Source: Acidimicrobiaceae bacterium (GTDB lineage Bacteria; Actinomycetota; Acidimicrobiia; Acidimicrobiales; Aldehydirespiratoraceae). Taken from it: a stretch of DNA of 64,000 nucleotides. Location: NCBI GenBank assembly GCA_028819505.1, contig JAPPLH010000059.1, positions 1 to 64,000 on the forward strand. The letters are read 5' to 3'. Made by a program: the position numbers and the translations under genes. This document shows positions 1 to 64,000 of this stretch, piece after piece (the first letter of the stretch is position 1; every line of letters begins with the position of its first letter). A model generated the notes under the pieces. The model was not told the origin of the DNA. It did not search any database and saw nothing but the letters and a program-made list of their open reading frames with translations.

Positions 1-129
1 GGCCCGAGCGGCCCGTGAGCGCAGCGGGCAGGAGCGGCTTCACGGCCCGAGCGGCCCGTGAGCGCAGCGGGCAGGAGCGGCCTCACGGCCCGAGCGGCCC
101 GTGAGCGCAGCGAGCAGGAGCGGCCCACT
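1..129 (+). repeat. Three tandem copies of a 43-bp intercistronic repeat
   Basis: Copies at 1-43, 44-86 and 87-129 each begin GGCCCGAGCGGCCCGTGAGC and differ at only a few positions. The same core recurs singly at 3004-3075, 19377-19445, 43866-43937 and 44532-44582, always in this orientation and just upstream of a plus-strand gene. The 43-bp period is not a multiple of three, so the array does not encode a repeated peptide. The array touches the window edge, so more copies may lie upstream. Confidence 0.9.
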
Positions 130-588
130 CGGCGGCGGCTGGTGGTGGACTGTGTGCGGCTCGACGCCGGCTCGGTCGACCGCATCGAGGTCGACGACGA
201 GTGCATCCTGCACGAGCCTGGCGTCCCGGGGGCTCTGGTGGTGGACGGCGCCGTGCGCCTGGAGGCAGTGGTACGAGCGGCCGGAGGGTCCCTTGTGGCG
301 GACGGGCGGGTAGTGGGGGTGTGGGCCGCGGAGTGCCGCCGCTGCCTGGAGGAGGTGAGGGGCCCCCTGGAGGCGCCGCTGCAGGAGGTGTTCGAATGGG
401 AACCGACCGACGGTGAGACCTGGCCGATCGACGATCATCGCATCGATCTGGCGCCCGCGGCCCGCGAGGCCGCCGTGCTGGCTCTGCCGCTGGCGCCCCT
501 GTGCTCCGAGGACTGCGCGGGACCGGTTCCGGGCCGGTTCCCGACCGGGCCGGCGGCGGCCGACTTCACAGCCGGCGGCGGCGTGTAG
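58..588 (+). CDS. YceD/DUF177 family protein
   Basis: DUF177 (YceD) proteins are small, lie directly upstream of rpmF in most bacteria and have been linked to 23S rRNA and L32 homeostasis. The core reads from about residue 28 and contains the conserved AECRRCLEEV segment, where a Cys-x2-Cys-like pair precedes an acidic stretch. A late Cys follows at LCSEDC. rpmF starts 76 bases downstream, which strongly supports the call. The start is uncertain: GTG at 58 puts about 25 residues inside the 43-bp repeat array, and those residues look like translated repeat rather than protein. GTG at 142 or 145 is a plausible alternative that begins where the recognisable domain starts. Confidence 0.75.
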   Translation: MSAAGRSGLTARAARERSEQERPTRRRLVVDCVRLDAGSVDRIEVDDECILHEPGVPGALVVDGAVRLEAVVRAAGGSLVADGRVVGVWAAECRRCLEEVRGPLEAPLQEVFEWEPTDGETWPIDDHRIDLAPAAREAAVLALPLAPLCSEDCAGPVPGRFPTGPAAADFTAGGGV

Positions 589-664
589 GCCCCACAGCTC
601 CCCGGTAGGCTGCCGGGCCGGGTTGTCCGATTGTCCGATCGGCCGCCGAAGATCAGGATCCCCC

Positions 665-844
665 ATGGCTGTCCCCAAGAAGAAGACCTCAAAGGCGAAG
701 GGCCGCAGCCGAAGGGCATCCGCGTGGCGGATCCGTCCCGGCGGCCGCAGCGCATGCAGCCGCTGCGGCGCCGTCAAGCGTCCCCACCGCGTGTGCGCCA
801 ACTGCGGGTGGTACCACGACCGGCAGGCCATAGACGTCGAGTAG
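665..844 (+). CDS. rpmF: 50S ribosomal protein L32
   Basis: Fifty-nine residues starting MAVPKKKTSKAKGR, the hallmark L32 N-terminus. Two Cys-x2-Cys pairs (CSRC and CANC) form the zinc-binding type of L32. ATG at 665 is preceded by an AGGAT motif. The protein is a structural component of the large ribosomal subunit. Its position between DUF177 and plsX is the standard arrangement that ties ribosome and phospholipid synthesis in one operon. Length and motifs are normal. Confidence 0.97.
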   Translation: MAVPKKKTSKAKGRSRRASAWRIRPGGRSACSRCGAVKRPHRVCANCGWYHDRQAIDVE

Positions 845-933
845 CCGGCCTCTGGAACGCTGGCTCGCAGTCGTGTTTCAGGCCTCGGGGGCAGGGATGG
901 AACTTTTGTCGGCGTCGAATGGTCTGAACCTCC

Positions 934-1956
934 GTGGAACCGGTAGCGGTTGACGCCATGGGGGGCGATCGCGCCCCTGCGGAGATCGTGGCCGGCGCCC
1001 GGCGCGCCGCCGACGAGCTGGGGATCCCGGTGGTGCTGGTGGGTCGGCCCGACGAGTTGGGCGACACCGGCGGCCTGGAGGTGATAGGGGCCTCCGAGGT
1101 GATCCCGATGGACGCGGAGCCGGGATCGAGCGTGCGCACGATGAAGGATTCGTCGCTCGTGCGGGCGGCTGAGGCGGTGCGGGACGGACGGGCTTCGGCG
1201 ATGGTGTCGGCAGGCAACACCGGCGCGGCCATGGGCTCGGCGCTGCTGCGCATGGGCCGCATTCGCGGCATAGCCCGCCCGGCCATCGCCACGCCGATCC
1301 CCACCCCGGGAGCCAGCCCCACCACCTTGCTCGACGCGGGCGCCAACGCGGAGTGCCGCCCGGAGTGGCTCGTGCAGTTCGCCCGGATGGGCGCGGTCTA
1401 CGCCCGCGACCGCTTCGGCGTCGAGCAGCCCCGGGTGGGCCTGCTGTCGATCGGCGAGGAGGCCGGCAAGGGCAACGACTTCACCAAGACCGTGTTCGAA
1501 CTGCTCTCGAACGGCCGGTGGGCCGGCGACGTCGGAGCGGAATGGATCGGCAACGTGGAGGGCCGCGACGTCATGACCCCCACCGTCGACGTGGTCGTGA
1601 CCGACGGCTTCACCGGCAACGTGACCCTCAAGGCGCTGGAGGGGGCGCTGCGGGCCCTGTTCGGCCGGTTGCTGGTGGCCATCGACACCGACGACACCTC
1701 GCGCCGGGCCGGGAGAATGCTGGCCCCGGCCCTCGACGAGATGGCGCGGGAGCTGCATCCCGACGGCGTCGGCGGCGCGCTGCTGCTGGGGGTTCGGGGC
1801 GTCTGCGTGATCTCGCACGGCGCCAGCGGCGCCGCCGCAGTGATGAACGCCATCAGGGTGGCCCGGGAGATGGTCGCCGCGGGCATGGTGGACCACATCG
1901 CGGCCGTCGCCCGCGGACAGCCGGGTGCCGGAGGCTGGTCGACTCCCCAACGATAA
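934..1956 (+). CDS. plsX: Phosphate acyltransferase PlsX
   Basis: PlsX makes acyl-phosphate from acyl-ACP and inorganic phosphate, the first step of bacterial phosphatidic acid synthesis at the membrane surface. The 340-residue product has the family start VAVDAMGGDRAP, then SAGNTGAAM, LLDAGANAEC and VVTDGFTGNVTLK, and the late segment LLGVRGVCVISHGAS. GTG at 934 is chosen because the diagnostic VDAMGGD motif begins five residues later. It follows rpmF by 89 bases and precedes acpP by 41. Its length is typical of the family, so no defect is visible. Confidence 0.96.
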   Translation: MEPVAVDAMGGDRAPAEIVAGARRAADELGIPVVLVGRPDELGDTGGLEVIGASEVIPMDAEPGSSVRTMKDSSLVRAAEAVRDGRASAMVSAGNTGAAMGSALLRMGRIRGIARPAIATPIPTPGASPTTLLDAGANAECRPEWLVQFARMGAVYARDRFGVEQPRVGLLSIGEEAGKGNDFTKTVFELLSNGRWAGDVGAEWIGNVEGRDVMTPTVDVVVTDGFTGNVTLKALEGALRALFGRLLVAIDTDDTSRRAGRMLAPALDEMARELHPDGVGGALLLGVRGVCVISHGASGAAAVMNAIRVAREMVAAGMVDHIAAVARGQPGAGGWSTPQR

Positions 1957-1997
1957 GGTTGTCGGCTGCATCGACGGAGCGACGCACGGAGGCGCCG

Positions 1998-2288
1998 ATG
2001 CCCGCAGAAACCCATGTTGAGCAGGCGCCTATGGGGCGTGACGAGGTTCTGGCGCTGATTCGGGACCGTCTTGCCGACATCCTGGAGATCGATCCCTCCG
2101 ACATCGCGGAGGGCGCCTCGTTCGCCGACGACCTCGATGCCGATTCGCTGGCGCTCATAGAGCTGGTGGAGGGGATCGAGGAGGAGTTGGCCGAGCGCGC
2201 GGTCGGGTTTCGCATAGAGGACGAGGACCTGGAGGACCTGCGTTCTGTCCGTGATGCCGTCGACTACGTCGTAGCGAAGCTGGGTTGA
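1998..2288 (+). CDS. acpP: Acyl carrier protein
   Basis: This 96-residue acidic protein carries the phosphopantetheine attachment motif DLDADSLALIEL, with the modified serine at about residue 50. It shuttles acyl chains in fatty-acid synthesis and donates them to PlsX. It is slightly longer than the usual 75-80 residues because of a roughly 13-residue N-terminal extension before GRDEVLALIRDRL. A strong GGAGG precedes ATG at 1998. The stop overlaps the TTG start of rnc by four bases (TTGA), which implies translational coupling. Confidence 0.93.
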   Translation: MPAETHVEQAPMGRDEVLALIRDRLADILEIDPSDIAEGASFADDLDADSLALIELVEGIEEELAERAVGFRIEDEDLEDLRSVRDAVDYVVAKLG

Positions 2289-3007
2289 CGGTCCGCACCG
2301 CTCCTGCGGGCGCTGCAGCGCTCATGGACCGGCTCGGCCACCGGTTCGGCGACGCCGCGCTGCTCGAGCTCGCCCTCACCCACCGCTCCTGGTGCGCTGA
2401 GCACTCGGGGTCGTCCTCCAACGAACGGCTGGAGTTCCTCGGCGACGCGGTCCTGGGCCTCGCGGTGACGCAGAGGCTCTACTCGCGTTTCGGCCACTGG
2501 TCCGAAGGCGACCTGGCCAAGACCCGTGCCTCGCTTGTGAACTCGGCCACGCTGGCGGAGGTGGCTCGGTCGATCGGCATCGGCGGGCTGCTGCGCTTGG
2601 GCCGGGGGGAGGCCGCGTCCGGCGGCCGGCTGAAGTCGTCGATCCTGGCCGACGCGGTGGAGGCGGTCATCGGGGCCGTGTATCTCGACGGCGGAATCGA
2701 CGCGGCCGACGAAGCGATCGGCCGGATCCTCGGTTCGCGCCTCGAAGCCGAGGCCACCGCGCCCGGCCATGCCGACTTCAAGACACGGCTCCAGGAGCTG
2801 GTCGCCCGTCTCGGTTTCGCCCCTCCCACCTACGACGTGACCACCAGCGGGCCCGCGCACCAGATGTCGTTCGAGGCCGAGGTCCAGGCCGGCCGGGCCA
2901 GCGGCACGGGCAGGGGAAGCACCAAGAAGGACGCCGAGCAGCAGGCGGCCCAGATCGCCTTCTCGGCCCTAGCCTCAGAGGCCGAGCGGGTAGGGAGCGG
3001 TCCATGA
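2285..3007 (+). CDS. rnc: Ribonuclease III
   Basis: This double-strand-specific endoribonuclease processes rRNA precursors and structured mRNAs. The signature NERLEFLGDAVL is at about residues 46-57 with the expected acidic catalytic residues. A second acidic segment, ILADAVEAVIGAVYLDGG, completes the site. A C-terminal dsRNA-binding domain ends in the basic GRGSTKKDAEQQAA motif. The 240-residue length is normal. The TTG start at 2285 overlaps the acpP stop. ATG at 2324 would still leave an intact nuclease domain. Its own stop overlaps the ATG of a small repeat-derived frame. Confidence 0.95.
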   Translation: MTVRTAPAGAAALMDRLGHRFGDAALLELALTHRSWCAEHSGSSSNERLEFLGDAVLGLAVTQRLYSRFGHWSEGDLAKTRASLVNSATLAEVARSIGIGGLLRLGRGEAASGGRLKSSILADAVEAVIGAVYLDGGIDAADEAIGRILGSRLEAEATAPGHADFKTRLQELVARLGFAPPTYDVTTSGPAHQMSFEAEVQAGRASGTGRGSTKKDAEQQAAQIAFSALASEAERVGSGP

Positions 3008-3075
3008 GGTTTCTTGCGATGCGCCGGGCGAGGCCTTGGCCGGAGCGGCCCGCGGGCGCAGCGAGCAGGAGCGGG
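3004..3075 (+). repeat. Intercistronic repeat, long form
   Basis: This 72-bp element begins on the ATG that overlaps the rnc stop and ends just before the fpg-like gene. It matches 43866-43937 along its whole length (roughly four bases in five) and carries the core GAGCGGCCC...GCGCAGCGAGCAGGAGC also seen at 1-129. Its position, wedged between two coupled genes, is the same as that of the two copies in the cox operon. Confidence 0.85.
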
Positions 3076-3096
3076 CGACCAGAGGCCCGTCCATGA
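3004..3096 (+). CDS. Putative 30-residue peptide encoded across the repeat
   Basis: The frame starts at ATG 3004, which overlaps the rnc stop (ATGA), and ends at TGA 3094-3096, which overlaps the ATG of the next gene (again ATGA). The peptide contains RARPWPERP. The repeat at 43866 encodes a similar peptide in the same frame, also beginning on an ATGA junction. No function or family is recognised. It may simply keep ribosomes moving through the inserted repeat so that the downstream gene stays coupled; expression as a stable peptide is unproven. Confidence 0.3.
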   Translation: MRFLAMRRARPWPERPAGAASRSGRPEARP

Positions 3097-3941
3097 GCAA
3101 GGGCCTCTCCTTCGAGCTGCCGGAAGTCGAGACCGTGCGGCGGGACCTCGAACGTGAGATCGTCACCCGCAAGATCAAGACGGCGGAGGCGGCGAGCATG
3201 AAGTGCCTGCGCCGCTACCACACCCGCAAGGCCTTCACCTCGCAGCTGGAGGGGGCGAAGATCACCGACGTGAGGCGGGTCGGCCTCTACCTGGTGATCG
3301 AGCTGAGCAACGGGTTGCTGCTCGTGCTGTCGCTCGGCTCGTCTGGCTCTCCTCGCCGCAACGCCAACAAGCATCCCGAGGTGGCGGGAACCGAGGTGGT
3401 GATCTCGTTCACCCAGTACGGCCAGCTTCGCTTCGTGGACACCGAGGGCACCGGCCAGATGTTCGTGGTGCCCGCCGATGACTTCCTGTCGGCTGTGCCC
3501 GAAGTGGCGGGCTACGGCCTCGATCCGGTGGCCACCCCCATCTCCTGGACCGAGATGGGCCGTCTGCTGCTCCGCAGGAACACGAAGCTCAAGCCCCTGA
3601 TCACCGACGACAGCTTCGTGGTCGGCATCGGCGACATCTACGCCGACGAGATCCTGTTCGAGGCGGGGCTGCGCTTCGACCGGGTCGCCAACACGCTGTC
3701 CACCCAGGAGATCCGCCGCCTTCACCGGTCGCTGGTCGGCACCATGCACGACGCCATGAAGTACCGGGGGACGTCGGTGCCGGACCGCCCCTTCCTGGAT
3801 CCGTTCGGCCAGCCGGGCGGCTACGCGGGCCACCTCAAGGTGTGGGGCCGGCACGGCGCGCTGAGCGAGCGGTCCAGGGCGCCGATCAAGCGGACCAAGT
3901 TCCGCGGCGGCTGGACCTACTATTGCGACACCCAGGTCTGA
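3093..3941 (+). CDS. Degenerate Fpg/Nei-family protein, probably not an active glycosylase
   Basis: The overall fold of formamidopyrimidine-DNA glycosylase is clear. ELPEVETVRRDLE opens the protein and the helix-two-turn-helix segment FVVGIGDIYADEILFEAGL is well kept. It sits where mutM lies in many actinobacteria, between rnc and smc. Key catalytic features are missing. The family needs Pro at position 2 as nucleophile, but here the segment reads SFELPEVE after a six-residue extension. The LGMSG loop is LGSSG. The DxRRFG-type loop reads DTEGTG. The C-terminal zinc finger keeps one Cys of four (YYCDTQV). It may bind DNA or RNA without base excision. The start at 3093 is fixed by the ATGA overlap with the small upstream frame. 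Confidence 0.8.
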   Translation: MSKGLSFELPEVETVRRDLEREIVTRKIKTAEAASMKCLRRYHTRKAFTSQLEGAKITDVRRVGLYLVIELSNGLLLVLSLGSSGSPRRNANKHPEVAGTEVVISFTQYGQLRFVDTEGTGQMFVVPADDFLSAVPEVAGYGLDPVATPISWTEMGRLLLRRNTKLKPLITDDSFVVGIGDIYADEILFEAGLRFDRVANTLSTQEIRRLHRSLVGTMHDAMKYRGTSVPDRPFLDPFGQPGGYAGHLKVWGRHGALSERSRAPIKRTKFRGGWTYYCDTQV

Positions 3942-4062
3942 GCCCGCCAGCCGGGCCAGGGATGCCCCATCCGGCGTCCTCCACGCCAAAGCGGTCGTCT
4001 GAGCCCTCCAGCCGGGCGAGGGGTGCCCGGATGCGGCGCTTCACGGAACTAGCGTCGCGCCC

Positions 4063-7000
4063 GTGCATCTGAAGACGCTGACGCTGAAGGGCTTCAAGTC
4101 CTTCGCCGAGCCGGCCTCCATCCGGCTGGAGCCTGGCGTCACCGTGGTCGTCGGGCCCAACGGCAGCGGCAAGTCGAACGTGGTGGACGCGGTGGCGTGG
4201 GTCCTGGGCGCCCAGGCGCCGAGCGCGGTCCGCTCCTCACGGATGGACGATGTGATCTTCGCGGGCACCGCCCACAAGCCTCCGCTGGGCCGGGCCGAGG
4301 TGTCGCTCACCATCGACAACTCCGACGGCATGCTGCCCTCGGCGGCCAGCGAGGTCCGGATAACCCGCACCCTGTTCCGCAACGGCGAGTCGGCCTACGG
4401 GCTGAACGGCACTCCGTGCCGGCTGCTGGACATCCTCGAGCTGCTGTCCGACACGGGCGTGGGCCGCCAGCAGCACATGATCGTGTCGCAGAGCCAGATA
4501 GACGCGGTGCTCAACGCCCGTCCCACCGATCGCAGGGTCGTGGTGGAGGAGGCGGCGGGGATCCTCAAGTACCGCAGGAGGCGGGAGCGGGCCGAGCGGC
4601 GCCTGCTCGCCACCGACGGCGACCTGACCCGGATGAGCGACCTGCTGAGGGAGGTGCGACGGCGGTTGCGCCCCCTGCAGAAGCAGGCTGAGGCGGCCCG
4701 GCGCCACGCCGGCCTGCTCGCTGAGCTGGAGGTGCTGAGGGTGCATCTTGCCGGCTGCGAGATCTCGGATCTGCGGGAGCGGCTGCGCGCCCACAGAGAC
4801 GTGAGCGAGGCTCTGGCGACACGGCAAGCCGGCCTGCGGACCGAGCTCGACGCTCTCAGTGTCAGGGTTGCCGCCGACGAGCAGCGGCTGGCCCGCCACG
4901 GGATGGACGATCATTCCGAGCGGCTGGCCCGCATCGAGGGCCTGCGGGCCAGGGCGGCGGGGCTGGCTGCGGTCGCGGTCGAGCGCCGGCGCGGCATCGA
5001 GCATCAGAGGGCCGCCCTCGCCGACCACGATCTGGCCGCGGGCCTGCAGGCGGAGCTGGAGCGCAGCCGGAGCGAGCTCTCCGCGGTGGTGCTGTCCGCG
5101 GGCGCGGCCGACACGGACCGCCTCCGTCTGGAGGAGACGAAGGAGCGACTGGAAGCGGACCGGGCCGCCTTCGAGGCCCGATGGGGCGGCCACGGCGGGT
5201 TCGGCCTGGGCGCGGCCGGCGATGCGGCCGAGGCCAGGGGCGAGTTGGCTGCGCTCCAGTCGACGATGGGGCTCAACGAGTCGGAGCGGGACCGTCTCGC
5301 CATGCGCTTGGAGGCATCCGAGCGTCGCCTGCAGGAGGTGGACGCCCAGCTTGATCGGCATCGCAGCGAGCAGCAGGAGCGCAGCGACGGGATCACCGCC
5401 CTCCGTGCGGAGCTCGCGGCGGCGGAAACGGCTCGGGCCGACGACGAGAGCGCCCTGGAGGGCGCCGTCGGGGCCCGTTCAGCGGCCGAGAGCGACTTGC
5501 GGCACTGGGCGGCGCGAAGCGAGGCGCTCGCCATGGCCCTCGACCAGTCCGCCGGGCTGGTGCCGGCCGCCGTGCAGGGCGCAGCCGATGGCGTCCTGGG
5601 GCTGCTGGGCGACCTCGTGGAGGTGGACTCCGGCCTCGAAGCGGCCTTCGCGGCCGCCGCGGGGGACACGGTCGGCGCCGTCGTCGTGAGGCGCGCCGCC
5701 GCGGCGCGCCGCCTGCTCGACAGCGTGGAGGCCGGCGACGCCGGCGCGACGGTGATCGCGCTGGAGGCCGGCGGCGCCGGCGGCGCGAGGCCCGTGCCGG
5801 TGGCCCGGCTCGGGCTGGCGCCGTTGAGGGGCCGGGTGCGGGCCGCCGATCCGGATGTGGACCGCCTGCTGGACGTGCTGCTCGACTCGACGGTCCTCGT
5901 CGACGGCGACTGGCGCGCCGCGGCCGACGTGTGGATGCGGCATCCCGGCGTCGTGGTGGTCACACCGGCCGGCGACCGGCTGAGCAGCAGAGGCTGGCGG
6001 CTCGGCGTACACGGCGCCGCCGGGCTCCGGCCCGCGCTGGCGGAGGCGGACCAGAGGCGCGAGGCTGCGAGGGCGGCCGTCGAACAGGCGGAGGCCGGAT
6101 GCGGTCTGGCCCGGAGCAGGCTGGGGGAGAGTCGGGGGCGTGTCGACGAACTCGGCCGCCGGCTGGCCGCGTCCGAGCTCGCCGCGTCTTCGTCGGCCGG
6201 CGCCGTCGGTCGCGCCGAGTCCGACCGGCGCGACCTCCGCACCGCCGCCAGTGCCCTGCGCGACCATTTGGCGGAGACCTCCCGCCGGCTGGGGGAGGCC
6301 GTCTCGCGGGTCGCAGAGATCGAGTCCCGCCTGCCCGGGCTGGAGGCTGCGGAGGCGCAGGCACTCCAGCGGAACCGCCGGGCGGACGAGGAGCGAGCCG
6401 GCCTCGACCGGCGTGCGTCGGAGTTGGCGGCCCGGGCGGCCGACCAGAGCGCCACTGACGCCGGGTTGGAGCAGCGCCGACAGATGCTGGGCGCCCGCGT
6501 CATAGACTTGGAGGCGCGGCTGGCCGTCTACCGCTCCTCCCGGGCCGAGTCCGCCCGTCGTCTGGCCGTGCTGGAGCGCGAGGCGACGGTGCTCGAGACG
6601 CTCAGGCGGGCGGTGGAGGAGCGGACGGGGATCCTGAACGCCGGGCTCGCCGAGATACGCGACGCACGTCGCAGGCACTCCGACGAGGTCAGGGCGCTGG
6701 CTGCGGGCCTCGACGACCTGCGGCGCCGGCAGGCCGATGCCGAGAGTCGCTACGAGACCCTCCGCGGGACCGAGAGCCGGTACGACGTCGAGGAGGCCGA
6801 GCTCCGCACGCGGTTGCAGACGGCGGTCGAGCGTCTGCGCGACACCCACGGCCTGACCCCGCAGGAGGCTGTGTCCGCGCCGCTGCCGGAGCTGCCCGAC
6901 GGGCTCGACCCCGCACAGCGGGTGGATCAGCTGGCCGCCGAGTTGGAGATCATGGGCCCGGTCAATCCTCTGGCTCTGGCCGAGTACGACGAACTCTACG

Positions 7001-7554
7001 AGCGCCACGAGCTGCTGAGGGGCCAACTGGACGACATCCGCGCCGCCCGCCGCGATCTCAACCGGGTGATCCGCTCGATCGACGGCGAGATCAGGACGGT
7101 GTTCAGCTCGGCCTTCGTCGATGTGGCCGCCAACTTCGAGGTGCTGTTCGAGGCGTTGTTCCCGGGCGGCGAGGGGCGCCTCAGCCTCACCGAGCCCGAC
7201 GACCTCCTCGACACCGGCATCGAGATCTCGGCCAAGCCGTCAGGCAAGAACGTGAAGCGGTTGTCGCTGCTCTCCGGCGGCGAGCGGACATTGGCCGCGC
7301 TGGCCTTCCTGTTCGCGGTGTTCCGCAGCCGGCCGTCTCCCTTCTACGTGATGGACGAGGTGGAGGCCGCTCTCGACGACGTGAACCTGCACCGCTTCCT
7401 GACCCTCATCGACGAGTTCCGCTCCGACGCCCAGCTGGTGATCGTCACCCACCAGAAGCGCACCATGGAGGCCGCCGACTGCCTGCAGGGGGTCTCGATG
7501 AAGCCCGGCGGCTCGTCGATGGTGGTGTCGGAGCGGGTCTCCGACGCCGCCTGA
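4063..7554 (+). CDS. smc: Chromosome segregation protein SMC
   Basis: SMC is the ATPase of bacterial condensin, which extrudes and organises chromosomal DNA. The 1,163-residue protein starts MHLKTLTLKGFKSF. Walker A GPNGSGKS is at 31-38. Two long Ala/Arg/Glu-rich coiled coils flank a hinge around residues 490-660. The C-terminal head carries LSGGERT near 1071 and Walker B FYVMDEVEAALDD near 1095. GTG at 4063 is fixed by the conserved N-terminus. Its length is normal. ftsY, often the next gene, is 8.5 kb away here because of an inserted exported-protein cluster. Confidence 0.96.
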   Translation: MHLKTLTLKGFKSFAEPASIRLEPGVTVVVGPNGSGKSNVVDAVAWVLGAQAPSAVRSSRMDDVIFAGTAHKPPLGRAEVSLTIDNSDGMLPSAASEVRITRTLFRNGESAYGLNGTPCRLLDILELLSDTGVGRQQHMIVSQSQIDAVLNARPTDRRVVVEEAAGILKYRRRRERAERRLLATDGDLTRMSDLLREVRRRLRPLQKQAEAARRHAGLLAELEVLRVHLAGCEISDLRERLRAHRDVSEALATRQAGLRTELDALSVRVAADEQRLARHGMDDHSERLARIEGLRARAAGLAAVAVERRRGIEHQRAALADHDLAAGLQAELERSRSELSAVVLSAGAADTDRLRLEETKERLEADRAAFEARWGGHGGFGLGAAGDAAEARGELAALQSTMGLNESERDRLAMRLEASERRLQEVDAQLDRHRSEQQERSDGITALRAELAAAETARADDESALEGAVGARSAAESDLRHWAARSEALAMALDQSAGLVPAAVQGAADGVLGLLGDLVEVDSGLEAAFAAAAGDTVGAVVVRRAAAARRLLDSVEAGDAGATVIALEAGGAGGARPVPVARLGLAPLRGRVRAADPDVDRLLDVLLDSTVLVDGDWRAAADVWMRHPGVVVVTPAGDRLSSRGWRLGVHGAAGLRPALAEADQRREAARAAVEQAEAGCGLARSRLGESRGRVDELGRRLAASELAASSSAGAVGRAESDRRDLRTAASALRDHLAETSRRLGEAVSRVAEIESRLPGLEAAEAQALQRNRRADEERAGLDRRASELAARAADQSATDAGLEQRRQMLGARVIDLEARLAVYRSSRAESARRLAVLEREATVLETLRRAVEERTGILNAGLAEIRDARRRHSDEVRALAAGLDDLRRRQADAESRYETLRGTESRYDVEEAELRTRLQTAVERLRDTHGLTPQEAVSAPLPELPDGLDPAQRVDQLAAELEIMGPVNPLALAEYDELYERHELLRGQLDDIRAARRDLNRVIRSIDGEIRTVFSSAFVDVAANFEVLFEALFPGGEGRLSLTEPDDLLDTGIEISAKPSGKNVKRLSLLSGGERTLAALAFLFAVFRSRPSPFYVMDEVEAALDDVNLHRFLTLIDEFRSDAQLVIVTHQKRTMEAADCLQGVSMKPGGSSMVVSERVSDAA

Positions 7555-7738
7555 GTCGGATCGCGGCGCAACCCGAGCCTCGGGCGAGTTTCCCGAGCAC
7601 CGCTTCCGGCTCGAACCGCTCGTGGACGAAAACCCGCCGAGCGAGTCGCAGCCCGGACCGCCGCTAGTCGCTGTCCGGGGTGTCGCCGGGGCCGGGTTTA
7701 CCGATCTCTCACCGGCTCGGTCTAGCTTCTAGGGCGAG

Positions 7739-9130
7739 ATGCAGGATCCGGACCCTCGCAGTCGCACCGCGGTGGTGCGGCCGCCGCAGGCCGCCGCGGC
7801 GGGAGCGGCGGGCCGCGCCGGCCGCCGGCCGGCCCGGACGGCGGTGTTGCGTCCGCCCGAGGCTGCCGCCGCCCCGGGGCCTGCACCCCGGCGGCCCGCC
7901 AGGGTGCTCGCCGCGGCGCTGTTGTCGGCGTGTCTCGCCGCCGTCGCGGCGGTCGCCGTCGCGGCGGCGCTCCTCGGTGGCTCGCAGGACGGCGGGGCGT
8001 CCCCGTCGCTGCGGCCGGCCTCTCCCGAGGAGGTCGCGGCGGTGACCGGATCCCAATCCGCCGCAGCCGCCGAGGGGGCCGCGGGCGAGCAGCCGGCCGC
8101 CGGGCTGCTCGGCGCCGGAGGATCCCCGGTCGCGGAACAGCCCGCCGTCGAGGGCTCGGCCCCTGACGGGCGGGCGGCTTCGGCTGCGGCGGCCGGGGAC
8201 CCGGCCGCGGCTTCGGAGTATCCGGCGCCGGCCGTCTCCGATGAGCCGGTGGTGGCCGTGGCCGAGGCGCTGAGCCCGTCGGTGGTGCTCGTCGAGGTCG
8301 ATGCCCAGATCGGTTTCGGTCTGGGCTCCGGCATCGTCTGGGACGCCGACGACGGCTACATCGTCACCAACCAGCATGTCGTGGAGGGCGCCGAGAGCGT
8401 GACCGTCCACTTGTCGGACGGCACCCGTCTCGACGGCGAGGTCGTCGGCGGGTCGTCCGGGCACGACGTGGCGGTGGTGCGGGTCGATCCGGGGGCCGCT
8501 GGATTGGTGGCCGCCACCTTCGCGCCGGTCTCGTCGGTGAGGGTGGGTCAGCTGGCGGTGGCCATCGGCAGTCCGCTCGGCCTTACCGGCACGGTCACCG
8601 CGGGGATCGTGAGCGCGGTCAGGATCCAGGTCCAGGGCGGCGCCGACCCGAGCTCGCCGGTGCCGGTGGAGATGATCCAGACCGACGCCGCCATCAACCG
8701 GGGCAACTCCGGCGGGGCGCTGGCCGACTGGCAGGGCCGGGTCATCGGGATGAACACCATGATCCAGACCACCACGGGCGGCAGCATCGGTCTGGGCTTC
8801 GCCGTCCCCAGCGACACCGTCGACTTGATCGCCACCCGCATCATCAACGGGGAGTCGCTGGAACTCGGGTATCTCGGCATCAGCGGCCAGGCGTCCGAGG
8901 GCGACGACGTGGGGGTGTTGGTGGCCGAAGTCCTGCCCGGATCCCCGGCCGCGGAGGCCGGGCTGGAGGCCGGCGACGTGATCGTCAGCCTCGGCGGCGA
9001 GCCGATGCACGACATCACGGAGCTCTCGGCCGCGATCAAGCTGCGCAGGCCGGGCGAGCCCGTCGAGCTGACGATCAAGCGGGGCGGCGACCTCTTCGTG
9101 GCCACTGCGGTTCTGGACGCTCTGGGCTGA
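7739..9130 (+). CDS. Membrane-anchored HtrA-like serine protease with PDZ domain
   Basis: About 55 Ala/Pro/Arg-rich cytoplasmic residues precede one membrane helix (AAALLSACLAAVAAVAVAAALL). An extracytoplasmic Ala/Gly/Pro linker runs to about residue 165. The trypsin-like domain has its triad in IVTNQHVVEG (His near 213), GHDVAVVRV (Asp near 243) and NRGNSGGAL (Ser near 324). A C-terminal PDZ domain contains LGYLGISG and GLEAGDVIVSLGG. Such proteases degrade or activate envelope proteins under stress. It lies 184 bases after smc and just upstream of the exported-protein cluster, so processing those proteins is a reasonable but unproven role. Confidence 0.92.
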   Translation: MQDPDPRSRTAVVRPPQAAAAGAAGRAGRRPARTAVLRPPEAAAAPGPAPRRPARVLAAALLSACLAAVAAVAVAAALLGGSQDGGASPSLRPASPEEVAAVTGSQSAAAAEGAAGEQPAAGLLGAGGSPVAEQPAVEGSAPDGRAASAAAAGDPAAASEYPAPAVSDEPVVAVAEALSPSVVLVEVDAQIGFGLGSGIVWDADDGYIVTNQHVVEGAESVTVHLSDGTRLDGEVVGGSSGHDVAVVRVDPGAAGLVAATFAPVSSVRVGQLAVAIGSPLGLTGTVTAGIVSAVRIQVQGGADPSSPVPVEMIQTDAAINRGNSGGALADWQGRVIGMNTMIQTTTGGSIGLGFAVPSDTVDLIATRIINGESLELGYLGISGQASEGDDVGVLVAEVLPGSPAAEAGLEAGDVIVSLGGEPMHDITELSAAIKLRRPGEPVELTIKRGGDLFVATAVLDALG

Positions 9131-9237
9131 CCGGCGGCCGCCTGCACGACGGCCGTGCGGCGGCCGGGCGCATGGCAGCCGGTGTGTCGGGGGTGGGCGG
9201 CTGTGGCGGCCGGTGAGGGTTGTGTACAGTTTTGGGG

Positions 9238-11423
9238 GTGCAGCGACGGTCGCCGTGGGGAGGCGGGGCGGCCCGGCGGCGGGGCTGGGCGCGTCGGGGT
9301 CTGTTGTGGCTGCTGGCGGTGTCGGTGGCGGTGTTCAGTCTGGTGGGGTTTCCTGGGCTGGAGGGCGCGCCTGAGCGGCTGCGGCGTCTCGGTGCGGGGT
9401 CAGCGGCGGCCGATGTGCGCTGCCCGGAGGGGTTCTCGGTGAAGGGTTCGGGCTGCCGCAAACGCGAGTACGCGCCGGTGGTGGTGACGACGGTGAGGGT
9501 CTGTCTCGGGGTGCGGAGCGGTCCGTCGTGTACCCGCACCGTGCGGGTGGACGCCACCAGGACGACGACGAAGACACGGACTCAGACGAGCCTGAGCCTG
9601 ACACGGACTCAGACGAGCCCGAGCCCGCCACACCCGCCAGGGTCGCGATCACCGGCTTGGGGGACGTCTCGGACGTGTCGCCGATCGATGCGGACTTCGG
9701 TGTGGTTCCAGGCGACGCGAACTGTTATGCGTGGCAGGGGTCGGGCCCGCTGTCGGCGCCGGTTCCGATCCCCGACGACGACGGGACGCAGCGCAGCGTG
9801 AGGTTGGACACCGGATCGGCGGTGGGCGAAGTGCAGGTCACGGTCAGGTGCTTTAGCGACGGCTACGCCGCCGCACGCAAGACGGCGGTCTTCACCGTGG
9901 TGTCGCCGGTTGTCTGCGAGTTGCGGATCACCCTCGGCGGGGCCCGGGTGGGCAACGTGTGGGTGTCGTCGTGCAAGTCGTCGCAGCACGGCGACCAGAC
10001 CCCTTACTACGCCAAGCGCTACACGCTCACGCTGGCGGAGGCGGCGACGGTCACCGTCGTGGCGGTTTCTGACCATGCCATCGATGTGTATGTGCATGAC
10101 GGCGACGCCGGCAGCGCCAAGCCGCTGCACACGGCCTCCAGCCCGGGCGGCGAAGCCCGCGCCGCGACCGTCAGCGCGCTGCTCAACCCCGAGGGGATGG
10201 TGGGCCGCTACACCGTCGAGGTAGCCAGACGCGCCGACCGGAACCCCGGCGGGTTCACCCTCTCGGTGTCCGCGGTGAACGTGTGCCCGTCTGATCAGAC
10301 CTACATGTCGGCGTTCGCCAGGGGCTCCGACGACGGCTGCCGGCCCCGCGTGTGCGCTTCTCCGCTGTTCAGGAACCCCGCCGACCAGCGGTGCCGCACC
10401 GCGGCCTACCGGTACGGCGCCGCGATCATCGACGGGGTCATGTCCGCGGCCGACGAGGTGATCAAGGATCCCGGCAACGCCGGCAGGGAGTGCGTCACAC
10501 GAGACAGCGATCCGGTCACCGCCAACGAGCTTGCCGCGTACGTGCTGGCCATACCGATCCGCGAACTCCACAAGGACAACCCGTCGCTGATGGACCTGTC
10601 GCGGTGGGATTCGCTGTTCACCAACGATGAGAGCACCGGCCTGTTCTCCAAGGGCACCCAGACCGGCGAGCCGCGCGCGCACTGGAGCCCCGGCGTAGGC
10701 CCGTGGCAACTCGACTTGTGGGAGCCGGTCAAGGAGTGGCACCACGCCAAACGGGCCAACGTCAACCACGCCGCCGTCGAGGTCGCGAAGCACCTCTTCG
10801 GCGGGCTCTGCGCGAGCGAGGAGAAACTCAAGAAACAGCTTGAGACCTGGCTTGCGTGCAAGGCGCAGAAGCGGTTCGGGGAGGATCCCGACATCAATCA
10901 CTGCATCCCTATAGCTGAGACCATCTATGACGACGCCAACGACGCGTTGAGGGTCCGCCGGGTGGCGGGCTCAGATCCCGACGGAGGGGTGCAGGACCGC
11001 CGCTGCCGGTGGGGCACCGGCGGCGAGCCCTTCGACTGCCACTGGTATGACATCGCCAACGCCGAGGGCGGCGCGACGGTCTATCACCCCGACGGCAGGA
11101 CCAGGAAGCACTGCAAGGACGCCGGCTGCGGAACTTTCGAGATCTGGTATGACATAACCCCGCTGCCGTTGGGGTTCGTGTCCTTCACCGACACCGACGG
11201 CACCAAGTACGCGGCGTTCCCGGCCAACGACATCGGCGAGGCCGGCACCGGCACCGGCTACGCCGAGACCCTCATCAGGGGCGTCCCCAAGAACAAGTAC
11301 GCCCGCGAAGTGGGCGCTGGTGTCGGTGATGGTTACGGCTGGTTCGTGAATGCTGTGGGTACCAGGGTCCTCTACATCAAGCACTGCCCCACACAGGGGA
11401 CATGCAGCTGGCACCGAGTGTGA
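9238..11423 (+). CDS. Secreted Cys-rich protein split by a -1 frameshift
   Basis: From GTG 9238 a signal sequence (GLLWLLAVSVAVFSLVG) and a Cys-containing segment (CPEGFSVKGSGC) read in one frame to about 9560. The rest of the protein (acidic DTDSDEPEP linker, then about 590 residues to 11423) reads in the frame one base back. Restoring a third G at the AGGACG near 9559-9561 joins the two as ...DAT-R-DDDEDTDSDEPEP. The body is rich in Cys (CPSDQTYMSAF, CRPRVCASP, HCKDAGCG) and looks like an extracellular beta-rich adhesin or binding protein. No named family is recognised. This is either a real lesion or a homopolymer sequencing error. The distal frame alone would start at GTG 9528 without a signal peptide. 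Confidence 0.7.
9573..9626 (+). repeat. Two tandem 27-bp units encoding DTDSDEPEP
   Basis: Units 9573-9599 and 9600-9626 encode the same nine acidic residues and differ at two third-codon positions. They form the acidic linker of the secreted Cys-rich protein. They lie just after the apparent frameshift, so copy-number change here would keep frame while a single-base slip upstream would not. Confidence 0.85.
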
Positions 11424-11425
11424 CG

Positions 11426-13726
11426 ATGCGGGGCCGGACGCCCGCGGGGCGTGTCGGGGCGGATGGGGCCGAGCGGGCGGGCGACGTTGCTGTGCTTGGC
11501 CGGGGGTGCGGTACTGGGCGGAGGCGGCTGCTGGTCTGGTGGGTTGCGGCTGTGTTGTTGGCGGGCTGCGGGCGGCCCGACGCCGCGTCCGGTGCGGGCG
11601 ATCCGCTTGACACGCCCGGCGGTGGTGCGGAGTGGTTCGACGGCACGGGCTCCGGCGCCGGCGGCGGGTGGTTCGAGGACGCCGGCTCCGGTGCCGTTGA
11701 CGGCTTCGGGATCGCTGACCCACGCCGGGACGCCGGCGACGCTGCGGGTGCGGTCGCAGCGGCGGGAGGCGCCGGCGACGGGTCCGCTGGCGGGATGCCC
11801 GGTGCGGGGTCCGGGGTCCGTGACGCCGCACCGGAGGCGCTCGCGCCCGGCGACGGGTCCGCTGGCGGGATGCCCGGTCGGGGGGTTGGTGCGGTGGCGG
11901 TGGGGCGGGCCGCGGTGTCCGGGGATGCTGCCGGCCCGGCTGATGGGGAGGATCCGTCCGGTGATGCCGGGCCTGACGGCGTCGGGGGCGCCCGAGAGCC
12001 CGGCGCGGGCGCCGAGGCGCCGGATGGGGGTTCGCGGCCGGGCTCTGAGGCGCCGGGCGGCGACGGCGCGGTTGCTGATGGTCCGGGGCCGCTGAGGCGC
12101 GCGCTGGGAAATGGGGCCTTCTTTGAGTTGGGGTACTTGGACGGCTGGCCTGACCGCTACGACTCAGAAGTGTTCAGCGACGAGGTGGCGGTGCGGCTGG
12201 ATTCGGTGCTGGTGGACGGCGATACGGTCAGGGGCCTGGTGCAGAACATGTCCGACAGGCTGTTCGCTCGCCATGTGACGGTGTCTGCGGGCGAAGGCAG
12301 GTGGGTGTTCCCGTTGACGGTGCAGCCCGGCGAGGTGGCGCCCTTCGAGATAGGGGGATATCAGGGGCCGTCAGACCCTGAGTCGATCGGTTTGGAGGTG
12401 AGCGCGCAGTTGACGCCTGAGCCGGATCTGCGGCGTTCGTTCCGGGTCTCGGGATTGCCCGGCGTCTGGGCCGGCACCTGGGACCACATCGAGGAGGTGT
12501 ATCGCCGGTTCCCCCACATCGTGCGCCCTGAGGGCGTGTCGCGCGGCGACAGGGGCCACGCCTACGAGACGTCCGTCACGCTTCAGGAGCCGACCTCGCA
12601 TCCCAGCGTCGCCGGCGAGGCGGCGGACCTGGTGGTCGAGGACCTGCGGGTCTATCTGACCCGGCTCGACGACGAGGACAGGGTCCTCGACGTGAGCGAG
12701 TTGACCCCCTACGCACAGGTGACCGGCAACGACGGCAGACGCCGCGTGGTCCCGGCGCGCCGAGCCGACCGCGAGAACAGACACCGCCTAGTGGTGTTCC
12801 TGCCGACCCCGGGCAGCACCTACGGCAGATTCAACCTCGGCATCACCGTGGGCGGCGCCCACGACGGCGCCGAGGGCGCCGACGGGCCCGATGGGAGTCC
12901 GCGGCCGGGCTCTGAGGCGCCGGGCGGCGACGGTGCGGCTGCTGATCTTCCGGGGCCGCTGAGGAAGGCCCAGCCTTGGAGCATCATCGAGTTCGGGTAC
13001 TCGGACCACTGGCCTGACCGCTACGACTCAGACGTGTTCAGCGACGAGGTGGCGGTGCGGCTGGATTCGGTGCTGGTGGACGGCGATACGGTCAGGGGCC
13101 TGGTGCAGAACATGTCCGACAGGCTGTTCGCTCGCCATGTGACGGTGTCTGCGGGCGAAGGCAGGTGGGTGTTCCCGTTGACGGTGCAGCCCGGCGAGGT
13201 GGCGCCCTTCGAGATAGGGGGATATCAGGGGCCCTCAGACCCTGAGTCGATCGGCTTGGAGGTGAGCGCGCAGCTGACGCCCGAGCCGGACCTGCGGCGT
13301 TCGTTCTGGGTCGAGAACAGTCCGGGGTTCTGGGCCGACACCTGGGATCAGGTCGAGCACGTGCTGGGATGGTACCCCCACATCGTCCGCCCCGAGGGCG
13401 TGTCGCGCGACGACTGGGTCCAAGCCTACGAGACGCTCATCCGGCTTGAGGAGCCGACCTCGCATCCCAGCGTCGCCGGCGAGGTGGCGGACCTGGTGGT
13501 CGAGGACCTGCGGGTCTACCTGACCCGGCTCGACGACGAAGACAGGGTCCTCGACGTGAGCGAGTTGACCCCCTACATAGAGACAACCCGCGATGACGGC
13601 ACGTATGGCCCGGTCCAAGTGCATCGCATCGGCCTGGACTCGTCCTTCCTGGTGGTGTTCCTGCCGAACTACGAATACCACGACTTCGCCATCACCGTGG
13701 GCGGCGTGCATGACGGCGCCGGGTAG
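11426..13726 (+). CDS. Lipoprotein-like surface protein with two copies of a repeated domain
   Basis: A basic N-region and hydrophobic stretch RLLVWWVAAVLLAGC end in a lipobox-like LAGC. A long Gly/Ala/Pro/Asp-rich spacer follows to about residue 235. Two modules of roughly 270 residues come next. Each starts near GPLR, contains VRLDSVLVDGDTVRGLVQN, PLTVQPGEVAPFEIGG and LTPEPDLRRSF, and ends with DLVVEDLRVYLTRLDDEDRVLDV. The first half of the module resembles FxLYD-like beta-sandwich domains, but that is inference. A single related module is in the gene at 14159. The start is uncertain: ATG 11426 follows the previous stop by two bases, and GTG 11492 gives a more typical signal length. The function is unknown; surface display is likely. 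Confidence 0.75.
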   Translation: MRGRTPAGRVGADGAERAGDVAVLGRGCGTGRRRLLVWWVAAVLLAGCGRPDAASGAGDPLDTPGGGAEWFDGTGSGAGGGWFEDAGSGAVDGFGIADPRRDAGDAAGAVAAAGGAGDGSAGGMPGAGSGVRDAAPEALAPGDGSAGGMPGRGVGAVAVGRAAVSGDAAGPADGEDPSGDAGPDGVGGAREPGAGAEAPDGGSRPGSEAPGGDGAVADGPGPLRRALGNGAFFELGYLDGWPDRYDSEVFSDEVAVRLDSVLVDGDTVRGLVQNMSDRLFARHVTVSAGEGRWVFPLTVQPGEVAPFEIGGYQGPSDPESIGLEVSAQLTPEPDLRRSFRVSGLPGVWAGTWDHIEEVYRRFPHIVRPEGVSRGDRGHAYETSVTLQEPTSHPSVAGEAADLVVEDLRVYLTRLDDEDRVLDVSELTPYAQVTGNDGRRRVVPARRADRENRHRLVVFLPTPGSTYGRFNLGITVGGAHDGAEGADGPDGSPRPGSEAPGGDGAAADLPGPLRKAQPWSIIEFGYSDHWPDRYDSDVFSDEVAVRLDSVLVDGDTVRGLVQNMSDRLFARHVTVSAGEGRWVFPLTVQPGEVAPFEIGGYQGPSDPESIGLEVSAQLTPEPDLRRSFWVENSPGFWADTWDQVEHVLGWYPHIVRPEGVSRDDWVQAYETLIRLEEPTSHPSVAGEVADLVVEDLRVYLTRLDDEDRVLDVSELTPYIETTRDDGTYGPVQVHRIGLDSSFLVVFLPNYEYHDFAITVGGVHDGAG
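12146..12442 (+). repeat. First copy of a near-identical 297-bp coding repeat
   Basis: This stretch is almost base-for-base identical to 13010-13306 (offset 864) and encodes the beta-rich half of the repeated module. Sequence outside it within the same modules has diverged far more. That contrast suggests recent duplication or gene conversion confined to this segment. Confidence 0.9.
13010..13306 (+). repeat. Second copy of the near-identical 297-bp coding repeat
   Basis: It matches 12146-12442 with only scattered single-base differences, most of them silent, such as the alternative codons near 13030 and 13250-13290. It is in frame in the same gene, so unequal crossing-over between the two copies would delete or add one whole module without breaking the protein. 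Confidence 0.9.
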
Positions 13727-14174
13727 GCGACGCCGCGGCGGCCTGCGCCCGGTCGGCGGCGGCCCGGGCACCGGCCGGCGCGGCAGGACCGGTGCGCGGC
13801 CCGGGCGCGATGAGGGGTTGACGACTCTGGAGTGGCTGCTGGTGGTGGCCGCGGTGGCGGGGATCGCCGCGGTTGCGGTGGTGCTCATGGGCGACACGGT
13901 GGGCGGCGCCGCGGAGAGGGTCCGCTCGAGCGATGCCCGTCAGAGGGCCGCTGACCTGGCGGTGACGACGCTGGCGGAGCGGTGGCAGCAGGAGACTCCC
14001 GCCAGCGGCGCCGACGCCGATGAGATCAACCGCCGCTACAGGAACAGATGCCTGCAGGTCGGGATCATCTACAGCGGCATCACGCTGACAGCAGAGGCCT
14101 ACGAGGGCACCTACACCGGCGGCAGCGGCTGGGGGCCGCTCGACAAGCACAAACCGTCATGCCACATCCGCTGA
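13710..14174 (+). CDS. Type IV pilin-like small protein with class III prepilin signal
   Basis: A 154-residue protein with a long Arg/Gly-rich leader ending RPGRDEG, followed by LTTLEWLLVVAAVAGIAAVAVVLMG. That matches a prepilin-peptidase site: cleavage after Gly, Glu at +5, then a hydrophobic helix. The rest is a short polar ectodomain with one Cys near position 121 and one near the C-terminus (HKPSCHIR) that could form a disulfide. It overlaps the end of the preceding gene by 17 bases and the start of the next by 16, so the three are co-translated. No assembly ATPase or prepilin peptidase is in the window. It could be a Flp-like pilin or pseudopilin using machinery encoded elsewhere. Confidence 0.65.
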   Translation: MTAPGRRRRGGLRPVGGGPGTGRRGRTGARPGRDEGLTTLEWLLVVAAVAGIAAVAVVLMGDTVGGAAERVRSSDARQRAADLAVTTLAERWQQETPASGADADEINRRYRNRCLQVGIIYSGITLTAEAYEGTYTGGSGWGPLDKHKPSCHIR

Positions 14175-15844
14175 GAGCGGCCGCGGCGCGCCGTCGCGCG
14201 CTTGCGGGACACGGCCGCCGTGCGCGCCGGGCGCCATGGGGCGCGGCGGGGGCGGCGCTGGCGCTGGCCGGTGCCGTGTCGTGCGCGTCGCCCGAGCCTG
14301 TCGGCCAGGGCGCGGCGACGCCGCCGGCAGCCCCGGCCGCGGCCGAGCCCGGCAGCGGATGGTTCCCTGGTCCGCGGGACGAGCCCGAGCCCGCTGTGCC
14401 CGGCGGCGTGCCTGTCGGCGGGGTGGTGCCGGCCGGGGATGTGCCCGGGCCGGGTTCGGGTGAGGGACCGCTCGACGGGTCCCGTTCCTCCAGCGTCGCT
14501 GTCGGCGGCGGCGGGGTCGATGACGGTGCGGGGAGCGTCGATGACGGTGCGGGGAGCGTCGATGTCGGCCGGGAGGGCCCCGGCGGGGCGGGTGTCTTCT
14601 GGTCGGGGGGTTCGGACGGGTCGGGTCGGCCCGGCGGGCTGGTGGCCCGGCCGGGGCGGCCCGGCGCGGTGGTCGGGAAGGGCGCGGGCCCGCTGCGCGT
14701 CGAGCAGCAGTCGCCTTGGGAACCGCTGCTGGGCAAGGTCCTCTGGCTGTGCGGCGACACCGACGACACCCTGACGGCGGTCTATGACGAGATCTGGCGT
14801 GTCGGTCCCAGCCCCGGACAGGCCGACCTCAACGTGATCTTCGGCGAGGTCTTCGAGCTGCGGCCCGGGTGCGGCGTCGAAGGCGCCCCGCTGTACGCGC
14901 ACGTGACCTGGGACGGGTTCGGGCCGCCCAGGGAGTCGCCGCAGGCCGCGACGGAGGCCGCGCAGCGGACCGCGCGGGAGACGGCGTGCCTGTACGGCTG
15001 CGGCCACAGTCTGGGCTACGGGGGCGAACTGCTGGGCTATCGGGCGCCTCTCGGCGTGTTCGCGGTGGAGGCGCCCGCCGATGAGGTGGTGCTGTTGTGG
15101 GACACCGCTGCGTTGCGCGGCGGCGAGTTGCTGGGGCTGGTGCAGAACAGATCCGCGGCGCTGTTCGCGCGCCGGGTGACGGTGACGTGGGGCGAACAGG
15201 AGTCGGTGTTCGCGTTGACGCTGCAGCCCGGGGAGGTGGCGCCGTTCGTGCTGGACGCGGCGGCGGTGACTGAGATGCCGCAGCGCTTCGAGCTCGCGGT
15301 GAGCGCCGAGATGTCGCCGCGGCCGGACCTGAGCCGCTCCTTCCGCGGAGACCCCAGCCTCGCGGTCGACCCGGCACGCACGTCGCCGTGGGGCGTCTCC
15401 TGGGTGCTGCGACAAGCGGCCGACCCCGCTTTCGGCGCGAACTGGGCGCCCCTGGATCCGTCGCTCGGGCCCGGAGACCACGCCGCGATCCGCCAGTGGA
15501 GCACCCGGGTGGACCTCGCGGCGCCGACCTCGCATCCCGGCGCCGTCGACACCGAGACACTCCAGGACCTCGTCATCGAGGACGTGCGCGCCTACCTGAC
15601 GTTCCTCGACGAGCACCACAGGGTCCTCGCGGTGCATCGGCTGGTCCCCATCGACCGCCGGGCCGGCCCCGACCAGCCGCTGCGGGGGCTGCCCGCCACC
15701 GACGACGACGGCAACCGCCGCCACGACTTCGGCCTGGACTTCCACTGGGCCGCCCACAGCCAATACGACCCGCCCCGAGCCGAGACCGTGACCCACATAG
15801 GCGGCGCAGGCCCCTGGACACGCCCAGACCCAGCAGACCCCTGA
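14159..15844 (+). CDS. Lipoprotein-like surface protein with one copy of the repeated domain
   Basis: An Arg-rich N-region and the helix GAAGAALALAGAVSC end in a weak lipobox. A Gly/Pro/Asp-rich spacer of roughly 180 residues follows. The body contains GGELLGLVQNRSAALFARRVTV, LTLQPGEVAPFVLD and MSPRPDLSRSF, clearly homologous to the doubled module at 11426-13726. The later AAPTSHPGAVDTETLQDLVIEDVRAYLTFLDEHHRVL matches the module's end. An extra Cys-containing segment precedes it (LWLCGDTDD, RPGCGVEG, CLYGCG). ATG 14159 is chosen because the signal sequence follows. The function is unknown; it is probably part of one surface assembly with the three genes before it. Confidence 0.75.
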   Translation: MPHPLRAAAARRRALAGHGRRARRAPWGAAGAALALAGAVSCASPEPVGQGAATPPAAPAAAEPGSGWFPGPRDEPEPAVPGGVPVGGVVPAGDVPGPGSGEGPLDGSRSSSVAVGGGGVDDGAGSVDDGAGSVDVGREGPGGAGVFWSGGSDGSGRPGGLVARPGRPGAVVGKGAGPLRVEQQSPWEPLLGKVLWLCGDTDDTLTAVYDEIWRVGPSPGQADLNVIFGEVFELRPGCGVEGAPLYAHVTWDGFGPPRESPQAATEAAQRTARETACLYGCGHSLGYGGELLGYRAPLGVFAVEAPADEVVLLWDTAALRGGELLGLVQNRSAALFARRVTVTWGEQESVFALTLQPGEVAPFVLDAAAVTEMPQRFELAVSAEMSPRPDLSRSFRGDPSLAVDPARTSPWGVSWVLRQAADPAFGANWAPLDPSLGPGDHAAIRQWSTRVDLAAPTSHPGAVDTETLQDLVIEDVRAYLTFLDEHHRVLAVHRLVPIDRRAGPDQPLRGLPATDDDGNRRHDFGLDFHWAAHSQYDPPRAETVTHIGGAGPWTRPDPADP

Positions 15845-16036
15845 CACGCCCGGGGCTGGTCCTCTGCGGCGAGCCGTCGTGAGCGACCGCCGGCCGGCCG
15901 TCGAGGGCCGGGGTTTGGGCCAGGTCGCGGCGCGGCCGGCGGCCTCTCAGCCTCCTGGTCCTGCGTACGTTGTCCAGGCCGCACGGTTCCCTGCCCAGCC
16001 CGGCCGCCTCGGGACCCCGGGTAGCATCGACCGCCG

Positions 16037-17116
16037 ATGACGCTGATCCTCGTTGTCGTACTGGTCGCGTTGGCGGCGGCACTGGTCGCGGTCGTGGTGG
16101 CCCGCCGGCGCCGCCGGCCGTCGGCGACCGCGGCCCCGGACCCGCAGGCCGCCGCCGGCGAGGCGGCGGACCGGGTGGTCGGCCGGCTGGCCGGCAGAGC
16201 CGGAACCGAGGGCCCGGCGCCCTCGCTGCGCGACCGCCTGTCGAAGGCGCGGGCGGCGCTGGGCGGGCCGCTGGCCTCGGCGCTGGAGCGGGCCTCGTCC
16301 ACCGAGGAGGCCTGGACCGAGGTCACCGAGGCCCTGATCCGGGCCGACGTCGGGCTGACGACCAGTTCCGAGATAGTCGAGGCGGCCAGATCGCGGGCTG
16401 CTTCGGGCGGGAACCGGGCCCAGGAGGCGACTGCGGCCCTGAAGGCCGAGCTGCGGGAACGGCTCGGCGGCTTCGACCGGTCGCTGGCCGGCCGCCGCGA
16501 CGGCGGACGGCCGTCGGTGTGGCTGTTCGTCGGGGTCAACGGCACCGGAAAGACCACCACCATCGGCAAGCTGGCCAAGCGCGAGGCCGACGCCGGCGCC
16601 GGGGTGGTGATGGCCGCGGGCGACACCTTCCGGGCCGCCGCCGCGGACCAGCTGGCCATGTGGGCGGAGCGCTCCTCGGCGCACGTCGTGCGGGGCTCGG
16701 CCGGTGCCGATCCCGCGTCGGTGGTGTACGACGCGGTGGAGTCGGCGGCGGCCCGGGGGGCGGATCTGGTCCTGGCCGACACGGCCGGCCGGTTCCACAC
16801 CGAGCGCAACCTCATGGCCGAGCTCCAGAAGGTGCGGCGGGTGGCCGGCAAGGGGTCGGGGGTGGTGACCGAGACCCTTCTGGTGCTCGACGCCACGACC
16901 GGCCAGAACGGCTTGGCCCAGGCCCGGCAGTTCACCGAGGCCGTCGATGTGACCGGGGTCGTGCTCACCAAGCTGGACGGCTCGGCCAAGGGCGGGATCG
17001 TGGTGGCCGTGCAGGCCGAGCTCGGGGTGCCGGTGAAGCTCGTCGGAGTCGGCGAGGGGATCGCCGACCTGGTGCCCTTCGACGCCTCGGAGTTCGTGGA
17101 GGCGCTGTTCGCCTGA
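16037..17116 (+). CDS. ftsY: Signal recognition particle receptor FtsY
   Basis: FtsY is the membrane-associated GTPase that docks SRP-ribosome complexes. The 359-residue protein starts with a membrane helix (TLILVVVLVALAAALVAVVV) followed by an Arg-rich stretch, as in other actinobacterial FtsY. The NG domain carries G1 GVNGTGKTT near 165, the DTAGR motif near 248 and TKLDG near 311. It precedes ffh, its functional partner, by 164 bases that hold a duplicated repeat. The usual smc-ftsY adjacency is broken upstream. Confidence 0.95.
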   Translation: MTLILVVVLVALAAALVAVVVARRRRRPSATAAPDPQAAAGEAADRVVGRLAGRAGTEGPAPSLRDRLSKARAALGGPLASALERASSTEEAWTEVTEALIRADVGLTTSSEIVEAARSRAASGGNRAQEATAALKAELRERLGGFDRSLAGRRDGGRPSVWLFVGVNGTGKTTTIGKLAKREADAGAGVVMAAGDTFRAAAADQLAMWAERSSAHVVRGSAGADPASVVYDAVESAAARGADLVLADTAGRFHTERNLMAELQKVRRVAGKGSGVVTETLLVLDATTGQNGLAQARQFTEAVDVTGVVLTKLDGSAKGGIVVAVQAELGVPVKLVGVGEGIADLVPFDASEFVEALFA

Positions 17117-17117
17117 G

Positions 17118-17253
17118 CCCGGACTGGCAGCGGGGGTTCCCGTTCGGGCGTTCCGGGCTGCCGGTTCGAACGTGCGGGGGTTGTGGGTTCCCGGACTGGC
17201 AGCGGAAGGGTTCCTGTCCGGGCGTTCCGGGTTGCCGGTTCGAACGTGCGGGG
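17118..17253 (+). repeat. Two tandem copies of a 62-64-bp repeat between ftsY and ffh
   Basis: Copies at 17118-17179 and 17190-17253 start CCCGGACTGGCAGCGG and end CCGGTTCGAACGTGCGGGG, with a 72-bp period. Each contains GGTTCGAAC, which resembles a tRNA T-loop, but no acceptor or anticodon stem surrounds it. Within each, CGTTCG (or TGTCCG) and CGAACG could pair as a loose hairpin. They fill most of the gap between the two SRP genes. Confidence 0.85.
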
Positions 17254-17280
17254 CTCCCTGGTCGGTATGGTGGCCCGGCC

Positions 17281-18750
17281 ATGTTCGACACGCTGACCGG
17301 CCGCTTCGAGGCTGCCTTCGCGAAGCTGCGCGGCCGCGGGAGGCTGTCCGCCGACGACGTCGACGCCGCGCTGCGCGAGATACGTGTGGCCCTGCTCGAG
17401 GCCGACGTCGACCTGGATGTGGTCACCGGCCTCACCGGGCGCATCCGCCGGCGAGCCGTCGGCGAGGAGCTCTCGCGGGCTCTCAACCCCGCCCAGCAGG
17501 TGGTCAAGATCGTGCTCTCGGAGCTCACCGCCAGCCTCGGGGGCGAGCGGCTCGCCATCACCTACGCGTCGAAGCCGCCCACTGTGGTGCTGCTGGCCGG
17601 CCTTCAGGGCTCGGGCAAGACCACCAATGCGGCCAAGCTGGCCCAGTGGTTCCTGCGCCAGGGCCGCAGCCCGCTGCTGGTCGGCGCCGACCTGCAGCGG
17701 CCCGCCGCGGTCGAGCAGCTGCGGACGCTGGGCGAGCGTGCCGGCGTGCCGGTGTTCAGCCACCGCCGCGGCCCGGTCAAGGCCGCGTCGGCGTCGCTGG
17801 CCGAAGCAACCCGCACGGGGCGCGACGTGGTCATCGTCGACACTGCGGGCCGTCTGGCCGTCGACGCCGAGATGATGGACCAGGTGCGCCGGATCTCCAA
17901 GGCGGTGCGGCCCCACTACACGTTCCTGGTGGTCGACGCCACGGTCGGCCAGGATGCCGTGAACTCGGCGAGGACCTTCCACGACACGCTCGCCCTCGAC
18001 GGCGTGATCCTCACCAAGCTGGACGGCGACGCCCGGGGCGGGGCGGCGCTGTCGGTCAAGGAGGTGGTGGGCCGGCCTATAGCCTTCGCCTCGGTCGGCG
18101 AGAAGCTCGATGACTTCGAGCCGTTCCATCCCGATCGCCTCGCCAGCCGCATCCTGGGGATGGGCGACGTCGAGACGCTGATCGACAAGGCCGAATCCGC
18201 TTTCGAGGCCGAGGAGGCGGAAGAGACCGCGGCCCGGCTGCTGGAGGGGACCTTCACGTTCGACGACTTCCTGGCCACGATGCAGCAGGTCCTCGGCATG
18301 GGCAGCCTGCGCAGCCTTCTCGGCATGATGCCAGGGGTGCCGCGGGAACTGCGGGGCGCCGAGGTCGACGAGGGCCGCATCGGCCGCATCACCGGCATGA
18401 TCCACTCGATGACGCCGCAGGAGCGCGCCGAGCCCGACATCATCGACGCCTCCCGCCGGCGGCGCATCGCGGCCGGTTCGGGCTGCCGTCCCAGCGACGT
18501 GAAGGCCCTGGTCGATCAGTTCAAGCAGATGCGGTCGATGATGAAGGGGCTCGGAGGGCTCGGCGGCAAGCGGACGGCCGCCTCGAAGGCCCGGTCGTCC
18601 AGGCAGGCGGGGCGGCCGGGGGGAAAGTCGTCGGCCTCCAAGCGGCGCGGCGCCGGCGGCCGGACCACCCCCAAGGGGCCGGTGCCGGTCTCCAAGGCGC
18701 CTCTGACTCTGCCAGGGTTGGAAAAGGGCGAGTGGCCCGGGTTGAATTGA
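17281..18750 (+). CDS. ffh: Signal recognition particle protein Ffh
   Basis: Ffh is the GTPase that binds 4.5S RNA and signal sequences. N domain from MFDTLTGRFEAAF. G domain with GLQGSGKTTNA near 109, DTAGR and TKLDGDARGG. The Met-rich M domain includes the RNA-binding SRRRRIAAGSG and the QFKQMRSMMKGLGG helix. A roughly 45-residue Lys/Ser/Gly-rich tail closes the 489-residue protein and is somewhat longer than usual. ATG 17281 starts at the conserved N-terminus. It is followed by rpsP, as in many bacteria. Confidence 0.96.
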   Translation: MFDTLTGRFEAAFAKLRGRGRLSADDVDAALREIRVALLEADVDLDVVTGLTGRIRRRAVGEELSRALNPAQQVVKIVLSELTASLGGERLAITYASKPPTVVLLAGLQGSGKTTNAAKLAQWFLRQGRSPLLVGADLQRPAAVEQLRTLGERAGVPVFSHRRGPVKAASASLAEATRTGRDVVIVDTAGRLAVDAEMMDQVRRISKAVRPHYTFLVVDATVGQDAVNSARTFHDTLALDGVILTKLDGDARGGAALSVKEVVGRPIAFASVGEKLDDFEPFHPDRLASRILGMGDVETLIDKAESAFEAEEAEETAARLLEGTFTFDDFLATMQQVLGMGSLRSLLGMMPGVPRELRGAEVDEGRIGRITGMIHSMTPQERAEPDIIDASRRRRIAAGSGCRPSDVKALVDQFKQMRSMMKGLGGLGGKRTAASKARSSRQAGRPGGKSSASKRRGAGGRTTPKGPVPVSKAPLTLPGLEKGEWPGLN

Positions 18751-18788
18751 CCCAACGCCCGAGACGTCGAGAGATCAGAGGAATCACA

Positions 18789-19100
18789 TTGGCTGTCAAG
18801 TTGCGCCTCATGCGGATGGGGAAGAAGAAGCAGCCCACCTATCGCGTGGTGGCGGCAGACGCACGAGCCCCCCGCAACGGGCGCTTCATCGAGATCATCG
18901 GGATCTACGAGCCCCGCCAGGACCCGTCGGTGGTGCGGATCGACAACGACCGCGCCCTGCACTGGCTGCGTCATGGCGCCCAGCCCACCGAGCGGGTGGA
19001 GAAGCTGCTGAAGATCAGCGGCGCCTGGGAGACCTTCCGGGGCAAGGGAATGGCCGCGGCCGAGCCCGAGGCAGCCGGCACCGGGGACTCAGCCTCATGA
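18789..19100 (+). CDS. rpsP: 30S ribosomal protein S16
   Basis: The product begins AVKLRLMRMGKKKQPTYRVV, diagnostic of S16, and contains GRFIEIIGIYEPR. The start is TTG at 18789, with AGAGGAA positioned eight to thirteen bases upstream, so the rarer codon is well supported. The 103-residue length is usual, with an Ala/Glu-rich tail. The stop overlaps the khpA start (ATGA). It opens the rpsP-khpA-rimM-trmD-rplS ribosome-maturation group. Confidence 0.95.
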   Translation: MAVKLRLMRMGKKKQPTYRVVAADARAPRNGRFIEIIGIYEPRQDPSVVRIDNDRALHWLRHGAQPTERVEKLLKISGAWETFRGKGMAAAEPEAAGTGDSAS

Positions 19101-19351
19101 GCGATCTGGCCCCCACCGCCCAGGCGATGTGCCGTCACGTCGTCGCCAGCATCGTCGACGACACTGACGCGGTTCAGGTAACCGCCAGCCCGGCCGGCCC
19201 CGACGCGGTGCGCCTCGACGTCCGTGTCGCTCAGGGCGAGATGGGCAGGGTGATAGGCAAGCGGGGCCGGGTGGCGCACGCCATACGCACCCTGGTGCGC
19301 GCCGCCGGATCGCGCGACGATGTCGACGTCGAGGTCGAGTTCGTCGACTGA
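19097..19351 (+). CDS. khpA: KH-domain RNA-binding protein KhpA
   Basis: An 84-residue single KH domain with the GxxG loop in VIGKRGRVAHAIRTLVRAAG. KhpA binds many RNAs, often with KhpB, and influences cell division and sRNA function in Gram-positive bacteria. It sits between rpsP and rimM as usual, with a four-base ATGA overlap at its start. Nothing is unusual in the protein. The 95-base gap after it holds one copy of the intercistronic repeat. Confidence 0.92.
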   Translation: MSDLAPTAQAMCRHVVASIVDDTDAVQVTASPAGPDAVRLDVRVAQGEMGRVIGKRGRVAHAIRTLVRAAGSRDDVDVEVEFVD

Positions 19352-19376
19352 GGCCGGGCGGGCGGGCGCCAGCCTC

Positions 19377-19445
19377 GTGATTCTCGGGGGGCGTCGAGCG
19401 CGGCGGTGGCCCGAGCGGCCTGTGTGCGAAGCGAACAAGGGCGGG
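19377..19445 (+). repeat. Intercistronic repeat copy before rimM
   Basis: The core GTGGCCCGAGCGGCCTGTG is followed by GCGAAGCGAACAAGGGCGGG, a diverged match to 43890-43937. In the frame from GTG 19377 it reads RRWPERPVCEAN, closely parallel to RPWPERPVSEAN at the cox copy, and stops at 19454 just inside rimM. It lies between two ribosome-maturation genes immediately upstream of the rimM start. Confidence 0.75.
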
Positions 19446-19446
19446 C

Positions 19447-19950
19447 GTGGCTGAGAGCGTCGACTCGTCCGGCGCCGGGACGGCGTCGTTGCTGGAGGTC
19501 GGCCGCGTCGGGCGGCCCCACGGCACCGGCGGCGAGGTGGCCGTCACGCTGGTGTCGAACCGGCCCGAGCGCCTGGCGCCCGGATCGGAGCTGCGGACCG
19601 ATGTGGGGATCCTGCGGGTGTCGTCGGCCCGGCCCCACAGCGGGCGCCATCTGGTGGCCTTCGACGGTGTCGACGACCGCAGCCAGGCCGAGGCTCTGAG
19701 GGGGTTGGTGCTGCGGGCCGCGCCGATCGCGGACCCCGATGAGCTGTGGGTCCACGAGCTGATCGGCGCCCGGGTGGTCGACCAGTCGGGCACGGACCGG
19801 GGCTTGGTGTCGTCGGTTGTGGCCGGTCCGGCCGGAGACCTGCTCGAGCTCGCCGGCGGCGCCCTCGTGCCGCTGCGCTTCCTCGTCCGTTCGGTGCCCG
19901 GCGAGCGGATCGAGGTGGAGGTTCCCGACGGGCTGTTCGAGGCGACATGA
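19447..19950 (+). CDS. rimM: 16S rRNA processing protein RimM
   Basis: RimM helps mature the 3' domain of 16S rRNA in the 30S subunit. The N-terminal beta barrel begins LEVGRVGRPHGTGGEVAV. A C-terminal PRC-barrel begins DELWVHELIGARVVD and ends VPLRFLVRSVPGERIEVEVPDGLFE. The 167-residue length is typical. GTG at 19447 directly follows the repeat copy, and its Shine-Dalgarno would be the GGGCGGGCG of the repeat itself. The stop overlaps the trmD start (ATGA). Confidence 0.93.
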   Translation: MAESVDSSGAGTASLLEVGRVGRPHGTGGEVAVTLVSNRPERLAPGSELRTDVGILRVSSARPHSGRHLVAFDGVDDRSQAEALRGLVLRAAPIADPDELWVHELIGARVVDQSGTDRGLVSSVVAGPAGDLLELAGGALVPLRFLVRSVPGERIEVEVPDGLFEAT

Positions 19951-20702
19951 GCTTCCGCATCGACGTCTTCACGATCTTCCCGGACCTGGTGGAGGCGATG
20001 GCCTCGGCCTCGGTCATCGGGCGCAGCCGCTCCGCCGGAACGCTCGACGTGAGGGTCCACGACCTCAGGACGGCCGCCACCGACCGCCGCCGGAGCACCG
20101 ATGACGCGCCCTTCGGCGGGGGAGCGGGAATGGTGATGACGCCCCAGCCCCTGTTCGACGCGGTGGAGGCGGTCGATCCGCCCCGACCGCTCTTCTGCCT
20201 GTCGCCGGCAGGTCGCCGCTTCGACCAGGCCATGGCGGGCGAACTGGCCTCCTCCACCGGGTTCTCGATGCTCTGCGGGCGCTACGAGGGCGTCGACGAG
20301 CGGGTCTGCGAGCACCTGGTGGACGGCGAGGTCTCGATCGGCGATGTTGTCCTCTCGGGCGGTGAGGCAGCCGCCCTAGTGGTGATGGAGGCGGTGGCGC
20401 GCTGCGTGCCGGGAGTGCTCTCCAACGAGGCCTCCACCGCCGAGGAGTCCTTCAGCGACGGGCTGCTGGAATACCCGCAATACACCCGGCCGGCGAGCTT
20501 CCGGGGATGGTCCGTGCCCGAGGTGCTGCTGTCCGGCGACCACGGGCGGGTGGCCCGCTGGCGCCGGGCCCATTCGCTGGCCCGCACCATCGAGCGCCGT
20601 CCCGACCTTATCGAAGCCCGCGGCGGCCTCAGCGACGAGGAGCGGGAGCTGCTCGCAGCCCACGGCCTCGACCCGGCCACGGGGGAGTCGCGGTCCTCGT
20701 AG
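19947..20702 (+). CDS. trmD: tRNA (guanine-N1)-methyltransferase TrmD
   Basis: TrmD makes m1G37 in tRNAs and prevents frameshifting. The 251-residue protein begins RIDVFTIFPDLVEA. It contains the knot motifs DDAPFGGGAGMVM and LCGRYEGVDERV, then SIGDVVLSGGE, and the C-terminal YTRPASFRGWSVPEVLLSGDH. All are as expected for an active SpoU/TrmD enzyme. The ATG at 19947 overlaps the rimM stop. It precedes rplS by 89 bases. Confidence 0.96.
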   Translation: MSFRIDVFTIFPDLVEAMASASVIGRSRSAGTLDVRVHDLRTAATDRRRSTDDAPFGGGAGMVMTPQPLFDAVEAVDPPRPLFCLSPAGRRFDQAMAGELASSTGFSMLCGRYEGVDERVCEHLVDGEVSIGDVVLSGGEAAALVVMEAVARCVPGVLSNEASTAEESFSDGLLEYPQYTRPASFRGWSVPEVLLSGDHGRVARWRRAHSLARTIERRPDLIEARGGLSDEERELLAAHGLDPATGESRSS

Positions 20703-20791
20703 GTTCGTCGTGCCCGCCGGTGGAGGGGAGTTGTGGTGCTCGTAGACTCGCTCTTGCCCGGCCGCAGCGGCCGATGTGAGCGGAGACATCC

Positions 20792-21139
20792 ATGAACCCC
20801 ACCGACCTCGTCGATGCGCGGAGCCTCCGCGACGACATCCCGGAGTTCCAGCCGGGCGACACCGTCCGCGTGCACGTGCGGGTCGTGGAGGGCAACCGGG
20901 CCCGCACCCAGGTGTTCGAGGGCGTGGTGATCCGGCGCCAGGGCAGCGGGGTGCGCGAGACCTTCACCGTGCGCAAGGTGAGCTTCGGTGTGGGCGTGGA
21001 GCGGACGTTCCCAGTGCACACCCCGGTGATCGACCGCATCGAGCGCACCATCCGGGGCGACGTGCGCCGGGCGAAGCTGTACTACCTGCGCGACCGTGTC
21101 GGCAAGGCGGCCAAGGTCAAGGAAAAGCGCTATCGCTGA
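20792..21139 (+). CDS. rplS: 50S ribosomal protein L19
   Basis: A 115-residue protein with the L19 core [38 protein letters not shown] and the C-terminal [22 protein letters not shown]. It lies at the 30S-50S interface. ATG at 20792 is preceded by GGAGA. It closes the trmD group. The next gene's best start (GTG 21096) lies inside its 3' end. Confidence 0.96.
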
Positions 21140-21518
21140 CCCCCGGCCCGGCGCCGCGGCCCGCAGTGGCCGGTCACCGGACCGTTCGAGGCAGGCACGC
21201 GGCGCCTGGGGCGAGCGCAAGGTCGCCCAGTGGTACCGGGAGGCCGGCTACGAGGTCCTGGACCAGAACTGGCGGGTGCGCTCGGGCGAGCTGGACCTGG
21301 TCCTGCTCCGGCATGGCGAGATCGTGTTCTGCGAGGTGAAGGCCCGCCGTTCCGAGCGCTACGGCGCAGCGGCCGAGGCGGTCGACCGTCGCAAGCAGGT
21401 CAGGATAAGGTCGCTGGCCGTCCAATGGCTGCAGGCCAACGACCGCCGGGGCCGGGTCCGCTTCGACGTGGCCACCGTCACCGGCGTCGAAGTCGAAGTG
21501 ATCGAGAACGCCTTCTAG
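21096..21518 (+). CDS. yraN: YraN/UPF0102 nuclease-fold protein
   Basis: The core [25 protein letters not shown] followed by GELDLVLL and [14 protein letters not shown] is the UPF0102 restriction-endonuclease-like fold, with an E...D...ExK arrangement. Its exact role is unsettled. Gene neighbourhoods (often rnhB and dprA/comM) suggest DNA processing. The only in-frame start compatible with the whole core is GTG 21096, which overlaps rplS by 44 bases and adds about 35 Arg/Ser-rich residues before the domain. The overlap makes this start less certain than the gene itself. Confidence 0.85.
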
Positions 21519-21523
21519 CCCCC

Positions 21524-21570
21524 TTCTGTGAGCAGATTTGCCGCCTGTGGCGGCTTCGCTGCTCACAGAA
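21524..21570. terminator. Long double hairpin between convergent genes
   Basis: TTCTGTGAGCAG at 21524-21535 pairs perfectly with CTGCTCACAGAA at 21559-21570. Inside, GCCGCC at 21540-21545 pairs with GGCGGC at 21549-21554 around a TGT loop. No long U-tract follows on either strand. Its place between yraN and a short minus-strand gene, both reading into it, fits a bidirectional terminator. The TGA of the minus-strand gene lies in the right arm. Confidence 0.7.
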
Positions 21571-21679
21571 ACCCCAGGAGTGCCCAGACAACCAGGCCGA
21601 CCGCCACCAGCAGCCCCGCGGCCACGAAGACGAGGTCGGCGGGCCGCCGCCGGTGGGGACGGGTGGGGTCGAATCCCAT
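21563..21679 (-). CDS. 38-residue single-pass membrane protein
   Basis: From ATG 21679 the minus strand encodes a basic N-terminus (MGFDPTRPHRRRPADL) followed by one hydrophobic helix (VFVAAGLLVAVGLVVWALLGFL) running to the stop. The positive-inside arrangement and clean helix favour a real small membrane protein over chance. It faces the divergent cytochrome gene at 21726 with only 46 bases between starts, and its 3' end enters the hairpin it shares with yraN. No family is recognised. Confidence 0.55.
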   Translation of the reverse strand: MGFDPTRPHRRRPADLVFVAAGLLVAVGLVVWALLGFL

Positions 21680-21725
21680 GGCGCAAGTATCGTTGGGCGG
21701 CGAGCCGTCCGCACTCCTCCGCGCC

Positions 21726-22094
21726 ATGACCCGACGCCGTCGACTCCCTCTCCGCCTCCTGGCAGCGGCCCTGGTCGCCGCGGCCGCGGCGACCGGCGCC
21801 TGCGCGGCCGACGACGTTCCGGAGGTTCCCGTCGGACCGGACGGCTTCCCGGACCGGGAGCTGGTGGCCGGGCGGCAGGTCTACATCGACCGGTGCGCCA
21901 ACTGCCACGGCAACGACGGGGGCGGGGGACGGGGCACGAGACTCTCCGACGGTCGGATGGTCACGCTGTACCCAGTTGCTGGTGATCAGGCCGAGGTCGT
22001 CGTCGAAGGGGTGCGAGCCATGCCCGGGTTCGCGGAGGTGCTCGACCCCGAACAGATCGCGGCGGTAGTCAGATATACACGAGAAGTGCTATAG
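21726..22094 (+). CDS. Membrane-targeted monoheme cytochrome c
   Basis: A 122-residue protein with an Arg-rich N-region, the hydrophobic stretch LLAAALVAAAAATGAC and one heme-binding CANCH motif near residue 60. The distal Met ligand is probably in VRAMPGFAEVLDPEQIAAVVRYTREVL, the usual C-terminal helix of class I c cytochromes. The Cys after TGA could be a lipid anchor. It carries electrons outside the membrane, in keeping with an aerobic respiratory chain, and could receive electrons linked to the CO dehydrogenase at 43 kb (inference). ATG 21726 is the start that begins the signal sequence. Confidence 0.85.
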   Translation: MTRRRRLPLRLLAAALVAAAAATGACAADDVPEVPVGPDGFPDRELVAGRQVYIDRCANCHGNDGGGGRGTRLSDGRMVTLYPVAGDQAEVVVEGVRAMPGFAEVLDPEQIAAVVRYTREVL

Positions 22095-22154
22095 TCCCGG
22101 TACGCCTGCCTTGACGCAGGCATAGTCCCACGGCTAGCCGCCGGCCGAGTTGAC

Positions 22155-22188
22155 GGCGGCCTCCGCTCCCCAAGCCACGGAGGCCGCC
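22155..22188 (+). promoter_or_regulatory. Hairpin occluding the comM ribosome-binding site
   Basis: GGCGGCCTCCG at 22155-22165 pairs perfectly over 11 bases with CGGAGGCCGCC at 22178-22188, around a 12-base loop. The right arm contains GGAGG (22179-22183), the only Shine-Dalgarno for ATG 22190, so the folded leader would block comM translation. A smaller stem, GCCTGC/GCAGGC, lies at 22104-22121. Translational control is inferred from the geometry. Confidence 0.6.
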
Positions 22189-22189
22189 A

Positions 22190-23701
22190 ATGCTCGCTAC
22201 CGTCCGCTCCGCCACCCTCGTAGGGGTCTGGGGCCATCCCGTGTCCGTGGAGGTCCACGTCGCCGACGGGCTGCCCGGATTCACCATCGTCGGCCTGCCC
22301 GACGCCTCCTGCCGAGAGGCCCGCGACCGGGTCCGGGCCGCCATCGTGTCCAGCAAGCTCACATGGCCGCCGAAGCGCATCACGGTCAACCTGGCCCCGA
22401 GCGACGTGCCCAAGTCGGGCGCCGGTCTCGATCTGGCCGTGGCCGTGGGCGTGCTCGTCGCCGACGGGCAGCTCGAAGCCGCTTCGATCGCCGACCTCGG
22501 AGTGCTCGGGCAGCTGGGCCTCGACGGGTCGGTTCGGCCGGTGCCGGGGGCGCTGCCCCTGGTCGACGCCATGGAGAACTCGTCGATCGTGGTGGCCGCC
22601 CGCGACAGCGCGGTGGCCGAACTGGCGGCCCCCGAGCGGGTCCGGCCCGTCAACTGCCTCAAGGAGGTGTTCGAGGCGCTGGCCGGCACGGAGCCCTGGC
22701 CCGTTCCGCCCGTCGCCCGTAGCGCGCCCCCCGCCGAGTCCGAGCCCGATCTCTCCGACATCGCGGGCCAGCCGCTGGCCCGGTGGGCCCTGGAGGTGGC
22801 GGCCGCCGGCGGGCACCACCTGCTGCTGGTCGGGCCCCCCGGCGCGGGCAAGACCATGCTGGCCCGCCGCCTCGTCGGTGTTCTGCCGGACCTGTCGCAC
22901 GCGGAGTCCTTGGAGGTCACCCGTGTCCACTCCGCGGGCGGGCTGGCCCTTCCCGGCGGCCTGATCACCCGCCCCCCGTTCCGGGCGCCCCACCACTCGT
23001 CGTCGATGGCCGCGCTGGTGGGCGGGGGCACGGCCCGGGCCAGGCCGGGGGAGGTGAGCGCGGCCACCGGCGGGGTCCTCTTCCTCGACGAGCTCGGGGA
23101 GTTCGCGCCGTCGGTGCTGGATGCGCTGCGCCAGCCGCTGGAGGAGGGCATGATCCGGGTGGCTCGCTCCCAGGGCATGGTCGAGCACCCGGCCCGCTTC
23201 CTGCTGGTGGCGGCCATGAACCCGTGCCCGTGCGGCGCGGGCGGCACGGTCGGCTGCCGGTGCGCACCGGGAGCGCTGGCCCGATACCAGCGCAGGTTGT
23301 CGGGCCCCTTCGTCGACCGCCTCGACCTGGTTGTCCGGGTGGACCGGCCTGACCCTGCCGACCTGCTAGACGCCGGGCCGAGCACCCCCAGCGCCGAGGT
23401 CGCCGAACGGGTGGCGGCCGTCCGGGCCAGAGCCCGTGAACGGGGCGCCGTCAGCAACGGCGAGCTGTCCGGACCGGACCTGGAGCGGCACGCCCCGCTC
23501 GACCGGGCCGCCACCGAGGTGTTGAGGGCCGCGCTGGCCGAGGGCCGTCTCAGCGCCCGGGGCTTGCGCCGGGTCCGGACCGTGGCCCGCACGATCCGCG
23601 ACCTCGAGGACGGCGGCCACGAATTGCGTGCGCAGGACGTTCTGGCGGCGCTCTCGCTCAGGATGCGGCTCGACGGCGCGGGAGGCCTGGTCCATGGATG
23701 A
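22190..23701 (+). CDS. comM: ComM/YifB family Mg-chelatase-like AAA ATPase
   Basis: ComM is a hexameric branch-migration helicase that extends recombination tracts during natural transformation. The 503-residue protein has the N-terminal ChlI-like domain (HVADGLPGFTIVGLPDASCREARDRV), Walker A GPPGAGKTMLARR, Walker B GGVLFLDELGEFA and the sensor segment ARFLLVAAMNPCPCG. The C-terminal Mg-chelatase domain follows. Its neighbours dprA and xerC match the common comM-dprA order. The stop overlaps dprA by eight bases. A hairpin covers its ribosome-binding site. Confidence 0.94.
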   Translation: MLATVRSATLVGVWGHPVSVEVHVADGLPGFTIVGLPDASCREARDRVRAAIVSSKLTWPPKRITVNLAPSDVPKSGAGLDLAVAVGVLVADGQLEAASIADLGVLGQLGLDGSVRPVPGALPLVDAMENSSIVVAARDSAVAELAAPERVRPVNCLKEVFEALAGTEPWPVPPVARSAPPAESEPDLSDIAGQPLARWALEVAAAGGHHLLLVGPPGAGKTMLARRLVGVLPDLSHAESLEVTRVHSAGGLALPGGLITRPPFRAPHHSSSMAALVGGGTARARPGEVSAATGGVLFLDELGEFAPSVLDALRQPLEEGMIRVARSQGMVEHPARFLLVAAMNPCPCGAGGTVGCRCAPGALARYQRRLSGPFVDRLDLVVRVDRPDPADLLDAGPSTPSAEVAERVAAVRARARERGAVSNGELSGPDLERHAPLDRAATEVLRAALAEGRLSARGLRRVRTVARTIRDLEDGGHELRAQDVLAALSLRMRLDGAGGLVHG

Positions 23702-24842
23702 CGCCACCGGTGCATCACCGGAACGAGGTGTTCACGCCGCCGCGCTGGCCTCGCTGCCGCGGGCGACGCCCAGGCGGCTCGAGCGGCTGCTCGGCAGGCA
23801 AGATCCGGCCAGGGTCTGGAAGAAGGTGCAGACGGGCCAGATGGCCAAATGGGTGGCCGGCGAGGATCTTCATGACATCTGGAGGGACCACGCCCGCGGC
23901 GCCGACCTCGACGCTATCGCTGCCCGGCTCGAATCGCTGGACGCGTGGGCTACCACCCCGGCCAGTCGCCGGCATCCGCTCGCGTTCATCCACGACCTCG
24001 ATCCGGCGCCGATCCTGTTCCGTCGCGGCCGCGTGCCCGACCCCACGGCGCCGGCCGTGGCCATCGTGGGCACGCGGCGCTGCACGCCCACGGGGCGCTC
24101 GGTGGCGATGGAGTTGGGCGCGGGGCTGTCCGGGGCCGGGGTGACCGTGGTGTCGGGCCTCGCCCTGGGGATCGACGGCGCCGCCCACCGGGGCGCCCTG
24201 GCCGCGGACGGCGCACCCGTGGTGGGCGTGGTCGGCAGCGGCCTCGACGTCGTGTACCCGAGAGGCAACCGCGATCTCTGGGAGGCGGTGAGCGCGGCCG
24301 GGACCCTGCTCTCGGAGGCGCCTCTGGGCGCAGAGCCGGAGGGTTGGCGCTTCCCGGCCCGCAACCGGCTGCTGGCCGCGCTGGCCGACGTGGTCGTGGT
24401 GGTGGAGTCCAAGCGAGCGGGCGGCTCCATGCACACGGTGGAGGAGGCCATCCGGCGGGCTGTCACGGTGATGGCCGTGCCCGGCTCGGTGCGGAACCCG
24501 GCCGCCGAGGGCACCAACCTGCTGCTCAGCGAGGGCTGCCCGCCCGCCTGCTCCACCGATGACGTGCTAGTGGCCCTGGGCCTGGCCACCGCAGGGACGA
24601 GCGCGGTGGCCGGATCTAGCGGGGCCGCCGACGGTCCCGCCGAGCCGGCGCGCCATGCCGGAGGGGCCAGTCTCGACCCGCTCCAGCAGAGGCTGCTGGA
24701 GCTGCTCGACGACGGCCCGGTGAGCCTCGACATGCTGGTGCTGCGGGCCGCCGCGCCGGTGCCCGAAGCGCTGGTGGCCGCCGAGGGCTTGGAGCGCCTA
24801 GGCCTGCTGGCCCGCGACGGCGCCCGAGTGATGCGAGCCTGA
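23694..24842 (+). CDS. dprA: DNA-processing protein DprA
   Basis: DprA loads RecA onto incoming single-stranded DNA. The Rossmann-like domain contains VAIVGTRRCTPTGRSVA, VVSGLALGIDGAAHRGAL, VVGSGLDVVYPRGNR and the SEAPLGAEPEGWRFPARNRLLAALAD block, all diagnostic. A C-terminal winged-helix-like domain follows a Gly/Ala-rich linker. The 382-residue length is normal. ATG 23694 overlaps the comM stop. With comM it implies at least ancestral competence; no uptake pilus genes are visible apart from the pilin-like gene at 13710. Confidence 0.93.
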   Translation: MDDATGASPERGVHAAALASLPRATPRRLERLLGRQDPARVWKKVQTGQMAKWVAGEDLHDIWRDHARGADLDAIAARLESLDAWATTPASRRHPLAFIHDLDPAPILFRRGRVPDPTAPAVAIVGTRRCTPTGRSVAMELGAGLSGAGVTVVSGLALGIDGAAHRGALAADGAPVVGVVGSGLDVVYPRGNRDLWEAVSAAGTLLSEAPLGAEPEGWRFPARNRLLAALADVVVVVESKRAGGSMHTVEEAIRRAVTVMAVPGSVRNPAAEGTNLLLSEGCPPACSTDDVLVALGLATAGTSAVAGSSGAADGPAEPARHAGGASLDPLQQRLLELLDDGPVSLDMLVLRAAAPVPEALVAAEGLERLGLLARDGARVMRA

Positions 24843-24885
24843 CGGCCTCCGACCGGGCTCGCTGGCCGCCGGCCCGGCGCCGCCC

Positions 24886-25101
24886 GATGCCATCTACTTC
24901 CGGCTCGACGACTCCGAGATCGTCGCGACGGTGGAGGTGGCTCCCGGAGTCGTGCTGGACTTCAACCGGGCCGATGACGTGGTCGGGGTGGAGATGCTCG
25001 GCCTGTCCACCCGATCGCCGGGCCTCGACCTGACGGACCTCGAGTTCGAGGCTTGCACGGGACCCGGAGTCGAGATCGAGATGCCGCTGCCTGCCGGCTA
25101 G
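24886..25101 (+). pseudogene. DUF2283-family gene lacking its start
   Basis: The 327-base gap between dprA and xerC holds an open frame from 24886 to TAG 25101. It translates as DAIYFRLDDSEIVATVEVAPG, then VVLDFNRADDVVGVEMLGLS and a further 30 residues, matching DUF2283, whose members begin with a short YD-x-EAD strand before this point. That strand and an initiator are missing. Upstream the frame runs to a TGA at 24829 with no ATG, GTG or TTG. The nearest ATG (24887) is out of frame. DUF2283 genes often sit in toxin-antitoxin pairs; no partner remains here. It is probably a decayed remnant. Confidence 0.65.
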
Positions 25102-25169
25102 CTCGACGGGAGCGCTCGACGAGCGTCGGTCCGCACGGGGCGACGGGTGTGGACAACTAGACTCGGGCT

Positions 25170-26048
25170 GTGGACAACTGGGGCTTGAGCGCGTGGCTCG
25201 ACTCGCTCAGCGGCGTGGCCGACTCCACCCGAGCCGTATACGCCCGGGACGCGGCCGCGGCGGCGGGGTGGCTTCACGAGGCCGGCCACGCCGGACCCGA
25301 CTCGGTGGACCGCCGGGCCCTGCGCCGGTACCTGGCCCATCTGGGGAACAGCCGCTACGCTGCCCGCACCATCACCCGCAAGGTGTCGGTCCTGCGCCGC
25401 TACTTCGACTGGGCCCGCCGCACCGGCCGCATCGAGGCCGACCCCACGCTCGGGCTCACCGCGCCGCGGGGCGGGTCGCGGCTGCCGCAGGTGCTCAAGG
25501 ACGACCAGATTCACACCCTCATCGACAAGCCGGCCCGGGCCGGCGACGACGACGCCCGTGACGCTCGCGACCTCGCCATCGTCGAGCTGCTCTACGGCAG
25601 CGGTCTCCGGGTCAGCGAGATGTGCGGCCTACGACACGAGGACCTGGATCTGGCCCAAGCCCAGGTCCGGGTCTGGGGGAAGGGCGCCAAGCAGCGCCTG
25701 GTTCCGCTCAGCGAGCCCGCGGTGGAAGCGCTGCGGGACTGGCTCCAGCGCCATCGCGGCTCGTTCGTCACCGGCGAAACGCCCGCGGAGGTGGTCTTCC
25801 TCAATCAGCGCGGCCGGGCCATGACGCCCCGCGACGCGCGCCGGGTGATCGACCGCCGCAGCGTGGCGCCGACCCATCCGCACGCCCTGCGCCATACGTT
25901 CGCCACCCACCTGCTCGACGGCGGCGCCGACCTGCGGACCGTGCAGGAACTGCTGGGCCACGCCGACATCGCCAGCACGCAGATCTACACCCACGTCAGC
26001 CGGGAGCGTCTGCGCGAGGTTCACCGCAGCTCCCACCCCCGGGCCTAG
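25170..26048 (+). CDS. xerC: Tyrosine site-specific recombinase XerC/XerD
   Basis: Xer recombinases resolve chromosome dimers at dif. The 292-residue protein has the N-terminal SAM-like core-binding domain and a catalytic domain with all expected residues: Arg in GSGLRVSEMCGL, Lys in GKGAKQRLVPL, His-x2-Arg in HPHALRHTFATHLL, His in LGHADIASTQ and the Tyr nucleophile in IYTHVS. GTG 25170 starts MDNWGL. Its place after dprA is typical of actinobacterial xerC. The short duplicate GTGGACAACT at 25148 and 25170 surrounds the start. Confidence 0.9.
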   Translation: MDNWGLSAWLDSLSGVADSTRAVYARDAAAAAGWLHEAGHAGPDSVDRRALRRYLAHLGNSRYAARTITRKVSVLRRYFDWARRTGRIEADPTLGLTAPRGGSRLPQVLKDDQIHTLIDKPARAGDDDARDARDLAIVELLYGSGLRVSEMCGLRHEDLDLAQAQVRVWGKGAKQRLVPLSEPAVEALRDWLQRHRGSFVTGETPAEVVFLNQRGRAMTPRDARRVIDRRSVAPTHPHALRHTFATHLLDGGADLRTVQELLGHADIASTQIYTHVSRERLREVHRSSHPRA

Positions 26049-26170
26049 CCGTCTGCCGGGGATCTGACGATACAAGAGGCCCGTCCACGGGTCCATGCGG
26101 GTGAGCGCATCCGTCGTGCGGATCACGGTTTCTCCGACATACCACTGGGTTGTTCGTGGACTAGTTTGGG

Positions 26171-28507
26171 TTGCTGGTGACCTACCACCACCCCGAGCAC
26201 GGTCCCGGCGCGGCTGAGGCTGCGGGGGCCGCCGAAGACGACACTGCTGTTCTCACCGCAGCGCTGCTGACGGAGGAATCGGCTCGCCGCGACGCTCAGG
26301 CCCGCGCCGGGGAGCAGGTGCTCTTCGCTGACGACCTCCTGCCGGGGGTCGGCGACGAGGAGATGCCGCTGCGCGAGGGCCTCAAGATGGGCGGCGCGTT
26401 CACCTTCATCGTGCTGCTCGTGCTCAACAGCCTCGACGAGCTCGAACAGGCCGCCATGGCCGTGCTGGCCCCCGACATCCGCGACACCTTCGGCGTCTCC
26501 GACGGCACGATCACCTTCATAGCATCTGCCTCGGCTGCCTTCGTGGTGCTCGGCGCCTTCCCGATGGGCTGGCTGGCCGACCGCGTCAGGCGGGCGCCGA
26601 TCGTCGGGATTGCAAGCGCGGTGTTCTCTGCGATGGTGTTCCTCTCGGGCTTCGCGGTGAACGCGTTCATGCTGTTCTGCACCCGCTTCGGCGCCGGCAT
26701 CGCCAAGTCGAACACGATCCCGGTGCACAGCTCGCTGCTGGCCGACACATACCCCATCGGGGTGCGGGGCCGCATCGGCGGGCTCACCCAGTCCACCGGG
26801 CGGGCCGTGGCCGCCATCAGCCCGATCGCGGTGGGCACCGTGGCGTGGGTCGCGGGCGGTGACGAGGGCTGGCGGTGGGCGTTCTTCCTGCTGGGCCTGC
26901 CGGTGGCGGTGTTCGCGGTGGCCGCCTTCCGGATCCCGGAACCGACCCGGGGCCAGTGGGAGAAGACGAGTGTCCTCAGCCAGGTGATCGCCGACCCCGA
27001 CCCCGCTCCCATCTCGGTGGAGGCCGCCTTCGCCCGGCTGCTGAGGATCCGGACGGTCAGAGCGGTGCTGTTCGCGTTCGTCGCTCTGGGTTTCGTGCTG
27101 TTCACGATTCCCGTTCAGTCCAACCTGTTCCTGGAGGACGAGTTCGGTCTCGGCACGTTCGGGCGGGGGGTGGCCACCTCGGTCGCCGGTTTCGCCGCGG
27201 CGGTGGTGCTGCCGATGGTGGGACTGCGCTTCGACCGGCTGTACCGCCGCGACCCGTCTCTGACTCTGCGGCTCATCGGGGGACTGCTGCTGCCGACCTC
27301 GGTGTTGGTGCCGCTGCAGTTCGCCATGCCCAACGAGTACCTGTTCGTGGTGGTGGACGTGCCCCGCACCGTGCTGTCGGCAGCCGCCTTCGCCATGGTC
27401 GCTCCGGTGGTGTGGTCGATCGTGCCCTACCGGCTGCGGGGCCTGGGCTCAGCGTTGATCACCCTGTTCATCTTCCTGTTCGGCGCGGTGGGCGGATCGC
27501 TGGTCGCGGCGTTCCTCGTCGACTCCTACGGGGTCCAGACCGCGGTGACCGTGCTGGCCCTGCCGGCGGTGTCCATCGGCTCGATCTTCCTGATCCGGGG
27601 CTCGCGGTCGATCAAGCACGACCTGTCGATGGTGGTTGGCGAGCTCACCGAGGAGCTGGCCGAGCACGAGCGCAGGCGCCTCGACCCGGAGTCCACTCCG
27701 GCGCTTCAGGCCAGCAGCATCGACTTCAGCTACGGCGCGGTGCAGGTGCTCTTCGACGTCTCCTTCGAGGTGGCTCAGGGCAGGACGCTGGCCCTGCTCG
27801 GCGCCAACGGCGCGGGCAAGTCGACAGCGCTGAGCGTGGTCACCGGACTGTTGACGCCCGAGCGGGGCGAGATCCGCATGCACGGGCGCTCGATCACCTA
27901 CACCACGCCGGAGCAGCGCTCCGCGATGGGTGTGCAGATGCTGCCCGGCGGGCGCGGGGTGTTCCGTGAGCTGAGCATCGAGGACAACCTCCGCGTCGGC
28001 GCCTACAAGTTCCGCCGGGACTCCGCCGACGTGCAACGGCGCATCGACCGGGTGGTCGAGATGTTCGAGCAGCTCGAGGGCCGTCTCGGTGAGCGGGCCG
28101 GCGACCTCTCCGGCGGGCAGCAGCAGATGCTGGCGCTGGCCCGGGTGATGATGCACGACCCCGAGATCCTGATCATCGACGAGATGAGCCTCGGACTGGC
28201 CCCCACCATCGTCCAGGACCTCGTGGCCGGCCTCCAGCGGCTGCGCGACGCCGGGCAGACGATGATCATCGTGGAGCAGTCGCTCAACCTGGCGCTGTCG
28301 CTGGCCGACGACATGGTGTTCCTCGAGAAGGGCCAGGTGCGCTACTCCGGGCCGGCAACCGATGCCATCGAGCGACCCGAACTGATGCACGCAGTGCTGT
28401 TCGGCGCCGGTGCCGACCCGGCGCCGGGCCCCGGCAGCGCGGGCCCCGCCGGCGGCGCCGGGGCCGGCGGGGCCGGATCGCCCTCCGACTCGGGCAACGG
28501 AAGCTGA
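26171..28507 (+). CDS. MFS transporter fused to a LivF-type ABC ATPase
   Basis: Residues about 60-490 form a 12-helix MFS domain (FTFIVLLVLNSLDELEQ, GWLADRVRRAPIVG, RFGAGIAKSNTIPVHSSLLADTYP). Residues about 515-750 form a LIV-family ABC ATPase with Walker A GANGAGKST near 546, LSGGQQQM and Walker B ILIIDEMSLGLAP, closest in style to LivF. A Gly/Ala/Pro-rich tail ends the 778-residue protein. TTG 26171 or GTG 26177 is the start. The next gene, seven bases on, supplies LivH, LivM and LivG, so this ATPase is the missing second nucleotide-binding subunit. What the MFS half adds is unknown; the fusion is intact, with no break between the domains. Confidence 0.85.
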   Translation: MLVTYHHPEHGPGAAEAAGAAEDDTAVLTAALLTEESARRDAQARAGEQVLFADDLLPGVGDEEMPLREGLKMGGAFTFIVLLVLNSLDELEQAAMAVLAPDIRDTFGVSDGTITFIASASAAFVVLGAFPMGWLADRVRRAPIVGIASAVFSAMVFLSGFAVNAFMLFCTRFGAGIAKSNTIPVHSSLLADTYPIGVRGRIGGLTQSTGRAVAAISPIAVGTVAWVAGGDEGWRWAFFLLGLPVAVFAVAAFRIPEPTRGQWEKTSVLSQVIADPDPAPISVEAAFARLLRIRTVRAVLFAFVALGFVLFTIPVQSNLFLEDEFGLGTFGRGVATSVAGFAAAVVLPMVGLRFDRLYRRDPSLTLRLIGGLLLPTSVLVPLQFAMPNEYLFVVVDVPRTVLSAAAFAMVAPVVWSIVPYRLRGLGSALITLFIFLFGAVGGSLVAAFLVDSYGVQTAVTVLALPAVSIGSIFLIRGSRSIKHDLSMVVGELTEELAEHERRRLDPESTPALQASSIDFSYGAVQVLFDVSFEVAQGRTLALLGANGAGKSTALSVVTGLLTPERGEIRMHGRSITYTTPEQRSAMGVQMLPGGRGVFRELSIEDNLRVGAYKFRRDSADVQRRIDRVVEMFEQLEGRLGERAGDLSGGQQQMLALARVMMHDPEILIIDEMSLGLAPTIVQDLVAGLQRLRDAGQTMIIVEQSLNLALSLADDMVFLEKGQVRYSGPATDAIERPELMHAVLFGAGADPAPGPGSAGPAGGAGAGGAGSPSDSGNGS

Positions 28508-28513
28508 GCCGCG

Positions 28514-31333
28514 GTGGTCCTGGCAGCCTGGATCACCCGGCAGCTCGTGTTCAACGGAGCGGTCACGGGCCTGGTCATCGGCATGCTCGCCATGGGCATC
28601 GTGCTCATCTACCGCTCCACCCGGGTGATCAACTTCGCGGTGGGGAACCTGGGGCTGCCCGCGGCCGGCCTGTTCGCCCTGATGCAGATCGACTGGGGCT
28701 TCCCCTTCTGGGTCGGCCTGGCCGCAGCCCTGCTGGTAGGCACGCTGGCCGGCGCGCTGGTGGAGCTGACTGTGGTGCGCCGCCTGTTCAGCCGTCCCCG
28801 GGTGATACTGCTGGTGGCCACCGTCGGGGTGGCCCAGTTGATGCGGGCGGTGATCGCCGCGTTCCCCGATATCGACGACACCACGCAGCGCTATCCGGTG
28901 GCGGCCCGCACCATCTGGGAGAACGCGCCCTTCGGCCTGCGCATCGCCGCTCCCCAGGTGGCGATCATCGTGGTGGTTCCCGTTGTCGCCGTCGCTCTGG
29001 GCTGGATGCTGAACCGCACGACCTTCGGGCGTGCAGTCGCCGCGTCGGCCGGCAACCCCGACTTGGCCCGCTTGTCGGGCGTCAACCCGAAGGTGGTGTC
29101 CACGTTCGTGTGGACGGCGGCCGGCCTGCTGTCGTCCCTGTCGATCATCCTGCTGAGCGGCCAGTCGGGGGCGGTGACCGGTCTGGCGAACCTGGGACCG
29201 CTCACCTTGGCCCGAGCGCTGGCCGCGGCCGCCATAGCGGGGATGAGATCGTTTCCCAGAGCAGTCGTAGCGGGGCTCGCCATCGGGGTGACCGAGTCGG
29301 TGGTGAGGTTCAACTATCTGTCCGAGGCGGGCCTGATCGACTTCCTGCTGTTCTGCGCGGTGCTGGTGGCGGTCTACGTGCAGAGCCGCGGCAGCCCCGA
29401 GGAGGCGATCCTGGCCTTCGTGCCGCGCATCCGGCCGGTGCCGGCGCGCCTCGAGCGGCTGTGGTGGGTCCGGGCACTGCCCCGGATCACGCTGGCCGCC
29501 GCCCTGGCCTTCGCCATCGTCCTGCCGCTGATCGTGACGCTGCCGTCGAGGCATCTGCTGTACGCGACGGTTCTGGGCTTCGCTGTCTGCGCCATGTCGG
29601 TGACGGTGATCACGGGCTGGTCGGGCCAGTTGTCGCTGTCGCAGATGGCCTTCGCTGGCATCGGAGCGCTCTCGGGGGCGGCGTTCAGCCGGGGCTTCGA
29701 GCTCGATGTCGGCTGGCGCGGCTTCCGCCTGATCGATGTGGAGGCCGCCGGGGTGCCCTTCGTGGTGTCGATCCTGCTGGCGACCCTGTTCACCGCTTTG
29801 GTGGCGTCGGTCATCGGCGCGGGGGCGCTGAGGGTGCGCGGCCTGATGCTGGCGGTGAGCACGTTCGCGTTCTCGATCGCATCGACGCAGTACCTGTTCC
29901 GCCGCCCGTTCTTCACCGGCGGGAGCAGTTCGAGCGTTCCCTACCGGCGGGGCACGCTGTTCGGCATCGATCTCTCGTCTCAGCGGTCGTACTACTACTT
30001 CACGCTGGGCGGCTTCGTGATCGCCTATGCGGTGGTGTCGAGGCTGCGGCGCAGCGGCATCGGCCGCTCCACGATCGCGGTGCGTGACAACGCGGCCGGT
30101 GCCTCCGCCTACACGGTGAGCCCGACTAGGGCGAAGCTGACCGCGTTCGCTCTGGCCGGGGGGTTGGCCGGCTTCGGCGGCGCGCTGTTGGGCGGGTTGG
30201 TGCAGAACATCCGCTTCTCGCAGGTGCTGTTCCAGGTCGAGGACTCGCTGCGGGTCGTCGGCATGGCGGTGATCGGCGGGCTGGGCTCGGTCACCGGCGC
30301 GGTGCTGGGCGCGGTGTGGGTCGAGGGAATGCCGGCCTTCTTCGGCGGCAACGATCTGGTGCCGCTGTTCACGTCGAGCATCGGGCTGCTGGTCATCATC
30401 ATGTACCTTCCCGGCGGGTTCATCCAGGTGGTCTACTCGGCCCGCGACGGCCTGCTGAGCTGGATCGAGTCCCGGCTGCCGGCCGAGGATGCTCCTGGTG
30501 CCGCCCCGGCGTCGCCGGCCGGCCTGAGCCGCCGGGACCCGGCCGGCGGTGATGTCTGCGACGTTGTGTTGCGGGCCGAGGACGTGTCGGTGCGCTTCGG
30601 CGGCAATCGAGCCGTGTCGCAGGTCAGCGTCGAGGTGCGCCGCGATGAGATCGTCGGCCTGATCGGCACGAACGGCGCCGGCAAGACCACGCTGATGAAC
30701 GCGGTCGGCGGGATGGTCAGGTGCGAGGGCCGCGTGGAGATAATGGGGCGGGACCTGACCGGCGTGCCGGCGGCGCGCCGAGCCAGTGCCGGCCTGGGCC
30801 GGACGTTCCAGGGGGCCACGCTGTTCCCGGAGCTGACCGTGCGTGAGACGGTGATGGTGGCGCTGGAGGCCCGGGGCCGCACGCCGTTCATCTCGACTGC
30901 GCTGCACCTGCCGCACACTCTGGCCGACGAGCGACGCCGCCGCACCGAGGCCGACGAGCTGATCGACTGGTTCGGCCTGGGCGCCTACGCCGACCATTAC
31001 GTGTCGGACCTGTCCACCGGCTCCCGGCGCATCGTCGAGTTGGCCGGCTTGCTGGCGCTCGACGCCCGGGTGCTGTGCCTGGACGAGCCCACCGCCGGCG
31101 TCGCCCAGCGCGAGACGGAGGCGTTCGCCCCCCTCGTCCGCAGGATCCGCAGCGAGCTGGGCGCCGGAATCCTGCTGATCGAGCACGACATGACGGTGAT
31201 CATGGGAGTCAGCGACCGGGTGTACTGCCTGGAGTCCGGGTCGGTGATCTCAGCAGGCACTCCCGACCAGGTCAGGAACGACCCGCTGGTCGTCGCCAGC
31301 TATCTCGGCACCGCCAGCGACGCCGCGGGCTAG
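28514..31333 (+). CDS. LivH-LivM-LivG triple-fusion ABC transporter
   Basis: One 939-residue chain carries a LivH-like permease (about 1-300; VINFAVGNLGLPAAGLFALM), a LivM-like permease (about 315-640; VITGWSGQLSLSQMAFAGIGAL and GGLGSVTGAVLGAV) and a LivG-like ATPase (about 670-939; Walker A GTNGAGKTT, STGSRRIVELAGLLALDARVL with Walker B). The three are normally separate subunits of branched-chain amino acid or amide importers. With the LivF fused to MFS upstream and the binding protein downstream, the whole importer is made from three genes. GTG 28514 follows the previous stop by six bases. The substrate cannot be read from sequence. Confidence 0.9.
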   Translation: MVLAAWITRQLVFNGAVTGLVIGMLAMGIVLIYRSTRVINFAVGNLGLPAAGLFALMQIDWGFPFWVGLAAALLVGTLAGALVELTVVRRLFSRPRVILLVATVGVAQLMRAVIAAFPDIDDTTQRYPVAARTIWENAPFGLRIAAPQVAIIVVVPVVAVALGWMLNRTTFGRAVAASAGNPDLARLSGVNPKVVSTFVWTAAGLLSSLSIILLSGQSGAVTGLANLGPLTLARALAAAAIAGMRSFPRAVVAGLAIGVTESVVRFNYLSEAGLIDFLLFCAVLVAVYVQSRGSPEEAILAFVPRIRPVPARLERLWWVRALPRITLAAALAFAIVLPLIVTLPSRHLLYATVLGFAVCAMSVTVITGWSGQLSLSQMAFAGIGALSGAAFSRGFELDVGWRGFRLIDVEAAGVPFVVSILLATLFTALVASVIGAGALRVRGLMLAVSTFAFSIASTQYLFRRPFFTGGSSSSVPYRRGTLFGIDLSSQRSYYYFTLGGFVIAYAVVSRLRRSGIGRSTIAVRDNAAGASAYTVSPTRAKLTAFALAGGLAGFGGALLGGLVQNIRFSQVLFQVEDSLRVVGMAVIGGLGSVTGAVLGAVWVEGMPAFFGGNDLVPLFTSSIGLLVIIMYLPGGFIQVVYSARDGLLSWIESRLPAEDAPGAAPASPAGLSRRDPAGGDVCDVVLRAEDVSVRFGGNRAVSQVSVEVRRDEIVGLIGTNGAGKTTLMNAVGGMVRCEGRVEIMGRDLTGVPAARRASAGLGRTFQGATLFPELTVRETVMVALEARGRTPFISTALHLPHTLADERRRRTEADELIDWFGLGAYADHYVSDLSTGSRRIVELAGLLALDARVLCLDEPTAGVAQRETEAFAPLVRRIRSELGAGILLIEHDMTVIMGVSDRVYCLESGSVISAGTPDQVRNDPLVVASYLGTASDAAG

Positions 31334-31356
31334 CCGCGGCCGCCCTGGCCCGTCGG

Positions 31357-31362
31357 TATACT
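31357..31362 (+). promoter_or_regulatory. Probable -10 element of the binding-protein gene
   Basis: TATACT at 31357-31362 is a near-consensus -10 in the 107-base gap between the permease fusion and the binding-protein gene. The -35 region around 31334 is poor, so an activator or extended -10 contacts may be needed. A separate promoter would let the binding protein be made in excess over the membrane parts, as is common. Confidence 0.4.
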
Positions 31363-31440
31363 GCGCCGCCCGTGGAGGCAGTCCGTGTCGGCGAATCGGC
31401 GCCACTGGACCAGGGAACCCACTGAAGGAGCACGGTCTCA

Positions 31441-33069
31441 ATGATTCACAAGCGGGCACAGAGCGGACTGCGGGCGCGAGCGGTGGTCTTCGTAGCCGCG
31501 CTGGCTCTGGTAGCCGCGGCCTGCGGTGGCGGCGACGAGGCGGACGATGCGGCGCCGGCACCCGACACCGGCGGCGCCGAGGTCGACGGCTCCGGCAGCG
31601 ACGGCTCCGGCAGCGACGGCTCCGGCACTGACAGTTCCGGCAGCGACAGCACGGACACACCGGTCGAAGAGACGGCCGCGCCGTCGGACAGCGATCCCGA
31701 ACCGACCGAGCCAGCCTCCGAGCCGGTCGAGTCCGGCAGTGCGACCGAGCAGGCGACCGACATGGCCGGCGAGGAGCCCACGGTCGATGAACCCTCCGAG
31801 GTGGCGGCGGCGCCGGTGTGGGCCGGCCTCGCCGGGAGCATGGCGCCCGCCGACCCTTCGGAGCTCACTGCGTCGTGGAGGGGCGTGACTCCCGACACGA
31901 TCACGATCGGCGTCTCGATGCTCAACTTCGACCTCTTGCAGGAGATGGGGCTCACGGCGGCAGGGTGGGGCGACCAGCAGGGGGTCTTCCAGGCCCTGGT
32001 CGACGACCTGAACGCCAACGGCGGGATCCTGGGCCGCGACGTCGTGGCCGTCTACGACTACTACAGCCCCATCGACGCCGCCGACGCGGAAAGGGCGTGT
32101 ACGGTCCTCACCCAGGACAACGAGGTGTTCGCGGCCGTGCTCGGATTCGTCGGTCCGCTGGCCGGCACCGCCGACCCCTGCTTCGCCGGGACCAACGACA
32201 CCCCGCTCGTGGGCGGCGAGCAGACCCCCGACGAGCTGGCCCTGGCCACGGCGCCGTGGTTCAACGTGGAGCCCAGCACCGACGACCACACGTCCAACCT
32301 CCTCGACCTGCTGGTCCAGACCGGCAGAGCCGAGGGGGCCGGGGTGTTCGTGGTGTCGCACCAGGCCTCCACCGGCGACGAGCCGTTGGTGCTCGAGGGG
32401 CTCAGCGCGCGCGGGATCGAGGTGGTCGGCACCGCCGTCCTCGACGCCAACGACGGCGACACCGCGGCTCAGGACCAGTTGATGCAGGTCATCTCCGAAC
32501 GGATCCGGGCCGACGGGGCCGACACCGTGATGATCAACGGCAACCCGGCCGCCACCATCCGGGGCCTGGGCTTGAACGGGCTGCTCGGCTCGGTGGCCAT
32601 CTGGAGCAACAACGCCGCCGGGCTCAACAATCTCGGAGAGACCTTCGACCATGAGTGGGCTCGGGGCGCCATCGCCTCCGACGGCCCCTCCGAACTCGAC
32701 ATCTGGAACGACGCCGTGTTCCAGGACTGCGTGCGGGCGGTCGAGGCCGCCGGCATCGGGGCCGACCTGCGGCCCACCGCGGAACTGGCCGACGACGACG
32801 AGAACTGGTTCAACCCGACCCGCCGCTACTGCGGCCATCTGTCGCTGTTCGCGCAGATCGCGGCCGCGGCCGGTCCGGACCTCACGCCGGAGACCTTCGA
32901 GCAGGCGGCCTACACGCTGAACGACTTCGTGCTGCCGGGCGCTCCCGCGAACTCGCTGTCGCCCACCAAGCTCGGCGCCCGCGACCTGTACCGGCTCACG
33001 ACCTTCGATCCCGACGTCGGCAACGGCGAGAACGTGCCGCTGACCGAGCTCATCGACATCGTCGGATGA
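31441..33069 (+). CDS. LIV-type substrate-binding lipoprotein
   Basis: The signal peptide ends LALVAAAC with the lipobox Cys near residue 23. A Ser/Gly/Asp and Glu/Thr/Pro-rich linker of about 100 residues (tandem GSGSD-type units near 31587-31660) tethers a periplasmic-binding-protein domain of the LivK/amide type. That domain is recognisable from TPDTITIGVSML, LNANGGILGRDVVAVYDYY and VLGFVGPLAGTADPCF. The 542-residue protein is longer than usual because of the linker. It is preceded by GAAGGAGC and lies directly downstream of the permease/ATPase fusions, so it delivers their substrate. Confidence 0.88.
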   Translation: MIHKRAQSGLRARAVVFVAALALVAAACGGGDEADDAAPAPDTGGAEVDGSGSDGSGSDGSGTDSSGSDSTDTPVEETAAPSDSDPEPTEPASEPVESGSATEQATDMAGEEPTVDEPSEVAAAPVWAGLAGSMAPADPSELTASWRGVTPDTITIGVSMLNFDLLQEMGLTAAGWGDQQGVFQALVDDLNANGGILGRDVVAVYDYYSPIDAADAERACTVLTQDNEVFAAVLGFVGPLAGTADPCFAGTNDTPLVGGEQTPDELALATAPWFNVEPSTDDHTSNLLDLLVQTGRAEGAGVFVVSHQASTGDEPLVLEGLSARGIEVVGTAVLDANDGDTAAQDQLMQVISERIRADGADTVMINGNPAATIRGLGLNGLLGSVAIWSNNAAGLNNLGETFDHEWARGAIASDGPSELDIWNDAVFQDCVRAVEAAGIGADLRPTAELADDDENWFNPTRRYCGHLSLFAQIAAAAGPDLTPETFEQAAYTLNDFVLPGAPANSLSPTKLGARDLYRLTTFDPDVGNGENVPLTELIDIVG

Positions 33070-33083
33070 GGTCCCCGGGCTGA

Positions 33084-33101
33084 CCCCTGATCGTTCAGGG
33101 G
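33084..33101 (+). terminator. Stem-loop after the transporter operon
   Basis: CCCCTGA at 33084-33090 pairs with TCAGGGG at 33095-33101 around a TCGT loop, 15 bases after the binding-protein stop. There is no T-tract, as is common for high-GC terminators. It separates the plus-strand operon from minus-strand genes that read towards it. Confidence 0.55.
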
Positions 33102-33241
33102 CGCCCGTGAGGGACGGGCCGGGCGGCTCAGGCCGGCGCCGGCGGCTCAGCGACCCGGCCCGGCACGGTAGTCGTCGATCGGGAGCTCGGGCCCATCGGT
33201 CCGCTGTCGGCAGCCGTGTTGGCCCGGCTCGTCTCGCGGCG

Positions 33242-33985
33242 CTAGCCGGCGAGGGCCCGGATCACGAGGGTCGCCCCTGAGGCGGCCAGCAGGGCCAGCA
33301 CGGCCCGGTCGAACTGAGGGCCCGACAGCCGCGCCCGCAGGTGCTCGCCGGCCGGCAGGACGGCCAGCACCGGTCCCAGCCCAACCGCGGAGGCGGTCAG
33401 CCGGTCGCCGCTGTAGGCGCCGATCGACGCCAGCGTGGCGATCTGGGCGGCGCCGGCGAGCAGGAACAGCACCGACAGCGAGAAGATGTAGGCGTCGCGC
33501 GGCAGCCGGTAGGCGTACAGCCACGACCCGATGATGGGTCCCGACACGCCGACGGCGCCCTGCATCAACCCCGTGGCCGCGCCCACGAGCGGCGAGCCGC
33601 GCCGTCCGGCCGCGGGCGACAGGCTGAACTCCTCGAACCACAGGGACCTGATCACGAACAGCAGCACCGTGGCCGCCAGCACGAGAAGGAGGGGCCTCTC
33701 GGGCGCGGAGACCAGTATGAACGCGCCGAACACCGCACCGACGGCCGATGTCGCCGAGAGGACGGGAACGTCTCGGGATTCGGAGCGGGCGTGGCGGGTT
33801 CGCCAACCGACGAGCATGTTGGCCGCGGCGTTGGGCAGCGTCACCACTGCCACTGCGGTCTCGATACCGGTCAACGGCGCCAGGATCGGTATGGCGATCA
33901 GCGGGTAGCCGAGCCCGGTGGCGCTCTTGGCCAGCATGGCCAGCCCGGAGGCCACGCCGACCACGACCAGCTCCGTGGTGCTCAC
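33242..33985 (-). CDS. TauE/SafE family membrane permease
   Basis: About eight hydrophobic helices and the family segments GLGYPLIAIPILAPLTGIETAVAVVTLPN and GLMQGAVGVSGPIIGSWLYAYRL identify a TauE/SafE protein, a group that exports sulfite, sulfoacetate or related small anions. From GTG 33985 the product has 247 residues, the usual size. No ATG lies at the expected place, and the frame stays open upstream into a Gly/Val-rich stretch. Nothing nearby points to a specific sulfur pathway, so the substrate is open. Confidence 0.8.
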   Translation of the reverse strand: MSTTELVVVGVASGLAMLAKSATGLGYPLIAIPILAPLTGIETAVAVVTLPNAAANMLVGWRTRHARSESRDVPVLSATSAVGAVFGAFILVSAPERPLLLVLAATVLLFVIRSLWFEEFSLSPAAGRRGSPLVGAATGLMQGAVGVSGPIIGSWLYAYRLPRDAYIFSLSVLFLLAGAAQIATLASIGAYSGDRLTASAVGLGPVLAVLPAGEHLRARLSGPQFDRAVLALLAASGATLVIRALAG

Positions 33986-34097
33986 CCCGTTGACGGATCC
34001 CGGACCGACGACTCCGTGCCGTCGGTGTTGCGCTGCGCCTTGACCCGCTGCCACGGCACGGCGGGCCCGTCGAGGCGCCGGATGGTCGGGCCGCCGC

Positions 34098-34520
34098 TCA
34101 TCGCGCCGACCAGTCCGCGCCGGGCTGGTGCAGTGCCCACAGCTCGGCTATGCGCCCGTCCTCGATCCGGTACTGCCCCAGCCAGGCCAGCGACAGCGGG
34201 GCCGCGGTGGCCAGGCTCACCCCCCGGACGGTGAGACGGACCCACGCGAGGGGACCGTCGGCGGCGATGGAGTCGATGCTCACCTCGGTGGCCCGGACGG
34301 CCTCGAAGGCGCCGGCCAGTCGTCGGCGGTACTCGTCGCGGGTCAGGGGCTGCGTGCCCTCGGCGGTGTGGCGCACGACCGGGTCGGTCACCAGGTCTTC
34401 CAGCGCGTCGAGATCCCGCTCGAGCCAGACTCTCTCCCAGTAGGCGCGCACCACCGACTCGGCGGGAGCCGCGCCTGCGGCGTGGTCGCTGTCCGTGTCG
34501 CTGTCCGTGTCGCCGGCCAT
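34098..34520 (-). CDS. SnoaL/NTF2-like protein
   Basis: The body AESVVRAYWERVWLERDLDALEDLVTDPVVRHTAEG, followed by RDEYRRRLAGAFEAV and LSLAWLGQYRIEDGRIAELWALHQ, is the SnoaL-like cone-shaped fold used by small hydrolases, cyclases and binding proteins. ATG 34520 is chosen because GAGGAGG sits five bases upstream. ATG 34550 would overlap the MFS stop (ATGA) but lacks a good ribosome-binding site. An Asp/Ser/Thr-rich N-terminal stretch (DTDSDTDSD) precedes the fold. The function cannot be narrowed. It is probably co-transcribed with the MFS gene upstream. Confidence 0.75.
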   Translation of the reverse strand: MAGDTDSDTDSDHAAGAAPAESVVRAYWERVWLERDLDALEDLVTDPVVRHTAEGTQPLTRDEYRRRLAGAFEAVRATEVSIDSIAADGPLAWVRLTVRGVSLATAAPLSLAWLGQYRIEDGRIAELWALHQPGADWSAR

Positions 34521-34546
34521 GGCTGCCTCCTCTTCGTGTCGTCCGC

Positions 34547-35785
34547 TCATAGTGTTGTCGCCTCGGGCATGCGGCGAGGCTCGACGATCCGGGCCACCGT
34601 CATCACCGCGATCACCGACACACCGAGCACCACCAACGTCGTGCGGATCCCGATGGCGTCGGCCACGATCCCGATGGGCAGTGCCGCTATGGCGAAACCC
34701 GAGAAGCTGAGCATCAGCAGGCTCTGGACCCGCCCGTGGTACTCGACCGGCGTCGACGTGAGCAGCATCGAGTTGTTGAGCGCCTGGAACACGCTGGACG
34801 CGGCCCCCACTGCCGCCATCACCGCCAGCGCGGCGTAGAAGCCGGGCATCACCGCGAACACCGCCAGCGAGGCGCCGAAGGCCAGGCCGCTGCGTGTCTG
34901 GAAGGGGCGCAGCCTGCCGCGGTCGAGGTTCGCCAGCGAGATGGATCCCGCGGCGGCGCCCACCGCCGCGGCGGCGTTGAGGAGGCCGAAGCCGGTCGAT
35001 CCGCTGTTGTGGACCTGCTCGGCCACCACCGGCAGGAACGCCATGTGGGGGAAGCCGATCAGCACCACCCCGAACGACACGGCGAGCAGGTGTACGAGGT
35101 CCGGGCGGGAGCGGACGAATCGCAGGCCGTCGGCGATGTCGCCGAGCGCGCTGCGGTCCGAGCGGCTCGCCGGCGTGCCTCTGGGCAGGCCGATCAGCAG
35201 GACCACGCTCAGTATCCCGAGCGCCCCCGCGGTGAAGAACACGCCGGCCAGGCCGAAGAAGGCCACACCGATCAGGGCGCCCGCCGCGGCCGGGCCGGCG
35301 ACCCGGGCCAGCTGCACGGTGGACATCGACAGGAACACCGCGTTGGTGATGGCCTCCCGGCCGACGATCTCGGAGATGAAGGAGAGCCGGGCCGGCGCCA
35401 GGATCGAGATGACCCCGCCCTGGACGACGCTGGCGGCGATCAGGATCCAGTACGTCTCGGTGCCGGTGGCCACCACCACACCGAGGCAGATCGGGGTCGC
35501 GGCCTGGAGGACGCCGACCACCAGCAGCACGGTGCGCCTGGGCAAGCGGTCGGAGAGCACGCCCCCGTAGGGGATGGCGACGATGCTGCAGAACCCGAAG
35601 GCCAGCATCACGCCGCCGAGGCCGGTGTTGCTGCCGGTGAGCTCGAACGCGAGCCAGGCCCGGGCGATGCCGGCCACCTGCATGGTGAGGAACGTGAACA
35701 GCCCGCCCACGAACAGCAGCCGGAACTGGCGGTTGCCGAGCGCCGCGAACCGCCCCGGAGGCTTCGGGGATCCGGCGGCGCGCAT
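34547..35785 (-). CDS. MFS exporter (EntS-like)
   Basis: A 412-residue, 12-helix MFS protein beginning RFAALGNRQFRLLFVGGLFTFLTMQ. The motif A loop is GVLSDRLPRRTVLLV. The pattern matches the EntS/macrolide-type MFS_3 exporters. The start ATG 35785 is 126 bases from the divergent peptide-export cassette. A decayed copy of its 5' end, including the leader, lies on the other side of that cassette at 42779-42862. The substrate is unknown. Confidence 0.85.
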   Translation of the reverse strand: MRAAGSPKPPGRFAALGNRQFRLLFVGGLFTFLTMQVAGIARAWLAFELTGSNTGLGGVMLAFGFCSIVAIPYGGVLSDRLPRRTVLLVVGVLQAATPICLGVVVATGTETYWILIAASVVQGGVISILAPARLSFISEIVGREAITNAVFLSMSTVQLARVAGPAAAGALIGVAFFGLAGVFFTAGALGILSVVLLIGLPRGTPASRSDRSALGDIADGLRFVRSRPDLVHLLAVSFGVVLIGFPHMAFLPVVAEQVHNSGSTGFGLLNAAAAVGAAAGSISLANLDRGRLRPFQTRSGLAFGASLAVFAVMPGFYAALAVMAAVGAASSVFQALNNSMLLTSTPVEYHGRVQSLLMLSFSGFAIAALPIGIVADAIGIRTTLVVLGVSVIAVMTVARIVEPRRMPEATTL

Positions 35786-35911
35786 CCGTCAGCGTACCGC
35801 TGCGGTTGGCGCTCACCCTGATGATCGCCGCGCCGGCGGACCCCGACATACCACTAGGATCGCTCCCGCCTCGGTGCCTCGGCGCCGGCTTGGCCCGCGC
35901 TCAGGAGCCGT

Positions 35912-36847
35912 ATGACCGACCAGCCTCAGGCGAATGCCGACCAGCAGCCGCTCTACCGCTCGGAGGCCTACCAGCAGCGCGGCCGCGTCGCCCCGATCGA
36001 CGGAATCGTGCGCGTCACCGCTCCCCGCGAATGGCTGGTGCTGGTCCTGTTGGGGGTGGTCGTCGTGGCTGTTGTCGTCTGGAGCCTCCTGGGCCGCCTG
36101 GAGTCGGGCGTGAGCGCTGCGTGCGTCCTGCGGACCGCGGGGGAGCGCCACGGCGCCGCAGCTTCGGCGCCGGGCGTCGTGGCCGAGACGCCGGTGGCGC
36201 CCGGTGAGCGGGTGGGCGCAGGCGATCCGCTGGTGCGCCTTGCTGCGCCCGAGCTCAGCCTGGCCGCCGAGCTCGCACAGGCTCGCTCGGCCGCTCTGGC
36301 GACCCAGCATCCCGGGTCTGTGGAGGCCGTGGCCGCCGCAGCCGAGGCCGAGGCGCTGAGAGCCGCCGAGGCGGCGGCGACGGTGGTGGTGGCGCCGGTG
36401 AGCGGCGTGATGGGGCCACTGGTCCTGCCGAGGGGGGCCGCGGTTGCCGCCGGCGACACCGTCGCTGAGGTGCTGGACGCCTCGGCCGCACCGCCGACGG
36501 CGATCCTCGCGGTGGACCCCGGCGAGGCGGCGCGCCTCCGTGCGTCGATGGAGGTGAGCGTGAGTGTCACCGCGGCGGGGGCGCCCGACGCCGTCCGGGC
36601 CGGCGCCCGTCTCGCCGCAACGGGCGCCGCAGCGCCGCTCGCCGGCGACGGTGCGCTCGCCGGCGCCGATGCCGGTCCGGGCGGTTCCGGTCCGGGCGCT
36701 TCCGGCATTCTCGTGGCCGCCGAGTTCGACGACCCGCCGGCGGCCTTCGAGGACTTGGCGCTGCAGCCGCGGGCCGCGTATTCGTGCGACGCGCGCATCG
36801 TCACAGGATCCCGGCGCCCGATCGGACTGCTGATCGGCCGCGGCTGA
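35912..36847 (+). CDS. HlyD-like adaptor of an NHLM-type peptide exporter
   Basis: An N-terminal cytoplasmic segment precedes one membrane helix (EWLVLVLLGVVVVAVVVWSLLG). A biotinyl-lipoyl-like hairpin domain follows with GVVAETPVAPGERVGAGDPLVRLAAPE and VVVAPVSGVMGPLVLPRGAAVAAGDTV. The 311-residue protein is short and lacks a long coiled coil, as in NHLM-system secretion proteins of Gram-positive bacteria. It is 14 bases upstream of the C39-peptidase exporter, with GAGGAG between. It should bridge the ABC proteins to the outside of the membrane. Confidence 0.8.
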   Translation: MTDQPQANADQQPLYRSEAYQQRGRVAPIDGIVRVTAPREWLVLVLLGVVVVAVVVWSLLGRLESGVSAACVLRTAGERHGAAASAPGVVAETPVAPGERVGAGDPLVRLAAPELSLAAELAQARSAALATQHPGSVEAVAAAAEAEALRAAEAAATVVVAPVSGVMGPLVLPRGAAVAAGDTVAEVLDASAAPPTAILAVDPGEAARLRASMEVSVSVTAAGAPDAVRAGARLAATGAAAPLAGDGALAGADAGPGGSGPGASGILVAAEFDDPPAAFEDLALQPRAAYSCDARIVTGSRRPIGLLIGRG

Positions 36848-36861
36848 GGAGCCACCTCACG

Positions 36862-39081
36862 ATGCGCACGAGTCCAGGCCTGCGGCGAACCCGCACACCG
36901 GTCATACCGCAGATGCACGTGACCGAGTGCGGCGCGGCCTGCCTGGGCATTCTTCTCGCCCACCATGGGCGATATGTCTCCAGCGAGGAGCTGCGGGTGG
37001 CGTGCCGGGTGTCCCGCGACGGCACCAGCGCTTCGGACATCGTGGCCGCCGGGCGCGCCTACGGGTTGACTCTCACAGGGTGGCGCGTGGAGACGGACGC
37101 CCTGGGCGGCCTCGACGGCCCGGCGATCCTGTTCTGGGAGTTCAACCACTTCGTCGTGCTCGAACGCGTCCGGGGTGGGCGCTACTACTTGAACGACCCC
37201 GCCAACGGCCGGCGCTCGGTGAGTGCGCAGACCATCGACCGGGCCTTCACCGGAGTGGTGCTGCGGGCGCAGCGCAGCGACTCGTTCGTGCCTACGGGGC
37301 GTCCGCCCCCGATAGTCGCCAAGCTGTGGCCGTGGCTCGCGCCTGCCAGGGGGGCGCTGGCGTTCTCGGTGCTGGCAGGCCTGCTGGCCGCGGTGCCGGT
37401 GGCCGCACTGCCGGTGATGCTCGGCGTGTTCGTGGACAGGGTCCTGGGCGGGTCCGAGCCCCGATGGGGCGCGCCGCTGGCATGGGTGCTGGCCGTCTCG
37501 GGCGTGGTCATGTACATGCTGGTGTGGCTCCAGCAGTACATGTTCCGCAAGATGGCCGTCCGTTTGTCGGTGAGCGGCGCGCAGGGGTTCCTGGGGCGTG
37601 TGTTCCGGCTGCCGCCGCAGTTCTTCGAGCAACGGTTCGCGGGCGACCTCACCTCTCGCGTGCATCTCGTGGACGCGGTGGCGGTGGGCGCATCCACCGG
37701 GGCTGCCTGGCTCGTGATCGAGCTTTTCGCCAGCCTCGTGCTGCTCGGCGTGATGCTCGCGTTCGATCCCCTGCTGGCGGCGCTCATCGCCGCCGTCGCG
37801 GCCGCGAACATCGGGCTCATGGTGCTGCTCAGCCGGTTGAGAGCCGACACCGAGCGCCAGTTCCGGCACGAGCAGGCCACGATGACCGGCATCGAGGCCG
37901 CCGGCCTGCGCGACATGGACATGATCCGGGCGACCGCGGCCGAGGGCGACTTCTTCGTGCAGTGGAGCGGCCAGCAGGCCCGCGAGATCGCGGCACGCCA
38001 GAAGTTCTCGGCGACCGGCTACGTCATCGGGGCTCTTCCGAGGCTGTTCTCGATGGCCGGCGCCATCATCGTGCTCGGCGTGGGCGGATGGCAGGTCGTG
38101 CAGGGCGAGCTCAGCGCCGGAGCGCTGATCGCCTTCTACACGCTGGCGGGCGCCTTCCTGGTGCCGATCGGGAGGTTCGTGCAGTTCGCGGACTCCTTCA
38201 TGGTGCTCGACGCCGACTTGCAGCGCGTGCAGGACGTGCTCGACGCTCCCGAGGACGCTCAGGCGGTCGCGCTCGGTCCGGAGACCTCGCCGCAGGCCGG
38301 GTCGGCTGCTGCGGCCGGTTCCTCCCCCTCGGTCACGACCTTCGCCGGCAGGCTGCGGCTGGCGGGAAGTCTGGAACTGCGCGACGTCACGTTCGGCTTC
38401 AACCAGGATCGCCCGCCGCTGATCGACGCGCTCAGCGTCACCGTCGAAGCAGGGCAGCGGGTCGCCTTCGTGGGCCTCACCGGGTCGGGCAAGTCCACGC
38501 TTCTGCGGATCATCAGCGGCGAGCTGGCGCCCGACAGCGGCCAGATCCTCTTCGACGGAGCGTCTCGTCGCGACATCCCCGCGGAGGTGCTCGCCAACTC
38601 CCTGGCATCGGTCGACCAGCAGATCCATCTGTTCGCAGCCTCGGTGCGCGACAACCTCACGATGTGGAACGCGACGATCGATGACGAGCAGGTCATCGAG
38701 GCGGCACGCGACGCCCGCATCCACGACGAGATCATGGCCCGCCGGGGCGGGTACGACTCGATGGTCTCCGAGGGGGGACGCAACTTCAGCGGCGGACAGA
38801 GGCAGCGGCTCGAGATCGCGCGGGCGCTGACCCAGAATCCCTCGATCCTGCTCGCCGATGAGGCCACCAGCACCCTCGACGCCGTCGTCGAGCGTGAGAT
38901 CGACGACGGGCTCCGCCGCCGCGGCCTGACCTGCGTCATCGTGGCGCACCGCCTTGCCACGATCCGCGACTGCGACGAGATCATCGTGCTCGACCGTGGC
39001 CGGGCCGCTCAGCGCGGCACCCACGACGAGCTTCTCGCCGACCGCGCCGGGCTCTATCGGCAGCTTGTGGAGACACAGTGA
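36862..39081 (+). CDS. NHLM-type ABC exporter with C39 leader peptidase
   Basis: The N-terminal C39 peptidase has its Cys in QMHVTECGAACLG (Cys23), His in FNHFVVLE (His96) and Asp in YYLNDPANG (Asp111), so the site is complete. It cuts leaders after Gly-Gly while exporting the peptide. Six membrane helices follow (about 170-440). The ATPase has Walker A GLTGSGKST near 538, FSGGQRQRLEIARAL and LLADEATSTLD. ATG 36862 gives 739 residues, typical of the family. Its stop overlaps the next start (GTGA). Confidence 0.93.
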   Translation: MRTSPGLRRTRTPVIPQMHVTECGAACLGILLAHHGRYVSSEELRVACRVSRDGTSASDIVAAGRAYGLTLTGWRVETDALGGLDGPAILFWEFNHFVVLERVRGGRYYLNDPANGRRSVSAQTIDRAFTGVVLRAQRSDSFVPTGRPPPIVAKLWPWLAPARGALAFSVLAGLLAAVPVAALPVMLGVFVDRVLGGSEPRWGAPLAWVLAVSGVVMYMLVWLQQYMFRKMAVRLSVSGAQGFLGRVFRLPPQFFEQRFAGDLTSRVHLVDAVAVGASTGAAWLVIELFASLVLLGVMLAFDPLLAALIAAVAAANIGLMVLLSRLRADTERQFRHEQATMTGIEAAGLRDMDMIRATAAEGDFFVQWSGQQAREIAARQKFSATGYVIGALPRLFSMAGAIIVLGVGGWQVVQGELSAGALIAFYTLAGAFLVPIGRFVQFADSFMVLDADLQRVQDVLDAPEDAQAVALGPETSPQAGSAAAAGSSPSVTTFAGRLRLAGSLELRDVTFGFNQDRPPLIDALSVTVEAGQRVAFVGLTGSGKSTLLRIISGELAPDSGQILFDGASRRDIPAEVLANSLASVDQQIHLFAASVRDNLTMWNATIDDEQVIEAARDARIHDEIMARRGGYDSMVSEGGRNFSGGQRQRLEIARALTQNPSILLADEATSTLDAVVEREIDDGLRRRGLTCVIVAHRLATIRDCDEIIVLDRGRAAQRGTHDELLADRAGLYRQLVETQ

Positions 39082-42000
39082 CCGCCCGCGGGGGCCACGC
39101 CGTGGCGGGCGCCGCTGCCCTCGCGGCGTTCGCGGCCGACTGCGGCGACCCGATCCGTGCCGCCGCCAACACGCCGATGCTGCTGCACGACGCTCAGAGC
39201 GTGTGGTTCGTGGCGGAGGGGGCGCTGGACGTCTTCTGCGCGGAGCGCCACGAGGGCCGCGCCGCCGCAGCCGCCAAGCACCTGCTTCGAGCCTCTGCGG
39301 GCCGGCTGGTGTTCGGCCTGCCCGACCTCGACGGCCCGCTCACCGTCGTGGCCAAGGGTCTCGCCGACACTCGGCTGCTGCGTCTCGACGCAGCGGCACT
39401 GGGGACGCCCGCCGCCGGCGGCCCGGGCGGGACCGGCCCTGCGGGCGGGGCGGCCGCTGACGGGCTGGAGGCTGAGGTGGCCCGGCAGGCGCGAGCATGG
39501 GTGAGCGACATCGCGGGCGCCGTCGCCGCCGACATCGAGTACCGCCCCCGCACCACTGCCCTCATCACCCTCGACGCAGCCGGCGCTCGCAGCGTCTCGC
39601 CGTCCTCCGGCACTGCCTCGGCCGGACAGGGCGGAGCGCCTCCAAGCGGTGCCGGCCGAGATCGAGCCTCGCCGTCCTCCGGCACTGCCTCGGCCGGACA
39701 GGGCGCCGGCGCCGCGGCGGAGTCGCTTTTGGCGCCGGTCGAGGACGGCATCGCCGGCGGGGACAGCCGCGTCGGGGAGTCGCTCTTGGCACCGGTCGGG
39801 GACAGCACCGCCGCCGGGGACGACACCGCCGTCGCGGGCAGCAGCGCCGGCGGGGACGGGGCCGTCCGGGCGAGCGTGTTCTCCGTCGAAGAGGGCAGCG
39901 TGCTCGGGACCCGCGGGTCCGAGGTGGTGTGGATCTCGGCTTCGCCGGACGCGGACGCCGCAGCGCTCTGGTACCTGGGCACCGAGGTGCTGCCGCAGCC
40001 CGCAGCCGGCGCCGCCCGTTGGATGCCGCTCACCCCGGGGTGCTGGGTGACGGTCAGCGGGAGCGGCGCCAGAGGATCGCCCCGGAGCGAGACCGAGCTC
40101 CGGGTCTTGGCCGCGCCGCGCATCGGCAGCGGAGAATTGCTCGGGGCCCTCGCCGACTTTCACGCCATGGCGTTCAGTGCCGAGACTCTCAACCGGAGAC
40201 TGCTGCTCGCCGACGAGGCCAATGCCCAAACGGCGCTCGCGACCCACCGGCGGCTCGAGCGCGAGCGCGCCGAGAAGCTGCTCGGGTCGCTCGCGGGCAC
40301 TCCCCGCGAAGCCACCGTGCCGCACAGTACGGCACTGCTGGACGCGCTGCGGCGAATCGGTCGCCACAGCGGCATCGAGTTCCGCGAGCCGCGCCTGCCG
40401 CTCACGGCGCCCCCGCCGAGCCTGGAGCAGGTGATCGAGGCGTCGGGGCTGCGGGCGCGGCGCGTGCGCCTCGCGCCCGAGGACCAGTGGTGGCGCACCG
40501 ACAGCGGCGCCATGCTGGCGTACCGGCGTGACAGCACAGAGCCCGTGGCCCTGCTTCCGGCGCTCACCGGCTACCGGGCCGTCGGCGCCGACGGCCGTTC
40601 CGCACGGGTGGGAGCGACGGCCGCGGGCGACTACTCGTCGGAGGCCTGGACTGTCTACCCGAAACTGGCAGACGACCGGGCGGCAACGGCGCGCGACCTG
40701 ATCCGCTTGGCGCGCTGCGGCATGGGCGCCGACCTGACACGCTTCGCGGTGGCGGGCCTGGTCGCGGCGCTGATCACCCAGTCCCCCGCCATCGCGCTGG
40801 GCATGCTGTCGGAGTGGGCGCTGCCGTTCGCCCGCGGCGGCGCGTTGGCTCAGATCCTCGTGGCGCTGGCGGTTCTGACCGTCGCCGCGACGGTGCTGGC
40901 CGTCTCCGGGTCGATGGCACTGCTCCGCCTCGAAGCGCGCGCCGGGGCGCGTCTGAGCGCGGCGGCGTGGGACCGCCTGCTGGCCTTGCCGCCGCCGTTC
41001 TTCCGAGACACCGTCGCCGGCGAGTTGGCGGTGCGCATGGGAACCTTCCAGCGCCTGCGCGACCTGCTCTCAGGGGTGGTGGCCAGGGTGCTGGCGTCGG
41101 TGGTCTTCCTGCTGCCCACCCTGGGGCTGCTGCTCTTCTACGACGCCGTGCTGGCCGCTGTCGCGGTGCTGATGACGGCGGTGGCGCTCGCCGTGACCGT
41201 CGGCCTCGGGCTGGCCCAGATTCCCCATCAGCGTTACTGGCACACCGCGGTGCGCACCCTGTGGGGGCGCTTGTTCCAGTTCATCGGAGGCATCACGAAG
41301 ATCCGCGCCAGCGGGGCCGAGACGGCCGCCTTCGCCTCGTGGGCGGACGCCTACCGCGACAAGCAGGTCGCGGAGATCCGCAGTTCCCGCATAGACGAGC
41401 ACCTCGCCGCCTTCGGCGCGGCCTATCCGTTCGTGTTCGCCGCGGTGCTTTGCGCCGTGACGGTCGGCCGGGGCGACGCCGTCACCGTGGGCGACTTCGT
41501 CGTGGCGCTCACAGCCTCGTTCATCCTGTACGCGGCGGTCGCCGATCTGGGCCGTGCCGTCGATGCGATGGCGGAGGCGTACACGGCCTATGAGCAGATA
41601 ACCCCGGTGCTCGAAGCGGTGCCCGAGCGCGACGCGGCGGTCTCGGCTGCGCCGACGGTGCTCGACGGGGAGCTGGTGATCGACCAGGCCAGCTTCCGCT
41701 ACCGCCCCGACGGGCCGCCGGTGCTCGACGAGGTGAGCCTCACCGCCCGCCCGGGCGAGTTCGTCGCCGTGGTCGGCGGCTCGGGCGCCGGAAAGAGCAC
41801 GTTGGTGCGGCTGATGCTCGGCCTCGAGGCGCCCGAGCGGGGCGCGGTGTTCTTCGACGGCCGCGATCTGCGGAACCTCGACAGACGGGCGGTGCGCCGC
41901 CAGATCGGCGTGGTGCCCCAGGACAGTTCGCTTCAACCGGGAAGCATCGCGGAGAACATCATCGGCATGGCCGAGGACCTGACGCTCGACGACGCCTGGA

Positions 42001-42386
42001 AGGCGGCGCGCCTGGCAGCAGTCGACCGTGACATCGCCGAGATGCCGATGCAGATGATGACGATGGTCGCCGACCGTGCCGGCATCTTCTCGGGCGGGCA
42101 GATACAGCGGATCCGCATCGCTTCGGCGTTGGCGCGCAAGCCTCGCATCGTGATTCTGGATGAGGCGACCAGCTGGCTGGATTCGCGGAGCCAGGCAGAG
42201 GTGATGAACAGCATCGAGGGCTTGGGAGTCACCCGCATCGTGATCGCGCACCGGCTCTCCACCATCCGGCGAGCCGACCGCATCTACGTGCTCGACGCCG
42301 GAAGGCTGGTGCAGGTCGGCGGCTACGAGGAGCTTCTGGAAGCCCCGGGGCCGTTCCGCGAGCTCGTGAGCCGCCAGCTCCTCTGA
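39078..42386 (+). CDS. NHLM-type second ABC permease/ATPase protein
   Basis: The first 330 residues form a cyclic-nucleotide-binding/cupin-like region interrupted by a Ser/Ala/Gly-rich insert. Residues about 545-840 contain the membrane domain. The ATPase has Walker A GGSGAGKST near 898, FSGGQIQRIRIASAL and IVILDEATSWLD. At 1,102 residues it matches the larger ABC partner of NHLM bacteriocin export systems, which lacks a peptidase domain. GTG 39078 overlaps the previous stop. No modification enzyme lies between it and the precursor peptide gene. Confidence 0.87.
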   Translation: MTARGGHAVAGAAALAAFAADCGDPIRAAANTPMLLHDAQSVWFVAEGALDVFCAERHEGRAAAAAKHLLRASAGRLVFGLPDLDGPLTVVAKGLADTRLLRLDAAALGTPAAGGPGGTGPAGGAAADGLEAEVARQARAWVSDIAGAVAADIEYRPRTTALITLDAAGARSVSPSSGTASAGQGGAPPSGAGRDRASPSSGTASAGQGAGAAAESLLAPVEDGIAGGDSRVGESLLAPVGDSTAAGDDTAVAGSSAGGDGAVRASVFSVEEGSVLGTRGSEVVWISASPDADAAALWYLGTEVLPQPAAGAARWMPLTPGCWVTVSGSGARGSPRSETELRVLAAPRIGSGELLGALADFHAMAFSAETLNRRLLLADEANAQTALATHRRLERERAEKLLGSLAGTPREATVPHSTALLDALRRIGRHSGIEFREPRLPLTAPPPSLEQVIEASGLRARRVRLAPEDQWWRTDSGAMLAYRRDSTEPVALLPALTGYRAVGADGRSARVGATAAGDYSSEAWTVYPKLADDRAATARDLIRLARCGMGADLTRFAVAGLVAALITQSPAIALGMLSEWALPFARGGALAQILVALAVLTVAATVLAVSGSMALLRLEARAGARLSAAAWDRLLALPPPFFRDTVAGELAVRMGTFQRLRDLLSGVVARVLASVVFLLPTLGLLLFYDAVLAAVAVLMTAVALAVTVGLGLAQIPHQRYWHTAVRTLWGRLFQFIGGITKIRASGAETAAFASWADAYRDKQVAEIRSSRIDEHLAAFGAAYPFVFAAVLCAVTVGRGDAVTVGDFVVALTASFILYAAVADLGRAVDAMAEAYTAYEQITPVLEAVPERDAAVSAAPTVLDGELVIDQASFRYRPDGPPVLDEVSLTARPGEFVAVVGGSGAGKSTLVRLMLGLEAPERGAVFFDGRDLRNLDRRAVRRQIGVVPQDSSLQPGSIAENIIGMAEDLTLDDAWKAARLAAVDRDIAEMPMQMMTMVADRAGIFSGGQIQRIRIASALARKPRIVILDEATSWLDSRSQAEVMNSIEGLGVTRIVIAHRLSTIRRADRIYVLDAGRLVQVGGYEELLEAPGPFRELVSRQLL
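39596..39704 (+). repeat. Perfect 37-bp in-frame direct repeat
   Basis: Positions 39596-39632 and 39668-39704 are identical and 72 bases apart, so both encode SPSSGTASAGQG in the same frame within the N-terminal insert of the ABC protein. Loss of one unit would remove 24 residues cleanly. A looser echo follows at ESLLAPV(E/G)D near 39720-39800. Confidence 0.85.
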
Positions 42387-42429
42387 TGGCGGCGGACTCG
42401 CTTCGCAGGGCGGGCACCGGGGCCGGCGG

Positions 42430-42460
42430 TTGACACGGCCCCCCATTGCGCCGCTAGACT
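42430..42460 (+). promoter_or_regulatory. Promoter of the double-glycine peptide gene
   Basis: A consensus TTGACA at 42430-42435 and TAGACT at 42455-42460 are separated by 19 bases, slightly long for a housekeeping sigma factor. Transcription would start near 42467, leaving a roughly 90-base leader before GTG 42557. The precursor therefore probably has its own promoter rather than relying on the exporter operon. Confidence 0.5.
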
Positions 42461-42556
42461 CGTCGGCAGCGACCGTCGCCGGACGCCAGTCGTTCGGCGC
42501 ACCCGCAACAGAGGGTGGGGCCAGACCGCGGTCGGTGTCAACAAGAGGAGCAACAA

Positions 42557-42745
42557 GTGAGCAGCGAAGCTACCGGGACCGAAGCGGCCGAGCGGGAGTT
42601 GACCGAGTCCGAGCTAGAGAAGGTGCGAGGCGGCCTCAACGTTGACGCGGACGCAAGGCGGGCGGCAAGCTATTCGAACGTCGGAAGCTCGGCCACTCCC
42701 GGGAGTGTCTCCGCCTCGTACCAAGGCCCGGATCCCCGTTCGTAG
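42557..42745 (+). CDS. Double-glycine leader peptide precursor without cysteine
   Basis: GTG 42557 follows AAGAGGAG by six bases and gives 62 residues. The leader contains ELTESELEKVRGG, a textbook C39 cleavage site, so cutting after residue 26 releases a 36-residue core starting LNVDADARRAASY. The core has no Cys and is rich in Ser, Ala, Asp and Gly, which rules out lanthionine or disulfide bridges. The gene follows two NHLM-type exporter genes by 170 bases and is their obvious cargo. It could be an unmodified bacteriocin or a signalling peptide. No immunity gene is evident. Confidence 0.75.
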   Translation: MSSEATGTEAAERELTESELEKVRGGLNVDADARRAASYSNVGSSATPGSVSASYQGPDPRS

Positions 42746-42778
42746 CGCACTTCGCAACGTATAGCGCCGAACCAGCGC

Positions 42779-42862
42779 TCTACCAAGAGAAGCCGGTACT
42801 GGCGGCTGTGAAGCGCCGCGAATCGCCCGGAGAGTTCTGACGATCGGGCGGTTCGCGTCCGT
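42779..42862 (-). pseudogene. Decayed 5' end of an MFS exporter gene
   Basis: The minus strand reads SGRFAALHSRQYRLLLVE, matching PGRFAALGNRQFRLLFVG at the start of the intact gene at 34547-35785. Nucleotide similarity continues into the leader: CGCGTCCGTGAGCGTACCCC here against CGCATCCGTCAGCGTACCGC at 35781. The start codon has become ACG and the similarity stops after about 20 codons. It lies in the same orientation as the intact gene. Confidence 0.7.
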
Positions 42863-42898
42863 GAGCGTACCCCTGACCGTGTCACCGCTCCGAGGTCA

Positions 42899-42914
42899 TC
42901 CCGCATGGGCGGGA
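42899..42914 (+). terminator. Short stem-loop upstream of the cox operon
   Basis: TCCCGC at 42899-42904 pairs with GCGGGA at 42909-42914 around an ATGG loop. It could end transcripts from the peptide gene before coxM. The stem is short and no T-tract follows, so this is a weak call. Confidence 0.35.
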
Positions 42915-42984
42915 CCGCGGTTGGCGGTGTAGTGTCCGTGACCCGCGTGCAGGTGCGCGGGCCGCGGCGAATGTGAGGTACAGG

Positions 42985-43869
42985 ATGCTGCCCGCCCAGT
43001 TCGACTACGTAGCGGCCTCCTCGGTGGAGGAGGCGATTGCCGCCAAGGCCGAGGGGGGTGACGAGACCCGGATCCTGGCCGGCGGGCAGAGCCTGCTGCC
43101 GATGATGAAGCTGCGGTTCGCGACTCCTGCGAAGCTGGTGGACATCAACCGGATCGCCGGTCTCGACACCATCGAGCATCGCAACGGCCACCTGCATGTC
43201 GGGGCGCTGGTCCGCCACGCCGACATCGCCGCCTCCGGCGAGGTGTCCGGCGCCGTCGCCTCGGCCGCCCCCTGGATCGCCGACCCGCTGGTGCGCAACC
43301 TGGGCACCATGTGCGGGTCGGTGGCCCACTGCGACCCCGAGGGCGACTGGAACTCGGTGCTGCTGGCCACCGGCGCCGAGGTGGTCGCCCAGGGGCCGTC
43401 CGGCTCCAGGTCCATCGCCATCGGCGACTTCGTGCAGGACTTCTTCACCAACTCCCTCGACGAAGACGAGATGGTGGTCGCCCTGCAGATCCCGGTCCCG
43501 TCGGGTCCCTCCGGCGGCGCCTACCAGAAGCTGGAGCGCAAGGTCGGCGACTACGCCACCGTCGGCGTCGCCGCCCACCTCGAGCTGGCAGCCGACGGCA
43601 CGATCTCGGCGGCCGGCGTGGCCATGACGTCGGTGGCGCCCATCAACCGCAAGGCCACCGAGGCCGAGGCGGTGCTGGTGGGCAACCCACCGGGCGCCGA
43701 ACTGTTCGCCGCGGCCGGCGAGGCGGCCGCGGCCGAGTCCGATCCCCGCGACGACGTGCGGGGCTCGGCCCGATGGAAGCGCCAAGTGGTGGCCGCCTTC
43801 ACCCGGAGGGCCCTGGCCGCCGCCGCCGAGCAGGCTCAGAGGCCGAGCGGAGGGGGGAGCGACTCATGA
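42985..43869 (+). CDS. coxM: Aerobic CO dehydrogenase medium (FAD) subunit
   Basis: CoxM binds FAD and passes electrons from the iron-sulfur subunit onward. It begins LPAQFDYVAASSVEEAI and carries the FAD-binding motif AGGQSLLPMMKLR and the second motif LVRNLGTMCGSVAHCDPEGD. ATG 42985 (294 residues) is preferred for its AGG-rich upstream; GTG 42973 is an alternative. The order M-S-L with coxS and coxL downstream is the form I arrangement. Its stop overlaps the ATG of a repeat-encoded small frame. Confidence 0.93.
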   Translation: MLPAQFDYVAASSVEEAIAAKAEGGDETRILAGGQSLLPMMKLRFATPAKLVDINRIAGLDTIEHRNGHLHVGALVRHADIAASGEVSGAVASAAPWIADPLVRNLGTMCGSVAHCDPEGDWNSVLLATGAEVVAQGPSGSRSIAIGDFVQDFFTNSLDEDEMVVALQIPVPSGPSGGAYQKLERKVGDYATVGVAAHLELAADGTISAAGVAMTSVAPINRKATEAEAVLVGNPPGAELFAAAGEAAAAESDPRDDVRGSARWKRQVVAAFTRRALAAAAEQAQRPSGGGSDS

Positions 43870-43937
43870 GGATCCTGACGATGCGCCCAGCGAGGCCGTG
43901 GCCCGAGCGGCCCGTGAGCGAAGCGAACATGAGCGGG
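43866..43937 (+). repeat. Intercistronic repeat copy between coxM and coxS
   Basis: This 72-bp element matches 3004-3075 over its full length and contains GTGGCCCGAGCGGCCCGTGA. It starts on the ATG that overlaps the coxM stop, exactly as the copy at 3004 starts on the rnc stop. A third form, 44532-44582, follows in the next gap of the same operon. Confidence 0.88.
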
Positions 43938-43994
43938 AATGACGCCGCTGCGACGCGACGGGCGTTCATCCGCAAGCGCTCGCCTCAGGCCTGA
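43866..43994 (+). CDS. Putative 42-residue peptide encoded across the repeat
   Basis: The frame starts at ATG 43866 (ATGA overlap with the coxM stop) and ends at TGA 43992-43994, twelve bases before coxS. The sequence starts MRILTMRPARPWPERP and ends in a basic stretch. The first 24 residues match the small frame at 3004 at about 60% of positions. It has no known family. Translation is plausible from the overlap, but there is no independent sign of selection on the peptide. Confidence 0.3.
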   Translation: MRILTMRPARPWPERPVSEANMSGNDAAATRRAFIRKRSPQA

Positions 43995-44006
43995 GAGGGG
44001 GACACC

Positions 44007-44501
<495 letters not shown>

Positions 44502-44512
44502 GGGAGCGAATC

Positions 44513-44605
44513 ATGACAAAGAGCAACGTGTCCAGCGAGGCCGTGGCCCGAGCGGCCCGTGAGCGCAGCGAACAGGAGCGGGAACGACTGGGGAGCGAGC
44601 AATGA
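44513..44605 (+). CDS. Putative 30-residue peptide encoded across the repeat
   Basis: ATG 44513 to TGA 44603-44605, whose last codon overlaps the coxL start (ATGA). It reads the repeat in a different frame from the copies at 3004 and 43866 and gives AVARAARERSEQERER. The frame change argues that coupling to coxL, rather than the peptide sequence, is what matters. No family is recognised. Confidence 0.3.
   Translation: MTKSNVSSEAVARAARERSEQERERLGSEQ
44532..44582 (+). repeat. Intercistronic repeat copy between coxS and coxL
   Basis: The core is CCAGCGAGGCCGTGGCCCG followed by GAGCGGCCCGTGAGCGCAGC. It is almost identical to the inner part of 43866-43937 but lacks that copy's first 20 bases, which are replaced by unrelated sequence. 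It lies 19 bases before the coxL start. Confidence 0.88.
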
Positions 44606-46959
44606 CCGACACAACGACGACACCTCCCGAGATCGGCGGCATCGGCCACAGCGTCAAGCGGGTGGAGGACGCCCGCCTCATCGAGGGCCAGGGCAACTTC
44701 CTCGACGACATCGCGCTGCCCGGGATGCTGCACATGGCGCTGGTCCGCTCGCCGGTGGCCCACGCCCGCATCAACAGCATCGACACCGACGCGGCCACCG
44801 CGGTGGACGGAGTGCTGGCCGTGGTGACCGGCGAGCTCATGGCCGCCCACAACCTGGCCTGGATGCCCACCCTGTCGGGCGACACCCAGGCCGTGCTGGC
44901 CACCGACAAGGTCCGCTACCAGGGCCAGGAGGTGGCCGCGGTCATCGCCACCGACCCGTACGCGGCCGCCGACGGGGCCGAGCTGGTCGACGTCGACTAC
45001 GAGATACTCGACGCCATCACCACGCCCCAGCAATCCTTGGCCGATGGCGCGGTGCTGATCCGCGACGAGAAGGATGGCCAGACCGACAACCTGGCCTACA
45101 CCTGGGAGACCGGCGACGAGGCCGCCACCGAGGCCGCCTTCGCCGGCGCCGACCGGGTGGTGTCGCTGACCACCCACTACCCGCGCTCGCATCCGGCGCC
45201 GCTCGAGACGTGCGGGATCGTGGCCGACGTCGACTCGGTGACCGGCCAAGCCACCATCTACATGACGTCGCAGGCCCCCCACGCCCACCGGACGCTGTTC
45301 GCGCTGGTGGCGGGGCTGCCCGAGCAGAACATCCGCATCGTCAGCCCCGACATCGGCGGCGGGTTCGGCAACAAGGTGCCCATCTATCCGGGCTATGTGG
45401 TGGCCACCGCGGCCAGCCTGCTGATCGGCCAGCCGGTCAAGTGGGTGGAGACCCGCACCGGCAACCTGATCTCGACCGGGTTCGGGCGGGACTACTACAT
45501 GACCGGCGAACTGGCCCTCACCAACGAGGGCCGGATCCAGGCCATGCGGGTGGACATGCTGTCGGACCAGGGCGCCTTCTACTCCGACGCCCAGCCCACC
45601 CGCTACCGGGCCGGGCTGTTCCACGTATGCACCGGCAGCTACGACTTCCCGCACGCGCACATCAAGTGCCGGGGCGCCTTCACCAACAAGGCGCCCGGCG
45701 GGGTGGCCTACCGCTGCTCGTTCCGCATCACCGAGGCGTCGTTCCTGATCGAGCGGCTGATGCAGACCGCGGCCGACGAGCTGGGCATCGACCCGGCCGA
45801 GCTGCGGCTGCGGAACTTCATCCAGCCCGAGCAGTTCCCGTACGAGACGGCCACCGGGTTCGTGTACGACTCCGGCGACTACCCGACCGCGCTGCGCAAG
45901 GCGCTGGACGCGGCCGGCTACGACGAGCTGCGGGCCGAGCAGGCCGCCGCCCGCGAGGAAGGGCGGCTGATGGGGATCGGCATCGCCCACTTCACCGAGG
46001 CGGTCGGGGCCGGCCCGGCCCACACCTACGACATCGCCGGGCTCAAGATGATCGACTCGGCCGAGCTGCGGGTCCATCCCACCGGCAAGGCCATCCTCAA
46101 GCTCGGGGTGAAGACCCAGGGCCAGGGACATGAGACGACCTTCGCCCAGATCGTGGCCTCCGAGACCGGCATACCCGCCACCGACATCAAGGTGATCCAC
46201 GGCGACACCGACGACACCCCCTACGGGCTGGGCACGTACGCGTCGCGCTCCACCCCGGTGGGTGGGGCGGCCACCGCGATGGTGGCCCGCAAGATCGCCG
46301 ACAAGGCCCGCCACATCGCCGCCCACCTGCTCGAGGCCGCGCCCGAGGACATCGAGCGCTCCGCCGACAAGTTCCATGTGGCCGGCTCGCCCGACCAGTC
46401 GGTGACCATCCAGGACGCGGCCTTCGCGGCGTACACGAACCTGCCTGAGGGCATGGAGTACGGCCTCGAGGACGTCACCTACTACAACCCGCCCAACCTC
46501 ACGTTCCCCTACGGGTCCTACGTGGTGGTGGTGGACGTGGACCCCGACACCGGGGTGTGGAAGGTGCGCCGCATGGTCGCGCTCGACGACTGCGGGGTGC
46601 GCATCAACCCCATGATCGTGGAGGGCCAGATCCATGGCGGCCTCACCGAGGGGTTCGCCATGTCGTCGATGCAGTGGATCACCTTCGACGACGACGGCAA
46701 CTGCATCGGGTCGAACTTCATGGACTACCTGGTCCCCACCGCGTGGGAGACGCCCCGCTTCGAGCTGCTGGAGACGGTCACCCCGTCGCCGCACCACCCG
46801 ATCGGGGCCAAGGGCATCGGCGAGTCGGCCACAGTCGGCTCTCCCGCCGCCTTCGTGAACGCGGTGATCGACGCGGTGGCCCACCTCGGGGTGCGCAACA
46901 TCGACATGCCGGTCCTGCCCGACCGGGTATGGGAGGCCATCGACTCAGCCACCGGCTGA
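44602..46959 (+). CDS. coxL: Aerobic CO dehydrogenase large (Mo-Cu) subunit, form I
   Basis: CoxL oxidises CO to CO2 at a Mo-Cu site bridged by an active-site Cys. The diagnostic form I loop AYRCSFR lies in PGGVAYRCSFRITEA (about residue 370). Form II proteins instead have AYRGAGR. Other family blocks are GIGHSVKRVEDARLIEGQGNF, IGGGFGNKVPIYPGY and HPIGAKGIGESATVGSPAAF with the late Glu. The 785-residue length is close to normal. The product is cytoplasmic and forms a (LMS)2 complex with CoxM and CoxS. The maturation genes usually expected after coxL are not here; the region switches to the defence island. Confidence 0.96.
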   Translation: MTDTTTTPPEIGGIGHSVKRVEDARLIEGQGNFLDDIALPGMLHMALVRSPVAHARINSIDTDAATAVDGVLAVVTGELMAAHNLAWMPTLSGDTQAVLATDKVRYQGQEVAAVIATDPYAAADGAELVDVDYEILDAITTPQQSLADGAVLIRDEKDGQTDNLAYTWETGDEAATEAAFAGADRVVSLTTHYPRSHPAPLETCGIVADVDSVTGQATIYMTSQAPHAHRTLFALVAGLPEQNIRIVSPDIGGGFGNKVPIYPGYVVATAASLLIGQPVKWVETRTGNLISTGFGRDYYMTGELALTNEGRIQAMRVDMLSDQGAFYSDAQPTRYRAGLFHVCTGSYDFPHAHIKCRGAFTNKAPGGVAYRCSFRITEASFLIERLMQTAADELGIDPAELRLRNFIQPEQFPYETATGFVYDSGDYPTALRKALDAAGYDELRAEQAAAREEGRLMGIGIAHFTEAVGAGPAHTYDIAGLKMIDSAELRVHPTGKAILKLGVKTQGQGHETTFAQIVASETGIPATDIKVIHGDTDDTPYGLGTYASRSTPVGGAATAMVARKIADKARHIAAHLLEAAPEDIERSADKFHVAGSPDQSVTIQDAAFAAYTNLPEGMEYGLEDVTYYNPPNLTFPYGSYVVVVDVDPDTGVWKVRRMVALDDCGVRINPMIVEGQIHGGLTEGFAMSSMQWITFDDDGNCIGSNFMDYLVPTAWETPRFELLETVTPSPHHPIGAKGIGESATVGSPAAFVNAVIDAVAHLGVRNIDMPVLPDRVWEAIDSATG

Positions 46960-47098
46960 CTCTCTCAGACGACCGAACTAGTAGGATCCGCGCCTGAAGT
47001 CACCGCAGCCCTGGTCCGAGCCAGCGGCTGGTGTTCGCTTAACCTTGGGGGTGCCTGTGGAGCGTGACCGGATGAGCCAGCCCGGGTGAACCAGCGCG

Positions 47099-48868
47099 AT
47101 GAAGCAGAGCGGCCGCGAGTTCGACGAACATGAGAGTGGCACTGGTGGCGTGAGGCGTCTCGATTCGGCAGAGACCATTGCTCGCATCGATGAACTTCTT
47201 GAGGTTTCTTACCGGTCGGGTGACCTGGGGAATGTTGATGACATTCTCTCTGAGATCGTGTACGTCCTCCTTAGCTTGAACACACGCGAGACCGTCTACC
47301 AGAGTGTCTTCGCTCGCCTCAGACGCAAGTATCCCCGGTGGCTCGACGTCGCGACAGCCGCGCTCCCCGAACTGGAGGGCGTGCTGCGGCCCGGAGGCCT
47401 CCAGTCGCAACGGGCTGGTTACCTCCAGTCGCTCCTCGGAGCAGTCTTGAGGGACAACCGCAAGCGCGGCATGAGCCCGGCCGGCGACGGTGACGATCTC
47501 ACCCTGGAGTACCTCCATGAGATGGGAGACGACGAAGTAGAGGCCTTCCTGGTATCGCTTCCGGGCGTTGGCAAGAAGACCGCTAGGTGTGTCATGGCGT
47601 ACGCGTTCAACCGGCACACATTCGCCGTCGACACTCATGTCGCTCGGGTCTTCGGTCGACTCGGACTGATTCCTCCACGACAGAAGCCAGAGCATGACCT
47701 GTACCAGTCGATCGTCCCTCCACGGGTACGGAAGCGGCTTCACATCAACCTCATCCACCATGGCCGGACCATCTGCAGGAGCCGAGCGCGGTGTGACACA
47801 TGCGTACTTGTCTCCTTCTGCCCCGTAGGCCAGCACCGCGTCGCTCTTGAAGATCCCAGACCGGCAGCTGTCGATCTCTTTGCGGGGGCCGGAGGTCTTG
47901 GCCATGGTTTCCGCCAGGCGGGGTGGCGCGTTGCGGTCGCTGTGGAGGCCGACCGGAACGCCGCGCAGACCTACCGGGCGAACAACCCAGGAACTCCCGT
48001 AGTCGAGGCCGATGTCACCGAGATAGCTGCAGAGGACCTCCGCAAGGTCTCGCCTGGACTCGATCCTGCTGCAGTACTTGCGGGTCCCCCATGCCAGGGT
48101 TACTCGGCTGCGGGAGCACGCAACCCCAGCGACCCGCAGAATCGCCTCTACGAGGACGTGGTGCGCGTCGCCGACTCGCTCGATGCCGACCTGATCGTGC
48201 TAGAGAACGTTCCGGGCTTGAGGCGCGTGAACGGTGTTGGGTTCTCTGCTGACATTCTGGCTGCTCTGAACCATCATCGCACCGCCGAGCGCCATGAACT
48301 GCTCGCGTCAGACTTCGGGGTTCCCCAAGCAAGGCGGCGCTTCTTCTTCGTGGCCTCTAGGGGTACTGGTGATGCACCGGTGGATGCACCATCACCCACC
48401 CACTCGGTCGTAGCAGAGGACCGCCTTGCCACCACGCCGACGCTCGAGTCTGTGCTCCGCGGACTGCTGGAGGTCCCCAGCGGGACGGTCGAGGATGCCG
48501 TAGTTCTCGAAGATGGCGCGCTCCTGACGAACAGCGCCACGATGCGCCACTCGCAACGTGTCATCGACAAGATCGCCGGAATCGAACCTGGGAAGGGGCC
48601 AATCTCCTACCGGCGATTGGAGCGCGACTTGGCACGAACGCTCGTAGCGGGACATCGCGCACTCCCGGTCCATCCATGGCTTAACCGGACGATCTCTGTG
48701 AGAGAGGCCGCGCGTATCCAAGGCTTCCCGGACTCGTACGTGTTTTGCGGTCCCCGTTCAAACCAGCCCCTTCAGGTTGCGAACGCCGTGCCGCCCCCCG
48801 TCGCGGAAGCCCTCGGACGGCACTTACTCGCTCGGAGAGCGGTTCAGAACGCGGTTGCTAACGAGTAG
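47099..48868 (+). CDS. Endonuclease III-like domain fused to a C5-cytosine DNA methyltransferase
   Basis: Residues 25-245 are an HhH-GPD glycosylase domain. It has the hairpin LPGVGKKTARC with the catalytic-type Lys160, Asp178 in FAVDTHVARVFGRLGL, and four Cys (226, 232, 235, 241) in a C-x5-C-x2-C-x5-C iron-sulfur loop. Residues 255-589 are a complete C5 methyltransferase: motif I DLFAGAGG (259), catalytic PCQ (Cys332), ENVPG (369), QARRR (410), FPD (543) and QVANAVPP (559), with a short target domain. The likely role is to methylate cytosines and repair T:G mismatches left by 5mC deamination, or alternatively to cut. It converges on the helicase operon and could be the DruM component of a Druantia type II-like system. 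Confidence 0.85.
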   Translation: MKQSGREFDEHESGTGGVRRLDSAETIARIDELLEVSYRSGDLGNVDDILSEIVYVLLSLNTRETVYQSVFARLRRKYPRWLDVATAALPELEGVLRPGGLQSQRAGYLQSLLGAVLRDNRKRGMSPAGDGDDLTLEYLHEMGDDEVEAFLVSLPGVGKKTARCVMAYAFNRHTFAVDTHVARVFGRLGLIPPRQKPEHDLYQSIVPPRVRKRLHINLIHHGRTICRSRARCDTCVLVSFCPVGQHRVALEDPRPAAVDLFAGAGGLGHGFRQAGWRVAVAVEADRNAAQTYRANNPGTPVVEADVTEIAAEDLRKVSPGLDPAAVLAGPPCQGYSAAGARNPSDPQNRLYEDVVRVADSLDADLIVLENVPGLRRVNGVGFSADILAALNHHRTAERHELLASDFGVPQARRRFFFVASRGTGDAPVDAPSPTHSVVAEDRLATTPTLESVLRGLLEVPSGTVEDAVVLEDGALLTNSATMRHSQRVIDKIAGIEPGKGPISYRRLERDLARTLVAGHRALPVHPWLNRTISVREAARIQGFPDSYVFCGPRSNQPLQVANAVPPPVAEALGRHLLARRAVQNAVANE

Positions 48869-48918
48869 ATCGGCCTGGGCGGACTCTTCCCGTGAGGACC
48901 GTCCGTGAGTCGGTTGCT

Positions 48919-51900
48919 TCATGCTCCGAGCGACTGGTAGCTCCAACTCTCACGCCGGAGGAGATTGAATGTGTCGAGATGCTGCGGAGGCGAAGAGACG
49001 GCCGCGTGCGCTTCGGCTAAGAGACCCAGCGGCTTGTGGGGATCCCATAGAGGATGGACAATCACGACATGTTGAGTTCCGACCGCGAATCCAGGAAGCG
49101 GACCACAGTCCCGGGGTGTACAGCCGAAAGTGTTGCAGAACGCGTCCCGCCGCTCTTGGGCGAATTCCTGCCAGCCATCCAGGTCAGGGGCAGTGAAGTC
49201 GCGATCGAGTCCGCAAGCGAATGTACTGTCCGAGAGGCTCTTGATCAGAGATAGGCCGAGCCTCCAGTCGAGCAGTCCGTGAAAGGTCATGTTGCGGTAC
49301 TGCCGCAGGCAGTCGTAGCCAGATGAGTCGCAGTTCTGACGGTGGCTGTCCGAGGTGAGTGCTCCGATAAAGGTGTTCGCCGGTTCGACGCTGCTGGTCG
49401 CGCGGGCAAGTACCGCGGCCCAGTTGTCGTGTACCCAGGCCACGTATCCCGAGCCGTTGGTGAGGTGATCGCTCAGGACGATCTCCCCGGCTCTCCGGCC
49501 GGTGGCTAGCTCGACCTGGCGTACGTTACTTACTTCGAATTCATCTGGATCAATGTCAAGTAACTCTGCAGCAAGGGAACGGAGGATGAAAGCCGCCGAG
49601 TAGTAGGCGGCCTTCACCGCGCCGGAGGACGAGAGTGGGTCGAGGCGAAGGCCCGCTTGCACGGTGGCCGGCCTGATCCGGAGGACATCGGTCGTCTTCG
49701 GGGAAGCCAATGCGAACGACTCGGACGTGACGGAAGATGAGAAGGTAATGTCGTCAACCGTCTGGAAGCGCTCGTCGATCCATTGGGACTCCAGTACCTG
49801 ACCTCTCCTGTTCGTGGTGCCCAACTTTCCGGTGAACAGTTCCCCTCTGCGGTCGTTGACCCTGTAGACGCGGCCCGCTGACGAGTAGGCAACCGCTGAG
49901 TTCGTGGCCGGTACGTGGTTGCAGGGTTGGGGCTCGGACTCTGCCACGCTCGCCGTGCCCATCGCGAGGAGTTCTCCTTCCTCTTTTGCGTCCTTTCCGG
50001 GGTGCATGCTTGTCCGGAAGCCGAGGGGGACCGCGAACTGGTAGATCCGGAAGGCCATCGGCGTGTCGTCGGGGGTGCAGCCGCATTCGGGGCAGGTGTC
50101 GTTGTCTGGCTCGTCGTCGCTTGTCCTCGCGAAGTGGCAGCGTTCGCAGCGCTGCATCCACCGCCGCCCAGCCAGAGGGTTCGGGTTGGACGGTTCCCAA
50201 CGGCCCTTCCTGTAGATGTAGGGAGCGGTGAAGCCGATCGGAACATGGATCCGCTTGTCTTTCGTGCGCTCCGAGCCCGGAGCAAACTCTGTGATCGCGA
50301 GGTCCAGGTCCCGGTCGATTTCGCTCGAGGTCTTGGCCCGTAGTTGATGGAACAGGAGTCGGCTGCGGGACGGCATGCCGTACATGGGAAGGATCGCACC
50401 CTCGGCGAGGCGTTCTGCCAGTCCCTCGCCTGTGAGTTCGGGGTTCGCGGCTGCCTGGGAGATGTCGTCGTGCAACTCGTTTCGAGCGTACGCTTCGAGG
50501 TCTGCCCCCGCGGGGCACCCAGGTCCAGATGTGAGCGCAGCGGCGATGTCGGCAACGGCGTCCGCATTGGCTAGCCAGTCCCGGATTCCTTCTCGTATCG
50601 ACTCCTCATCGTGCCATGAACTGGAGAGTCCGAATTCGCCGTGAGAGTCGGGTGGTCTGGGGCTGTCCCAGCATGTGACGCCGTTGTCTAGGAACGCCCG
50701 CCGCAAACACTCCTTGGCGACGAGGCGCTGAGCTATCTCCCGTCGAGCCATTGACAGGAACGGGACAGGTGGCTTGTCTCCAGTGATCCGGTCTGGATGG
50801 CGGTAGTAGAACTCGTCGTGGCTGCGACCGCGGCACAGCGTCAATACGGTGGCGAATGCTTGACCCCGGCGGCCAGCTCGTCCTGCGCGCTGCTGGTAGT
50901 TGAAGCGCATAGGAGGCATGTTCCCGAGGACAACGGCCTGGAGGCTGCCGATATCGACGCCGACCTCCATAGTCGTGGTGACGCTCAGCACGTCAATCTC
51001 ATCAACTCGCTGGACGAGTGGCCGCTCCGGCTGGGGTTCCACCTCGACAACGATGTCTCTGAAGAGTCGCTGCCGTTCCGCCTGGTCATCTGATTGAGCG
51101 GTTAGCTCCTCGGTGTGGAGCCTCAAGGGCTGCCTCAGTTCCGCTGCCTCGCGCGCGTAGTAGTTGCGTGAGTGAAGATCGGCGCACGTCTCGGTGGGCG
51201 AAGCGGGAAGCGGCTCGTGGCAGTGCGTACAGACTCCCGTGCTGTGAAGATGCTCACGGGTGCAGGCGGTGCATCTCCAGACTGGATCTTCGGGAAGCGC
51301 CAGCCGTATGTTGAGCCGGCGCGGCTTAAGGATGAGATTCGCGTGCCCGCCTTCGCGGCAAACCGCTCTCCACACAACCTCAAGGAGCGGTGTCTCGCTT
51401 ACCCCGGCCACGATCGCGCATTGCTTGACGAAGTTCCTCAGCCTTGCGCGAGCGCTCTCCCAATCGGGCCAAGCTGGCAACGGGTACTCTGCCGGCTCTT
51501 GCGGGTACCGGTACAGGGCACCCATGACTCGTAGCGTCGCATCGCAGATGCTCCGGAAGCGCGCAGAATCGACGCCACAGTCGTCCGCGAGGTGTCCGAT
51601 CTCATCGTCGCTCAGATCCAGTCTTGGGTAGCCCAGCCCTGCCGATTCGAAGCCGAAGTAGAGGCGGCTGAAGAGAACTCCGCAGATTTCCGAGACCACC
51701 TTTCGGCGGAGGCGTTCGCGCTTCTCTCGGGCTTCCGGTGATATACCGTCCTGCCAGCCAGCAACGGGGTCCGAGAAGTCGAAGAAATCGGTCCACCGGT
51801 GCCATGCGTCGTCGTACTTGTAGTCCTGGTACAGGACTTCGTTGCCTCCGGGGTTCACTCCGAGTCGGATGAGCCGGAGGAGTAGCGATCCCGGCGCGAA

Positions 51901-54654
51901 TGGATCCGACGCAGGTCCCTCGAATAGGAGCCGTAGTGGAACTGTCCTGCTTGAGGCCGTTTGCCTCAATTCGTCGAGTTCATCTCGGGCTCCTTGCTGG
52001 CGCTTCTCAAGAACGGCCTTCATATCGGGATCGACGTCGGGGACTTCAGTGGCCGCGGTCCGGAGTAGTCGGTCGAGTCGTTCCCGCGCGTCCGGGTGCG
52101 CTTTCGCGAAGCGCACAGCATGCGGGGAGGTCGCGCCGCTCGTGTTCTCCATGCTCTTGAGAAGCGCCGGCTCTCCCAGCGCGAAGGTCGCAAGTTCGTC
52201 GTACAACGCCTCTCTGAGAAGGTCCAGGTAATGGGACCTCTCGACTCCGTTGGCCAGAGAGGCAGCTTCTTCCCTGCTGTCGGAGAATAGAACGAGCTTC
52301 CGTTCGTCTCTCGTCTCTCCCGGAGTGAGGTAGAACAATTCCTTCGAGAGGAGTTGCGTCAGCTTCGAGAAGCCTGTCCTGAAGCCGCGGAGTGGTGACT
52401 TACGGTACAGCCGCTGACTGTAATCCTCGCCGCACGATGGGCAGGTAGATGCCAGCGCACCGACTAGGGCCGGGTTGCACGATCCCGCCAGCATGTAGAG
52501 GAAACCTCGTACCGCGCCGTCGGCGTCTCTGGTTCCGAGCACGACACGCCCGCTGAGCGAGTCGAGGGTCGCTGGAGCCCACCTAGCGTCAACCTTCTGA
52601 CCCGGTACCAGGGTTGGCTGGCGCCACCGCACCGAGTCCTTGTGGAGGGTGGAGTCGCCGGATGGCCAGAAGAGGGCGTACTCGCCGTATGTGCGGCGGT
52701 CGATGAAGCGTGCTGCCTGCCGGTCAGGGATTCCTTCGATGTCGGGATCAGCCGTGAGCAGTTCCCATCCGCCGCCGTCGGCAAGTGTCATGCGGTTGCC
52801 GCCGAACAATGTCGTACCGCACTGTTCGCAGTAGAGCAGTTCGAGCACCCGGTGTCGCTTATCGGACGCTTCGCACAACACGCGCGAGTCTAGGAAGAGG
52901 GGTCCGGCGGTCCTGCCATCGGTCGATGGCGTTCCGCTCGGGCACTGCGGCGAGGTGCAAGCCCATACCCCTTCGACGTTGCGGAAGAAGAAATGGAGCC
53001 TGAACGACGGCAGGGCGTCTGTGTCGGCGGTCCCCCGTGTGTACAGCAGCCCTCGTACTGACGCTCCTAGGTCAGAGCACTCACCGAAGACCTCTCGGCC
53101 GAAGTACGAGACCGGTACCGCTCTGACCTCCTCATCAATCACACACGCGCGAGTCATGCGCGAGGCCAAGTCTGATGCGCTCATCTCAAGTGAGCGCGCA
53201 AGGCGGTCCTGCGGCGAACCGTTGCCGGACTCGCCAAGGCTATGCGCTAGCGCATCGATGGCCCCTTCAAGTTCCTCCGGATCGTCAGAGTCAATCAGTC
53301 TCCCGACGTTCGTGAAGGGCTCGGCTTTCAACAGTGTCGATGAAGCGGGCGGCAACGGCGCGGGGTGGCCCGGGATTACTTGATCTGTAGTCCAATCAAT
53401 GCCGAAGAACTCCGATAGGAACCGGAGGCTGTCAGGATCCTCGGGCTCGAGCGAAGCCGACGACGAGAGGATCTTGAGTTTGGGATGTCCGGGCTCCAAG
53501 CCGAGCCGGTTAAGCAGGAGACGTAGGAGATAGGCAACCTCAGTTCCGGCTGTTCCACGGTAGAGGTGCAGTTCGTCGACAATCAGGTGAAAGACGCTGC
53601 CGTCTTCCTCCAGCCACCGTCGGGTCTGCTCGAAGATACCGCTATCGGCGTCCCTCATCAGCATGATGCTCAACATGCTGAAGTTGGTGATGAGGATGTC
53701 AGGGGGAGCATCCTGCATGTCCCAACGGGATCGCATCTCGCTGCCATCGAGCCTTGGGAAGAAGTAGCGGACGTCTTCTTTTCCGGGCTTCCGGCTGTAC
53801 TTGGCGGCCACCTGCGCCGCCCTGTCGGCGGCCCGCAGTCCATCTACGAGTCTCTCGATGCGTGACGAGTCAGGGCTCTGTCGACCGTTCTGATTCGGTT
53901 TGCGGTACTCGTGTCCGGGCACCGGCGTTGAGCTGTTGTACCGACCGAAGTAGATCCGATTACCCCTGCGATTGTCGGCGAGCCAGCTGCGCGCTTCTGG
54001 TGAGTCGAGGGCGCGCCGCAGGCGGCTCAATTGGTCCTCAACGAGAGCGTTCATCGGATAGACGATCAGCGCCCGCATTGCAGCGGGTCGAATCTCGTGC
54101 CCGCGCTGGGAAACCCGAAGGGAGCGCCGCCACCTTCGCTGCGAACCGACTAGCGGTACGCACTGGTCCTTCCAATCGTCACTCCACCACCAGTCGTCAA
54201 GGTGCGGTGGGGGTGTGTTCGGTGGGCTCCAGAACGCCGATTCCTCCGTTAGGTACGCGAACAGCGGGAGCAGGAACGACTCGGTCTTTCCTGAGCCAGT
54301 ACCGGCAGTGATGACGCAGCTTTGGCCACCAAGCGCTTTGCGGAGCATCTCGATTTGGTGCTGATGGAGAATGAAGTCCCCGATTAGGCCTCTCGAAGCT
54401 AGAGACCGAAAGTCCTCGGCCGCTCGGGGCGTGAGCCCCGGAAGGTCGTCCGCGCCCACTTCGTCGATCCGCTTCCCCGACGACACGTAGCGGGGTAGGG
54501 GCTCGATCCAGGGTTCTTGGCTCAGCGCCGCGGGTCGTTGAAGGAGAGCACGGCGCTCCATTTCGAGGCTCGGAAACCTCGTGGCGAACGCCGTCTCGAT
54601 GTAGGAAATGACGCTGTCCGTGATGCGCTTGTGGGCGCCGACCGGGTCCCTCAT
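48919..54654 (-). CDS. druE: Giant DEAD-box helicase with DUF1998 domain, DruE-like
   Basis: 1,911 residues from ATG 54654, chosen because it overlaps the upstream stop (ATGA). Walker [12 protein letters not shown] is at about 116-126. [12 protein letters not shown] follows. The DELH box is at 360-363 and SSSASLE near 400. The second helicase half has [20 protein letters not shown] near 1220 and [12 protein letters not shown]. Four Cys pairs or clusters suggest zinc binding (YCEQC near 608, CPSC near 738, CTAC/CTHC near 1141, CERC/CPEC near 1505). DUF1998 closes the protein, ending with DCLRQYRN and LLDWRLGL near 1780. A helicase and DUF1998 in one chain of about 1,900 residues is the mark of Druantia DruE; DISARM splits them. 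Codon use is less GC-biased than in neighbours. Confidence 0.8.
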
Positions 54655-55637
54655 GTCGGCGACCCCTTCTCGGCGGTCAAGGGCTGCGACCAATCCTGAT
54701 GCAACTTGGCTGCTACTACTTCGAACACAGGGCGCGGCACCGCAAGGTAGGCGTTCAGCCCGATCCCTGTACCGGGCACCAATCTGGGCGCTTGGCCGCT
54801 GCTGAGGGCGAGGGCACGAGCGAGGAGCTTCGGGAGCGGGACTTGTCGCGGCACAGTGGCAACGCCTTCTCGATGGTTGTAATGCAGCACGGTGCGGCCC
54901 ACAGAGGCTAGGACGCAGTACCGGCCCCATGACCGGTCTACGTCCGCGCTTGCACCGTCTTGCCAGAGCCAATCCCGCCAGTCCCATCCTGAGGGGTGGG
55001 TGTAGGTGATGAGGCGGAGTCGCGACTCCTCAGCATCATCTGCAGGTGGTCCGAATCTCAGTCGGTCGGGATCGAACTCGCGGCGATCCCAGTTCAGGTC
55101 TTCATGTTCTTCCCAAGTCAGAGCCTTGAGGCAACCCTCGACGGAGCCGCTTGCTTCTGCCAGCGACCACGCGGCCGGATTGGGGTCGTAGCGAACGGCA
55201 AGCTCACTGCTCACAGCCATCATGTCTTCGTCCGACTTCCCGCGGACTTCGACTCGGGTGGGGGCGTACGGGTGGTGGAGTTGGGCAGTTGTCGCGAGCG
55301 ACAGCCTGCTCTCCGAGTCGCATACCTTGGCAATCTCCCCGACTGTGTCTGGCGACCGTGCACCGCACAACACCGCCCGGGGGAGCCCTGGCCAGGGCAG
55401 GCGCGCGAGCACTGGCGGGGCGACGATTACCCTGCGACTGGCGCCCGTGCCTACGGCCTCCCAATGCCCCAGCGAATCGCCGGTTAGGACCGCCTCGTTG
55501 CGCACGTGCCTCATCTCCGTGGCCAACTCGCCGTCCGGAACGCATGTGGCATCGACTATGCGCTTGAATGCGTCCCAAGATATGCTACGCTCCGCTGACG
55601 CCGCGTACAGGAGGGCGTCTGCTGGCCTAACGGTCAC
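54651..55637 (-). CDS. Uncharacterised protein of the helicase operon, DruG position
   Basis: GTG 55637 is chosen because AGGAG lies eight bases upstream and the product then overlaps the preceding stop by 11 bases. It has 328 residues and begins [20 protein letters not shown]. It is Trp- and Arg-rich towards the C-terminus ([31 protein letters not shown]). No membrane segment, Cys cluster or known catalytic motif is visible. Its stop overlaps the helicase start (ATGA), so the two are co-translated. By order (F-G-E) it is the candidate DruG of a Druantia type II-like system; this rests on context only. Confidence 0.6.
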
Positions 55638-57651
55638 GCGCGATGCTCCTATAGCGAATCCAGAGCGATTTCTGCGCTCGATCACTCGGCGGTGTGATCC
55701 GCTTGCGGCGCCGCCACAGAAGATCGTGCCATTGCCTGCGGTGAGAGCGATCGCCCACTCGCTCCGGCAGCGGCTCTGCATCCGCCAGAGACGACCCACA
55801 GAATAGGGCTCGCCCCCTTCGACGGAATGGAACAGCCCACACGGCCTGCCACTGCGGAAGCTGCTCATCCGGCCAAACCGTTATCTCGCCTCGGCGACGG
55901 CCAACGAAGTACACGAGCCCTTCCGGGCCGCCAAGCCCCGGCGTCCGCAAGAGATCCCGCTGATAGTCGACTTTGTCGGGCACCGGAGCCACCGCACCGC
56001 AGATGGCCCCACCTTCAGCCTGGTTCCCGAAGGAGTCCACGGCCACGAAAGGGTGCTCGAATCGCCACGATACGCCTGACATCAGATAGATGGACTGCCG
56101 GCGGACCACATCGTCTCCGTCGAGTACTTCTAGCCCGATCCGGCGATCAGTAGGCAGGTCGGCTGGCAATTCGTAGATGAGCGTAGAGCCGGCCCTGGGT
56201 TCCACGACCCGGCCATCCACCTGGACCTCATGCGTTGCGGACGCCCCGTGGATGGCCAGCCGGGGAGGCCCGAAGGAAAAATACGTGTTCCTTCCGGACG
56301 CACGCACGCCTCCTAGGAGTCTCATGGAGAGGCGGTCTGCGTGACCAAGACCGGGCCGAACGTCGCTGATACCTCTGTCAGATGATGCGCGGTCGACTGT
56401 TCCGAGAGTCCAGCCGGCCGGAAGGCCGCTCGCAATCTGAAGTGGAGTCCAGCCCTCGCAGTCCGACTCGAGCCACTCACTCACTGAGCCAGAAGCGATG
56501 CCGTCGAACGCAATATAGAACGGGGCGTCGCGCGGCAATTCAAGTACCTCGATCAGGCCAGGAAGCATCAGAGTCTGGCCCTTCTCGAAGACCCGTACCC
56601 GCGCCGGCTCAAGGCGCACGCGCCATCCAAGCCTCTCGTCGGCTCCAGCGAGGCCAGACCTCCACGCCACGCCATCGGGTTCATGATCGAACCCCGAGGC
56701 GGGAGCCCTGAGGGGTGTGGACCAGCCGTCACAGTACTCGACACACTCCAGAGGTTCAGACGCAAGCCCGGCAATGTTGATCGGATTCTCGGGATAGGTC
56801 CCTCGCGTGAAGACACGGAGCGATGCACGGGCGGTACCTGCTATCCGGTCGACCTCAAGGCAGAGCCTTAGGCCCGCGAAGACACCGCCCTCCGCATGGT
56901 CTCTATTTGTCGCGGGTACCGAACCATCCCATTCGGAAAAGTCCTCGGCCACCGCGTCCAGCAGCGCTTCCTGGAACGCCTCAGACCTGGACTCGAGCGC
57001 TCGCATCGTGAGGGGCCTGAGGTAGTCCCGTCCGTGGACCACCAGCGCCCGGCGCAGCTCGCGCGTGCTGGCCACACGACCTGGATCCAACTTCGCGGCA
57101 GCGAACATGCGGGGGAGATCACCCCGCTCGGTTTCGGTCAGGATCGTCTGTGCCAAGGGCAAACCAACATGAATCTTGGCGCCAACGATTCTCGCCTGAA
57201 AGAAACCCAATTCTCCGCCCCGGTCATGTACCGACCACTGCTCAAGGTCATCCCATAGTTCGAGCATTCGATCGAAAGATGGGAGGGTGCCGGTGCGATC
57301 CTCGCCGAGCAGACTCCAGAGGCGTGGGTAGTAGGCCTGCGGCGCATAGTCCCCTTCGTGCCCGCCGGCGAGCACGAACACGGCGAGGTACGCGACATAG
57401 GGGGGATACTCAAGTCCACGGTCACGCCAGCCATCAGCAACCTGCAGCGCCCGCTGGCAGTGGCCAGACCAGGTGGCACCGCGTGGCCCGACGCTCACAG
57501 TGAGGAGAAAATCCTCGTAGCTCTTCCCAATGGTCCGCCCCACCTCGGTGATGACGTCCTCAGTCACGAAGTAGTAGACAGGTGCCCCTTCGACGTCAGG
57601 ATGGAAGAAGCGCTTCGCGAGCGCGTCATTCCAGGTGAGATACCTGTCCAC
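55627..57651 (-). CDS. Uncharacterised first gene of the helicase operon, DruF position
   Basis: A 674-residue protein starting with GTG 57651. The N-terminal part reads LTWNDALAKRFFHPDVEGAPVYYFVTEDVI. Alternating beta-rich segments and several Trp follow, suggesting an Ig-like or beta-propeller-like middle and an all-beta C-terminal half (VQVDGRVVEPRAGSTLIYELP). No nuclease or helicase motif is evident. It is the promoter-proximal gene of a tightly overlapped three-gene operon ending in the DUF1998 helicase, the place of DruF in Druantia type II. That assignment is inference from order; homology was not tested. Confidence 0.6.
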   Translation of the reverse strand: MDRYLTWNDALAKRFFHPDVEGAPVYYFVTEDVITEVGRTIGKSYEDFLLTVSVGPRGATWSGHCQRALQVADGWRDRGLEYPPYVAYLAVFVLAGGHEGDYAPQAYYPRLWSLLGEDRTGTLPSFDRMLELWDDLEQWSVHDRGGELGFFQARIVGAKIHVGLPLAQTILTETERGDLPRMFAAAKLDPGRVASTRELRRALVVHGRDYLRPLTMRALESRSEAFQEALLDAVAEDFSEWDGSVPATNRDHAEGGVFAGLRLCLEVDRIAGTARASLRVFTRGTYPENPINIAGLASEPLECVEYCDGWSTPLRAPASGFDHEPDGVAWRSGLAGADERLGWRVRLEPARVRVFEKGQTLMLPGLIEVLELPRDAPFYIAFDGIASGSVSEWLESDCEGWTPLQIASGLPAGWTLGTVDRASSDRGISDVRPGLGHADRLSMRLLGGVRASGRNTYFSFGPPRLAIHGASATHEVQVDGRVVEPRAGSTLIYELPADLPTDRRIGLEVLDGDDVVRRQSIYLMSGVSWRFEHPFVAVDSFGNQAEGGAICGAVAPVPDKVDYQRDLLRTPGLGGPEGLVYFVGRRRGEITVWPDEQLPQWQAVWAVPFRRRGRALFCGSSLADAEPLPERVGDRSHRRQWHDLLWRRRKRITPPSDRAQKSLWIRYRSIARDR

Positions 57652-57813
57652 GGCCTACGCCCTATTGCGCCCGTTGCGTCTAGTCACCCTGAGCATGAGT
57701 CATTCCCTACCCGGTGAATCGGCCCGTTCCACCATCCGGTAGTCAGATGAGTCCTGGCCGAGAGGCCGCAGAAGCGGGTGCTTGTTGGTCTGTGTCGCCG
57801 GAGCCCGAGAACC

Positions 57814-58965
57814 TCAGGAGCGGTCGGGGTCGTCGCGGGCGGCGTCTTGGGCGCGTCTTCTCAGGGCGTGGTGGCGGAAGCGGACTCGACCCGCGGAGGT
57901 AGGACTCAGCGCGCCGGCGGTGAGCAGGCGGCGCCTGTAGGTCCGGGCGTACTGGAGGGATCGGTCCATTCTGGCGGCGATGTCAGCCAACGATGAGTCG
58001 GACTCGTCTTGGAGCATCGCCACCAGGAAGCGCCTATCCATGGGCGAGAGCCGGTTCCAGACAGGACCCGCTACCTGCTCCACCATCGCCTGTTCGGCTT
58101 CCACGATCGCCGCCCGGATGTCGACGACGCTGATGGGCTCGTCTGTCGTCGCGCCCGCCCGCCAGGCATGGAATCCGACGAGCTGGATCATGTACGGGTA
58201 GCCGAGGGTCGAGTCCACGGCCTCGGCGAGGGCGTCGTCGTCGATGGCGCTGCCGCGGCTGACGATCGGCTCGCGTAGGGCGCGCCGCGTCTCGTCGGGT
58301 GTCAGCGGTCCCAGCGGCGCCCTCGCGCAGCGCTGCAGGAACGTCATGTGGGGGTCCGCGAGGTGGCTGTGCTCGATGAGCGGCAGAGCGGCCGCCGCGA
58401 AGGCGATCGGCCTCTGGCGGCGCCGAGTGACGATCTGCACCGCGGATGCGACGTTGCGGACATCGTCGCGCGGAACGTCGTGCAGTTCGTCGACAGTGAG
58501 CAGCAGTCCGGTCCGCGCATCGGCCAGCGCCTCGCCCAACTGCTCCAGCACACTGGTGAGGCTCCCAGCCCTGATGGGGACCGCGTCGCCATGGTCGAGT
58601 TCGACACCGATCCCGAGCACGCTGAGCGAGGTGAGCCTGGCCCGGCGCCCTCCGCCCGGCAGTTGTTCGAGGCAGCGAAGCGCCTCGGCTGCGATGCGCT
58701 CAGACAGCGGCTCTGACGATGCGGCAGCCGTGACGGTAAGCCATCCCCGCTCGGCGACCGTCGTCTCCAGTGCATTCAGGAGCGCTGTCTTGCCGGTGCC
58801 GCGGTCGCCCGTCACGAGCAGCGTGTAGTCGGGATGGGTCGGACCGGTCTCGATGGCCTCGGTGAACCGGGCCGTCACGTCGTCGCGGCCGGCGAGCAGC
58901 GGAGGGGTGGTCCCGAACGAAGGCGAGAACGGGTTGGTAGGGGAGCGCTCAGTCACGATGCCCAT
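57814..58965 (-). CDS. AAA ATPase with C-terminal winged helix
   Basis: A 383-residue protein starting near NPFSPSFGTTPPLLAGRDDVTARF. Walker A is GDRGTGKTAL near 53, and Walker B LLLTVDELHDVPRDDV is near 155. An Orc/Cdc6-like lid follows, and a winged-helix-like C-terminus has MDRSLQYARTYRRRLLTAGAL. This widespread actinobacterial family has no settled role; DNA-linked switches are likely. ATG 58965 is preferred. The frame is open 49 codons further through Arg-rich repeats, so a longer form cannot be excluded. It is separate from the helicase operon by 162 bases. Confidence 0.75.
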   Translation of the reverse strand: MGIVTERSPTNPFSPSFGTTPPLLAGRDDVTARFTEAIETGPTHPDYTLLVTGDRGTGKTALLNALETTVAERGWLTVTAAASSEPLSERIAAEALRCLEQLPGGGRRARLTSLSVLGIGVELDHGDAVPIRAGSLTSVLEQLGEALADARTGLLLTVDELHDVPRDDVRNVASAVQIVTRRRQRPIAFAAAALPLIEHSHLADPHMTFLQRCARAPLGPLTPDETRRALREPIVSRGSAIDDDALAEAVDSTLGYPYMIQLVGFHAWRAGATTDEPISVVDIRAAIVEAEQAMVEQVAGPVWNRLSPMDRRFLVAMLQDESDSSLADIAARMDRSLQYARTYRRRLLTAGALSPTSAGRVRFRHHALRRRAQDAARDDPDRS

Positions 58966-58977
58966 GCTACCGATAAA

Positions 58978-59014
58978 TCTCTTCGTATCTCTTCGTCTTC
59001 GCGCGTCTCTTCGT
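58978..59014 (+). repeat. Three copies of TCTCTTCGT upstream of the AAA ATPase
   Basis: TCTCTTCGT occurs at 58978-58986, 58988-58996 and 59006-59014, with looser echoes (TTTTCGT, GTTCGT) to about 59056. It is A/T-richer than its surroundings and lies just upstream of the minus-strand ATPase start and 108 bases before the divergent antitoxin. It could be a cluster of protein-binding sites for either gene. If translated as part of the ATPase, it would encode Arg/Lys-rich residues. Confidence 0.6.
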
Positions 59015-59057
59015 CTTTTCGTGCCTATTCTTCTGTTGGCTTCTCTCGTCTGTTCGT

Positions 59058-59092
59058 GCCCCATGGGGCGTGGTACGCTGGGTAGGACCCAG
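59058..59092. promoter_or_regulatory. Palindromic operator candidates for the RHH/PIN pair
   Basis: Two perfect palindromes lie 30 and 53 bases before the antitoxin ATG: GCCCCATGGGGC at 59058-59069 and CTGGGT-AGG-ACCCAG at 59078-59092. Ribbon-helix-helix antitoxins usually bind such sites to repress their own operon. The sites fall between the divergent ATPase and antitoxin genes, so one protein could control both. Confidence 0.5.
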
Positions 59093-59121
59093 TAACAACA
59101 AATACGGACCAAGGGTGCCCG

Positions 59122-59379
59122 ATGCCACGAACCACTAGGACCGTGACCTTCTCGCTGCCGCCTGACATGGCTGATCGGGTGGACGAGATGATGACGCAGC
59201 AGGGACGCTCCAGGAGCGAATTCCTGCGGGAGGCGGTGCTCCGCTACATTGAGGAGTGTGAGTGGAGAGGGCTGCTCGAGTACGGGGAGCAGACGGCTAG
59301 GCAGCAGGGGATCGGCCCGGAGGACGTGGCTGATCTCGTCGAGGAGTATCGGGCCGAGTTGAACTCGCCCCGCACATGA
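59122..59379 (+). CDS. Ribbon-helix-helix antitoxin
   Basis: Eighty-five residues beginning RTVTFSLPPDMADRVDEMMTQQGRSRSEFLREAVLRYIEE, a CopG/RHH DNA-binding fold. The acidic C-terminal tail (GPEDVADLVEEYRAEL) would wrap the toxin. The stop overlaps the PIN toxin start by four bases (ATGA), the classic antitoxin-first arrangement. Palindromes upstream fit autoregulation. Confidence 0.88.
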   Translation: MPRTTRTVTFSLPPDMADRVDEMMTQQGRSRSEFLREAVLRYIEECEWRGLLEYGEQTARQQGIGPEDVADLVEEYRAELNSPRT

Positions 59380-59786
59380 GGGTCGTCCTCGACACGAATG
59401 TCATTGTCTCCGGCCTGAACTTCCCCGGAAACGAGCGGAGCGTGCTGGAGCTTGCCTTGAGGGGACGCTTCGAGTTGTGGCTGTCGCCGCTGATCCTGTC
59501 CGAGGTGGGCGGGGTGCTCCCGCGCAAGTTCGGCTGGTCCGTAGAACGGACCTCACAGGCTCTCGGGCTGCTGGGGGACGCCGCCACCGTCATCGAGCCC
59601 GTCAGGCACGCCGCCACGATCGAGGGCGACCATGCTGACAATCGCATTCTGGACTGCGCGGCTGATGCCTCTGCGGACTACCTGGTCACCGGCGACCGGC
59701 GACATCTTCTGCCCCTCGGCGAGCACCACGGTGCGAGGATCGTGAACGCGCCGCGGTTCCTGTCGGAGATCCAGCGTCTGGAGTGA
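59376..59786 (+). CDS. PIN-domain toxin, COG1569 family
   Basis: A 136-residue PIN ribonuclease domain with the acidic residues expected: Asp6 in VVLDTNVIVSGL, Glu in ILSEVGGVLPRKFG, Asp in DHADNRILDCA and Asp in DYLVTGDRRHLLPLG. PIN toxins cleave tRNA, rRNA or mRNA in a metal-dependent way. It is translationally coupled to the RHH antitoxin. The catalytic set is intact, so it is presumably functional. Confidence 0.9.
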   Translation: MRVVLDTNVIVSGLNFPGNERSVLELALRGRFELWLSPLILSEVGGVLPRKFGWSVERTSQALGLLGDAATVIEPVRHAATIEGDHADNRILDCAADASADYLVTGDRRHLLPLGEHHGARIVNAPRFLSEIQRLE

Positions 59787-59935
59787 AGCGCTACCGTCGC
59801 CAGTCCAGGGCGTCGCAGGCATAGAGATGTTCAGTGTATGTCGGTAGCTTTCATGGCGGAAGCGGCCTACAGTCTCGATCACCGTGAGGGGCTCGCATCG
59901 GTGCGGGGCCGCCAGCACCAGGAGGTTGAAGACGC

Positions 59936-60370
59936 ATGAGCAATGTTCCGACCAACGTCGAAGGTGTCGGCGTGCCCGAGGGGTCGCCCAATGGAGTGGA
60001 GGCGGCGTTCGTCGATGCCCGTGTCATGCACGCCATGGCCCTCGAGCGCCTGAAGGCCTCCGACATCCGGGACGCCGCCGAGAAGGCGTGGTGTGCCACC
60101 AAGCGAGCCACCGAGGGGCTGATCATCGCCCGCACTGGCCGGTCGCCCGACAAGTCCCCCGACACCACCAGAATGCTGCGAGAACTGTGCCTCGACGATC
60201 CGCAGGTCAATCAGCTTCGTCCGCGGTACTCGATCGCGAGAGACGAACTGCACGGCGACTGCTTCTACTCGGGTCTGTGCGACCCGCTCGAAGACACGCT
60301 CCGCTTGATCCGCGGGACCAGCGACTACATCGACGAAGCCGAGCGCCTGGCCGCCCTCCCCTCCGTGTAG
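59936..60370 (+). CDS. PaREP1/HEPN-like helical protein
   Basis: A 144-residue mostly helical protein. ASDIRDAAEKAWCATKRATEGLIIARTG resembles the PaREP1/HEPN helical pattern in which Asp/Ala/Glu-Lys-Trp residues mark the first helix. No R-x4-6-H ribonuclease motif is clear, so it may be a non-catalytic HEPN or an antitoxin-like partner. GGAGG precedes ATG 59936. It lies downstream of a toxin-antitoxin pair without a visible nucleotidyltransferase (MNT) partner. The 260 bases after it show no gene. Confidence 0.45.
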   Translation: MSNVPTNVEGVGVPEGSPNGVEAAFVDARVMHAMALERLKASDIRDAAEKAWCATKRATEGLIIARTGRSPDKSPDTTRMLRELCLDDPQVNQLRPRYSIARDELHGDCFYSGLCDPLEDTLRLIRGTSDYIDEAERLAALPSV

Positions 60371-60630
60371 CGCGCGCCGGGACCGGTGGCGGCCGGCTCG
60401 TGCGGCAGGACGCCACCGATGCACGAACGGCTAGTGCGAACTTGCCCCGCCCGGCTGGTTGGCGAGCGTCTCGTTGACGGCACCGACGATGGGGGTCGCG
60501 GCCTCGGTGGCGGCGGCCACTCAGTCTGGACTCGGCCGGCGCAAGATCGGGTGGATACGATCAACGGGCGGGTGGTCGCACGGGGAGCGCGGTCGAACGG
60601 ACAGGCACCAACCTGGAGGAGGACAGCAAG

Positions 60631-61602
60631 GTGGACGTGTCGGTGCTGGCCGAGGCGGTGGAGCTCACCACCCAGCGGGTGCCGTACGTGCTGGCCACGG
60701 TGGTGTGGCGGCGCGGGCCCTCGTCGGGTCGGCAGGGCTCCAAGGCGGTCGTGCTGGCCGACGGAACGGTCCGCGGATGGCTGGGCGGCGCCTGCGCGGA
60801 GCCTTCGGTGGTGCGTCACGCCCGCCAGTGCCTGGAGACCGGCGAGCCGGCTCTGCTGTTCCTGGGCCAGCCCGATGAACTCGACGGCCGTTCGCAGGAG
60901 GGGGTGCGCTCGGTAGCCATGGCCTGCGAGTCGGAGGGAGCGCTGGAGGTCTACCTGGAGCCGCACCGGCCCGAGCCCCAGGTGATAGTGGTGGGCCGAT
61001 CCCCAGCGGTGGACGCGCTGGCCGAGATGGCCCTCGCGCTGGGCTGGGGGGCCACCGTCATCGACGACGGCGGTAATCCCGACGAGCACACCCGGCCTGA
61101 GATCGTGCGGACCAAGCTCGACCTGTCGGGACTCGGGATCGACGGCGCCACCGCGGTGGTGGTCGCCACCCAAGGTCACTACGACGACCTGGCCCTGGAG
61201 GCCGCGCTGGCTTGTGACCCGGGCTATGTGGGCCTGATCGCCTCCGACCGGCGAGCCGCCACCGTGCTCGACCACCTGCGGAGCCGGGATGTGGCCGCGG
61301 CCGGGCTGGACCGTGTCCACGCACCCGCCGGTCTGGACCTCGGCGCGGTGGCCAATGCGGAGATCGCGGTGGCGGTGATGGCCGATCTCGTGGCCAGGCG
61401 AGCCAGAGGCGAACTGGTGACGGGCGGACCGAGCGAGACTCCCCCCAGAGTCGAGGCCATAGACCCGGTTTGCGGCATGACGGTGCTGGTGGACGACGCC
61501 AAGTACCACGCCGTCCACGACGGCAACGACCACTGGTTCTGCGCCCCCGGTTGCCTGCGAGCCTTCTCCTCCGACCCGCAGACGTTCCTCGCCTCGACCT
61601 GA
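60631..61602 (+). CDS. XdhC/CoxI maturation protein with C-terminal YHS domain
   Basis: XdhC-family proteins protect and insert the sulfurated molybdenum cofactor into xanthine or CO dehydrogenases. The N-terminal half has VLATVVWRRGPSSGRQGSKAVVLADG and GWLGGACAEP. A Rossmann half follows with VIVVGRSPAVDALAEMA and YVGLIASDRRAATVLDHL. The last 45 residues (DPVCGM ... HWFCAPGCLRAF) are a YHS metal-binding domain, an unusual addition. GGAGGAGG precedes GTG 60631. It probably serves coxMSL, 13.7 kb upstream across the defence island. Confidence 0.88.
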   Translation: MDVSVLAEAVELTTQRVPYVLATVVWRRGPSSGRQGSKAVVLADGTVRGWLGGACAEPSVVRHARQCLETGEPALLFLGQPDELDGRSQEGVRSVAMACESEGALEVYLEPHRPEPQVIVVGRSPAVDALAEMALALGWGATVIDDGGNPDEHTRPEIVRTKLDLSGLGIDGATAVVVATQGHYDDLALEAALACDPGYVGLIASDRRAATVLDHLRSRDVAAAGLDRVHAPAGLDLGAVANAEIAVAVMADLVARRARGELVTGGPSETPPRVEAIDPVCGMTVLVDDAKYHAVHDGNDHWFCAPGCLRAFSSDPQTFLAST

Positions 61603-61658
61603 AGCGTCGGCTACAGCGTGGTCCGGTGAGTGTGGATCCTCGGGAAATATCTTGTATT

Positions 61659-61692
61659 TTGACAGTCAATGTTGGTAACTGTAATGACTGTC
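61659..61692 (+). promoter_or_regulatory. hicAB promoter with overlapping inverted-repeat operator
   Basis: TTGACA at 61659-61664 and TAATGA at 61682-61687 form a promoter with a 17-base spacer. GACAGTCA at 61661-61668 and TGACTGTC at 61685-61692 are a perfect inverted repeat covering both boxes. The start codon at 61697 is so close that the transcript may be leaderless. HicB-type antitoxins commonly bind such sites, so autorepression is expected. Confidence 0.65.
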
Positions 61693-61696
61693 CAGG

Positions 61697-61903
61697 ATGC
61701 ACAAGCGGCACCTGATGAAGCAACTGCGCCAAGTCGCTAACGACAAGCGGGTCGAGCTGCGCCCCCTGCGTCAGGGAAAGCACGAGGTGTGGCTCTTCGG
61801 AACCGAACGGCTGGTGATACCGGCGCACAACGAGATCGACGAATACACCGCCATGGCTATAATCCGGCAAGCACGCGAGTCGCCTAGCAGGAGCGTTCGA
61901 TGA
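61697..61903 (+). CDS. hicA: HicA-like mRNA interferase toxin
   Basis: Sixty-eight residues with the double-stranded-RNA-binding-like HicA pattern: LMKQLRQVANDKRVELRPLRQGKHEVWLFG, then LVIPAHNEIDEYTAMAIIRQA. The conserved catalytic His is in GKHEVW. HicA cleaves mRNA when free of HicB. The stop overlaps the next start (ATGA). Toxin-first order is normal for hicAB. Confidence 0.75.
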   Translation: MHKRHLMKQLRQVANDKRVELRPLRQGKHEVWLFGTERLVIPAHNEIDEYTAMAIIRQARESPSRSVR

Positions 61904-62160
61904 CCGCCATACCGCCGCCGGACGGCAAGTTCCGGGTGGTTGCTCGACAGGGCGATGAGTGGTGGGGCATCCAGGTGCGAGAACTCGACTGGGTTTTTTC
62001 GCAGGCCCGTCGCTTGGAGGATGTGTCCGAGACAGCCCGAGACGCGATCGCGGCCTACTACGACGTGCCGGTGTCCGAGGTGGGCGAGGTCGTCGTTGAC
62101 ACGGTGGTTCCAGCCGACGTGCTCGTTGCCCGGGGCGCGCCGCGCGCCGCAGCTGAGTGA
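61900..62160 (+). CDS. hicB: HicB-like antitoxin
   Basis: Eighty-six residues with the partial RNase H-like HicB fold: FRVVARQGDEWWGIQVRELDWVFSQARRLEDVSETARDAI, followed by an acidic tail. It neutralises HicA and usually represses the operon through a DNA-binding C-terminus; here the C-terminal part is short, so the DNA-binding mode is unclear. ATG 61900 overlaps the hicA stop. Confidence 0.75.
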   Translation: MTAIPPPDGKFRVVARQGDEWWGIQVRELDWVFSQARRLEDVSETARDAIAAYYDVPVSEVGEVVVDTVVPADVLVARGAPRAAAE

Positions 62161-62324
62161 GCTCGAAGTCGGCATAATCCGTCTCCGACTACCGGTCTCG
62201 CTCTCCGTGGCACAATGCCGCGTCCGCTTCTCGCTCCCCGGGGCCGGCCTCGTTCCCGGTCGTGGGCGGTCCACCCGCATCGCGCGCTGACAATCTCACG
62301 CGAACTGACAGTTAGCTTGACCCG

Positions 62325-63239
62325 GTGAGAGCGGAGCACTCGGACGATCGACGGCCATTGGGATGGTTGCTGGCCGGGGTTGGGATGCTCTCGGTCTCCA
62401 CCGACTCGCTCTGGGTTCGGTTGTCGGAGGCCGGCCCGCTGGACGTGGCCTTCGGTGTGTCGTGCTGCGCGCTGGTGGTTCACTCCACCTTCGGGCGGTG
62501 GTTCGACCGGCGCCCGGTGTTGGAGTCGCTGCGGACCCACCGGTTGCCGATCATGGCCGTGGCGGTACTGGCGTCGGCGAGCCAGCTCGCCTTCATCACC
62601 GCCATCACCGAGACCCGGGTGGCCAACGTCGTGGCCATCGTGGCTGCGGCGCCGCTGATGGCGTCGCTGTGCGCCCGGCTGTTCCTCGGCGAGAGGATCA
62701 CGCGCCGGGTGGCCGCCGCCATCGCCCTGACCATGGTGGGCATCGGAGTGATCGTGTCGAACTCGGTGGGGGAGCCGACGTTGAGGGGCGACCTGCTGGC
62801 GCTGTTCGCGGTGGTGTGCTTCGCCGGGAACATGACCATCTGGCGGCGCTACCCGGACGTGAGCCGCCGGGCCGCGCTGTTCCTCAGCGCAGCCATTGTC
62901 GTGGTGGTCACGAGCTTCGCGGCGTCGCCGCTCTCGCTCGACACCCGGGCCTACCTGGCGATCGCGGCCATGGGACTGTGCTTCAACCCCCTGGGCCGGC
63001 TGGCCAACTCGAACGCCCTCCGCTTCGCCCCGGTGTCGGAGGTCTCGCTGTTCGCGCCGACCGAGACGGTGGCCGGGACGGTGTGGGCCGCACTGTTCCT
63101 GTCGGAGTCGCCGGGTGCCAGCACCGTCGCCGGCGCGGCGGTGGTGCTGGCCGGAGTGTTCTACGGCACGGTCGCGTCCGGCCGTTCCAGGCGCTTCCGG
63201 CCGGGTCCTGGCGGGTCTATTCGTAGGCTGGCCCCGTGA
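62325..63239 (+). CDS. EamA/DMT family transporter
   Basis: Ten predicted membrane helices in two five-helix EamA halves (LLAGVGMLSVSTDSLWVR ... and GDLLALFAVVCFAGNMTIW ...). The signature stretch ANVVAIVAAAPLMASLCARLFLGERITRR is typical. It exports or imports small metabolites or amino acids; the substrate is unknown. It has 304 residues from GTG 62325. Its stop codon lies inside the first copy of a duplicated dtd start region. Confidence 0.85.
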   Translation: MRAEHSDDRRPLGWLLAGVGMLSVSTDSLWVRLSEAGPLDVAFGVSCCALVVHSTFGRWFDRRPVLESLRTHRLPIMAVAVLASASQLAFITAITETRVANVVAIVAAAPLMASLCARLFLGERITRRVAAAIALTMVGIGVIVSNSVGEPTLRGDLLALFAVVCFAGNMTIWRRYPDVSRRAALFLSAAIVVVVTSFAASPLSLDTRAYLAIAAMGLCFNPLGRLANSNALRFAPVSEVSLFAPTETVAGTVWAALFLSESPGASTVAGAAVVLAGVFYGTVASGRSRRFRPGPGGSIRRLAP

Positions 63240-63329
63240 GAGCGCTGGTGCTCGAGGTCCCCCGCGCTCGGCGGGAGCGGGCGACGTAGTCGAGTCATTC
63301 GTAGGCTGGCCCCGTGAGAGCGCTGGTGC
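63219..63329 (+). repeat. Duplicated start region of dtd (33-bp direct repeat)
   Basis: The 33 bases at 63219-63251 recur exactly at 63297-63329, 78 bases on. Each includes CCCCGTGAGAGCGCTGGTGC. In the first copy GTGA joins the transporter stop to a GTG start of a 17-codon frame that ends at TAG 63287-63289. The second copy is the real start of dtd. The simplest history is a tandem duplication that separated two genes once joined by GTGA. Confidence 0.85.
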
Positions 63330-63751
63330 AACGGGCCTCCGAGGCCCGCGTGCGGGTGGACGGCGAGGTGGTGGGCGAGATCGGCCCCGGCATGTGCTGC
63401 CTGGTCGGGGTGACCCACGACGACGACCAGGACGCGGCGCTGAAGCTGGCGGCCAAGCTGTGGCATCTGCGCATCTTCGCCGACGAGAACGGCCACATGA
63501 ACCGGTCGGTGGCCGAAACCAGCGGCGACCTGCTGGTGGTGAGCCAGTTCACCCTCTACGGCGACACCCGCAAGGGCCGCCGGCCGTCGTTCATCGCGGC
63601 GGCCGCTCCCGGCGAAGCGGCCCAGCTGATCGACGACTTGGTGGAAGAGTTGCGGCGTCTGGGGGCCACCGTGGCCACCGGCTCGTTCGGGGCGAATATG
63701 GCGGTGGAGCTGACCAACGACGGCCCCGTCACCCTGATGCTCGAAGTCTGA
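63314..63751 (+). CDS. dtd: D-aminoacyl-tRNA deacylase
   Basis: Dtd hydrolyses D-amino acids mischarged to tRNA. The 145-residue protein begins [26 protein letters not shown]. The active-site segments are [20 protein letters not shown] and, at the end, [19 protein letters not shown], which carries the (G)xNM/VxLxNDGPVT motif. GTG 63314 is supported by the conserved N-terminus. It is downstream of the transporter across a 78-base duplication. Confidence 0.95.
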
Positions 63752-63762
63752 GGACCGAGCCG

Positions 63763-64000
63763 ATGGATCGCCTGACAATCGACGGATCGGTCGCGGTCGT
63801 GACCGGCGGCGCCGGCGGCATCGGCAAGGGCATCGCCAGGGCGCTGCTGCGCCGGGGTGCCCGGGTCGTGATCGCCGACGTCGAAGCGCCCGCTCTGGAG
63901 CGGGCCGTCGGAGAGTTGTCGCCCCTGGGTTCGGTGGAGGGCGTGCCCACCGATGTGAGCGATGAACATTCCGTCACCGCCCTGGCCGACCATGTCTTCG
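63763..64000 (+). CDS. SDR family oxidoreductase, 5' part
   Basis: ATG 63763 opens a frame that runs off the window. It begins with the Rossmann motif VAVVTGGAGGIGKGIARALLRRGARVVIADVE, where TGxxxGxG marks a classical short-chain dehydrogenase, followed by the Asp-rich turn PTDVSDEHSV. About 79 residues are visible. The catalytic Ser-Tyr-Lys lies beyond the edge. Its start is 11 bases after the dtd stop. The substrate cannot be inferred. Confidence 0.88.
   Translation, partial: MDRLTIDGSVAVVTGGAGGIGKGIARALLRRGARVVIADVEAPALERAVGELSPLGSVEGVPTDVSDEHSVTALADHVF

Follow-up and report, generated by a model that had tools for sequence, protein, structure and literature searches.

The window (the whole 64,000-nucleotide stretch of DNA that was analysed) carries a compact four-gene cluster in which druM (positions 47,099 to 48,868, plus strand), encoding a C5 methyltransferase of 589 aa, converges on three minus-strand genes. 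These are druF (55,627 to 57,651; 674 aa, GTG start) and druL (54,651 to 55,637; 328 aa, GTG start), both of unknown function, and druE (48,919 to 54,654; 1,911 aa, ATG at 54,654), encoding an SF2/YprA-type helicase; a 2,022-aa frame given by the ORF tool is only an upstream extension of druE. The minus-strand genes overlap by 11 and 4 bases, and the stop codons of druE and druM lie 50 bp apart (gap at 48,869 to 48,918, read from the window). The layout described in the first-pass annotation, namely a methyltransferase converging on two middle proteins and a 1,911-residue helicase, was borne out, with agreement in starts, lengths and overlaps. Its remark that the middle proteins lack a recognisable motif also stands: Pfam finds nothing in either, and identifies DEAD and Helicase_C domains in DruE and DNA_methylase in DruM. 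The GC content of the locus (62-65%, as against about 70-75% in most of the remaining window) is consistent with an acquired island. The locus adjoins molybdenum-hydroxylase genes of the xanthine/CO dehydrogenase type.

Assignment to Druantia

PADLOC profiles match all four genes, three of them almost end to end with Druantia-specific models, which bears out the earlier proposal of a Druantia system. DruE is matched over its full length by the DruE2 and DruE4 models (E = 0) and DruF by DruF4 (4.9e-150) and DruF2 (3e-133), as the first-pass annotation had named them. DruM matches DruM2 (7.1e-60), with generic MTase_II models scoring higher. The middle gene, previously taken for druG, instead matches DruL4 (1.5e-57), and the DruG models gave no match at E<=0.001 among the six proteins scanned, every cluster gene included. 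The proposed order F-G-E was accordingly right for F and E and wrong for G, and the PADLOC comparison suggested at that stage came out in the same way, with the DruE and DruF models matching, the DruG models failing and DruL4 taking their place. PADLOC type IV, marked by DruL, is described as containing DruE and DruF but neither DruM nor DruG (PMC8565338). With this marker present and no DruG match, the type II assignment was rejected; judged by its profile matches, the locus is a PADLOC Druantia type IV system, in the order druF-druL-druE, plus a C5 methyltransferase.

Long DruF2 models (1,011-1,030 aa) are also hit by DruL proteins, over their C-terminal third; because of this match, types II and IV are probably variants of one system, and DruL is probably a split-off piece of a long DruF. 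The AlphaFold model of DruL is confident (pLDDT 92.6) and has no Foldseek match in the PDB at E<=0.001; a function could not be assigned from structure, the best VIA Z being 6, to unrelated proteins over residues 74-151. The same attempt for DruF, whose model has a pLDDT of 77.5, returned only meaningless matches. As for DruE, the type III protein has been described as a helicase that enters at single-stranded DNA (ssDNA) and has an active nuclease domain (preprint PMC13192584), and the C-terminal nuclease domains of type II DruE are reportedly inactivated (preprint PMC12458937). By analogy with type III, DruE of the window would likewise be a helicase that enters at ssDNA.

A glycosylase-methyltransferase fusion in DruM and its relatives

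DruM comprises two domains. The C-terminal C5-methyltransferase domain (47,867 to 48,832, plus strand; about residues 257-578) is recognised by Pfam PF00145 (residues 258-576, 3.4e-50) and contains the motifs FAGAGGLG, GPPCQGYS, ENVPG and VPQARRR in translation. It is preceded by a domain at 47,168 to 47,833 (plus strand; about residues 24-245, delimited by alignment to endonuclease III structures) that matches PF00730, HhH-GPD (residues 56-198, 3.5e-9). The catalytic residues of endonuclease III (EndoIII) are found here as Lys160 (within LPGVGKKTA) and Asp178 (within VDTHV), together with the 4Fe-4S cysteines 226/232/235/241 in the pattern C-x5-C-x2-C-x5-C, and the methyltransferase domain begins only about 15 residues after the last of these cysteines. 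Among solved structures, residues 1-252 are closest to Deinococcus endonuclease III proteins (D. radiodurans endonuclease III-1, 2.9e-19), with weaker matches to ROS1 (4.6e-8) and to the G-T mismatch enzyme 1kea, whose characteristic Tyr is absent from DruM, Lys160 standing at that position. On the strength of these residues and matches, the N-terminus of DruM is assigned to the endonuclease-III-type (HhH-GPD) DNA glycosylases, and its active site is intact.

The idea of a new subtype, raised earlier on the basis of the layout, holds solely for this fusion, which had been overlooked. Literature searches, incomplete in coverage so that an earlier mention is possible, linked no DNA glycosylase of the DruM kind to Druantia and returned nothing relevant on glycosylase-methyltransferase fusions.

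A DruE scan of genome contigs yielded 35 loci. Three of the other Druantia loci (L038, L078 and L068/L037) exceed 60% DruE identity to the window, and each has the fusion; the next-best loci, at 56%, are without it. L038, from Thermomicrobiales, has 63% identity across the fusion and is convergent like the window, as is L078, which came from a phylum search that also covers L038. In L068/L037, from an Actinomycetes metagenome-assembled genome (MAG), the fusion gene lies upstream of druF and is co-directional with it. Contig L068 has the fusion and the N-terminal portion of druF (residues 4-476), and the remainder of druF (residues 493-672) lies with druL and druE on L037; because the druF halves are complementary, we infer one locus split over two contigs. 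The two contigs have no joining sequence overlap, and in L037 the druF remainder comes after sequence that resembles a mobile element. Convergence of the methyltransferase, proposed earlier as the distinguishing layout, is shared by L038 and L078 and contradicted by L068/L037, and it was dropped as a defining trait: across these predicted loci the gene layout varies and the fusion stays.

Outside Druantia, the fusion was found downstream of drmA-drmB in a DISARM-like locus (L080) and convergent with a DndFGH/SspH-like operon (L079; the Dnd assignments are partial matches), both again without a gene for Vsr, the mismatch endonuclease that guards against 5-methylcytosine deamination. The Lys, the Asp and the four Cys are invariant in all six fusion proteins, which span at least two phyla. 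Two plasmid loci, L063 and L064, were considered as further fusions from their long coverage and rejected, since the Lys and most cluster cysteines are missing. L063 is a haloarchaeal methyltransferase beside DISARM genes whose HhH-like N-terminus, in a low-identity alignment, appears to have lost these residues. No further fusions were detected in 295 other genomes of the window's class, 395 other genomes of its phylum or the viral contigs searched, and the class to which the Actinomycetes MAG belongs gave no other in 295 genomes; in the phylum of L038 the fusion was present in 4 of 400 genomes, the Chloroflexota search giving three new ones. The glycosylase-methyltransferase fusion is rare.

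Putative repair partners of Druantia methyltransferases

The setting of the fusion was examined in 53 DruE loci. Genome contigs contributed 35 (L037 and L068 being treated as one) and plasmids 16; L078 and the window complete the set. The sample derives from a pattern scan and a plasmid search and is uneven across taxa; the census relied on HMM searches of frame-level ORFs rather than curated genes, and several loci end at a contig edge. The DruE loci are of mixed Druantia type, and 36/53 have a C5 methyltransferase. Among these 36, 24 have Vsr, eight have an HhH-GPD glycosylase, none has both and four have neither. One of the last four is cut at a contig end within the gene (L030), and in another (L062) the methyltransferase probably belongs to a different system, because a TdeIII restriction enzyme gene follows it. 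The eight glycosylases comprise four N-terminal fusions, one C-terminal fusion (L039) and three separate proteins (L028, L044 and L096); for those of L039 and of L028, where the gene lies beside the methyltransferase, the closest PDB structure is 1kea, with Tyr replacing Lys. Loci without a methyltransferase mostly have neither partner (14 of 17; Fisher 6e-7), the other three containing decayed glycosylases (L042, L043) or a Vsr on a truncated contig (L046). Annotated plasmids agree with the census: Rubrobacter, Rhizobium and Agrobacterium have a Vsr gene directly beside the methyltransferase or Druantia genes, and in Roseomonas and Sinorhizobium it is at most a few kilobases away.

The mutual exclusion of Vsr and glycosylase has a hypergeometric P of 1.6e-5 if the loci were independent, which they are not; after collapsing at 60% DruE identity, P is about 0.003. 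As a control, 20 non-Druantia C5 methyltransferases were drawn from the top-scoring matches in the window's class; Vsr was present in nine of the surrounding regions and a glycosylase in one. A partner, Vsr or glycosylase, accompanies 32 of the 36 Druantia methyltransferase loci as against 10 of these 20 (P = 0.003), whereas the glycosylase excess by itself (8/36 versus 1/20) is not significant (P = 0.14). With Vsr in 9/20 controls, a Druantia-specific association was rejected, and Vsr pairing is, as far as these gene neighbourhoods indicate, a general habit of C5 methyltransferases rather than peculiar to Druantia. Because the controls carry Vsr too, only near-universality and mutual exclusion are claimed.

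Possible roles of the fused glycosylase

We favour the view, with a probability of roughly 0.64, that the window holds an anti-phage operon of Druantia type IV whose own C5 methyltransferase has a fused T:G guard against 5-methylcytosine deamination. DruM would methylate a specific sequence of the host genome as a self mark, and DruE, together with DruF and DruL, would act on DNA without this mark. Because 5-methylcytosine deaminates to T, the mark would also be a mutation hazard. The fused glycosylase would remove the mismatched T, or related damage, at DruM's own sites, after which base-excision repair would restore the C:G pair, so that the domain would fill the slot occupied by Vsr in most methyltransferase-bearing Druantia loci. 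A glycosylase domain that works for the methyltransferase, and not for one particular effector, would be expected to recur as the fusion does, beside DISARM-like and DndFGH-like operons without Vsr. The guard reading is supported by the Mig-like glycosylases of L028 and L039, two comparable loci, and weakened by the EndoIII type of the DruM domain, whose catalytic lysine implies a lyase of the bifunctional kind; the substrates of classical endonuclease III are oxidised pyrimidines.

In a rival reading the DruM domain would be an effector: it would excise, from foreign DNA, the unmethylated C of the target site or a modified base of the phage, leaving AP sites and nicks that give DruE single-stranded places to enter. 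Restriction glycosylases are an established concept (PMC10273834), the Lys and Asp imply a bifunctional, DNA-nicking enzyme, and the reported inactivation of the type II DruE nuclease domains (preprint PMC12458937) points the same way. A PD-(D/E)XK nuclease gene, intact or in pieces, directly follows druE in 19/53 loci, including L038 (PF12705, 1.8e-16) and L078 (PF12705, 4.8e-15); it is absent from the window, where only 50 bp lie between druE and druM, and this absence leaves room for restriction by base excision. The predicted AP-lyase of DruM would then be the sole recognised DNA-breaking activity among the four genes. However, L038 and L078 possess the fusion and the nuclease together, cyanobacterial F-L-E loci exist with neither a nuclease nor any glycosylase, the DISARM-like and DndFGH-like neighbours of the fusion already have restriction genes, and across loci the glycosylase stands in for Vsr, a repair enzyme. 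We consider an effector role unlikely. Its most pointed form is likewise doubtful: DruM would combine modification and base-excision restriction in one self-contained enzyme, methylating self sites and using its EndoIII-type domain to break foreign DNA wherever cytosines are unmethylated or differently modified, and would supply the nick needed by a nuclease-less Druantia.

Two further roles bear on whether, and on what, the domain is catalytic. It might be a mere DNA-binding or targeting module, given that HhH domains bind DNA and that the haloarchaeal N-terminus of L063 is HhH-like apparently without the Lys and most cluster cysteines (again by low-identity alignment), or a general EndoIII repair function captured by chance; the invariant Lys, Asp and four Cys of the six fusions would not be required for binding alone, and we regard this alternative as improbable. 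Excision of 5-methylcytosine itself, directed at foreign methylated DNA or resetting DruM marks, would follow the plant enzymes ROS1 and DEMETER, known for this activity (PMC10273834), and could draw on the ROS1 structures among the weaker matches. Bacterial endonuclease III chains match far better, though, and a demethylase fused to a methyltransferase would erase its own mark and invite self-attack, which makes this reading very improbable.

Little mechanism has so far been attached to Druantia types II and IV. Methyltransferase-bearing Druantia loci almost always have a mismatch-repair partner, Vsr or glycosylase and apparently never both, and the near-constant presence of that partner argues that the methyltransferase is active, mutagenic and a genuine part of the system. 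Common to Druantia, DISARM-like and DndFGH-like operons, the fusion may represent a portable self-marking module, with a glycosylase that would either mend the host's own DNA or act against that of phages.

Among known systems, the closest is Druantia type IV (PADLOC, PMC8565338), with which the window shares DruE, DruF and DruL in the same order, but to which it adds a C5 methyltransferase, not required there, with its fused glycosylase. Druantia type II also has a C5 methyltransferase, DruF and DruE, whereas the window has DruL and no DruG match. Restriction glycosylases such as R.PabI (PMC10273834) resemble DruM in that base excision is encoded together with a methyltransferase; the DruM domain differs in being HhH-GPD, fused and helicase-linked, and restriction by base excision would be hypothetical for it. 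With C5 methyltransferase and Vsr pairs, the window shares a methyltransferase coupled to a presumed T:G mismatch enzyme, although its guard would be a covalently fused glycosylase rather than an endonuclease. Mig of Methanothermobacter (1kea), a G-T mismatch glycosylase from a C5 restriction-modification plasmid, likewise places an HhH-GPD glycosylase beside a C5 methyltransferase, whereas the DruM domain is of EndoIII type, with Lys for Tyr, and lies within the methyltransferase chain itself.

A nuclease gene downstream of druE

A set of 53 DruE loci, one of them in the window, was compared; in 19 of the 53, a gene for a PD-(D/E)XK (PDDEXK_1) nuclease, either whole or fragmented, lies immediately 3′ of druE. 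These comprise L038 (10257-11504), L078 (3584-4804), L077 (14786-16039), and 16 other loci, with Cas4-like cysteines seen in the L038 and L078 nucleases. The window lacks such a gene after druE, and in L060 the corresponding slot is occupied by an EcoRV-like gene. The PADLOC paper (PMC8565338) does not list this nuclease as a component of Druantia.

Glycosylase-methyltransferase fusions and related domains

Fusions of a glycosylase with a C5 methyltransferase, the architecture of the window DruM, were also observed beside other defence operons. In L079 (1431-12850), the fusion converges with a DndFGH/SspH-like operon encoding a 1,685-aa FtsK-domain protein, while in L080 (7876-14703) it is located directly downstream of DISARM-like drmA-drmB genes. 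The C5 methyltransferases of two haloarchaeal plasmids (L063, 11737-13983, adjoining DISARM genes; L064, 7050-9290) carry an N-terminal domain alignable to the glycosylase, in which the Lys and most cluster cysteines are apparently missing. Decayed glycosylase genes reside immediately 5′ of druF in L042 (6762-7001) and L043 (3711-4202), the latter having lost the catalytic Asp; no methyltransferase was detected in either locus.

DruF, DruL, and the relation between Druantia types

In the window, a gene for an AAA_16/STAND-like ATPase (57814-59112, minus strand) lies 163 bp 5′ of druF and probably does not belong to the Druantia system. In an Actinomycetes MAG, druF is divided over two contigs (L037 and L068); the break falls near residues 476-493, and L037 begins with a transposition-ATPase-like sequence, an arrangement that may stem from a mobile-element insertion within the gene. 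The C-terminal third of the long DruF2 profiles is matched by DruL of the window (54651-55637), L041, L044, L051, and L060, and this sequence match suggests that DruL represents a portion split off from DruF and that Druantia types II and IV constitute a single family.
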